Positions 1 to 34,912 of a DNA stretch of 34,912 bases are shown here, piece after piece. Numbering within the stretch: the stretch's first letter is position 1; each line of letters begins with the position of its first letter. Source of the stretch: a virus. A program made the position numbers and the translations under genes. The DNA lies in the IMG/VR virus record IMGVR_UViG_3300025896_000088, positions 1 to 34,912 of that record. One strand, written 5' to 3'. The notes under the pieces were generated by a model. It had not been told where the DNA came from and made no database searches. It saw only the letters and a list, made by a program, of their open reading frames with translations.

Positions 1-144
1 ACTAAATTCTGGGAGGGAACATTAAACAAGTATGATAAGTTTACATGTACACTTAATGTGAAAAGCCTACATAGGCAGGTTACATATCCCAAGGAATGGA
101 GTTTTAACTGGAGTGAATTAGATAATTTTATAGGAGATAAATAA
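1..144 (+). CDS. 3' end of a truncated gene, function unknown
   Basis: Frame 1 is open from the first base to a TAA at 142-144, giving the last 47 residues of a protein that begins outside the window. The tail is rich in aromatic and polar residues and ends FIGDK. I recognise no family. An SD-like AGGAG lies at its end, and the next gene follows 16 bases later in the same direction, so it probably belongs to the same plus-strand accessory operon. If the genome is circular, this would be a gene lying beyond the Gly-rich repeat at the right end of the window. Confidence 0.55.
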   Translation, partial: TKFWEGTLNKYDKFTCTLNVKSLHRQVTYPKEWSFNWSELDNFIGDK

Positions 145-160
145 AATTAGTTTAAATGAA

Positions 161-505
161 ATGTTATATTTAGCTAGTGTTGTTGATGGGATTAATTCTT
201 TTATTGTTATCTTTGTATTTTTAAGTGTGGCGATATTAGGAGTGATTATAATTTTCCTTATAACAAATGATTACGACACAGATGAGCAGAGTGTAATATA
301 TGCTAAAAAGTTAATTAAATATCCTGTAATAGGAGGGCTTATAATGCTTATTTCAAGTATATTTATCCCAAACTCTCAAACTATTTATTTAATGGCTGCA
401 AATAGTAAAGCACAAGAATTCAGTAATACGCAAATAGGTAAAGTAGCACAACAAGTATTATTATCTGAATTAAATAAAATTATTAATTCTAATGGGAGTA
501 AATGA
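161..505 (+). CDS. Small membrane protein with two hydrophobic segments
   Basis: 114 aa. A first membrane segment spans about residues 12-35 (FIVIFVFLSVAILGVIIIF) and a second about 53-70 (VIGGLIMLISSIFIP). Between them is an acidic stretch (NDYDTDEQS), and after them a soluble tail (YLMAANSKAQEF) that looks helical. The shape resembles small phage membrane proteins in which a second segment ending FIPS/FIPN is followed by a helical tail; that resemblance is from memory and function is unknown. An earlier ATG at 156 stops after five codons, so 161 is the start despite a weak ribosome site. The 3' end carries GGAG, which serves as ribosome site for the next gene. Confidence 0.75.
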   Translation: MLYLASVVDGINSFIVIFVFLSVAILGVIIIFLITNDYDTDEQSVIYAKKLIKYPVIGGLIMLISSIFIPNSQTIYLMAANSKAQEFSNTQIGKVAQQVLLSELNKIINSNGSK

Positions 506-506
506 A

Positions 507-707
507 ATGGAAGTTTTAACTATAGGAGAAGCAATAAAGTATCTAGAATCTAAAGGTGTACCAGAGTTATATGATGAAGGTTACTATTATTTAGAAGTAT
601 TGAATGATTTAGCTGAGTACGAACTTTTAACTAAAAAGAATATTGATTTCACATTAGAATTTATAGATCTTCATTTTAAGAAAGAGGAAGAAAATGACAA
701 AAGGTGA
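507..707 (+). CDS. Small acidic protein, unknown function; paralogous to the remnant at 32512-32566
   Basis: 66 aa starting MEVLTIGEAIKYLESKG. An upstream in-frame ATG at 492 exists, but the ATG at 507 has GGGAG 8 bases before it and follows the previous stop by one base, so I choose 507. The protein is probably all helical, with aromatic residues in the middle (YYYLE) and a charged end (LHFKKEEEN). Its last part shares 18 identical bases (667-684) with the remnant near 32541-32558. It overlaps the next gene by 14 bases. No family recognised. Confidence 0.75.
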   Translation: MEVLTIGEAIKYLESKGVPELYDEGYYYLEVLNDLAEYELLTKKNIDFTLEFIDLHFKKEEENDKR

Positions 708-951
708 AGCGTTAAAATTAGCAATTGATGGGCAAAAGGTTAGGCATTGGACTTGGAACGCTGAAGGTTATGAGTATATTTACTTTTATAAACATAAATT
801 TTTATATAATAATAAGATTGTTTTTATGGGACACGGTGATTTAAACACTGAAGGATGGGAAATATACCAAGAACCTAAAAATGAACTACAAGAACTAGCT
901 GAATATTTAGAAGTTGCTATTAAAAGATTAAAAAATATTAAAAATAAATAA
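694..951 (+). CDS. Small Tad2/DUF2829-like domain protein with C-terminal helix
   Basis: 85 aa. The N-terminal half follows the pattern of small phage proteins of the DUF2829 kind: GEALKLAIDGQKVRH, then W-N, an aromatic hairpin (YEYIYFY), and a closing D-x-N-x-x-GWEIYQEP. Members of DUF2829 include Tad2, a protein that binds the signal nucleotide of the Thoeris defence. The resemblance here is by motif only, so an anti-defence role is an inference. Residues about 63-84 form a helix (ELQELAEYLEVAIKRLKN) that recurs at the start of the next gene. GAGG lies 6 bases before the ATG. Confidence 0.7.
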   Translation: MTKGEALKLAIDGQKVRHWTWNAEGYEYIYFYKHKFLYNNKIVFMGHGDLNTEGWEIYQEPKNELQELAEYLEVAIKRLKNIKNK

Positions 952-974
952 TTTAGAAAGTTAAGGAGTAGATA

Positions 975-1361
975 ATGCAAGATAAACTACAAGAATTAGC
1001 AGATGTTTTATATAACGCAATTGTTAAGTTAAATGATATTAAAGACACACCCAGTGAAATAGAAAAGGAAGTGGAGGCACATTGTGATGCATTAAACAAA
1101 ATGGTAAATAGGATTGAGAAAATAGAAGAAAGTTTGAATAGTTTTAAAAAACCAGAACGTAAGTATATAGATTTCTTTGAAGCTATGCAAGCTATTAAAA
1201 ATGGGCATACTGTGATGAATGATCAAAGTCTATCAATAGTGTATTTTTTATATAGAAATAATATTATTTCCACCCTATTAGGTAGAAGGAGAGAATATGG
1301 GTATACATTTTTTAGTTTCACGGAATTAAACCCAACTACTAAATGGTGGATTGTTGAATAG
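975..1361 (+). CDS. Coiled-coil protein with degenerate Tad2/DUF2829-like C-terminal domain
   Basis: 128 aa. Residues 1-20 (KLQELADVLYNAIVKLNDIK) match the last helix of the preceding gene. Residues about 25-58 look like a coiled coil (NRIEKIEESLNSF). Residues about 62-128 look like the domain of the preceding gene: DFFEAMQAIKNGHTV, a YFLYRNN strand, and a final KWWIVE in place of GWEIYQ. The order helix-then-domain is the reverse of the neighbour, which suggests duplication of a repeating unit. AAGGAG precedes the ATG by 6 bases. Function unknown; it could bind a small ligand or be purely structural. Confidence 0.7.
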   Translation: MQDKLQELADVLYNAIVKLNDIKDTPSEIEKEVEAHCDALNKMVNRIEKIEESLNSFKKPERKYIDFFEAMQAIKNGHTVMNDQSLSIVYFLYRNNIISTLLGRRREYGYTFFSFTELNPTTKWWIVE

Positions 1362-1370
1362 GAGACGGAT

Positions 1371-1706
1371 ATGGTAAACGAACTATGCTTAGGCTACGAG
1401 CAAATAAAACAAATTATTAAAATTGCATCTCCGAATTTAGATCTTAGGAAGGAAATTACAAATCGTGATTTACAAATTGTGACACATATATTAAATCAAA
1501 AAATTACAGGGATGTTTTTTAATAAAAAACTTAATATATTGTTAAATAAAAAAGATGGTATTTATCCAATAATGGTAGGTAAAACTAAAGGGAAGTTTTA
1601 TATTAAAGATAATAAAATATATATAAACTTAACTAAAGAAATTAATGTTAGTAGGGTTAAGATAATTCAAATATCTAATAATACTATTCAAATAGAAGAG
1701 GTCTAA
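1371..1706 (+). CDS. Conserved-looking small protein, unknown function
   Basis: 111 aa, very lysine-, asparagine- and isoleucine-rich. The N-terminal part is helical (YEQIKQIIKIA); the C-terminal part is a run of short beta strands (GKFYIKDNKIYINL, VKIIQISNNTIQIEEV). The end resembles the end of the next protein (YFFINNNKIIATIIRVLDNDIYLEGV), so the two may be distant paralogues. The ribosome site is GGAGACGGAT just before the ATG. I recognise no family. Confidence 0.65.
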   Translation: MVNELCLGYEQIKQIIKIASPNLDLRKEITNRDLQIVTHILNQKITGMFFNKKLNILLNKKDGIYPIMVGKTKGKFYIKDNKIYINLTKEINVSRVKIIQISNNTIQIEEV

Positions 1707-1707
1707 C

Positions 1708-2010
1708 ATGCGTAATATGATTTGTTATAAAACAAATATATACTGCACATTAACTAAATGGGAACATTTAGACGGTACAGTTAAAATACTTGATATAAGT
1801 CAACCATTAAAGTTTACACATATGATTCCAGTTCCGTATAGATATCCTGAGGATTGTTCTATGGAAACAATAGTTAAAGAAATTCTTCATAATATTAAAG
1901 TTGCAGAATTACAAAAAATAGATGGGTGTTATTTTTTTATAAATAATAATAAAATTATTGCTACAATAATACGGGTTCTAGATAATGATATATATTTAGA
2001 GGGAGTTTAA
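1708..2010 (+). CDS. Small protein, unknown function, possible paralogue of the preceding gene
   Basis: 100 aa starting one base after the previous stop, with GAGG as ribosome site. It has a beta-rich N-terminus (YKTNIYCTLTKWEHLDGTVK), a proline/tyrosine patch (IPVPYRYPED), a central helix and a strand pair at the end (CYFFINNNKIIATII, DNDIYLEGV). The last 30 residues resemble those of the upstream neighbour. No catalytic motif is visible. Confidence 0.65.
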   Translation: MRNMICYKTNIYCTLTKWEHLDGTVKILDISQPLKFTHMIPVPYRYPEDCSMETIVKEILHNIKVAELQKIDGCYFFINNNKIIATIIRVLDNDIYLEGV

Positions 2011-2011
2011 C

Positions 2012-2188
2012 ATGCTAAACCTATTAACTAAAATAAACAATCAATATCAATATGATAATCTAACTAATAACAATGAACATGTTGATACTTATAAGATGTG
2101 TTATAATTGTAATAATACTACACTGTTTGATTATAAGAGTAGTGCAGTGCAAAATTGTGAAGTGTGTAATTTAATTTTTAAGGAGTAA
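2012..2188 (+). CDS. Zinc-ribbon small protein
   Basis: 58 aa. Two CxxC knuckles are visible, MCYNCN (Cys30, Cys33) and NCEVCN (Cys49, Cys52), 15 residues apart, as in minimal zinc ribbons. The N-terminal 25 residues are polar and Asn-rich. GAGGG lies 8 bases upstream of the ATG, inside the end of the previous gene, and the gene begins one base after that stop. Zinc ribbons of this kind commonly bind nucleic acid or protein; the partner cannot be read from the sequence. Confidence 0.7.
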   Translation: MLNLLTKINNQYQYDNLTNNNEHVDTYKMCYNCNNTTLFDYKSSAVQNCEVCNLIFKE

Positions 2189-2214
2189 GTAATTAATTAA
2201 GGGGTTAATTGAAG

Positions 2215-2301
2215 ATGAATAAACTACTAGAACTATCTATATTACTAACAGTATTATATATACCATTATGTTATGCTGATTTAATAACTAAATTTATATA
2301 A
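2215..2301 (+). CDS. 28-residue hydrophobic peptide (signal- or lysis-peptide-like)
   Basis: Encodes a short peptide starting MNKLLELS, with hydrophobic core ILLTVLYIPL and CYAD after it, which would fit a signal peptidase I site (YA|D). AAGGGG lies 10 bases before the ATG, and the next gene's ribosome site overlaps its stop. It could be a tiny membrane peptide, a lysis accessory protein, or a chance open frame; there is no lipobox match. Spacing to both neighbours favours a real gene. Confidence 0.45.
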   Translation: MNKLLELSILLTVLYIPLCYADLITKFI

Positions 2302-2311
2302 AGGGTATTAA

Positions 2312-2503
2312 ATGTTTAATAAAATAACTACACTACATAATAATGAGCAGTGCATATCATATTGCCACATAGATAAATATGACACTTATATTAAAGAATT
2401 ACAAGCTAATAGACACACTATACTCTCTAGTATAGAAGTGCCTAGTATTGACTTAGAATGGGTTGAGCCACCCGTTAAGTTCTCTGGATGGCGTTACTCC
2501 TAA
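2312..2503 (+). CDS. Small protein, unknown function, last gene of the left plus-strand cluster
   Basis: 63 aa with AAGGG 7 bases before the ATG. It contains a Cys-x3-Cys-x-His pattern (CISYCH) and ends in a tryptophan/proline-rich tail (EWVEPPVKFSGW). No family recognised. Its TAA (2501-2503) abuts the stop codon of the convergent late gene with no base between, and I see no terminator there. Confidence 0.65.
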   Translation: MFNKITTLHNNEQCISYCHIDKYDTYIKELQANRHTILSSIEVPSIDLEWVEPPVKFSGWRYS

Positions 2504-2773
2504 CTATCTATCTTTGCTAATAGCTGAAGTTGCTGCATGAATAATGTCATCAACTTTAGTCTCAGTAGTAGCATAGTTAGAGGTTTTACTTGCAATCATA
2601 TTACTAACACCTTTACTCACTGGGCTTTGTAATCCAATGAAAGCAGTACCTATATAACCAGCAATATGCGGGTCTAATACTGTTGCTCCACCTGTAGCTA
2701 AGAATCCTATAGTAGTTAATAGTTTAGACCAAAAACCCTGACTAGCTAATGCCTTTATTATTGTATCTTTCAT
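2504..2773 (-). CDS. Small hydrophobic protein, holin candidate
   Basis: 89 aa. It starts with MKDTIIKAL, then has a hydrophobic glycine-rich segment (about 19-36, LLTTIGFLATGGATVL) and a second apolar stretch (about 39-50, AGYIGTAFIGL), followed by a polar tail. AGGAG lies 8 bases upstream. It is the last gene of the late operon, 3 bases after the endolysin gene, a usual place for a holin or other lysis partner. Two weak membrane segments and the location support holin; an alternative is a structural accessory protein. Confidence 0.55.
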   Translation of the reverse strand: MKDTIIKALASQGFWSKLLTTIGFLATGGATVLDPHIAGYIGTAFIGLQSPVSKGVSNMIASKTSNYATTETKVDDIIHAATSAISKDR

Positions 2774-2776
2774 GAT

Positions 2777-3358
2777 CTATACTCCTAATAATATTTTATA
2801 TTTATATAAATTTTCTAAGCGCTCATTTATCCCTACAGTACCGCCGTTAATTTTTCTAGTAACTCCAATGCCATCATCTTTTAAAGCTAACGCACCAATG
2901 TTATTGGACTTCCAGAACCATATAGCCGATATTATTGCGCCATCATCAGTTAAACAATAGTCTCGAATATTATCTATATTATAATTACTATCATCTAACC
3001 AATTAACAAATGCTTGATAATTAGAACGCCCAGTTAATTGAAATATCCCAGCACCTCTAAAGTTGTAGCCGTCATCATCTTCAATATTGCCCATACGATT
3101 ACCATAGACAGTATTAAATAGCCAAGGTTGTGGGCAAAAATCAAAGTCAAGAGCTTTATTATCTAGCCTTTTTTTCTCGATGATTTCTCTACGATTAGCC
3201 CAAATAGCTTTTGCTCTTGTATAACGATATTTTTCACCCTCACTAAATTTCGTAAACCCCATGCTTTCATGATCTGCCTGAGCTAGAAAGTGTGCGATCT
3301 CTAATGGATTAGTAATCTCATATAGCTTTAACTCCGCTATAACTTTATCTATCCGCAT
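2777..3358 (-). CDS. Endolysin, glycoside hydrolase family 19 (chitinase-like lysozyme)
   Basis: 193 aa. It shows family 19 hallmarks: IAHFLAQADHES with catalytic Glu31, a second acidic residue at about Glu40, FRGAGIFQLTGRSNY, and GVTRKINGG near the end. These enzymes cut the glycan strands of peptidoglycan to release virions. The protein has no visible signal peptide, so it would need a holin to reach the wall. It begins one base after the previous stop with a poor ribosome site, implying translation coupled to the upstream gene. Length is normal for a single-domain phage member. Confidence 0.92.
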   Translation of the reverse strand: MRIDKVIAELKLYEITNPLEIAHFLAQADHESMGFTKFSEGEKYRYTRAKAIWANRREIIEKKRLDNKALDFDFCPQPWLFNTVYGNRMGNIEDDDGYNFRGAGIFQLTGRSNYQAFVNWLDDSNYNIDNIRDYCLTDDGAIISAIWFWKSNNIGALALKDDGIGVTRKINGGTVGINERLENLYKYKILLGV

Positions 3359-3359
3359 A

Positions 3360-3686
3360 TTAATATACTACTACATCTTCATGACTTAATAAAGTTACTC
3401 CACACGCGCCAGCAGATGCATCTTTATTCACACGGAATTCACCCATTTCATCTATAATAATAACATGTGAATCTTTATCGAAATATGGTACTGCACCATT
3501 TATTTTGTAATCGATAAAAGTTCCCGCTGTATTACGCTCTTGCAAATAAGCTTTTTCTGTTGTAGCTAATGCTGTCACTTTAATTTTTGCTCCACCTTTA
3601 TTAATCTTAGTTAATTGGAAACTACTACTAGCAACAGCCGAAGTAGTTGGGGTTAATAAGTTAATTACACCTTTTGATATTGCCAT
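3360..3686 (-). CDS. Beta-rich small late protein, possible virion component
   Basis: 108 aa. The N-terminus is Ser/Thr-rich (LLTPTTSAVASSSFQL), followed by short strands (GAKIKVTAL, HVIIIDEMGEFRV), and it ends in DVVVY. There is no membrane segment. AAGGA lies about 10 bases before the ATG. Position between the tail-fibre genes and the endolysin suggests a minor virion or tail protein. I recognise no family. Confidence 0.6.
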   Translation of the reverse strand: MAISKGVINLLTPTTSAVASSSFQLTKINKGGAKIKVTALATTEKAYLQERNTAGTFIDYKINGAVPYFDKDSHVIIIDEMGEFRVNKDASAGACGVTLLSHEDVVVY

Positions 3687-3689
3687 GAT

Positions 3690-4055
3690 TTATTTTCCTT
3701 CTAAAAGATTTATATGCTGCCAAAGTAATTGAATTTCTTTTGTTGTGTCATTATGCCATCTATCTATTTGCTGAGTTTGCTCAATATTTAATTGATCGTT
3801 AAATTGAATAGTTCTATTTGCAACCCAAGTAAATAGAGCAATATAAACCGCACCAAAAAATAATGCTACATAAAATCTACTAAAGAAATCACCGAACTTT
3901 TTAGATAATATACTTAAATCAATAGATACTTGTTTTAATTGTTCTGTAGTCCGGATATTCGCATCTTCGATTTTAGAATACATAACCTCAGCTTTGATCT
4001 CTAACGCCTTGGTTGCATCTTCTAATTTCTCAACTCTTTCTTCTATATTGTTCAT
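3690..4055 (-). CDS. Coiled-coil protein with one membrane segment, lysis-associated candidate
   Basis: 121 aa. Residues 1-58 are a heptad-like helix (ERVEKLEDATKALEI), residues about 63-80 a membrane helix (YVALFFGAVYIALFTWV), and the rest a polar helix (TTKEIQLLWQHI). This resembles XhlA-type holin-associated proteins, where a coiled coil is followed by one membrane span, although XhlA proteins carry the span at the C-terminus. It lies two genes before the endolysin. The ribosome site is weak (TTGAAATA). Holin accessory or spanin-like function is inferred. Confidence 0.55.
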   Translation of the reverse strand: MNNIEERVEKLEDATKALEIKAEVMYSKIEDANIRTTEQLKQVSIDLSILSKKFGDFFSRFYVALFFGAVYIALFTWVANRTIQFNDQLNIEQTQQIDRWHNDTTKEIQLLWQHINLLEGK

Positions 4056-4068
4056 AATAGTATTTCAA

Positions 4069-4566
4069 TTAAATAATATATGTTATTGTTAAAGCTATAA
4101 TAACTGACCCACCACTAGGTATATCTGCAATAACCAAGTTGCCAGCTGATTGCCCTGTCCCGCATTTTTGAATAGTTATTTCTGTTACCCCAGAACCAGA
4201 TCTAACGATAGGTACAAATTGCGTATAACTAGCAGAAGTTATGCCTTGGAATAACATTGACCCCTCGACATGAGGTAAACTAGCTCCGCCTGCTATTGGG
4301 AATCCAGTTAGAAAAACTACACCAGAAGCGGTACTCCAAGTAAAAGCAGAAGTAGCTATACTATACACAACTGTAGCTGTACCGTTTCCATTGTTTCGTG
4401 ATTTACCAACTCGTGTACTATATGTAATAGCTAAATCTCCCGGAGTACCACAAGTTAATGATGGAGTGAAATTGGCAAAATCTGTTTGCCCTACAAGTTT
4501 CGTTGCGGTTGTTGCCGTAGTAGCAGTACTTGCTATTATTGGGGTATACCCACCTTTAATCGACAT
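4069..4566 (-). CDS. Beta-rich tail-fibre-associated protein
   Basis: 165 aa, rich in Ser, Thr and Gly with almost no charged runs. An alanine/threonine repeat near the start (STATTATTATKL) is typical of fibre collars. The middle and end are alternating short strands (VVYSIATSAFTWS, GGSVIIALTITYII). AAGGA lies 9 bases upstream. It directly follows the tailspike gene, so it may be a second receptor-binding subunit or a spike-associated decoration protein. No enzymatic motif is visible. Confidence 0.6.
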   Translation of the reverse strand: MSIKGGYTPIIASTATTATTATKLVGQTDFANFTPSLTCGTPGDLAITYSTRVGKSRNNGNGTATVVYSIATSAFTWSTASGVVFLTGFPIAGGASLPHVEGSMLFQGITSASYTQFVPIVRSGSGVTEITIQKCGTGQSAGNLVIADIPSGGSVIIALTITYII

Positions 4567-4587
4567 AATATATTCCTTATAAAATTA

Positions 4588-6693
4588 TTAAACGCCTGTA
4601 TGTTCGTACCATGTAAGCCACGTATTAGAGCTATCATCACGTTTACGTGTCCAAAATGCACCATCTTTTAAAGTATTACTTGCTGCGTAAAATATCTGAT
4701 GTGTCCATTTCGCATAACCTGAGTTTGCAGAATACCTATAATTTATGATCATACCTTGATGACTTCCGCCACCATTTGGCACTCCCGTATCTCCATTTAC
4801 TATAGAAACTGAAACACCTATTGGAAAGCTATCAGGTAAAGTTGCAGAATTAAAACTGAAAGCTGTATTGCTATTTACGACACTACCACAGTTGTCATTA
4901 ATCCAAGCATTAAAGTTATGCGGGAATGAACTAGTATTCTGTAAATATGAGCATGTTGATGAATTAACACCGCCCACTTCGTTAACTGTATAAGTTGTTA
5001 AATCATGGAATATATTACTATGGATTTTTACATTTGATACCGAAGCCCCACTAGTTCCAAGTGAAATGCCATTAGCGACATGAGATATAATATTACCAAT
5101 TATATTTATATTATTTCCACTTCGCAGTACGATTCCATCTTCTGAACTAGCTGCGCCTTTAATTATATTATTACATAAATTTACATCGATAACTGTATCA
5201 GTCGCATCAAATCCCAGTAATGATGCTGCATTTATTCTAAAGTTATTATTAGTTATATTAATTCCACGAACTGAACTAAAAAAAGAAAATCCCCTACCGA
5301 CGTTTCCAGAATTACCCGTGAAATTTATACAAAATGGCTCTGAATAATTTGTTGAATCTATTGCAAAATGAAGCGCAGATCTACTCACATTATATGTATT
5401 ATTTGCTATAACAAAATTCTTTGGCTGCGTAGTAAAAACGGCTGCTCGTAATTCAAATCCAATAACTGCAACATTCCCACCGATATTTTCAAAATGATTA
5501 TTGGTAACTCTTGCGTTTCTAATTACTGCGTAAGTGTCATTGTTTGGTTCAAAATCAATAGCCCCCGGCATGTTACTACGAGTACAGTTAATAAATGTAT
5601 TGCCAGATATTTCAATATCATCACAATCAATTATAGATACTCCATTTCGATTGTCATTATTGATGCCATCAAAATAACAATTTGTTATTTTAACTGCTTT
5701 ATTATGTCTCTCTAAAGTTCCGGTTGTACTTGACCCAATATATACTCCATCCCCTTGGAATCCCGTAATATTACATTTATCAATTAATAAATTCTGTACT
5801 CCGTGGCAAGAAATTAAATGGACGAACTCACTAAATCCACTCGCAACAACTTTACCCAACAATGTAATATTCTGTATTGTAATATTTTTAATAAATGTAC
5901 TTGAACTTGAAGACTGACAATATAATAATCCGTAACTATTCCCTGTAATTGAATTTTGTTTTAATATTGAATTTGCACCATTCCCAAAAATATGTGTATT
6001 ATCAATCATTGTAATAGTATCGAGAAGATAAGTACCTGATGGGAAATAAACCCCTTTACCTGTATTTACCGCTGCTTGAACTGCTGTTGTATCATTAGCC
6101 ACACCATCACCCACCGCACCGAAATCCTTAACCGAAACCCAATCTCTACATTTCTCTTGGAATGTTCTTGACATTGCACCACTCCCTTGCTGAATAAAGT
6201 TTTCTCCCGGTTCACCCACGATTACAGAATCATAATCTAATTCGCCTAATGCATTAAATTTTAAGAATTGATTTGCACGTGTTGTAACATCAGCTAGAAT
6301 ATTATTTAATGTTTCAGAACTTGGAAATCTAATAGCTTTATTTGCGGTTAACAAAACTTGCTGAATTAATAAAGTTAATTTATCTAAAGCACCCTCGTGT
6401 GTTTCCGCTGGGAATGGGTCATTCTCAACATAATCAACTAATTGTGTTAGCTGCATTCCTGATCTTGATATATATATGACAGAAGCATTAGCCGGTGCAG
6501 TTGTAAATATTATATTACCACCATTCTCTGCATCAACTCCCGTTACTGTGTAATCAGTAGTCAATGTCTTTAAAGTATTATTGACAAATACTTGCACATC
6601 TGTATTAACTAAGATTCTAAAATTATACGCGAATGTTGTAGTAACTCCATTTCCAGAGTATGATATCGCACTATTTTGTGATTGTATTGTCAT
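4588..6693 (-). CDS. Tailspike: T7-fibre-like N-terminus, beta-helix, pyocin-knob-like C-terminus
   Basis: 701 aa. Residues 1-130 match the particle-binding domain of T7-type tail fibres: FAYNFRI, a DYTVTG strand, and DPFPAETHEGALDKL. At about 185-210 is the start of a pectate-lyase-type spike (VSVKDFGAVGDGVANDT). About 230-600 is a right-handed beta-helix with many N-x-F and I-x-G-N turns. The last 80 residues (SGYAKWTHQIFYA, then WTRKRDDSS and WLTWYEHTGV) resemble the pyocin-knob domain. The spike would bind and possibly cleave a surface polysaccharide; no catalytic pair can be assigned by eye. AAGGAAG is the ribosome site. Confidence 0.9.
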   Translation of the reverse strand: MTIQSQNSAISYSGNGVTTTFAYNFRILVNTDVQVFVNNTLKTLTTDYTVTGVDAENGGNIIFTTAPANASVIYISRSGMQLTQLVDYVENDPFPAETHEGALDKLTLLIQQVLLTANKAIRFPSSETLNNILADVTTRANQFLKFNALGELDYDSVIVGEPGENFIQQGSGAMSRTFQEKCRDWVSVKDFGAVGDGVANDTTAVQAAVNTGKGVYFPSGTYLLDTITMIDNTHIFGNGANSILKQNSITGNSYGLLYCQSSSSSTFIKNITIQNITLLGKVVASGFSEFVHLISCHGVQNLLIDKCNITGFQGDGVYIGSSTTGTLERHNKAVKITNCYFDGINNDNRNGVSIIDCDDIEISGNTFINCTRSNMPGAIDFEPNNDTYAVIRNARVTNNHFENIGGNVAVIGFELRAAVFTTQPKNFVIANNTYNVSRSALHFAIDSTNYSEPFCINFTGNSGNVGRGFSFFSSVRGINITNNNFRINAASLLGFDATDTVIDVNLCNNIIKGAASSEDGIVLRSGNNINIIGNIISHVANGISLGTSGASVSNVKIHSNIFHDLTTYTVNEVGGVNSSTCSYLQNTSSFPHNFNAWINDNCGSVVNSNTAFSFNSATLPDSFPIGVSVSIVNGDTGVPNGGGSHQGMIINYRYSANSGYAKWTHQIFYAASNTLKDGAFWTRKRDDSSNTWLTWYEHTGV

Positions 6694-6711
6694 GTCAAAA
6701 CTTCCTTAAAA

Positions 6712-9700
6712 TTAATATCTTACAGCATAACGTGATGGTGGAAACATGAACTCTTGGTTATTATTCTGTTTCATATTTCTTTCCATTCTTCTCAAAGCAC
6801 CTGGGTTTAACGCATCTTGCAAACCATAAACGAATAAATAATTAAATGCTGCACTTGTATAAAAACTATTTACAAATGGGGTATTGGACATTGCAAACTT
6901 TAATGAATCTTGTGCAATCACTTTACCGTACCTTTTAGAACCTACGTCCAATATATCTTTTCTTAAATTATCTAAGTCTGAAATAGTTCCACCAATTACG
7001 GGACCCGCTGCCGTCTCTAAAGGACCTCCACCGAATCTATTAGTATTACCAAATAGGAAATCTCCATAGATACCAAGACTTCCACCCTGTAAAAATGCTG
7101 CGGTTAATGTAGCTTTATTCATGCTTCCATCTTTATCAAATAATGGTCTTGGCTCTTTGCCTTTTAATATATCTTTAATCACTCCAGCTACATAACCTGC
7201 AACTGTTAACCCTACCATATACTTAACAAGCCCAACCTTTTTGCCTATATCTGTTTGCATGAAACCGTTCTCGCTCAAGCCTTTTAATCCCCAGCTTCTA
7301 GCATATCCACCTTTACCCCATATGGTATCATGACCTTCATACATTTGGTCGAATAAAATTTTTCGCATAAAGCCCACACTAAATGATTTAAATTGCATCA
7401 TGAATTTAGCCACTTCACCAGAAACTGTGCCAGCTTGTAAACCTCCACCTGTTTGATAATATTTAGTTGCAGCATCAGGTTCAATCACCATATGAGATAA
7501 ACCATCCATAAAATAATTATATAAATTACGTTTAGTATTTTCTATATATTTCATAGCTGCACGAGTCTGTAATTCAGGTTCTAAATTACTAAACTTTGCC
7601 ATGGCTTGATCTTTTAAATCATCTAAAGCATCAACTGTTAAATATGTATTGCCATCTACTGCTTTAGTCTTTTGTGATCTTATAAAATCCCATTGGTCTT
7701 GATCTATTCCAAACAAACCAAATGAATCACGTAAGCCTTTATTTAAAGAGCCAAAGTCTTTGTCAACCTCTTTACTCATATAAGACATTAGCGAATCCAT
7801 AGCATTTAATCTAATTGAATTAGTCCATTGATCTAAGCCTGTGAATCTAAAGAATTGGGATTGCTTCTTAGCTAAGAATTTACCAGTACTATTTTCTGCC
7901 GTGCCATCTCTATAAGTATTTTTAAGTACTGAATCAGAAAACACACCCATAGCTGATAACATTTGTTTACGCTCTGGACTATACGCATGGAATATTTCTC
8001 CCAAGCTAGTTATAGAATCAACTACTAAACCCCTACCCATACCTCTACGATTTAGAAAAGCAGCAGCATTGACAACATCCGTTATAGCTGATACTGTAGC
8101 AAAGCCTAAACTAGCCATTGATTTAACAGCACGTACATTAGAAGACCACCTAGCAAACGTTTCATTACCTGGGCGATCAGATCTGCCATCAATTGATTTT
8201 AACTGATTCATCATATTAGAATCAGCCCATGATCTAAGCTTACTTCTACTATCAGAATCCGGTAATGTTTCGATTACTTTACTAGCTATATCTTTCATAT
8301 TACGCTCATAATTAACACCTAGTACTTTAATCATTCCAAGCTTTTTAGTATTACCCTCTATTGTGCCAATTACACTAGCTTGAAAGTCTCTAGCTGCAAA
8401 TGCTTCACGATATTTAATTACGCCCTCAGCACCTTTAAAGTGTAATACACGTTGCTTATTTCTAATTGATTTAAAAGAAGTTCCATTATACGCAGCTCCA
8501 TAATTACCACTGCCACCGATATGCTCTCCTGTTGCTAGACCATCATAAATGCCACGTAATAATGTATCATCTATATCGCTAGGGCTGATGTTCATAGCCT
8601 CCGCTGTTGCTTTAAAATCTAATGTCTCAGCTACAGTTTTGCGCCATGCCTCAAACCCAGCTGCTCGTATCTTTAATTGATCGTGCATGTTTTGCTGATT
8701 AGCAAAATAATTCTTTACTTTATTAATCATTAAACCGTTGTTATTCATATCGGCTGTAATATTATCATAGCTATTTTGAATAATCTTTGCTAATGTCACC
8801 GCTTCTTTAGGTAACGTAGATACATCCGCATTATTTTCCAATGCTTCCATAGCTCTCATAATATCATTGTTATAAATGCCTTTATTAAACTGATCATATA
8901 ACCCAGCTGCGCGTAAGTCTGCATCAAAATGCCCTAAGTGCTTACGTTGCATATTAACAATTTCAGCCCCTACATTATCAGCTCTTGCACCTTTATGTTG
9001 TAGCAAAGTTCCAACTAACTTACTATTTAAACCATCTTTCTCAAAGCCTACAAAGTTATTAGTAATACTTGCTATGTGCTTAGATACTAAAGCTTTATCA
9101 TGAATCAATGCAAGCTTATGCGCTTTTAATCCATACTCTAATTTATCCATACTATAATTAATAGCGGTAATATTTGGATTAGCTTCGCCATTTTCTACAG
9201 CTCTTTTATATGCTGCACTTAAATCATTATAGAAATCTTTTGCATCTTCTTTATTAATACCTAAAGTATTTCTAAGCTGTTCAGTAAATAATGGTTTATC
9301 ATCAACATAATCGAATAATAATATATTCTCAGATAATGCGGTTCTAAATGTATCTACTTTTTTAAAGCTTTGATTAATTGCTTCCAACTCATCTTGTGCT
9401 TGAGTCGCTACTTCCGCTAATGTTTCTTCTGGGGTTTTAGCATGGCTATATAATATGCCTTCACCTTTTATGTCTGCACTCTTTGCATAATTACGTAAGT
9501 TCATTATAGCTAATTGGTGAATATCATAAGAAGACAATTCCATACTATTACGTAAGCTTGGGAATGATTTATACAACCATGCTCTGAACTTAGCAATAAG
9601 CTCCTTAACAAATGGTGCTGTTGGTACATTCTCAACTATATATGCTAGTAGTTCATGATCACGCGCCCATGCTGGGGTATCTTCTGGAATTGCTTCATTT

Positions 9701-11856
9701 GCTAACTTAGCAATATCCTCATTATCATCTAACAATCTTTTAGCTTGATCTAATAAATTAGCATAACCTTTCTCTCCTACTAACTCAGTCATATTAACGT
9801 GAGTACCCTCATGCAATGCTACAGCCTTAGCCCGTTGCGGTGTAAGGTTTTCGGCTACTAGCCAGATCTGCCCATCTTTAGATAATCCCTGAACTTTACC
9901 CTCATGTTTACCCGGTAAATCTTTTACGCTTTCAACTATTTTAATCTTTCCTGATTCTAATAATTTATTAGTATCATTGCCAAAAGCGCTAACTAATTCA
10001 TCAACAATACGCTTAGTTTGCAAGCCCGGATTATCACCAATAGATGCTTTCATTTTAGAGTAATAAGGGGCATCAAATGTCTTAGTTGTTGTAATCTTTT
10101 CCCGATCAATACCCGCTGCTTGATCTATCTTATTTAAAACATTAGTTAACTCTTTATGTTTAGTTGCCCACTCTTTATAATCAGTGATATCAGATAAATC
10201 TTTTGTTAATTGCTCTTGTCTTGCTTTTAATCTATCTACACTCTCCACCTTACTATATAAACCTAATTCAGATAGCTTTTCAATTTCAGCAATCTTACTA
10301 TCTATTTTAGTACTTTCTGCCTTATAGTTTAATTGTTCCTCAAATAAAACAGGAGTATCTAGTCTAGGCTTCTCAGGAAGCATGTCAGTTATGTAACTAT
10401 TCTCAGGGTCATTGATTTTATTCCTAACTTCGTTAACGGCATCTTTAATAGTAGCACCTTTTATATTCTCATCAGATTTCAATAATGCTTCAACCATTGG
10501 ATACTGTTCGTTATCTAATGCTACTACGGCTGATTTATTAACAGCCTCACGCGTTTCTGGTGTAGCACGTTCTGCTAATTCCCCTACACTTGGCTCTTGT
10601 TTAGCAATTGATTCTTTTAATACTTGTAGTTTTTTCTCTGGAGTCCTAGCAGCTATTTCCAAATTGGAAACACGTGCATTATATTCATTTAAAACATTAT
10701 CAATCATACGCCCTGTTGTTAATGGCTGATCAATAAAATCTGCTAATGTTTGAACTGTTGGTTCTATTGTTTTAACTGGTGTTTCTAATTGAGTTGCTAT
10801 ATTATCGCTTGCCTCATTAGTTTTAATTACATCGTCTTGGACAGTTGTAGTTAAGTCATCTTGTGATTTTGCAATAGTATCCGCAGCAACTTCACCCTCA
10901 GGCTTTACCTCTGTTTTCTTACTAACTAATAAATCAACTGCACTACGTAAATCAGCAGAAGCAACCTCACCGGGTTTATTTTCCAATGTAGTTAATTTAT
11001 CTCTAAGAACTGCTACATCTGGATGCGTAGAATTAATCAAAGATTCATTAGTTGCTACAGGTGTAGTTTCGCTTGTACGCAATCTACCTAAACCACCTGC
11101 TACTACGTGTAAGCCTCCGCCTATTACACTACCCATTAATATATTCTGTAATGAATCATTAGCTGTGTAATCTTGCCCTAACTCTGAACGCATTGGTGCT
11201 GTTATTGCTTCTAATGGAATATTACCAACTGCACCCTCTACCGCTCCAACGGCTGCTCGTGCTCCCACTCTTTCGACTAAAGAAGCTGATGCGCTACTTG
11301 CTGTTGCAGCCAATCCTTCAAGACCAGCAGCTACACCTTTTGCCCCAACAGCTCCGGCTATCTTAGCAGCAGGAAATAACCCAGCAGCTAAATTGATAGG
11401 GTCTAACATCCCAGTGGCTAACCCAGCAACAGCACGAATAGGAGTACCTGTTACGCTATAATCTGTAGCTTCGTCAATATCTTTCATAGCTTGATGACGT
11501 TTAGCACCATCTAGTAAATAATAAATAGACACATCATTATAACCGCTCGCATCTGGTGGACTATCTGTTATTCCATTTTCAGCCCAAAGCTGATTAACTT
11601 TCTCTTGTGGTAATTTAGGACGCTCTACTAATTTAGGAGCTATGCCAGCATTAAATGATTGTAACCCAGTCTTAGTATCAAGGAATTCACCAATAGTTGC
11701 ACTAGCACCCTCACCTAAAGCCCCGTATGTTGTACCAGCTAGAGATAACATAGCTGAGGGATTTCTCACCTCTGATGCGGGAGCGCCAACCTCTGGCACA
11801 TAATTATCAGTTGAATAACTCTCTGGTAAGCCTAAAGGTTGTAATTGATTATCCAT
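6712..11856 (-). CDS. Giant internal virion / polyvalent protein with zinc-metallopeptidase motif
   Basis: 1714 aa, last and largest of the ejection-protein genes, taking the place of T7 gp16 although it lacks a transglycosylase domain. Residues about 135-265 are Ala/Gly-rich and hydrophobic, about 330-640 are long charged helices, and at 682-686 is HEGTH (His682, Glu683, His686), an HExxH zinc site. The HELLAYIVEN further on may give the third ligand. The C-terminal 450 residues (from about FARWSSNVRAVKSM, through GEVAKFMMQFKSFSVGF to a hydrophobic LTVAGYVAGVI) look like the large-polyvalent-protein domain LPD38. It probably enters the host with the DNA. The ATG overlaps the upstream stop (TAATG). 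Confidence 0.82.
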   Translation of the reverse strand: MDNQLQPLGLPESYSTDNYVPEVGAPASEVRNPSAMLSLAGTTYGALGEGASATIGEFLDTKTGLQSFNAGIAPKLVERPKLPQEKVNQLWAENGITDSPPDASGYNDVSIYYLLDGAKRHQAMKDIDEATDYSVTGTPIRAVAGLATGMLDPINLAAGLFPAAKIAGAVGAKGVAAGLEGLAATASSASASLVERVGARAAVGAVEGAVGNIPLEAITAPMRSELGQDYTANDSLQNILMGSVIGGGLHVVAGGLGRLRTSETTPVATNESLINSTHPDVAVLRDKLTTLENKPGEVASADLRSAVDLLVSKKTEVKPEGEVAADTIAKSQDDLTTTVQDDVIKTNEASDNIATQLETPVKTIEPTVQTLADFIDQPLTTGRMIDNVLNEYNARVSNLEIAARTPEKKLQVLKESIAKQEPSVGELAERATPETREAVNKSAVVALDNEQYPMVEALLKSDENIKGATIKDAVNEVRNKINDPENSYITDMLPEKPRLDTPVLFEEQLNYKAESTKIDSKIAEIEKLSELGLYSKVESVDRLKARQEQLTKDLSDITDYKEWATKHKELTNVLNKIDQAAGIDREKITTTKTFDAPYYSKMKASIGDNPGLQTKRIVDELVSAFGNDTNKLLESGKIKIVESVKDLPGKHEGKVQGLSKDGQIWLVAENLTPQRAKAVALHEGTHVNMTELVGEKGYANLLDQAKRLLDDNEDIAKLANEAIPEDTPAWARDHELLAYIVENVPTAPFVKELIAKFRAWLYKSFPSLRNSMELSSYDIHQLAIMNLRNYAKSADIKGEGILYSHAKTPEETLAEVATQAQDELEAINQSFKKVDTFRTALSENILLFDYVDDKPLFTEQLRNTLGINKEDAKDFYNDLSAAYKRAVENGEANPNITAINYSMDKLEYGLKAHKLALIHDKALVSKHIASITNNFVGFEKDGLNSKLVGTLLQHKGARADNVGAEIVNMQRKHLGHFDADLRAAGLYDQFNKGIYNNDIMRAMEALENNADVSTLPKEAVTLAKIIQNSYDNITADMNNNGLMINKVKNYFANQQNMHDQLKIRAAGFEAWRKTVAETLDFKATAEAMNISPSDIDDTLLRGIYDGLATGEHIGGSGNYGAAYNGTSFKSIRNKQRVLHFKGAEGVIKYREAFAARDFQASVIGTIEGNTKKLGMIKVLGVNYERNMKDIASKVIETLPDSDSRSKLRSWADSNMMNQLKSIDGRSDRPGNETFARWSSNVRAVKSMASLGFATVSAITDVVNAAAFLNRRGMGRGLVVDSITSLGEIFHAYSPERKQMLSAMGVFSDSVLKNTYRDGTAENSTGKFLAKKQSQFFRFTGLDQWTNSIRLNAMDSLMSYMSKEVDKDFGSLNKGLRDSFGLFGIDQDQWDFIRSQKTKAVDGNTYLTVDALDDLKDQAMAKFSNLEPELQTRAAMKYIENTKRNLYNYFMDGLSHMVIEPDAATKYYQTGGGLQAGTVSGEVAKFMMQFKSFSVGFMRKILFDQMYEGHDTIWGKGGYARSWGLKGLSENGFMQTDIGKKVGLVKYMVGLTVAGYVAGVIKDILKGKEPRPLFDKDGSMNKATLTAAFLQGGSLGIYGDFLFGNTNRFGGGPLETAAGPVIGGTISDLDNLRKDILDVGSKRYGKVIAQDSLKFAMSNTPFVNSFYTSAAFNYLFVYGLQDALNPGALRRMERNMKQNNNQEFMFPPSRYAVRY

Positions 11857-14555
11857 TAATTTTTCCCAAAAAGAAAGTTGCTACTTAATTCATTTGCCGG
11901 ACTATAATTTTGATCTACTTTGTTCTTATCTACTACCGGCGGAGTTGCTATTTGTAAATCCGTAAAAGACTTATAAACATGATTACCTTTTTTGTCAAAC
12001 ACAGGATACGGTCTATTATCTTTACCCATGAAAAATAATGATGCTCCCTTGTTATCATCTGTAGTTAACCACATAGAGTTTTTCTTAATCTGATTAATAT
12101 AACCATCTGCATTGTCAGTCATATACCAAGGATTTTTTAAAGCTTCTACATTATTTAAACTAGTATTATCTATATTTAAATTATCAGTAATATTATCCAA
12201 CCCGCTTTGTATTTGTTTAGCATTTACAGATTTAGGTAACCTGATTGTTGAGCCTGATGTATTATTATCTACATATTGATATTTGTCATCACCAACAAAC
12301 ATATTAACTGCTGTCTTTGCTGCATCCGCTGGGTCTCTACCCATTGCTACATAGCTATAAGCAATCTTCTCAATTGTATCTTGTAAGTCTAATGTAGATT
12401 TACTACCTTGCTGTACTTGATTTAAACTACCTTTATAAGATACTAATGCATCCGATATAGCTTCGTCAGTATTTTTCTTATTAGCACCTATTGTAGTTTC
12501 TAAAGTCTTTTTATCTAAATCAGCTGCAATTGACGCTTGCTCCATAGCTTGCGGAGTAGGTGCAGATAATATAGCAGTTAACCCAGACGGGAACGCATTG
12601 TTAGCTTTTAACTGTCTAACTACATCAGGGAAATGCTCGCCGTATTGGCTAACTAATTGCTGTACTACCTCGGCTTTTTTATTTCCCTGTAGATTCTGCA
12701 TCATTGCAATTGTTTGATCTTCTTGCCCTTTAGTCATCATCTTAGGAAACATTTGCCCTTGTGCTTGTTGCTGTGATGCAATAGCATCAAAATACATTTT
12801 TCTATTTTCAGGTGTGTTATTTGCCTGCATTTGAGCTGCATATTGTTTAACAACAGGACTACTTTGCATAACAAAAGAGACTGGGTCTGCTTTAATCTGT
12901 GTATTAATTCTATCATTCGCAGCTAATAAAGTTTGTTGTACTTTAACTTTCTCTGCATATCCAGGGGTATTTGGTTCTGGCAAAGTAGTTGCAGCAGCTA
13001 CAGTAGCATTTCTTTGATCTGCCGTCATAGCGCTTAACTGGCTAATCTTAACACCTGTTGTTAAAGCATCATTATATTTAGTATAAGCAGCCGAGGCTTC
13101 CATTGGATTATTCGGATACATCTGATTAAATTGTTGTTGGCTTAATGGCTGACTTGGCATGATTCCATTTAAAGCTTGCGCCTCATGATCAGCTACCTGC
13201 CCACTTAGATTAACACGCAATGTCGCTGCTTGCTGATTAACTGCAGTTGTTGCAGCATTATCATAATGTTGTCTCTCAGCTTCCGTCATGATCTTCATAA
13301 AAAAAGGCTTATACGTTGCTTCTTGTTTATTACTAAATTTCTGCATGGCATTATTCATTTTATCATTGTAAGAACTAATAACTTGCCCTACAGTTTTATC
13401 ACCTATATTATTACCATTGATAATAGCATCTGCATTTTTCGGGTCATATTGTTGCACTAGATCAGACATCTTCATATTTGGGTCTGCATTAAGCGCAGCA
13501 GCTGCACCAGATGCACCTAAGAAATGCGCCATGTATTGATCTGTAGCTGATGGCTCCCGACCTATATGCGCCCTCAAATAATTAGCATTATCCGCCTGTA
13601 GCTTTTGTTGTATTTCGATTTGCTTATCTGGATTAAATCTGTCTGCCTCTGTACCACCGTATCTTTTCCAAGTAGCATCGGTAAATTGAAAAGCTCCTTT
13701 AGCACTTGAATTCGGCGCTGAACTTTCAGCTTGAAAATCTAAACCGCTTTCTATTTGTCCAATAGCTAATGTAACTAATGGGTCATTACCGCTTGCTTGT
13801 GCTGCATTAACTATCTTAGATTGTGGTGTACCTTCCGCAAATGTTCCAACGCTTGGAGCTATTAAACCTTTAAAAGCAGCAGGATTATTTTGTATTTGAT
13901 TATTAGCAGCTGCTTGTACAATGCTTTTACGATTCTCTTCTTTAAGAGCAAGCTTTTGCTCAAAAGGTATATTGGCTTGTTCGATTGCGATATCTGTATT
14001 CTTATATGCTGCATCTGCTTGGTTAGGGTCTATGCCTACTAATGAAGCCCCATTATTCATAGTGCTTTTTAATTGGTTATCATTAAATGCTATCCGTTGC
14101 CTTTCTGCGGTTTCAATGGATTGCACCCCAAGGCTTGTACCCAATTGAGCAAACTGCTCAGTTACATATTTTTTACTTGCTGCATCCGGTGCATCCGCGA
14201 TAGCTTTATCTTGTGTTTCCTTAAACTTGCTCATTACAGCATTGCTAAATGTAGACCCATCAGAATTACTATATGTAGGGTCTGATTGCATTTGATTAAA
14301 TTTCTGTGTCCACTCTAGTTTTGCTTGGCTTGTAGCTTTCGTTGCCCATAAAGCAGCGCTTGATTCTTGTTGCTTTAATGCTAGATTCGTATTCGCTATA
14401 TGTACATCCATAAATGTACTTGCTGAGTTAGAAATTGATTGCCCTAGATTAATCTGAGCAGCTGCTTCAGGATTATTTAACTGCGCTGCTTGTGTCGTCT
14501 GTAATGCGTTAACTCCACCTGTTGGTGCAGTTTGCTGTTCATATATTTTAACCAT
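11856..14555 (-). CDS. Internal virion protein with lytic transglycosylase domain (gp15/gp16-like)
   Basis: 899 aa from the ATG at 14555, which overlaps the upstream stop in TAATG and has GGAG 9 bases before it; an upstream TTG at 14570 is less likely. Residues about 245-380 form a soluble lytic transglycosylase domain: VTLAIGQIESGL with catalytic Glu at about 269, then KGAFQFTDATW, and a later YMAHFLGASGAAA. The rest is Gln/Ala/Asn-rich helix. In T7-type phages such proteins are ejected and open the murein for DNA entry. Here the enzyme domain is internal rather than N-terminal as in T7 gp16. Confidence 0.87.
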   Translation of the reverse strand: MVKIYEQQTAPTGGVNALQTTQAAQLNNPEAAAQINLGQSISNSASTFMDVHIANTNLALKQQESSAALWATKATSQAKLEWTQKFNQMQSDPTYSNSDGSTFSNAVMSKFKETQDKAIADAPDAASKKYVTEQFAQLGTSLGVQSIETAERQRIAFNDNQLKSTMNNGASLVGIDPNQADAAYKNTDIAIEQANIPFEQKLALKEENRKSIVQAAANNQIQNNPAAFKGLIAPSVGTFAEGTPQSKIVNAAQASGNDPLVTLAIGQIESGLDFQAESSAPNSSAKGAFQFTDATWKRYGGTEADRFNPDKQIEIQQKLQADNANYLRAHIGREPSATDQYMAHFLGASGAAAALNADPNMKMSDLVQQYDPKNADAIINGNNIGDKTVGQVISSYNDKMNNAMQKFSNKQEATYKPFFMKIMTEAERQHYDNAATTAVNQQAATLRVNLSGQVADHEAQALNGIMPSQPLSQQQFNQMYPNNPMEASAAYTKYNDALTTGVKISQLSAMTADQRNATVAAATTLPEPNTPGYAEKVKVQQTLLAANDRINTQIKADPVSFVMQSSPVVKQYAAQMQANNTPENRKMYFDAIASQQQAQGQMFPKMMTKGQEDQTIAMMQNLQGNKKAEVVQQLVSQYGEHFPDVVRQLKANNAFPSGLTAILSAPTPQAMEQASIAADLDKKTLETTIGANKKNTDEAISDALVSYKGSLNQVQQGSKSTLDLQDTIEKIAYSYVAMGRDPADAAKTAVNMFVGDDKYQYVDNNTSGSTIRLPKSVNAKQIQSGLDNITDNLNIDNTSLNNVEALKNPWYMTDNADGYINQIKKNSMWLTTDDNKGASLFFMGKDNRPYPVFDKKGNHVYKSFTDLQIATPPVVDKNKVDQNYSPANELSSNFLFGKN

Positions 14556-15070
14556 TACATCTTGCTCCAATTTAAGTATGGATTTACTGGTTGTTTCGCA
14601 CCTAAGTACGCTACTTGTCCTGCTGTACCGATTAAACTACCCGCAGCTCCCATATATCCAGCATTTAATGTTGGCTGTATTTGTGAGCCTGCTACACTAC
14701 CTTGATATCTTGTTTGTGCTGCTTGTTGTTTTAATCCGATAACATTTGATTCTGTTTGATAAGCCATGTTTAACCGATCTAATTCTGCGTTAGCTTCAGA
14801 CTGGTCGAGTATCATATCCGCAGATTGTCCGAAATAATTACTCTGTGCTTGGCTTGCTCGTTGATTTGAAATATATTGTTGTGCGCGATTTGCTTGTAAG
14901 TTAGATGCTGCTGTACCTTCGACACCAGTAACACCAGCTCGTTTATCTAAAATATCAGCATTATAATTAGCTGCGTCTTGTTGTGCTTGTAATTGTTGCG
15001 CTTGTGTATTTGCAGCGCTCATCTGTCCACCAGCGGAAGTTAACCCGCCTAAGACTGTAGCACCTAACAT
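14555..15070 (-). CDS. Internal virion protein, gp14-like; start region displaced by an HNH gene
   Basis: 171 aa from the ATG at 15070. It is an Ala/Gln-rich helical protein (SAANTQAQQLQAQQDAANY, then YFGQSADMILDQSEANAELD) with a hydrophobic glycine-rich start (LGATVLGGL), the pattern of T7 gp14-type ejection proteins. No ribosome site lies close to 15070. AAGGAG occurs about 26 bases upstream, inside the HNH gene, and points to ATT or ATC codons that would add IADPVTL-type residues. The real start is therefore uncertain and was probably disturbed by the HNH insertion. Confidence 0.75.
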   Translation of the reverse strand: MLGATVLGGLTSAGGQMSAANTQAQQLQAQQDAANYNADILDKRAGVTGVEGTAASNLQANRAQQYISNQRASQAQSNYFGQSADMILDQSEANAELDRLNMAYQTESNVIGLKQQAAQTRYQGSVAGSQIQPTLNAGYMGAAGSLIGTAGQVAYLGAKQPVNPYLNWSKM

Positions 15071-15083
15071 TAAAGTAACTGGA

Positions 15084-15554
15084 TCAGCGATAATAGCTCT
15101 CCTTAAAAACCTCTGGTGATTTATTATGTTTTCTTTTATTACATTTTGGGCATAATAATTGAATATTTATTATATCATTATTTCCACCTTTTGATATTGG
15201 AATAATATGGTCTATATGTGAATATTTTTCAATATCAATTTTACATATATTACATAAAGACTTTTGACTCAAAAACAATTGCGTTAAATCATCATAATTA
15301 AAATCATTTTCTGTCTTAACAAGACACCTATTTCTGCTATGCTCTATTCTCCTTCTTAAGCGCCCTGCTATTGAAGATCTTCTAGCATTCATTTGCTCCC
15401 TGCATCTTCTATGATTGTTTTTATAATAACTATTAAATCTTTTTCTATGACATTCTTTGCAACTTGAATATAAGCCATCAGATTTTTGGCGATCTTTATT
15501 AAATAATAAACTGTCTTTAATCACTTTACATTTAGTACAAAGTTTATCAGCCAT
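15084..15554 (-). CDS. HNH homing endonuclease (free-standing)
   Basis: 156 aa. The N-terminal part has a CxxC / CxxC zinc module (LCTKCK, SCKECH) and the middle is very basic (RRIEHSRNRC). The HNH core is CNICKIDIEKYSHIDHIIP with SKGGNN, then QLLCPKCNKRKHN. Such genes spread by cutting intron- or gene-free alleles. It sits between the gp13-like and gp14-like ejection genes, starts one base after the stop of the former, and its 3' end runs into the start of the latter, so it is an insertion in a conserved gene order. Confidence 0.9.
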   Translation of the reverse strand: MADKLCTKCKVIKDSLLFNKDRQKSDGLYSSCKECHRKRFNSYYKNNHRRCREQMNARRSSIAGRLRRRIEHSRNRCLVKTENDFNYDDLTQLFLSQKSLCNICKIDIEKYSHIDHIIPISKGGNNDIINIQLLCPKCNKRKHNKSPEVFKESYYR

Positions 15555-15555
15555 C

Positions 15556-15978
15556 TTAATTTATCCTTGAATATATAAAAGCACCGTTGCCATTAACTAA
15601 AAAAGCTGGGCATAATCCATCGCATTTAAAGCCAAGCATTTCAGCCCAACGTTTAGCAGCTAGAAAAGTTTCATCTACATAAAACTCGATACGCTTATAA
15701 TTAGTATAAGTAGCTATCCATGCTTTAACTTCACGTGTTAATTGTATCATATTTTTACCAGAATCTTGTGACAAAATAGCCCAGAGGCATGCACTGCCAT
15801 GCCATTTGTGAACAATACCACCAATAAAAATAATCTCCCCTGTTTCATCTTTATACGTTCTTGCATCAGTTTTTTCATAACTACTAATCTCACCTAATTG
15901 CTCAGGTGTAAATTTCTGGTTATCCTGAACCTTAATTTTAAAGAAATCTTCAGCAATCAACTTTGAATAAGTTAGCAT
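15556..15978 (-). CDS. Internal virion protein A-like (T7 gp13 family), GNAT-like fold
   Basis: 140 aa. The middle and end have an acetyltransferase-like layout: strand GEIIFIGGIV, helix NMIQLTREVKAWI, strand RIEFYVDETF, helix AAKRWAEMLGFKC, and a final strand GNGAFIYSRI. T7 gp13-type proteins are short-lived helpers of internal core assembly, and position next to the tail tubular B-like gene agrees. Whether it acetylates anything is unknown. AAAGGT lies 6 bases before the ATG, 2 bases after the previous stop. Confidence 0.75.
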   Translation of the reverse strand: MLTYSKLIAEDFFKIKVQDNQKFTPEQLGEISSYEKTDARTYKDETGEIIFIGGIVHKWHGSACLWAILSQDSGKNMIQLTREVKAWIATYTNYKRIEFYVDETFLAAKRWAEMLGFKCDGLCPAFLVNGNGAFIYSRIN

Positions 15979-15980
15979 AA

Positions 15981-18344
15981 TTAACCTTTATCATATGTTA
16001 CAAGTTGTGGAATTATTGCTATAATTGTCATAGGGAACGGTTGCGATTGGCTAATATATATAAAGCCATCTGTATTATATCCATCTCCAGCTAAGTTTAA
16101 TTCCGCATCCGCTGTCACTAAAGGTACTGGTTGGTTCATTTCATCCGCCGAAGTTCTATATGTTAAGTTTTGATAATTAGAACCTGTTTGACTAACTAAA
16201 ACACCTAATGAATTTATTAATCTAAACACGATAGAATCGAGTCGCTTTATTTTTCCTTGTGCAGTTCCATCACCACTTCCGCCCTCAATTCTCATAGTTT
16301 GAACAATAGGAGTATAACCTAACCCTACTTGAACTACACTTGCCTCTAAGTCTAAATCAATCTCACCACTTCCATTAACTACGCAATCTGGATGTGCACT
16401 ACCATCAGCTAATACCTGCACTGTTTCACCGACTAAGTGCTCTAACCCTGAAATGTTATCTGCCGGTACTCCGTCATATGTCAAGCCAGAATCCACATAA
16501 AACATGTCAGTGCGATCATCGCCTGTTGTATATTCTTCACGCATGAGTTCAACATACCTAACTGTATTCCCATCAACTGTACGCTTAACAATTAACCATA
16601 GATCATCACGTAAACCATCCGGGCTTGGTATCGACGCAACCGACTCAACAACTGCATCACCCGAACCAAAAGAACCACCTATTATATGCCTATGCCACGC
16701 TGTTACATCTTGGGCTTTATTATAAGTAAATCCGATTAATACACCATCTGCACGCACTAGCCATAAGATACTATATGGGCTTAATTGATAAGTTAGATCT
16801 ACTATCCCACCTTGTGTAATGTGTTCACTTAATATGGTTAAATCAGTAGCAGTAAAATTATCTACCTGAAAATTATACTGCGTTTCTCTTACTTTAACCC
16901 CACCACGTTGTACAAATAATACAGCATCATCAATACGTACGGGATTAATATTTCGCGAACCATAACCTGAACTCTCAGACACTTTCACATTGGTTGGGCT
17001 AAACACATCTTGAATAGAAGCCTCTGATATAATGATTTCACCTGAGGATGTACCAACTACAAGCCCTTGTTTAGTTGAGCTTAAATAAGTTACCTGACTA
17101 GTATCACTACTATCAATGTTTAAACTAATAGCTGACTCTGCTAATACTTCTCCGAATTCAGCAAAAGCAAAATTTTCATAATCTCCCACAACTGAAAACC
17201 ATAACGTACGATCACGAGCAAATACTAATCTTTGTCTAAAGAATGTCACCAATGTAGGGTATCCATCTGTAGCTGTCCATGCTGGATAAGCCCACACAAA
17301 AGATTGGTTGGTACTAGTTGCCCCTAAAGGTATTTGCTTTAATACTGTTGCAGACATCGTAGTCGCCCCAGTGTCAGCAACCTTTCTAACTATACCATAG
17401 CCCGGGTTTTGATATTCCCATTGCACACCATCATCTCCGTCATACTGTGCCCCGATAGTATGAATCGGTGGCACGTATCCTGTGGTTTTAGTATTTAAAG
17501 CTTTATATGCTTTGCCGTCATTAATTCTAATATCACCCGTTGTTATACTTTTTGCGGGCTCCCATATCTTAGTATCTTCGTCTACCTTTTGAGCTATATA
17601 GAATTCAGCACCTACAGGTATTTTAACAAATGTGTCATTGTCAGTTGCAGTAATAGTAACTGAACCAGTTTGAGCACTTGATTTAACTAGGTTTGTTTCA
17701 TCGCTATTAATTGTAGCAAAGGGTGGGAATACATAACTGATATCTTCTAATGTCCATTTGATATTGGCTAATCTCGATAATTTCTGAGGTTTGTAAGTAC
17801 CTGTTGCTATATATATAACATCGCCTGATTGCACTAGTGATAACCCAAAAGTACCCTCACTAGTAGTTAACATATCAGCAGTAAATTGCGTAGGTATTTC
17901 TAGTATATTGTCTGTTAATGGATACCAGTAGGTAGCATTAGGTGGTTGTTGATTTGTATGTGCAACCTTACAATAATAACTTATTCCTAAACGTGAGGCT
18001 AAATCGCCTACCGTATAAGCAGTAGCATTACTCCATGCTGGCACACTACCCGCAGTTAATTGCCCACGTTGTGTGTAAAAGCGTATATAATTAACACCAA
18101 ACTCTAATACAAAAGCTTGTTGATAATTAAATACAAATGTAGCCAACCATGATTTAGTTGCGGAATCTTTAACTGCTGATATGAATTGCGTTCCTGCTCT
18201 GCGAGTAGCACAACCTTGAACAAGAGGAATCATATTCTGTAATTGTTTACAGCCATTACTATACTTAGCTATATCTACACGACCATCTAATAATGGCGAT
18301 AGCTCTCCCGCAGTGAAGTTTGTTTTTAAGGCGGTTACACGCAT
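15981..18344 (-). CDS. Tail tubular protein B-like (tail nozzle / stabilisation protein)
   Basis: 787 aa. The start is typical of podovirus nozzle proteins: TNFTAGELSPLLDGRVD, then YSNGCKQLQNMIPLVQGCA with R-RAGTQF. The body is beta-rich with repeated strands and RQRLVFARDRTLWFSVVGDY, a blade-like pattern seen in this family. It closes the tail tube below the adaptor and anchors the spikes. The gene follows the adaptor gene by 11 bases, as in T7 genes 11 and 12. A GAAAG ribosome site is present. Confidence 0.87.
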   Translation of the reverse strand: MRVTALKTNFTAGELSPLLDGRVDIAKYSNGCKQLQNMIPLVQGCATRRAGTQFISAVKDSATKSWLATFVFNYQQAFVLEFGVNYIRFYTQRGQLTAGSVPAWSNATAYTVGDLASRLGISYYCKVAHTNQQPPNATYWYPLTDNILEIPTQFTADMLTTSEGTFGLSLVQSGDVIYIATGTYKPQKLSRLANIKWTLEDISYVFPPFATINSDETNLVKSSAQTGSVTITATDNDTFVKIPVGAEFYIAQKVDEDTKIWEPAKSITTGDIRINDGKAYKALNTKTTGYVPPIHTIGAQYDGDDGVQWEYQNPGYGIVRKVADTGATTMSATVLKQIPLGATSTNQSFVWAYPAWTATDGYPTLVTFFRQRLVFARDRTLWFSVVGDYENFAFAEFGEVLAESAISLNIDSSDTSQVTYLSSTKQGLVVGTSSGEIIISEASIQDVFSPTNVKVSESSGYGSRNINPVRIDDAVLFVQRGGVKVRETQYNFQVDNFTATDLTILSEHITQGGIVDLTYQLSPYSILWLVRADGVLIGFTYNKAQDVTAWHRHIIGGSFGSGDAVVESVASIPSPDGLRDDLWLIVKRTVDGNTVRYVELMREEYTTGDDRTDMFYVDSGLTYDGVPADNISGLEHLVGETVQVLADGSAHPDCVVNGSGEIDLDLEASVVQVGLGYTPIVQTMRIEGGSGDGTAQGKIKRLDSIVFRLINSLGVLVSQTGSNYQNLTYRTSADEMNQPVPLVTADAELNLAGDGYNTDGFIYISQSQPFPMTIIAIIPQLVTYDKG

Positions 18345-18355
18345 TTAATATCTTT

Positions 18356-18952
18356 CTATAATCTGCCAATCATCCATGAATCATCGAATGCTGATTTGCT
18401 TGGTAACTCTAACGAATTAGTTTTAACCGCTAATGATACAGCTTGATTATATTCTTGCCATGCCATTTTACGCATTTCCATTGAGTTCGTTAATACTTCC
18501 GCCATTTCAGCAGCTAACCTGCATGCTAATACTTCTACAAAATCAATTGTAAATTGCGCAGTATCAAGTGTCTGTTGAATATATCTTATATTTAGAGGAG
18601 CTCCTAAATCAGTTAAGATTTTATTCCCCTCAACCGTATAAATTGAATCATCACGATTAATGTAATCAGCTAAGTTATTAACTCTGAATTCTGCCACTTC
18701 TACTAATCTTAAGCAATCACTCGGTAATTGATACTGATAATTATATCCAAAGGTTGGTGCATCAACTAATGCTGGTAACGATGCTCTTGCTAATGCAAAA
18801 CGCCATACGTGAGACCGCAACTCCGCATCACGTACGACATCCCACATACTATTAACAGTTCTGGCTATGTTCGTATTATCAGTAAAACTAACGATACGAG
18901 CCTCGCCTAATTTAGTTAATGCTCGATTTGCTATATCAACTTGACTAGCCAT
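18356..18952 (-). CDS. Tail tubular protein A-like (head-tail adaptor)
   Basis: 198 aa. The N-terminus is characteristic of the T7 gp11 family: ANRALTKLGEARIVSF, then RTVNSMWDVVRDAELRSH and WRFALARASL. It continues with YQYQLPSDCLRLVEV and a helical end (ACRLAAEMAEVLTNS). These proteins form the ring below the portal. AGGAAAAG lies just before the ATG. The order capsid, small proteins, adaptor, nozzle agrees with the assignment. Confidence 0.9.
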   Translation of the reverse strand: MASQVDIANRALTKLGEARIVSFTDNTNIARTVNSMWDVVRDAELRSHVWRFALARASLPALVDAPTFGYNYQYQLPSDCLRLVEVAEFRVNNLADYINRDDSIYTVEGNKILTDLGAPLNIRYIQQTLDTAQFTIDFVEVLACRLAAEMAEVLTNSMEMRKMAWQEYNQAVSLAVKTNSLELPSKSAFDDSWMIGRL

Positions 18953-18964
18953 GTTCTTTTCCTG

Positions 18965-19156
18965 TTATGCGGGTTTAAATACATCTCGTGTAATAAAGAT
19001 TTTTATTTCGTCTAATGCTAACAACACTTCTTTTTTAGAAGTAAATTTAGCTAAATCAATAGTTAACTCCATTCCTTTAGTTGTTGCTGAACCAGTAGCT
19101 TTAGTTACTGTGGAATAATTTAACCCTTTATCTAATGAATATAATTCTGTTGCCAT
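18965..19156 (-). CDS. Small late protein between capsid and tail genes, unknown function
   Basis: 63 aa. Beta-like N-terminus (ELYSLDKGLNYSTVTKATG), a middle (MELTIDLAKF) and an amphipathic helix (KKEVLLALDEIKIFI). AAAAGGAT precedes the ATG. Small proteins occur at this place in related podoviruses; no family is recognised. It is followed downstream by the adaptor gene and preceded by a 56-base gap holding only a weak hairpin. Confidence 0.65.
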   Translation of the reverse strand: MATELYSLDKGLNYSTVTKATGSATTKGMELTIDLAKFTSKKEVLLALDEIKIFITRDVFKPA

Positions 19157-19212
19157 CTCGTTATCCTTTTAAATGTGAACCACCCGACAATCCGAATGGC
19201 TCACTATTCCTA

Positions 19213-19719
19213 TTAAATAGAGTAATACACTTTAAGCGTAATATCCCCAGCTCCCGAACCTACTGTATTTGCAGTAGCGCAAATATCATACTCACGCCCA
19301 GAATCAGCAGTTAACCCAGCTAATTCCCATACGCGTTTATAACAGTTTTCAATTGGAGAATCACTACCACCTTCGTGTACTATATCAAGAGGTGCAACAC
19401 GTGCTCCTGATAAGTCAACTGCTTTACCCCATGCATCAGCATTTACCACAGTACCACCATTAGCAGCAGTTTGATAAATTCCGAAATCATAGTCTGTACC
19501 TGATGTGATAGCATCATTGAACAAGTCCATTTTAATAATTACCGCATTACTAGGAACGCGAACAAAACGAAATACACTTGTATCATCATCAGCAGCAGCT
19601 ACAGCCAAAGTTGCTATTTTAAATTTTAAATTACCTGCATCAATTGCAGAGCTCAGTTTAGTAACTGGTGTTGCATCCGAATTGGTAATGTTAGTTGATT
19701 TTGTATTTACTACAGCCAT
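19213..19719 (-). CDS. Head-associated structural protein, decoration/cement candidate
   Basis: 168 aa. Mostly beta strands with many small residues: KFKIATLAVAAADDDTSVF, RFVRVPSNAVIIKMDLF, TDYDFGIYQT, and an end DITLKVYYSI. The segment after the signal-free start and the VPSNAVI turn look like a virion surface protein. It lies 18 bases after the major capsid gene with AAAGGAAA as ribosome site, the usual place for a capsid decoration or cement protein. The role is inferred from position. Confidence 0.65.
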   Translation of the reverse strand: MAVVNTKSTNITNSDATPVTKLSSAIDAGNLKFKIATLAVAAADDDTSVFRFVRVPSNAVIIKMDLFNDAITSGTDYDFGIYQTAANGGTVVNADAWGKAVDLSGARVAPLDIVHEGGSDSPIENCYKRVWELAGLTADSGREYDICATANTVGSGAGDITLKVYYSI

Positions 19720-19737
19720 TTTAATTTCCTTTTAAAA

Positions 19738-20622
19738 TTATTCAGAACATGGAAGTTCAACAATTTTCTTCTCTTCAGTACGAGTCGCACCGAAAGTACC
19801 CATCACATAAACTTGCCAAGGTAATGAACTCAAGTCTTTACGTTGGTCAACGTTAGCAGTGATTTCATTCCACATACCAAGATGTAAAGCTGATTTAGTA
19901 TAAACCGGAATACGTCTGTAGCTAGAACCATCAGTAGGTAATCTTTCAGAATGAATAAAGTTAATTCCTAAGAATTGCTCTACACGACCATTAACTAAAA
20001 CTTTTGTATTTGAATAATCATCATTAACAACTTGAATTTCATTTAATAAGTTCGCATGTTGTTTAGCTGAAATCACACAATAAATTGGCTCGTTCTCAAT
20101 ATCAACTTCATTAGACATTAATATTCTACGAGCTTCAATTAATTTGGCTACGTTTAAACCAGTTGCAGCAGAAGCACCAAAGCCTACCGCTACTTGGTTA
20201 GCACTTAAAAAGCTTGTTGTACCTGTACCAGTTTCACCAGTTTTCGCAGTAGCAAACATAGCAGTAATAATTTCGTCGTCTTTAGAACGATTTAACGCTG
20301 CTACACCTGACTGTACAAACCATGATTGTGGGTCATTTAATAAACGTAATTTATCAAAATTATCCACTAAATCATTCCAATGATAATCAGTTGGAGATAC
20401 CCAACGTCTATCATTTTGTGTGTCAAATGGCACAAGTGGAGCGTAACGATTAGTTACTTTACTTGCGGTTACAGCAGCATACTGATCAACAGCTACAGCT
20501 TGTTTACCAATATGATTTTCTTGCATAACACTCGCAGAAAGGCGAGATTCTTTTTGTTGAGATAGCAATTGTACGGTATGCGTGTACTGTTGTACTGCTA
20601 CATTAAGATCAAATGATGACAT
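19738..20622 (-). CDS. Major capsid protein (HK97-fold type)
   Basis: 294 aa. Placed directly after the scaffold and one small gene, and led by a strong ribosome site (AAAGGAT, 8 bases). Features seen: an N-terminal helix (FDLNVAVQQYTHTVQLL), AAVTASKVTNRYAPLVPF, a spine-helix-like region (AKLIEARRILMSNEVD), PIYCVISAKQHANLL, and a late strand pair (LPWQVYVMGTFGATRTEEKK). This layout matches the roughly 300-residue capsid proteins of podoviruses with this gene order. The fold is inferred by family; no lysine/asparagine cross-link site can be asserted. Confidence 0.85.
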   Translation of the reverse strand: MSSFDLNVAVQQYTHTVQLLSQQKESRLSASVMQENHIGKQAVAVDQYAAVTASKVTNRYAPLVPFDTQNDRRWVSPTDYHWNDLVDNFDKLRLLNDPQSWFVQSGVAALNRSKDDEIITAMFATAKTGETGTGTTSFLSANQVAVGFGASAATGLNVAKLIEARRILMSNEVDIENEPIYCVISAKQHANLLNEIQVVNDDYSNTKVLVNGRVEQFLGINFIHSERLPTDGSSYRRIPVYTKSALHLGMWNEITANVDQRKDLSSLPWQVYVMGTFGATRTEEKKIVELPCSE

Positions 20623-20640
20623 AATGTTATCCTTTTATAA

Positions 20641-20811
20641 CTATTTTATTTTGTTGCCACCGCCTTTAGTTGCGGTATCCGGTGTGTTTGGTGGCGTAGC
20701 TTCTTGAATATATTTCGCATACTGTGAGACAGTCGCTAATATCTCAATCGGACTAACACCCGGTCTATGAACTAGTTTTAATAATTCAAACTTTAATTCT
20801 TGAGTATTCAT
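20641..20811 (-). CDS. Small protein between scaffold and capsid genes, unknown function
   Basis: 56 aa from the ATG at 20811, which has AAAGG 7 bases upstream; a TTG at 20832 is unlikely. The first 35 residues are helical (ELKFELLKLVHRPGVSP, IEILATVSQYAKYI), and the tail is a Pro/Thr/Gly-rich linker ending NKIK. It might be a capsid assembly helper. It starts 5 bases after the scaffold stop. Confidence 0.6.
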   Translation of the reverse strand: MNTQELKFELLKLVHRPGVSPIEILATVSQYAKYIQEATPPNTPDTATKGGGNKIK

Positions 20812-20815
20812 ATAA

Positions 20816-21730
20816 TTACCTTTTCGCTGCAATCATATTCAAGTTATCCCATTTCTGACGAGTGGCAGCATCACCATTTAATAGTTTAGCTCCAAACTCT
20901 TTGTCTGATGATTTAAGACGTTGTATTTCTGCCCTAGCAGCTTCCGGTGAATGTCCAAATGAATGCCCACTATCTTTATTCCCCTCAAAGGAATCTTCTA
21001 AATAACTAGCGCCAATTCTTCTAAACATCTCATATACATTCTTTGCGCCAATAGCTCTATCCATTTGCGCTAAGGTATTTTCATCTAAACCTGATGCTAA
21101 TACACCACGTCTAGTTAATTCAATATTCTTATCTGCATCTCGACCCCAGCTACTCATGATCTCTTGCACTTGTGCTTGTTGATCTTGTTGATACTTAGCA
21201 TCAGCTGCTTGCATAGTCTCAGATAAATAATTATTATATTTATCATTTAACTGTTGCGCTTGTTTCGCATTTAATCCTAATTCATGCATCCATTTCGAAG
21301 CTTCTTTAGTCATTGAACCATCAAAGCCTTCAGGTACATTTAACTTATAATCATCCGCTTTTTCAGGTCTACCTAATTTATTGTATAATTGATTCCATCC
21401 TTCGGCATCTTCAGCATCAGCAGGCATTATTAAGCCACGCCCTGCTTTATCCGCTCCCATTAATTTTTCTAAGTTCTGATAACTTTCTACTACTGATTCT
21501 GGACTTTTCCAGTTTCTAGTTTCAGCATATCCTCTTAAGTCTGGATTTTCTAAGCTTGTATACCAAGCATCTTTATTTATATTCGTTATCGGTTGTTGTA
21601 ATGCTGCTATATGTGGGTCAATTCCACTTGCAACATTAGCGCTAGTTTGAACATTCGCCTGTGTTGTAGTGCTTGAACCTACATCACTTGGCGTACCTGC
21701 ATCTACAGAACCAGTGTTTAAATCAGTCAT
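20816..21730 (-). CDS. Scaffolding protein candidate
   Basis: 304 aa. A Ser/Thr/Gly-rich disordered start is followed by a helical, highly charged body (SPESVVESYQNLEKLMGADK, AKQAQQLNDKYNNYLSE, QQDQQAQVQEIMSSW), and a basic helical end (ARAEIQRLKSSDKEF, RQKWDNLNMIAAKR), the usual composition of phage scaffolds whose basic tail binds the capsid protein. It lies between portal and capsid genes, as scaffold genes do. AAGGAA is 9 bases upstream. No protease domain is visible. Confidence 0.82.
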   Translation of the reverse strand: MTDLNTGSVDAGTPSDVGSSTTTQANVQTSANVASGIDPHIAALQQPITNINKDAWYTSLENPDLRGYAETRNWKSPESVVESYQNLEKLMGADKAGRGLIMPADAEDAEGWNQLYNKLGRPEKADDYKLNVPEGFDGSMTKEASKWMHELGLNAKQAQQLNDKYNNYLSETMQAADAKYQQDQQAQVQEIMSSWGRDADKNIELTRRGVLASGLDENTLAQMDRAIGAKNVYEMFRRIGASYLEDSFEGNKDSGHSFGHSPEAARAEIQRLKSSDKEFGAKLLNGDAATRQKWDNLNMIAAKR

Positions 21731-21754
21731 TTTATTTATTCCTTAAATTATTTA

Positions 21755-22042
21755 CTACTCAATATTTAACTCTTTAGCCTTTTGAAAATCAGCCTCGCTT
21801 AAAGTTAAATAATACTTAATACGATTAAACACGGTACGTCTGCCCTCCTCAAAAGCCATCCGTATCGGGTCAATCTTTCCGTCACTACTTTGGTAAGCAG
21901 TTGACGCATTAACACTACAGAACTGCATTAAGTCTTTTAAAACCTTTTGCCCATCTAGTGTTAAATTCTTTCCAGTTGCATCACAAAAACAATTCTGATA
22001 TGCAACCATCTTATTACGTTTTTTTCTAAGTAAGTCTATCAT
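21755..22042 (-). CDS. Bbp19-like small head protein
   Basis: 95 aa. The core follows the pattern of the Bbp19 family of BPP-1-type phages: DGQKVLKDLMQFC, then IRMAFEEGRRTVFNRIKYYL. Its role in those phages is not known to me beyond a location next to the portal gene. The ATG overlaps the portal stop by 4 bases (ATGA), with GGGAG 13 bases before; a later ATG (residue 12) would remove a basic leader (RKKRNK). Confidence 0.72.
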   Translation of the reverse strand: MIDLLRKKRNKMVAYQNCFCDATGKNLTLDGQKVLKDLMQFCSVNASTAYQSSDGKIDPIRMAFEEGRRTVFNRIKYYLTLSEADFQKAKELNIE

Positions 22043-23703
22043 CGTATTATCGCAGCTCCCGCTTGATTACTAATATTCTGAGTCTCAGCTAAAGTTTTAC
22101 TTGTATCCGCTATAATTGGTGCAGCTTGCATCATTTGCTGCAATTGTTGTTGCTGCGCATCCGCTGCTTTCATTTCTTGAATCTCTTCATCAGTAAATAA
22201 TACTTTAGCAGGAATTCCGTAAATATCTGATAACTCTTTAATTGCAGACTTAAAGTTAAATGTTTTTAATACGCTTGGGTCTAATTGAGCCATCCCAGTT
22301 AATGCTTGGATACTATTTAATATAGCTACACCTTCCTCTGCTCGTTGTGCTTTGTTTAAAGGGCTAATATAACTAATATCAAATAACCCACCATTTTGCG
22401 CTAAGATCTCAGGCATAGGAGGCAAAACACCGGCATTAGCTAAAATATCTAATTCTCTCTCAATCATTGGGCTTAACATTTCCGATTGCTGTCTACCCAT
22501 AGCAGGAGCTAGTAATCCGCCTTTTTCTTGCTGTCTATACATAGCTTCTGTAGCCGTCATGCTTGGAGTATCTACTAGTATCTGGAATAATGAAACAAGG
22601 AACGCATCATTAATTAATTGCCTACGATCTTTAATCATGTATTCAGCAATACCCAAATCTGAATTCGTCTGTAAAGGATGAATTAATTGTTGACCTGCTG
22701 CATTTACACCACCGTAATTTAACGCTCCCGGTCGCATACTGAATGACATAATCTCACCATCTTCAGGCAATAATAAAGGCGGTGAAGCTTGTAGTTGTGC
22801 TGATCGTATAACTGTCTTAGCCATCTCGTTAAGCATCTTAATATCTGGTAATACATCCATAGCTGGACTACGCCCGTACTCTTCATTACTATTCGTAATA
22901 TAACGACTTACACAATAAGGCATTGTTCTGTAACCAGATTCTCTTACAATAGATTTGCCAGTAATTGATACGTAGCAACTCTTATACCTCATTGCTTTAT
23001 CATTACGCTTATCTTTTTTATAATCATCGTTTGGATAAACGGCATGTATAAAATCAAATAGAGTATCAGGATTATTATTATATGCAGACTGTATAGCTGA
23101 TGGTAAATTTTCCATACCAAAAGCACCGACTGCTTGATATGCTGAATAACGAAACTTACGATAAACTGTATCAATTACACCTACAAAGTTTTCAGCTATA
23201 AATAATTCTGATAGATGAATAGCTTTATAACGCAATCCTTGACCAATATGTTCATCTACGAATATCGCAGCAGTTCCGAATTTACCTAGTGATCTATAAC
23301 ATTCATAAGTTTGACTAGCAAAATTAGCTTTGGGATTATATCTAGCATCAAATAATATATCTACTAGATCATCACAATACTTTCTTACTTCTGGATTGTC
23401 TTGTAATTCTTTTTGTCTTGGTAATAAAGTATGCCAGCGTTGAGTACGAGGTGTTAACATTGACTCCATAGCTGAGGCGAATCTATTTAAAGCTAGTGTA
23501 GCTGTAGAATCAAATACACGCTCCGTACGTTTTTGCCCAGGAGTTGGTGTATTGTTACCAAAGTAATCAGGAGTTGGACTAACGCGCTCATCGATTTCAC
23601 GCCAATGCGCTTCCCATGTAGCTCGCTTAGAAAAAAGAGACTCGTATCGTTTACATATCTTTTCTGCAATAGTTGACGATAAGCCCGGTAATTCTTTATC
23701 CAT
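22039..23703 (-). CDS. Portal protein (podovirus head-tail connector)
   Basis: 554 aa. The N-terminal part carries signatures of T7-type connectors: CKRYESLFSKRATWEAHWREID, RVFDSTATLALNRFASAME, LTPRTQRWH. It continues with GRSPAMDVLPDIKMLNEM, LLLPEDG, and MTATEAMYRQQEKGGLLAP, and ends with a Gln-rich tail (QQQQLQQMMQA). Twelve copies form the DNA gate at one vertex. It lies between a small proline-rich gene and the Bbp19-like gene. AGGG lies 8 bases before the ATG. Confidence 0.92.
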   Translation of the reverse strand: MDKELPGLSSTIAEKICKRYESLFSKRATWEAHWREIDERVSPTPDYFGNNTPTPGQKRTERVFDSTATLALNRFASAMESMLTPRTQRWHTLLPRQKELQDNPEVRKYCDDLVDILFDARYNPKANFASQTYECYRSLGKFGTAAIFVDEHIGQGLRYKAIHLSELFIAENFVGVIDTVYRKFRYSAYQAVGAFGMENLPSAIQSAYNNNPDTLFDFIHAVYPNDDYKKDKRNDKAMRYKSCYVSITGKSIVRESGYRTMPYCVSRYITNSNEEYGRSPAMDVLPDIKMLNEMAKTVIRSAQLQASPPLLLPEDGEIMSFSMRPGALNYGGVNAAGQQLIHPLQTNSDLGIAEYMIKDRRQLINDAFLVSLFQILVDTPSMTATEAMYRQQEKGGLLAPAMGRQQSEMLSPMIERELDILANAGVLPPMPEILAQNGGLFDISYISPLNKAQRAEEGVAILNSIQALTGMAQLDPSVLKTFNFKSAIKELSDIYGIPAKVLFTDEEIQEMKAADAQQQQLQQMMQAAPIIADTSKTLAETQNISNQAGAAIIR

Positions 23704-23997
23704 TTATGACCCTAGTAAATTCTTTTTATTCTGATCTGTTAATGAAGTGTCACCCTTAACACCAGTTAATATATTAGCTGTTGTACCTGTTGCAGCCGTA
23801 CCACGTAATGCCTCTGATCTTCTTATTCTATTTTGTGCAGCTTTTACCGTATCTGCTCCCGGTGGTGCAGTAGGTGTTTCCAATGGTGCAGGTGGTGGCG
23901 TAGGAGCTGATGATTGCTGGCCTCCAGTTAATATGCCAGTCACCGCATTTAATGGTGCTGTCACTAAATTGGTAACTGCACTAACTACTCCGCCCAT
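23704..23997 (-). CDS. Small Pro/Ala-rich head protein upstream of portal
   Basis: 97 aa. An apolar start (VVSAVTNLVTAPLNAVTGIL) is followed by a proline-rich linker (APTPPPAPLETPTAPPGA) and a basic part (AAQNRIRRSEALRG) with a Gly/Thr stretch. Similar small proteins occur near portal genes in podoviruses and may be minor virion or membrane-contacting proteins, but I cannot name the family. AGGAGC lies 7 bases upstream. Confidence 0.65.
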   Translation of the reverse strand: MGGVVSAVTNLVTAPLNAVTGILTGGQQSSAPTPPPAPLETPTAPPGADTVKAAQNRIRRSEALRGTAATGTTANILTGVKGDTSLTDQNKKNLLGS

Positions 23998-23998
23998 A

Positions 23999-24259
23999 TT
24001 ATGCTCCTAATAAAGTTTTATAACGAACTACAGCATCAGCCATGCCAGCAGGCATAGTAGACGACTTAGCAAAGTCTGGTTTTACCCCAAAGCTTAACCC
24101 AACGCCTAGAGTATTTGGTTTTTGTTTGTTTGGATTTGTAATAAGTGTTTGACTACCTGTTGGCTTACCAACAAAACTATTAGCAACCGCAGTGCTTTGT
24201 GAATTTGCATAATTTATTAAATCTGAAAAAGAACTTGCACCTGAAATTGGTAATGGCAT
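23999..24259 (-). CDS. Small late protein, first gene after the late promoter
   Basis: 86 aa from the ATG at 24259, which has TGAGG 6 bases before it; the ATG at 24271 adds MRFN and would rely on a GGGAA that is locked in the stem-loop upstream. The protein is Ser/Gly/Thr-rich (GASSFSDLINYANSQSTAVA) with GVGLSFGVKPDFAK and a helical end (MADAVVRYKTLLGA). No family recognised. It overlaps nothing and is followed one base later by the Pro/Ala-rich gene. Confidence 0.6.
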   Translation of the reverse strand: MPLPISGASSFSDLINYANSQSTAVANSFVGKPTGSQTLITNPNKQKPNTLGVGLSFGVKPDFAKSSTMPAGMADAVVRYKTLLGA

Positions 24260-24278
24260 ATTGAACCTCATTTTAAAG

Positions 24279-24304
24279 TTCCCTATTATAAGAGTAATAG
24301 GGAA
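24279..24304 (-). other. Perfect 10-bp inverted repeat, leader stem-loop
   Basis: TTCCCTATTA (24279-24288) and TAATAGGGAA (24295-24304) are exact inverted copies around a 6-base loop. In the minus-strand transcript from the promoter at 24326-24354 this forms a hairpin 20 bases before the first start codon. It lacks a U-tract, so it is more likely a leader stabiliser or protein-binding site than a terminator. The sequence TAATAGGGAATT occurs again at 24373-24384. Confidence 0.7.
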
Positions 24305-24325
24305 TTGTAAAGTAAATATGATCGC

Positions 24326-24354
24326 ATTGTATCCAAAGATTCAACAGTTGTCAA
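24326..24354 (-). promoter_or_regulatory. Sigma70-type promoter for the head/tail genes
   Basis: Reading the minus strand: TTGACA (24354-24349), 17 bases, TACAAT (24331-24326). The -35 box is perfect and the -10 box has one mismatch. It lies in the only gap of more than 100 bases in the late cluster (24260-24395), just after the terminase large gene, and would start transcripts near 24319. No copy of the early operator overlaps it. Confidence 0.75.
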
Positions 24355-24395
24355 ATAACAGGGTAAAAAGTATAATAGGGAATTAGTGAATGGAA

Positions 24396-25655
24396 TTAAC
24401 CAAAGATATTATAATCTGTCTGTGCTTGTCGTGGGAGTTTTGTAAGGTCTTTAATTGGTTTTAAATGAATTGCTAACTGAGAAAAAGCGTCAGCCCCGTG
24501 TGATGATTCATCATGATCTGGCTCTTTTGAAAACTGACCTGTTTCATTTACTTTATATTTATAATGTCGCAACGCGTTTAATCCATCAACACAATTCTCC
24601 TCATCAAACACACACTTAGGAAATATCGTTCGAACAGAATTAATCTGAACAACTTTACTTTCTCTTTGATGAGTAACTGCTCTATAACCTGCTTTTTCTA
24701 ATTGTGCTTTAATTGATAGCCCCGCACCTTGGATTGTTTTATTTGCCCCATCATGCGGTAGATAAGCTTTTCCATATCGATAATTCTTTTTATCCAATAA
24801 CTTAATATAATGCTCAAGATCTTCTAGCCTCATCTGGTAATAATCAATTACCCTAATTTCAAATCCAATCATTTGTGCAAACCAAATTGCCGTGTAATCT
24901 GAATATCCTAAATCCCAGAAAGTATCGACTGTATAATTAGGCTCATACGGAACTTTAGTTATTTGTTTATTTTCTAATGCCTTACGTAATTCATTCGCAT
25001 ACACAGCTCCTTGTACTGATTGCCTACATTGTCCACCCCATACATTTAAATAAGAATCATAGTCAGAAAGCTTTAATTGCTCCATCTCTTCGCGTAAAAC
25101 ATCTGGAAACCATGGGTTATCTTGATAATTCATTTCAACCAATTTACAACGTGGTGGAGTATTTAAAACAAATCTCCTATATGTTTCATCAGTCTGCATA
25201 TCTGGATTAAAAGATACCCATATTTCAGAATCAGATTCTCTAATAGTTGGGATTAAAATTTCCCATGACTGCCTAGTAACAGTCTGAGCCTCTTCGACCC
25301 AACATATAGTTGTTCCCTCAAATGACTTCATACTAAATATGTTACGACGTAATCCAACAAAACTAAATGTAGTCCCATTGATTTTACTAAATATTTTTTT
25401 AGCTTGAACTTCATAATAAGGATGTAAATTATATTTATTGATTGTTGCTGTTAGCAGTTGATATACAGATTCATCTATTGAGTTTTGAAATTCACGAGCG
25501 CATAAGATACGTTCTGTTTTTTGTAGACCTTTAATTAATAAAGCAGCAGCCATCGACCAAGACTTGCCACTACCTCGACCACCTTTTACTATTTTATAGC
25601 GATATGGCTCGAAAAGGAATTGCATTTTTTCCGGGAACTTGATATCAAGATTCAT
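24396..25655 (-). CDS. Terminase large subunit (ATPase-nuclease)
   Basis: 419 aa. Walker A is GGRGSGKS (25-32), Walker B is TTICWVEEA (115-123), and the coupling motif is WVSFNP (146-151). The C-terminal RNase H-like nuclease shows Asp248 (FWDLGYSD), Asp302 (LPHDGAN) and Asp389 (HGADAF). This is the Terminase_3/PBSX type rather than the longer T7 gp19. It cuts concatemers and pumps DNA through the portal. The ATG overlaps the small-subunit stop by 11 bases, with no good ribosome site of its own. Confidence 0.95.
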   Translation of the reverse strand: MNLDIKFPEKMQFLFEPYRYKIVKGGRGSGKSWSMAAALLIKGLQKTERILCAREFQNSIDESVYQLLTATINKYNLHPYYEVQAKKIFSKINGTTFSFVGLRRNIFSMKSFEGTTICWVEEAQTVTRQSWEILIPTIRESDSEIWVSFNPDMQTDETYRRFVLNTPPRCKLVEMNYQDNPWFPDVLREEMEQLKLSDYDSYLNVWGGQCRQSVQGAVYANELRKALENKQITKVPYEPNYTVDTFWDLGYSDYTAIWFAQMIGFEIRVIDYYQMRLEDLEHYIKLLDKKNYRYGKAYLPHDGANKTIQGAGLSIKAQLEKAGYRAVTHQRESKVVQINSVRTIFPKCVFDEENCVDGLNALRHYKYKVNETGQFSKEPDHDESSHGADAFSQLAIHLKPIKDLTKLPRQAQTDYNIFG

Positions 25656-26139
25656 CAGGTTTTTTAAATTCGATATTAATACTAACGTTTTGCTCTATTG
25701 GAGCACCATTAACACCTGATACTTCTTGAGTAATTTTATCACCATAAACTTTTGGTAATTCTTTGGATAGTTGCCATTTAGCAGTATCGATTTTTAATCT
25801 TTGATAAGCAACCCAACCCGGGTCGATTTTTCCATCTGGTGCATAATCGGGTGTTTCAGTAGTTAAATTTTCAAGTACATTTGCCTTAAAAGCCACTTGT
25901 AACAAGCGAACTCGCGCGTAATATTCTTGGCGTTTTGCATCTCTATTAATATATGCCCACATAGAACCTTGAGATACCTCTATCTCTTCGCAAGCCTTAC
26001 TATAAGAATACCCCGACTGCATAAGCTCACCAATTTCATTTAACATCTCATCGGTATATTGAACAGCAGGGGCTCTTTTTCTAGGCTTATCTTTTTCCTT
26101 AGGGAATGCAATAGCAGACATATCAACATCTTTACTCAT
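25645..26139 (-). CDS. Terminase small subunit
   Basis: 164 aa from the ATG at 26139 (AAGGGG 8 bases upstream); an earlier in-frame ATG at 26172 would overlap the previous gene more. The body has an HTH-like region (EMLNEIGELMQSGYSYSKAC, EIEVSQGSMWAYINRDA) that would bind the packaging site, a charged middle, and an Ile/Val-rich tail (NVSINIEFKKPDES). Adjacent to the large subunit, it is the recognition partner. Confidence 0.85.
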   Translation of the reverse strand: MSKDVDMSAIAFPKEKDKPRKRAPAVQYTDEMLNEIGELMQSGYSYSKACEEIEVSQGSMWAYINRDAKRQEYYARVRLLQVAFKANVLENLTTETPDYAPDGKIDPGWVAYQRLKIDTAKWQLSKELPKVYGDKITQEVSGVNGAPIEQNVSINIEFKKPDES

Positions 26140-26350
26140 AGTGATTCCCCTTAATACATGATTGAATACCACCTGTTATTAAACTTATTGCAAGCCCAAT
26201 AACAAAATATTCTAAATAATTAAAGCTACAATGTTTAACAAAACCTAATAGGCATAATGCTTTTACAACAATATATCCTGCAAATGGGAATACCCCAAAT
26301 AAGAAAAACAAGATCATACTTGCTGGAATTAAAAACCACATTTTACCCAT
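26132..26350 (-). CDS. Small membrane protein, class II holin candidate
   Basis: 72 aa, almost all hydrophobic: an N-terminal segment (MWFLIPASMILFFLFGVFPF), a second (AGYIVVKALCLLGFV) and a third (YFVIGLAISLITGGI), ending in a polar tail. In T7 the holin (gp17.5) lies just before the small terminase, and this gene is in that place, so a holin role is attractive but unproven. It overlaps the terminase small gene by 8 bases and the upstream 40-residue frame by 8. Confidence 0.65.
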   Translation of the reverse strand: MGKMWFLIPASMILFFLFGVFPFAGYIVVKALCLLGFVKHCSFNYLEYFVIGLAISLITGGIQSCIKGNHYE

Positions 26351-26465
26351 TATTATTTCTTTTAAAAAACCTACGAGAATATCTATCTTGTAAAACGAGG
26401 GATAAGCATTTCTTTTTAAGATAAGCTCTTTTACTAAATCCGCAAGTTATTCGCTGATAGATCAT
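26343..26465 (-). CDS. 40-residue very basic peptide gene, unknown
   Basis: Open frame starting MIYQRITCGF and ending FKRNNNG, with about eleven Arg/Lys residues (SKRAYLKKK, DRYSRRFFKR). It begins two bases after the previous stop and overlaps the next gene by 8 bases (ATGGGTAA), like its neighbours. No ribosome site is visible, so translation would be coupled. The basic nature suggests nucleic-acid binding; a chance frame is possible. Confidence 0.45.
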   Translation of the reverse strand: MIYQRITCGFSKRAYLKKKCLSLVLQDRYSRRFFKRNNNG

Positions 26466-26467
26466 TA

Positions 26468-26626
26468 CTATATGTGAAAACCTTTGTTATGAGCATCTAC
26501 AATTAGAGCAATCTTTTCTTCTAACTGCTTAATTCTTTCTGTTAAGAATTCTATCGGTTCAATAGTAACTGTTTCAATAGTTTCACCCTTAACATCTTCA
26601 ATATCTTCTTTTAATTTTTTAGCCAT
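26468..26626 (-). CDS. 52-residue acidic coiled-coil peptide, unknown
   Basis: Encodes MAKKLKEDIEDVKGETIE, then an EFLTERIKQLEEKIALIVDA heptad pattern, and ends NKGFHI. GGAG lies 7 bases before the ATG, inside the end of the previous gene, and only one base separates stop and start. The composition resembles the 54-aa coiled-coil protein at 27350-27514 (also with RIKQLE). It probably dimerises; function unknown. Confidence 0.7.
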   Translation of the reverse strand: MAKKLKEDIEDVKGETIETVTIEPIEFLTERIKQLEEKIALIVDAHNKGFHI

Positions 26627-26627
26627 T

Positions 26628-27011
26628 TTAATCTCCAATAGTTGTTTTCTCTAACTGGATTATACTATAGAAATGTTGCCATCCGTCAAATAATTTTTCT
26701 TTTATTGGCTCATAAAGTATGTTCGTACATTTTTTTAAATGTTCTACATAATGGTCATAATCGATTAAATAAAAAGAACTCCCTAAACAAAAGTAATAAC
26801 TCAGGTCATGAATACCGTTTATTTGCGTTTTAACGCGTGCTATACGCTTTTGAGGTGGTCGCCTATGGCATAGGTCATCCTGGTCAATTGAAACGCTTCC
26901 TAGCTCGTTTATGAAGACATCATTCCAACCACAATCACCTTTCTCATGTATAATTCTTTCATAACCTGCTGATTCTAAAAGGTTTTTTATTTTTAAGAGT
27001 TGTTTATCCAT
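26628..27011 (-). CDS. Protein of unknown function in the early minus-strand operon
   Basis: 127 aa. Begins with an amphipathic helix (DKQLLKIKNLLESAGY), then GWNDVFINELGSVSIDQDD, a His-Arg-Arg patch, strands (FYLIDYDHYVEHL) and a last helical part. No catalytic motif recognised. The ATG overlaps the previous gene by 8 bases. Confidence 0.65.
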   Translation of the reverse strand: MDKQLLKIKNLLESAGYERIIHEKGDCGWNDVFINELGSVSIDQDDLCHRRPPQKRIARVKTQINGIHDLSYYFCLGSSFYLIDYDHYVEHLKKCTNILYEPIKEKLFDGWQHFYSIIQLEKTTIGD

Positions 27012-27363
27012 TGTACTCGCCTAGGTTATGCATGTCTGCTATTATCTTTGCTTGTGCTGTAGATACTAAATCTATGGCTATTTCTTTTTCTTTGAACATG
27101 AGAGAAAATTTCATCTTGTTATAGAACTGCTTGATAAAGTAATTGTTATTAGCTGATCTCATGTAAACCCATTCAAGCCTAATATAGTTAGGGTATTTAT
27201 CCAATATGCCATTAAACTTAATCGCTAGTTCTTTATTAGCTCCTCTAAACTTGGATAAGGTACGCTTGTTTATTTTGGTAGCTGATTCTAATTCAGTAAT
27301 ATCCTCATCAGATAATACCTGATTAGAGATCATGTCTTCTATAAGTCGTTTAAACATTACCAT
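27004..27363 (-). CDS. XRE-type HTH regulator candidate
   Basis: 119 aa. Residues about 18-52 fit a lambda-repressor-like HTH: SDEDITELESAT (helix 2), INKRTLSKFRGAN (recognition helix position), KELAIKFNGILDKYP, and then IRLEW, which matches the P-x-I-x-x-x-W ending common in phage XRE regulators. The C-terminal half has strands (KFSLMFKEKEIAIDLV). If it is a DNA binder it is the best candidate in the window for the protein acting at the three operators. The match is by eye and may be wrong. The ATG overlaps the previous gene by 14 bases; AAAGG lies 9 bases before it. Confidence 0.5.
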   Translation of the reverse strand: MVMFKRLIEDMISNQVLSDEDITELESATKINKRTLSKFRGANKELAIKFNGILDKYPNYIRLEWVYMRSANNNYFIKQFYNKMKFSLMFKEKEIAIDLVSTAQAKIIADMHNLGEYNG

Positions 27364-27514
27364 TGCTATTTACCTTTTCTAATTGTTTAATTCTATCTTT
27401 TAACTGAATGATTTCTATTTCTAGGACTTCAATTAAATTCCAAAGCTTTTCTTTTTCTGTTAGTTGTATTAGCCTATCATCTTCTAACGCTTCATCAAAT
27501 ATAGATCTTCTCAT
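27350..27514 (-). CDS. 54-residue coiled-coil protein, unknown
   Basis: Starts MRRSIFDEALEDDRLI at the ATG at 27514, with AAGGGAG 11 bases before; a TTG 36 bases upstream is unlikely. The second half is a clear heptad helix (LWNLIEVLEIEIIQLKDRI, KQLEKVN). It lies two bases after the DnaC-like gene. It might regulate or bridge the loader; nothing direct supports that. Confidence 0.65.
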   Translation of the reverse strand: MRRSIFDEALEDDRLIQLTEKEKLWNLIEVLEIEIIQLKDRIKQLEKVNSNGNV

Positions 27515-27516
27515 GT

Positions 27517-28299
27517 TTATTCTTTCTCCCTTAATCTGTAATCTTCCCAATTACAAAGGAATATTGAATAATTCTCTTTAAATCTGGAATATAATGCATC
27601 ATTGATTGATTCTTTAAATTGAGTTGTATTTAAATTTGAAATGATGAAAGTTGGTAATAAGAAATTATAACGATGATTTACAATTTCAAATAGTAGATTG
27701 CTTTTAAAGTCAGAACCTTGTACTCCGAACTCATCTATTATTAAAAAATCGATATTGAGAATCTCTTCAAATTGTGTAAAATCTCTGATTTTTATATCAG
27801 TCAATTTATAATATTGAATGTATTTGCAATTAACATCGTTATACATATGAAGAAAATTATCAATACATGCAAAAGCAAGATGTGTTTTACCAGTGCCAGT
27901 ATTTCCAAGTAATAAAACATTATTTTTATGATCTATCTTTCTTAATTGGGTAACTACAATCTCTGATTTCTCATTTGTAATGAAGTTCTCGAAAGTAGAA
28001 TCTGCATAACGAGGTGGTACATTAGCTTTAATCTTTGCTTTTTTTATTCTTAAAAGCGATGCATCTTTTTCTAATTCTTCAAATTTACATATTTTACACT
28101 CTTTATTTTGAAAGCTAATAGTTTCAATTGGATGCTTTTCACAAGGATGCGTTTTAAATGTGTTCTCTTCTACATAACGATCAATAAGAGTATCGATTCG
28201 TTCTATTGGGATATCTCCACATTCTTTTAAGCTTTCTATATGTTGTAGCTGAGATTCTGTTAAAAGTGATATTCTAAGATCAATAGGGTTATTTAACAT
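27517..28299 (-). CDS. DnaC-like helicase loader (AAA+ ATPase)
   Basis: 260 aa. Walker A is GNTGTGKT (132-139), Walker B is FLIIDE (185-190), and a sensor-like IISN follows. A zinc-type cluster Cys53, His56, Cys68, Cys71 (CEKHPI, CKICK) precedes the ATPase, and VPPRYADSTFENF is the typical lead-in of the DnaC/IstB family. It would load the host replicative helicase, since no phage helicase is seen. The ATG is 11 bases after the initiator stop. Confidence 0.88.
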   Translation of the reverse strand: MLNNPIDLRISLLTESQLQHIESLKECGDIPIERIDTLIDRYVEENTFKTHPCEKHPIETISFQNKECKICKFEELEKDASLLRIKKAKIKANVPPRYADSTFENFITNEKSEIVVTQLRKIDHKNNVLLLGNTGTGKTHLAFACIDNFLHMYNDVNCKYIQYYKLTDIKIRDFTQFEEILNIDFLIIDEFGVQGSDFKSNLLFEIVNHRYNFLLPTFIISNLNTTQFKESINDALYSRFKENYSIFLCNWEDYRLREKE

Positions 28300-28310
28300 T
28301 TTAAACTTTC

Positions 28311-29132
28311 TTAAAAATCATTGATTGAAAAATCAAGAGAATTACACCTATGTAATGCTTCTGATGTTGATTGCTGAGGTTTTTCATTCTGATAGATAAG
28401 TGCTTTATCTAGCTTTTCACCAAACTTATTAGTTCTAGCTAAAACTGATATTGCTAGATTCCTACTTTGTCTAAACCACGGATTCAATATCATGTAGTCA
28501 ATTACTTTTTTAATATCGTCTAACGTGTAATCTTTTAAGATTGTTTCTAAGCTTTTAATTATCTGCTTATCTCCTTTTAAATTCTGTTTTGTTTTTTCAT
28601 TCCAATATTCATAAATTTCATTCACACAATCCGAGGCGTTAGCCGATGGGATATTTTCTTTTTGTTTATTTTTTAAAGAGTATTTAATAGAAGAGTCTTC
28701 TTTAATAGAAGAGTCTTTTTTAATAGAAGAGTATTTTGTGTCTACTTTTGAGTCGATAGGGGTGTCTACTTTTGAGTCGATAGGGGTGTCTACTTTTGAG
28801 TCGATAGGGGTGTCTACTAATGTGAGATAATTAGTTGTGAGTCTAAACCCTATAAAAACCCCACCATCTTTACTTATAAGCTTTTCCATAATATTGCATT
28901 TAATAAATTTATTAAACCTTCTAGCTACAATCTCTCTATTCGTTATACCTAAAATCGGTAAATCATCAATAATAGCTTGATATTTAACCCAGCAATAATC
29001 TTTTTCATCGTTATAAATTTTCATCATCTTAGGTTGGAAGTCTACAAACCATCTTAAAATCAAAGCATCTATAGTATCCAACCCATATTCAACAAGTTTT
29101 TGCTGAGAAAAACCCTCAATTGTATATTTCAT
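28311..29132 (-). CDS. Replication initiator (lambda O-like, winged helix) with repeats in its linker
   Basis: 273 aa. The N-terminus is a winged-helix-like region (DTIDALILRWFVDF, NREIVARRFNKFIKCNIMEK, FIGFRL). Residues about 107-130 are three copies of VDTPIDSK, followed by SSIKKD/SSIKED/SSIKY. The C-terminal part (VNEIYEYWNEKTKQNLKG, LKDYTLDDIKKVIDYM, WFRQSRNLAISVL) resembles the conserved phage replication C-terminal domain. The DnaC-like loader is the next gene, as with lambda O and P. AAGGGGG precedes the ATG. Confidence 0.85.
   Translation of the reverse strand: MKYTIEGFSQQKLVEYGLDTIDALILRWFVDFQPKMMKIYNDEKDYCWVKYQAIIDDLPILGITNREIVARRFNKFIKCNIMEKLISKDGGVFIGFRLTTNYLTLVDTPIDSKVDTPIDSKVDTPIDSKVDTKYSSIKKDSSIKEDSSIKYSLKNKQKENIPSANASDCVNEIYEYWNEKTKQNLKGDKQIIKSLETILKDYTLDDIKKVIDYMILNPWFRQSRNLAISVLARTNKFGEKLDKALIYQNEKPQQSTSEALHRCNSLDFSINDF
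28683..28736. repeat. 18-bp tandem repeat, three copies
   Basis: TTTAATAGAAGAGTCTTC at 28683-28700, the same with a final T at 28701-28718, and TTTAATAGAAGAGTATTT at 28719-28736. On the coding strand these encode the SSIK-D repeats. Confidence 0.9.
28741..28812. repeat. 24-bp tandem repeat, three exact copies (iteron-like)
   Basis: Each unit starts TCTACTTTTGAGTCGATAGG and ends GGTG. Copies lie at 28741-28764, 28765-28788 and 28789-28812 with no difference, followed by a partial unit TCTACT. They encode VDTPIDSK. Exact identity at every wobble position suggests either recent duplication or selection on DNA. Confidence 0.95.
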
Positions 29133-29176
29133 ATTTTAAATCCCCCTTCAATATATCCACACTCATTCTTACTCAT
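29129..29176 (-). CDS. Possible 15-residue leader peptide
   Basis: Encodes MSKNECGYIEGGFKI. GGAG lies 7 bases before its ATG, within the end of the HNH gene; it overlaps that gene by 8 bases and its TGA overlaps the initiator ATG (ATGA). It contains the initiator's ribosome site. It could couple translation of the two genes, or be chance. Confidence 0.3.
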   Translation of the reverse strand: MSKNECGYIEGGFKI

Positions 29177-29597
29177 CTTTATACTCCATTAATTTACTAT
29201 TTTTATGAAACAACTCATGGCATTTTTGACAAAGACATAATATATCATCCTCCCAATAAATATGCTCTTGACAATGACGGCTATATGTACGATGATGAGC
29301 ATTTAATTTAACAGAAGATGAACATATCTCACATTTATAATCAGCTTTATCTTTAACCCATTCACTTATTATTTTCCAATACGGAGTTTGTAAAAATTCT
29401 TTATAACATAAATGCCCTAAATAATCATTAAAATTAATATCATATCCTAAAATCATATTTAATAATTTAAATAACTCTTTATTATCTTTTATATTTTTTA
29501 AATCATCACAAATATTAGTGGGATCGCACAATCTAATTACACAATCCTCAAACATATAAATCCTGAGCGAACAATTATTTATAATTTTATTTATCAT
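29169..29597 (-). CDS. HNH endonuclease
   Basis: 142 aa. The C-terminal half is a recognisable HNH domain: FLQTPYWKIISEWVKDKADY, CEIC, VKLNAHHRTYSRH, then WEDDILCLCQKCHELFHK. The N-terminal 60 residues are acidic and Asn-rich with no known domain. Its transcription would pass through the terminator just upstream (29614-29643). AAAGG lies 7 bases before the ATG. It is probably a homing enzyme, or a nuclease for DNA processing at the replication locus. Confidence 0.85.
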   Translation of the reverse strand: MINKIINNCSLRIYMFEDCVIRLCDPTNICDDLKNIKDNKELFKLLNMILGYDINFNDYLGHLCYKEFLQTPYWKIISEWVKDKADYKCEICSSSVKLNAHHRTYSRHCQEHIYWEDDILCLCQKCHELFHKNSKLMEYKDE

Positions 29598-29613
29598 TTA
29601 TATTTCCTTTTAT

Positions 29614-29643
29614 AAAATAAAAAACCCTCTCTAGTAGAAGGGT
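29614..29643 (-). terminator. Intrinsic terminator ahead of the HNH gene
   Basis: In minus-strand RNA: ACCCU, 10-base loop region with one extra U-G pair, AGGGU, then UUUUUUAUUUU (29624-29643 stem, U-tract 29614-29624). The stem is short (5 pairs plus a wobble) but the U-tract is good. Confidence 0.65.
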
Positions 29644-29732
29644 CGAATCATCTAAAAGAAAGGGCTATTTAATGAAGTAAACTTCGTTTTAATGTTTCGA
29701 CCAACACAATAACGAAATTTACTTTAAGTCAT
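29617..29732 (-). ncRNA. Structured non-coding RNA / attenuator candidate
   Basis: This gap between coding genes is packed with pairing. A 14-pair stem (13 Watson-Crick, one G-U) joins 29711-29724 with 29675-29688. Its loop holds GGUCGAA (29702-29696), which can pair with UUCGACC (29647-29641), giving a pseudoknot. That second strand shares three bases with the terminator stem, so the two structures exclude each other. A TATAAT on the minus strand at 29739-29734 could start a roughly 110-base RNA, although its -35 (TTTATA) is poor. Confidence 0.5.
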
Positions 29733-29739
29733 AATTATA

Positions 29740-30090
29740 CTATCTTTTCCTTATCTTATAAACATTTTTTTCTTGTTGTTCCTCTGTTTCATGTCTCATT
29801 TTATTAGCCTCGGCTTGCTTCTCTAATAAAAACTCTCTTACGTAAAATCTTCTCTCCATTTCTTTAACACGATTTCTACATTTAGGGCATCCCAACCAAT
29901 AAGATTTAAGACTTGGTAATAAATGCTCTTCGTCTTCATAATCAGCATTGCAAGCATAGCAATGTCTAGTAGCATTTTTAACAACATGAGGAAACTTAAA
30001 AATAATCTCATCTTTTTTGCCATAACCATTAGTTGCCATGCATTTCATTTCAACTTTTAAATCTTGAAACGGGATTTTAAAATCATTCAT
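29740..30090 (-). CDS. Zinc-finger protein, unknown function
   Basis: 116 aa. CYAC (residues about 43-46) and CPKC (about 68-71) could hold a zinc ion. The C-terminal half is a long charged helix (RVKEMERRFYVREF, EKQAEANKMRHETEEQQEKN). The ribosome site AAAGGAGG is the strongest in the early operon. Such small zinc proteins are often transcription or nuclease partners; the role is unknown. Confidence 0.7.
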   Translation of the reverse strand: MNDFKIPFQDLKVEMKCMATNGYGKKDEIIFKFPHVVKNATRHCYACNADYEDEEHLLPSLKSYWLGCPKCRNRVKEMERRFYVREFLLEKQAEANKMRHETEEQQEKNVYKIRKR

Positions 30091-30115
30091 TTATATACCT
30101 CCTTTCTATAAAAAA

Positions 30116-30325
30116 TTAACCTAAAACATACAATTTAACAATCTTAGATAATGGCAATCTAGCTTTCTTAATATTACCACTTAATAAATGCTTATGTTCT
30201 CTATAAACTACTTTCTTACCGTAACGCGTTGGTAAGCACACATCTATATAATCCGCTGTTAGATTGTTTTCTATCTGTATCTTAAAACCCAATTGAGTTA
30301 ATAAATTCATTGTTGATACTTTCAT
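30116..30325 (-). CDS. Small basic protein, unknown function
   Basis: 69 aa. It has a helical start (MNLLTQLGFKIQI), DVCLPTRYGKKVVYREHKHL and a basic end (KKARLPLSKIVKLYVLG). AGGAG lies 9 bases before the ATG. No family recognised. It lies 25 bases upstream of the zinc-finger gene and 17 bases downstream of the exported-protein gene. Confidence 0.6.
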   Translation of the reverse strand: MKVSTMNLLTQLGFKIQIENNLTADYIDVCLPTRYGKKVVYREHKHLLSGNIKKARLPLSKIVKLYVLG

Positions 30326-30342
30326 TTTTAATACTCCTAAAA

Positions 30343-30723
30343 TTATTTACTTTGACTCTCATTATAATCGATATGATCGCACATGTGTTTAAGTTCTAAA
30401 TATTTTTTATATTCAGATTCCTTTTCCATTTTTCCCAACTTATCTATTTCTGTGTTTTGTTTATCTACACAAGCTTGATATATTTTAGTTTCACGATCAT
30501 GTTCTCTTTGTAATCTACGACGATCTTCGGCTGCGTAACTCTCAATTTTCTTAGCATCTTCTTGGTATTTATCCATAATTGAATTAGTTACAGATTCGTA
30601 ATCGTCGCAATAACCACAACCCACATCTGGTACACTAGAAACTGGTGCAGATATAGGGATATCTAACGAAACCGCAACAGCCAAATTACTTGCAAACATT
30701 AATGTTATTAAAAGTGTTTTCAT
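30343..30723 (-). CDS. Exported (periplasmic) protein with signal peptide, first leftward early gene
   Basis: 126 aa. Residues 1-18 are a typical signal peptide (MKTLLITLMFASNLAVA) with an AVA|S cut site. The mature part has a Cys-x2-Cys (GCGYCDD) and long charged helices (QREHDRETKIYQACVDK, KEYKKYLELKHMC in part), with four cysteines in all that could form disulphides. As the first gene from a strong early promoter, it might alter the host surface or periplasm, for example superinfection exclusion; this is inference. AAAAGG is 8 bases upstream. Confidence 0.75.
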   Translation of the reverse strand: MKTLLITLMFASNLAVAVSLDIPISAPVSSVPDVGCGYCDDYESVTNSIMDKYQEDAKKIESYAAEDRRRLQREHDRETKIYQACVDKQNTEIDKLGKMEKESEYKKYLELKHMCDHIDYNESQSK

Positions 30724-30761
30724 TTTATTTGCCTTTTTAAAAGTTTTTAACCCACATCGCC

Positions 30762-30791
30762 ATTATAGCAATTCACTATAGTAGGTGTCAA
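30762..30791 (-). promoter_or_regulatory. Leftward early promoter (perfect sigma70 boxes)
   Basis: On the minus strand TTGACA (30791-30786), 18 bases, TATAAT (30767-30762). Both hexamers are perfect. The operator 30764-30780 covers the -10 box and the spacer. Confidence 0.88.
30764..30780. promoter_or_regulatory. Operator O1
   Basis: TATAGCAATTCACTATA: differs at two positions from the symmetric site at 34075-34091. It lies in the spacer and -10 box of the leftward promoter. Confidence 0.75.
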
Positions 30792-30813
30792 GTAAAATTA
30801 TTACAATAAATAT

Positions 30814-30843
30814 TTGCATATTGCTATTGCATTATGCTATAGT
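30814..30843 (+). promoter_or_regulatory. Rightward early promoter
   Basis: TTGCAT (30814-30819), 18 bases, TATAGT (30838-30843). It drives the recombination genes that start at 30887, and is back to back with the leftward promoter, the -35 boxes being 22 bases apart. Confidence 0.75.
30825..30841. promoter_or_regulatory. Operator O2
   Basis: TATTGCATTATGCTATA: three differences from the symmetric site, with the same distance to the -10 box as O3. A weaker half-site TTGCTATT lies next to it at 30821-30828. Confidence 0.65.
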
Positions 30844-30886
30844 ATCGATGTGAATTAAAAAAACATTTATTTAAAAGGATATTATC

Positions 30887-31855
30887 ATGGCACTTAAAAT
30901 AACAAAGACACAAGAAGCAATCAAAGTAGAGAATTTAATAATGGTTATTTTCGGGCAACCCGGAACTGGTAAGAGTAGTTTAGCATTCAGTGCGAATAAA
31001 CCTTTATTATTAGACTTTGATAATGGTGTACATAGAACTATTGGGCGTAAAGATTGCGTTCAAGTTGCAAGCTGGAAAGACGTTGCAGATTTAAATGAGA
31101 AAGATTTAAAAGACTATGATACGATTATCATTGATACCGTTAGTAAAGCTCTTGATTCTTTATCTGTAGAATTAATTATTAACGACCCTAAGCTGGGTAA
31201 ACGCAGTGGGGAGCTAGGGTTAAATGGTTATGGAGCATTAGGTAATGCATTCAAAGCATTTTTAAATAAAATTAGAAGCTTTAAAAAAGATATTATTTTA
31301 ATCGCTCAAGTAACAGAAGATAAAGACGGTGAGCAAACTTGTATGCGTATTAAGACATCAGGTAAACAAGCACGTGAAACAATAAGTGAAGCATCAGATA
31401 TGATAGGTTATTACCATATGCAAGGGAAACAACGCATCCTTGATTTTAACCCAACTGAAACACATACGGGTAAAAACTGGGCATTACTTCCAGAGTTAGA
31501 GATACCTCACTTATTAGAAGAAACTACATACTTAGCTGATTTAATTAATGATGTTAAAGAAAAGATTAATACTAAGACAGCAGCGCAAGAGAAAGCCGAA
31601 GAGGACTTTAATGCTGCGCTAGAATTAATTAATCACGTAAATACTGCAAGCGATTGCACCTCTTTAACTAAGCATGGTGTTATTCAAAATAATGTTGTAT
31701 TAAAACAAAAGCTTATGGATAAAGCTAAAGAATTAAATTTTATTTTCGACTCTAAGTTAAAAGCTTTTACTTCTAAAGAAATTGAAATTAATCCAGAAGT
31801 TGCAGCACAAGCAGATTCTTATTTTGAGAAAGTAGATGATGCTAAATTACAATAA
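30887..31855 (+). CDS. Sak4-like RecA-fold ATPase (phage recombination)
   Basis: 322 aa. Walker A is GQPGTGKS (23-30) in MVIFGQPGTGKSSL, Walker B is DTIIIDTV (78-85), and SFKKDIILIAQV looks like the following strand. The family (AAA_24/Sak4 type) helps single-strand annealing and works with an SSB, which is encoded nearby. The C-terminal third (from about 225) is a helical tail. AAAGGA lies 8 bases before the ATG. The 3' end overlaps the exonuclease gene by 20 bases. Confidence 0.87.
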   Translation: MALKITKTQEAIKVENLIMVIFGQPGTGKSSLAFSANKPLLLDFDNGVHRTIGRKDCVQVASWKDVADLNEKDLKDYDTIIIDTVSKALDSLSVELIINDPKLGKRSGELGLNGYGALGNAFKAFLNKIRSFKKDIILIAQVTEDKDGEQTCMRIKTSGKQARETISEASDMIGYYHMQGKQRILDFNPTETHTGKNWALLPELEIPHLLEETTYLADLINDVKEKINTKTAAQEKAEEDFNAALELINHVNTASDCTSLTKHGVIQNNVVLKQKLMDKAKELNFIFDSKLKAFTSKEIEINPEVAAQADSYFEKVDDAKLQ

Positions 31856-32510
31856 ATTTATGGGTGTTACTCGTTTAGATGAGTACACTCAATTTTGTAG
31901 TGGGTTGTTATATAACTTAGGCGATAACCCACCTGAATACACGCCAGAGTTATTTGTTCGTAAGCTATTAAAGCTAGACCCACCATCTTTAAAAATGTAT
32001 GCTGGGATTGCAGTTCATAAAGCTGTAGAATTAATGCAAGATGGTGTTATTCATAATGGTACGATCGTTGATGAGTGGACTATTAATTGCAATAAGGATA
32101 TTATAATTGAGACTCCAGATTGTAGAGAGTTAGCTATTCAAAAAAGTATCGATGATGTAACAATATTCGGGCGTGTTGATAGTTTAGACAGTAGCACTGT
32201 TCATGACTTTAAAACTACCGGAAGTTATAACTATGAGAAATATCAAGCAAGTTATCAATGGCGAACATATCTATGGATATTAAATTATGATCGATTTATT
32301 TATGATGTTGCAATTACTAAAACTGACGAGGATAAAAAGATTGTAGATATCATGGATTATAAGAAAATTGAATTAAGAAGATATCCGAATTTAGATAATG
32401 ATGTTGAAAATAAAATCAGGGATTATGTGTATTGCTTAAAACAATTAGCACCATTGATTTTAAAAGTAGCGAGAGAAAATAATATTGACTGGAAATATAG
32501 GAGTAAATAA
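31836..32510 (+). CDS. PD-(D/E)XK exonuclease (Cas4/RecB-like)
   Basis: 224 aa. Motifs: AGIAVHKAVEL with His61, FGRVDSLD with Asp115, TVHDFKTTG with Asp124 and Lys126, and YQWRTYLW with Gln141 and Tyr145. This is the set of Cas4/RecB-type nucleases that degrade one strand for recombination. It is coupled to the Sak4-like gene. The first ATG (31836) and the second (31839) share a GAGAAAG ribosome site; the later ATG at 31860 has none. Confidence 0.87.
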   Translation: MMLNYNKFMGVTRLDEYTQFCSGLLYNLGDNPPEYTPELFVRKLLKLDPPSLKMYAGIAVHKAVELMQDGVIHNGTIVDEWTINCNKDIIIETPDCRELAIQKSIDDVTIFGRVDSLDSSTVHDFKTTGSYNYEKYQASYQWRTYLWILNYDRFIYDVAITKTDEDKKIVDIMDYKKIELRRYPNLDNDVENKIRDYVYCLKQLAPLILKVARENNIDWKYRSK

Positions 32511-32511
32511 A

Positions 32512-32566
32512 ATGGAACATTCAATATTTAGAAGCACTAAATCTTCATTTTAAGAAAGGTAATTAA
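32512..32566 (+). pseudogene. Remnant of a paralogue of the 66-aa left gene
   Basis: GGAGTAAATAAAATGGAA matches the start of the 507-707 gene nearly base for base. A short frame (MEHSIFRSTKSSF) follows, and the other frame reads LEALNLHFKKGN, close to the end of that gene (LEFIDLHFKKEEE). Eighteen bases (32541-32558) are identical. The middle is missing and the frame is shifted, so this is a deletion remnant. Confidence 0.6.
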
Positions 32567-32567
32567 G

Positions 32568-32732
32568 ATGCGTTTAAATGAAATGTCTACTGAGGATTTA
32601 GTTAAGTTAAAAATATCATTATCTACTCCTCAAGAAATTTTTACTTATGGAAGAGCACAAATGATGGAACATGCAAGTTTTTTATTGTTACGAGTAACGA
32701 TAGAATTAATGAAAAGAAAGACAAGAGTGTAA
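32568..32732 (+). CDS. Small helical protein, unknown function
   Basis: 54 aa: MRLNEMSTEDLVKLKISLS, then a mid part (PQEIFTYGRAQMMEHASF) and a basic helical end (LLRVTIELMKRKTRV). GAAAGG lies 9 bases before the ATG. No family recognised. It sits between the exonuclease and the winged-helix-like gene, so it may be a recombination accessory protein. Confidence 0.65.
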   Translation: MRLNEMSTEDLVKLKISLSTPQEIFTYGRAQMMEHASFLLLRVTIELMKRKTRV

Positions 32733-32793
32733 ATAATAACAAAAGCATAATTTTTTTATAATAGTTGGATAATTTTAAAAAGGAAGTAACTAA

Positions 32794-32991
32794 ATGAAAA
32801 GTAAAATAATAGATCTATATAAATTTATAGAACAAGGTAAAACACGTAGTGCAATGAATGACTACTTGACTAAAACATACGGCTGTGGTTTTACAACTGC
32901 ACGCTTATATATTGATATACTTGTGTTGTTTAATGTAATTATTAAAAATAAAGAAGGCTTATTTATTCCGGGAGTAAAAGGAAATGTTTAA
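32794..32991 (+). CDS. Small winged-helix-like protein, possible DNA binder
   Basis: 65 aa. The order helix, turn, helix (TRSAMNDYLTKTYGCGF, TTARLYIDILVLFNVI) followed by a short hairpin (IIKNKEGLFIPG) resembles a compact winged helix. AAAAAGGAAG lies before the ATG. A run of seven T and TATAAT lies just upstream, without a -35 box. It overlaps the SSB gene by 8 bases. It is a second, weaker candidate for a regulator. Confidence 0.6.
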   Translation: MKSKIIDLYKFIEQGKTRSAMNDYLTKTYGCGFTTARLYIDILVLFNVIIKNKEGLFIPGVKGNV

Positions 32992-33349
32992 ATTAATCTG
33001 TACTGGCAATGTAGGAAAGGCTCCAACTCAAAGAGCAAATAACGCAGGTGAAACCTTTGTAACTTTTAGCTTGGGTGTTTCAATAGGAACTAAACAAAAC
33101 CCCAAAACTAACTGGGTTGAAATAAGTTGTAATGGGAAATTAGCAGAGGTTGCAGCTAAGTACATTGTGGTTGGAAGTAAGATCTTAGTTGAGGGATTTC
33201 CTACCGCTAATGCTTATATCAATAAAGAAAATAAAGCTGTTGGAACTCTTAGAATTAGTGCCAATAATATTGAGTTTTTAAGTTCTAATAAAAGCGAGCA
33301 TACCCAAGAAGTGAACGGGAATCTTAAAGATAATGAACCACCATTTTAA
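32984..33349 (+). CDS. ssb: Single-stranded DNA-binding protein
   Basis: 121 aa. An OB-fold of SSB type: MFKLICTGNVGKAP at the start, FVTFSLGVSIG, a central WVEISCNGKLAEVAAKYIVV, and GSKILVEGFP. The tail is acidic and ends DNEPPF, like the DDDIPF tip that binds host partner proteins. It would coat single strands for the Sak4-like ATPase and for replication. GGAG and AGGAA lie before the ATG. Confidence 0.9.
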   Translation: MFKLICTGNVGKAPTQRANNAGETFVTFSLGVSIGTKQNPKTNWVEISCNGKLAEVAAKYIVVGSKILVEGFPTANAYINKENKAVGTLRISANNIEFLSSNKSEHTQEVNGNLKDNEPPF

Positions 33350-33358
33350 AGGTTTATT

Positions 33359-33601
33359 ATGAGTACCGATCAATTCGAAAGGAAGCTATTAGAATATGGA
33401 TTTATTAGACATCCTTTAAAAGATATGGCTGAATACTTTGATTTCACTATAAAGAAAAAAACAGAAGACATAAGATTTCAAGAGCTGATGTCTCAAGCAA
33501 ATTGTGATTATAACTTTAACATTAGCTCTAAACATTTTAACTCTATAGATGAAATTGAAGAATGGATATTAATATCATTAAGAAAGTATTTACGTCAATA
33601 A
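33359..33601 (+). CDS. Small acidic protein, unknown function
   Basis: 80 aa, with a helical start (DQFERKLLEYGFI), an acidic middle and SIDEIEEWILISLRKYL at the end. AAAGG lies 8 bases before the ATG. It lies between SSB and the VRR-NUC gene, so a role in recombination is possible. No family recognised. Confidence 0.65.
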   Translation: MSTDQFERKLLEYGFIRHPLKDMAEYFDFTIKKKTEDIRFQELMSQANCDYNFNISSKHFNSIDEIEEWILISLRKYLRQ

Positions 33602-33611
33602 AGGAATACTT

Positions 33612-34016
33612 ATGCAGTATATAGAATTTCAACATCAAAAAGCTCTATTCCAGTGGGCTAAACACCCACTAGTTTTAAAAGAATATCCAGAACTAGAAAT
33701 GCTCTATGCTAATAGGAATACTCAACGTGCTGCTAGTAAGGCACAAGCAGCACGCATTAAAGCTGAGGGTAGCAAAGCTGGAGTGCCTGATATATTCCTA
33801 CCAATTGCTCAATGTCACTATAATGGCTTATATATAGAAATGAAAGCCCCAGATCGAAAACCTAAAACATCTAGGGGTAAAGGTGGGCTAAGTCCTGAAC
33901 AAATAGAATTTTTCCCTAAATTAGAAGAACGCGGTTATTTAGTTGAAGTATGTTATAGCTGGGAAGAAGCCAAAACTGTTTTAATCAATTATATAACTGG
34001 CGCTTATAACCCTTGA
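33612..34016 (+). CDS. VRR-NUC nuclease
   Basis: 134 aa. Motifs: EFQHQKALFQWA, SKAGVPDIFLP (the Asp of GxPD), LYIEMKAP (Glu and Lys), LSPEQIEFF, and a last strand GYLVEVCYSWEEA. VRR-NUC enzymes cut structured DNA such as flaps or Holliday junctions. With the upstream recombination genes, it would resolve branched replicating DNA before packaging. AAGGAATACTT precedes the ATG. Confidence 0.9.
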   Translation: MQYIEFQHQKALFQWAKHPLVLKEYPELEMLYANRNTQRAASKAQAARIKAEGSKAGVPDIFLPIAQCHYNGLYIEMKAPDRKPKTSRGKGGLSPEQIEFFPKLEERGYLVEVCYSWEEAKTVLINYITGAYNP

Positions 34017-34063
34017 TAATACTACATTCTTTGCACTGCACAATAAATAGATTAAGAAAAGAT

Positions 34064-34093
34064 TTGACTTACATTATAGCAATTTGCTATAGT
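34064..34093 (+). promoter_or_regulatory. Promoter for the far-right accessory genes
   Basis: TTGACT (34064-34069), 18 bases, TATAGT (34088-34093). The operator O3 covers spacer and -10. Confidence 0.85.
34075..34091. promoter_or_regulatory. Operator O3, the most symmetric site
   Basis: TATAGCAATTTGCTATA: two perfect 8-bp arms (TATAGCAA / TTGCTATA) around one base, the form of a dimeric repressor site. Confidence 0.85.
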
Positions 34094-34148
34094 AATGTTG
34101 TAGAAGAAAATTAATGATTGTTTATTGATAATTTTAAAAGGTCTAATA

Positions 34149-34295
34149 ATGAAAAAAATAATTAAAATAATTTTACTAATAATATTTGCTATTGTAATTG
34201 GGTATCAATTAATTAAAGATAATGAATTAGAAGAATTAAATCAAGCATTTTTTTACCATGTGATAGAAGCTGGTTTTATAAATGGGAGTAAATAA
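34149..34295 (+). CDS. 48-residue membrane-anchored protein
   Basis: A single membrane segment (MKKIIKIILLIIFAIVIGYQ) is followed by a short acidic part (DNELEELNQAF) and ends INGSK. AAAAGG lies before the ATG. It is the first gene from the operator-controlled promoter. No family recognised. Its 3' end (GGGAGTAAATAA) carries the ribosome site of the next gene. Confidence 0.7.
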   Translation: MKKIIKIILLIIFAIVIGYQLIKDNELEELNQAFFYHVIEAGFINGSK

Positions 34296-34296
34296 A

Positions 34297-34713
34297 ATGA
34301 AAATAAAAGAAATATTTAAAAAGGAAAATGGAATGAAAGAAGTATTATTAAATAAAATTATCGATAAAATATTAGCTGATGACTCAGTTACATCAACAGA
34401 GAATACGAATAAAATAGATTCTTATTTTTTAAACAAAAAAGTTATTATTAGAACTTATTCCGCAGGAGTTCATTTTGGTACTTTAATCGAAAAATCAAAA
34501 GATGAAGTTATTTTAAAAGATTCTCGGAGGCTATGGTATTGGCAAACAACGAATAAAGGGATATCATTAAATGAAGTAGCGAATACAGGACTACACAACG
34601 ATAGTAAAGTATGCGCTTCTATTGGTTTACTTTGGTTACAGGCTATAGAAATTTTAATATGTACCAATGATGCTATAGAAAGTATTGAGGGGAAAAATGA
34701 GTATAAAGCATAA
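34297..34713 (+). CDS. DUF6948-like protein
   Basis: 138 aa from the ATG at 34297 (GGGAG upstream; an ATG at 34282 lies before the previous stop). The C-terminal 90 residues have the pattern I recall for DUF6948: VIIRTYSAGVHFGTL, EVILKDSRRLWYW, SLNEVANTG, and an end LQAIEILICTNDAIESIEG. The first 45 residues are a charged helix. The function of this family is unknown to me. It overlaps the Gly-rich gene by 17 bases. Family recognition is from memory and unverified. Confidence 0.72.
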   Translation: MKIKEIFKKENGMKEVLLNKIIDKILADDSVTSTENTNKIDSYFLNKKVIIRTYSAGVHFGTLIEKSKDEVILKDSRRLWYWQTTNKGISLNEVANTGLHNDSKVCASIGLLWLQAIEILICTNDAIESIEGKNEYKA

Positions 34714-34912
34714 AATAGTTAAAAGTGGCTGGGGCAATGGCGATGGTGATGGCAGTGGCAATGGCTGGGGCAGTGGCAGGGGTGATGGCAGGGGCTATGG
34801 CAGGGGCTATGGCTGGGGCGATGGTGATGGCAGTGGCGATGGCGATGGCTGGGGCGATGGAGATGGCAGTGGCAGTGGCTGGGGCAGTGGCAGTGGCAGT
34901 GGCTGGGGCAGT
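34697..34912 (+). CDS. Gly-X repeat protein, open at the window end (partial)
   Basis: At least 72 residues: MSIKHKIVKSGW, followed by glycine at every second position with Asp, Ser, Trp, Asn, Arg or Tyr between (GNGDGDGSGNGWGSG). The reading frame stays open to the last base. GAGGGG lies before the ATG. Similar Gly-repeat proteins accompany DUF6948-type genes as far as I remember. It might be a flexible, low-complexity phase-forming or adhesive protein; no domain is visible. Confidence 0.72.
   Translation, partial: MSIKHKIVKSGWGNGDGDGSGNGWGSGRGDGRGYGRGYGWGDGDGSGDGDGWGDGDGSGSGWGSGSGSGWGS
34727..34912. repeat. GGC-NNN hexanucleotide repeat, high GC
   Basis: About 30 units of GGC or GGT/GGG/GGA followed by a variable codon, in an otherwise AT-rich genome. 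The window ends inside it, so the array may be longer, and assembly may have broken here. Confidence 0.9.

Follow-up and report, generated by a model that had tools for sequence, protein, structure and literature searches.

In phage lambda, the OR1/PR and OL1/PL regions, read here from the lambda record, each carry a 17-bp site of two-fold symmetry between the -35 and -10 hexamers, and bases 1-4 of the -10 are also the last four of the operator. The divergent early promoters of lambda are under one repressor. The Arc operator of P22 at Pant, TAGA-N5-TCTA, also lies between -35 and -10. The lytic mycobacteriophage D29 has no intact repressor gene but retains the sites at which a repressor binds (PMC5712189).

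The window analysed here is the entire 34,912-base IMG/VR record IMGVR_UViG_3300025896_000088, with a G+C content of 34% (66% AT). It contains three palindromic sites lying over promoters, which we read as putative operators of one dimeric repressor that would shut off both early promoters and the accessory promoter. Judged on sequence, this reading is reasonably probable, with a small phage protein as the preferred binder.

Gene layout and the three palindromic sites

The record encodes tailed-phage proteins (a T7/BcepC6B-like portal, an Sf6-like small terminase, a tail tube and internal virion proteins) and early proteins (a Sak4-like annealing protein, an exonuclease-like protein, SSB, a VRR nuclease, a replication initiator and a DnaC-like loader). 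None of the family scans turned up a recognisable integrase or repressor in the record. There is one leftward and one rightward gene block, which part at 30724-30886 (163 bp), and nothing is coded in the gap between the two early operators. The features concerned are as follows.

26132-30723, minus strand: leftward early operon, its end presumed, with small genes continuing to the terminase
27517-28299, minus strand: DnaC-like loader, leftward early operon
28311-29132, minus strand: replication initiator, leftward early operon
29169-29597, minus strand: HNH, leftward early operon
29740-30090 and 30116-30325, minus strand: ORFs of the leftward early operon
30343-30723, minus strand: ORF of the leftward early operon with a signal-peptide-like start
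30762-30791, minus strand: leftward early promoter, TTGACA (30791-30786), 18-bp spacer and TG-extended TATAAT (30767-30762); 12/12, the best in the scanned stretch
30764-30780, minus strand: putative operator O1, TATAGTGAATTGCTATA, at the leftward early promoter; arms 6/8, 2 differences from O3
30814-30843, plus strand: rightward early promoter, weak -35 TTGCAT (3/6), 18-bp spacer and extended -10 TGC-TATAGT
30825-30841, plus strand: putative operator O2, TATTGCATTATGCTATA, at the rightward early promoter; arms 7/8, 3 differences from O3
30887-34016, plus strand: rightward early operon, with the Sak4-like annealing protein, a PD-(D/E)XK exonuclease-like protein, small ORFs, SSB and VRR-NUC
34064-34093, plus strand: accessory-operon promoter, TTGACT, 18-bp spacer and TG-extended TATAGT; 10/12
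34075-34091, plus strand: putative operator O3, TATAGCAATTTGCTATA, a perfect palindrome with 8-bp arms
34125-34912, plus strand: start of the accessory operon, with a small membrane-protein-like ORF, a DUF6948 protein and a GSG-repeat ORF reaching the right end
1-2503, plus strand: further part of the accessory operon, presumed to continue here across the record ends, where the end reading frames are in phase

The GSG-repeat ORF (34697-34912) runs open for exactly 72 codons up to the right end, positions 1-144 are open in frame 1, and the two are in phase. A circular or circularly permuted genome is therefore probable, with the record cut inside a low-complexity GSG-repeat gene and the accessory operon extending across the presumed join to about 2503. 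Two adjacent direct-repeat arrays (18 bp x 3.1 and an exact 24 bp x 3.4) were observed at 28676-28818 inside the replication-initiator gene, as the iterons of lambda ori lie inside gene O, and may possibly represent the replication origin.

The initial annotation had given the coordinates and sequences of the three sites correctly, with the perfect arms at O3 and the 2 and 3 differences at the others, and had rightly placed two of the three promoters in divergent orientation. Its description of all three as sigma70-like promoters with 18-bp spacers held for the spacer throughout, and fell short at the -35 of the rightward promoter, which would depend on its extended -10 since its -35 is merely TTGCAT. 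Each 17-bp site spans about -25 to -9, and its final four bases coincide with bases 1-4 of the -10. Both divergent early promoters thus bear the palindrome, with O1 and O2 61 bp apart centre to centre. The TATAGC-N5-GCTATA core in lambda phase is exact at O3 and degenerate at O1 and O2.

When TATAGCAATTTGCTATA was used as the sole query on both strands with up to 3 mismatches, only the O1, O2 and O3 places were found. The search gave 5 strand-wise matches against a shuffle mean of 0.89, and 1 of 100 shuffles reached 5. The two best further matches to this query both fell inside the 163-bp divergent gap in the same phase to the -10. A matrix built from the three sites gave top record scores of 22.9, 19.5 and 19.2 bits, followed by 12.8 and 10.3, which leaves one good site per promoter and no tandem array; because this matrix was trained on the three sites, the single-site query is the fairer test. 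In the whole record, 17-mers with at least 6/8 matching arms that end on TATA[AG]T occurred at O1, O2 and O3 only.

Because an extended -10 (TGCTATAAT) makes up part of the right half of the palindrome, the left arm was also compared by itself. It matched at 7/7, 6/7 and 5/7 positions (background frequencies 1.9e-4, 3.2e-3 and 2.4e-2), versus 0-3/7 at the remaining extended -10 sequences in the record. A strict count of promoter plus palindrome found two of the three sites, because the rightward -35 is TTGCAT; the expectation was 0.125 per simulated genome, and 6 of 400 simulations reached two. Record scans found no operator site in the head/tail promoter region near 24326, as had been claimed. 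An overlapping, opposed promoter-like pair was seen at 24326-24376 (TTGACA-17-TACAAT leftward and TTGTCA-17-TATAAT rightward).

A matrix scan of the genome and its relatives had been proposed, with absence of the sites from related phages named in advance as an argument against a regulon. The genome part of the scan set the three sites well above the next score, and in the relatives the sites were not conserved. No DNA-level relatives of the early region were found in the phage collection, structural relatives identified via the portal gave 0 sites in 30 searched records, 80 loci of Sak4 relatives held no close operator match, and the divergent gaps of nine long relative contigs held no promoter of comparable strength. 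Since the compared relatives are distant (36-57% protein identity) and mostly GC-rich, the missing conservation counts only weakly.

The TATAGC palindrome in other phages

IMG/VR was scanned for TTGAC-Nx-TATAGC-N5-GCTATA, where x=5 gives a 17-bp spacer, x=6 the spacing of the window and x=12 an off-phase control. Matching contigs numbered 59, 6 and 3, respectively, so that the 18-bp spacing of the window is not itself enriched (6 contigs versus 3 in the control). The 59 contigs (L269-L326 and L104) fall into about 35 independent groups, and promoter spacing alone, as estimated from unselected phage loci, explains about 2.3-fold. Among the 35 group representatives, symmetry reaches +/-9 (G...C) and is at background beyond; because of the G/C pair at +/-9, base 5 of the -10 is a C, contrary to the promoter consensus. 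The end of the symmetry at +/-9 and the off-consensus C argue for a protein site and not for back-to-back promoters. Together, these counts and sequence properties mark TATAGC-N5-GCTATA in lambda phase as a genuine class of phage operator. A literature search for the operator sequence found nothing.

Some members of the class are flanked by an XRE repressor gene and a Cro-like gene that diverge from each other, namely those of L086 (HTH_3), L101 (HTH_3/Phage_CI with a YdaS/HTH_3 partner) and L104 (an S24 repressor with a YdaS-type protein). Others are linked to a small ribbon-helix-helix protein. When eight such proteins were combined into a profile, it matched 12 loci, all of them operator-bearing (L274, L277, L284, L294/L306, L296, L297, L305, L308, L316, L322 and L324), and 0 of 277 other loci (2.7 Mb). 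As eight of the twelve were seeds, the independent part of this result is the four extra loci (L297, L316 and the L294/L306 pair) and the absence elsewhere. In 11 of the 12, the gene is on the same strand as the site and 0-0.6 kb downstream of it, and almost all of the linked sites read GTATAGC-N5-GCTATAC. We consider the protein and the GTATAGC-N5-GCTATAC promoter a probable phage repressor-operator pair on the strength of this linkage. The protein, of which the rough pattern is M.KRQLNIR.S....L..L...YG.TQ....AIDRLYQ, is mostly missed by Pfam, and its best natural relative in the PDB is CopG, a weak match (E 0.045).

Many of the 59 contigs have neither an XRE nor a ribbon-helix-helix gene within reach. 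In L312 and L321, which form one phage group, at least 4 promoters have the same palindrome-like site, and one site is a nearly perfect 37-bp palindrome. In the species-genome collection, the promoter-phased pattern gave 25 scattered matches, a few of which adjoin XRE genes (L106, L112 and L123). At L106 and L112, from Bacillota and Terriglobia metagenome genomes, the operator adjoins the same type of XRE-like regulator (...LSQAYLSQ.E.G...), possibly a chromosomal user of the motif.

The binding protein and the alternative readings

The initial annotation had noted no obvious repressor gene, and the same conclusion was reached here: neither HTH_3 nor RHH_1 matched anything in the record even at E<=10, and the XRE and ribbon-helix-helix profiles built in this work found nothing there. 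Applied to the fetched loci, the XRE profile retrieves 115 XRE/Cro-like proteins. Searches of the record with HTH_3, our profile or Pfam/PHROGs/NCBIfam found neither cI nor cro of the XRE (HTH_3) superfamily, and those with the profiles or RHH_1 found no ribbon-helix-helix gene just downstream of the sites. A ribbon-helix-helix protein was rejected as the binder in the window, given that no profile gave a match.

Two proteins had been put forward as candidate binders.

27004-27363, minus strand: candidate 1, without an XRE signature; single-sequence model with pLDDT 51 and no fold match
32794-32991, plus strand: candidate 2, 65 aa, three helices predicted; pLDDT 64 and no fold match

Candidate 1 had been called XRE-like, for which Pfam, PHROGs, NCBIfam and our XRE profile gave no support, and it had no homologues in phages or IMG/VR. 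The proposal of candidate 2 as a winged-helix protein fared no better; the fetched loci contain no relatives of it, and its model is of low confidence. Both scored as background with the XRE profile, and the single-sequence AlphaFold models of both gave no Foldseek match below E 0.2.

The initial annotation had also read the sites as a three-promoter regulon under one palindrome-binding regulator, and this is well supported by their phase, symmetry and position and by the independent operator class in other phages. A repressor dimer on the 17-bp site would cover the spacer and the -10 and would exclude RNA polymerase, as lambda repressor and Cro do at OR1/PR and OL1/PL. The leftward early operon (replication), the rightward early operon (recombination) and the accessory operon would then be shut off in coordination. 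Repression, a single cognate protein and the identity of that protein are the parts of this reading that we infer. As binder we prefer a small protein of the phage itself that would shut off early expression, with a role like that of Cro or Arc and a sequence that is not recognisable, because three well-kept sites without an integrase or repressor remnant imply a benefit to the phage; a binder supplied by the host or a prophage is less likely. More tentatively, the sites may be read by a phage protein of a DNA-binding type outside the families now known, or by a repressor of the host or a prophage, kept as a deliberate brake. If the brake were real, a phage without a lysogeny module would be switched by the repressor of another element.

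A related account, which we hold to be rather unlikely, is repression in trans. Here a host regulator, or a CI-type repressor from a resident prophage, would act on the kept operators of a phage that is related to temperate phages and lacks a repressor. It would explain why the record has no recognised repressor gene, D29 is a precedent, and where members of the class are linked to XRE genes the repressor is a CI/XRE protein. In temperate phages whose Sak4-exonuclease pair is related (for example L170), which are distant relatives, cI and a cro-like gene lie between the replication and recombination sides, where the window has only 163 bp. Sites that serve only a foreign repressor would, however, be expected to decay, and no remnant of an integrase or repressor was recognised. 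Nor is the motif enriched in Bacteroidia chromosomes, which may not be of the host's group (47 matches versus 41 for the reversed control in 198 sampled genomes), and the promoter-phased matches in the species-genome collection number just 25.

The palindromes might instead be symmetric extended -10 elements, with TGCTATA[AG]T on both strands driving bidirectional transcription, as each holds an extended -10, or nearly one, on either strand, and one palindrome in L312 and L321 is flanked on both sides by -35-like hexamers. This we regard as improbable. In the window there is no -35-like hexamer at the correct distance on the opposite side, and among the 35 independent sites the symmetry as a rule stops short of the -35, with the G/C pair at +/-9 off the -10 consensus. 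Chance resemblance of three extended -10 promoters is easier in AT-rich DNA, and TGCTATA[AG]T is itself a promoter sequence; the left-arm matches and the fall of the two best further matches within the divergent gap nevertheless make coincidence highly improbable.

The preferred reading, operators for a small phage repressor, describes a compact and testable regulon in an uncultivated phage that has no recognisable repressor, with a handful of small early genes in which to look for the binder. As TATAGC-N5-GCTATA in lambda register recurs in unrelated phages, beside at least 2 structural classes of regulator, the operator offers a handle for naming unknown phage repressors.

Comparison with known systems

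D29 keeps L5-type sites, and the window likewise has sites without a recognisable repressor gene. In comparison with its identifiable temperate relatives D29 has a recent deletion, and its stoperators are asymmetric, whereas the window has no known temperate parent. The TAGC-N5-GCTA of the window is N5-paired like the P22 Arc operator, which has another half-site and lies about 3 bp further upstream of its -10; the window has no Arc-like protein.

At L086, L101 and L104 the half-sites are as in the window, and at the listed L101 and L104 sites the sigma70 -10 register is also the same. Unlike the window, these loci have genes beside the sites for the XRE/S24 repressor and for a partner resembling YdaS or Cro. 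The ribbon-helix-helix-linked promoters (L274, L277, L284 and others) share the core palindrome over spacer and -10, and have a 17-bp spacer, the G/C pair at +/-9 and the downstream ribbon-helix-helix gene, none of which the window has.

Compared with lambda, which has cI and cro, the window lacks either gene, and it has TATAGC half-sites in place of the TATCAC/TACCTC types, an 18-bp and not a 17-bp spacer, one site per promoter and not three in tandem, and early operators 61 bp apart versus about 2.4 kb between OL1 and OR1. The 17-bp two-fold site nonetheless lies between -35 and -10 as at OR1/PR and OL1/PL, its register to the -10 is identical, and the divergent early promoters share one type of site.
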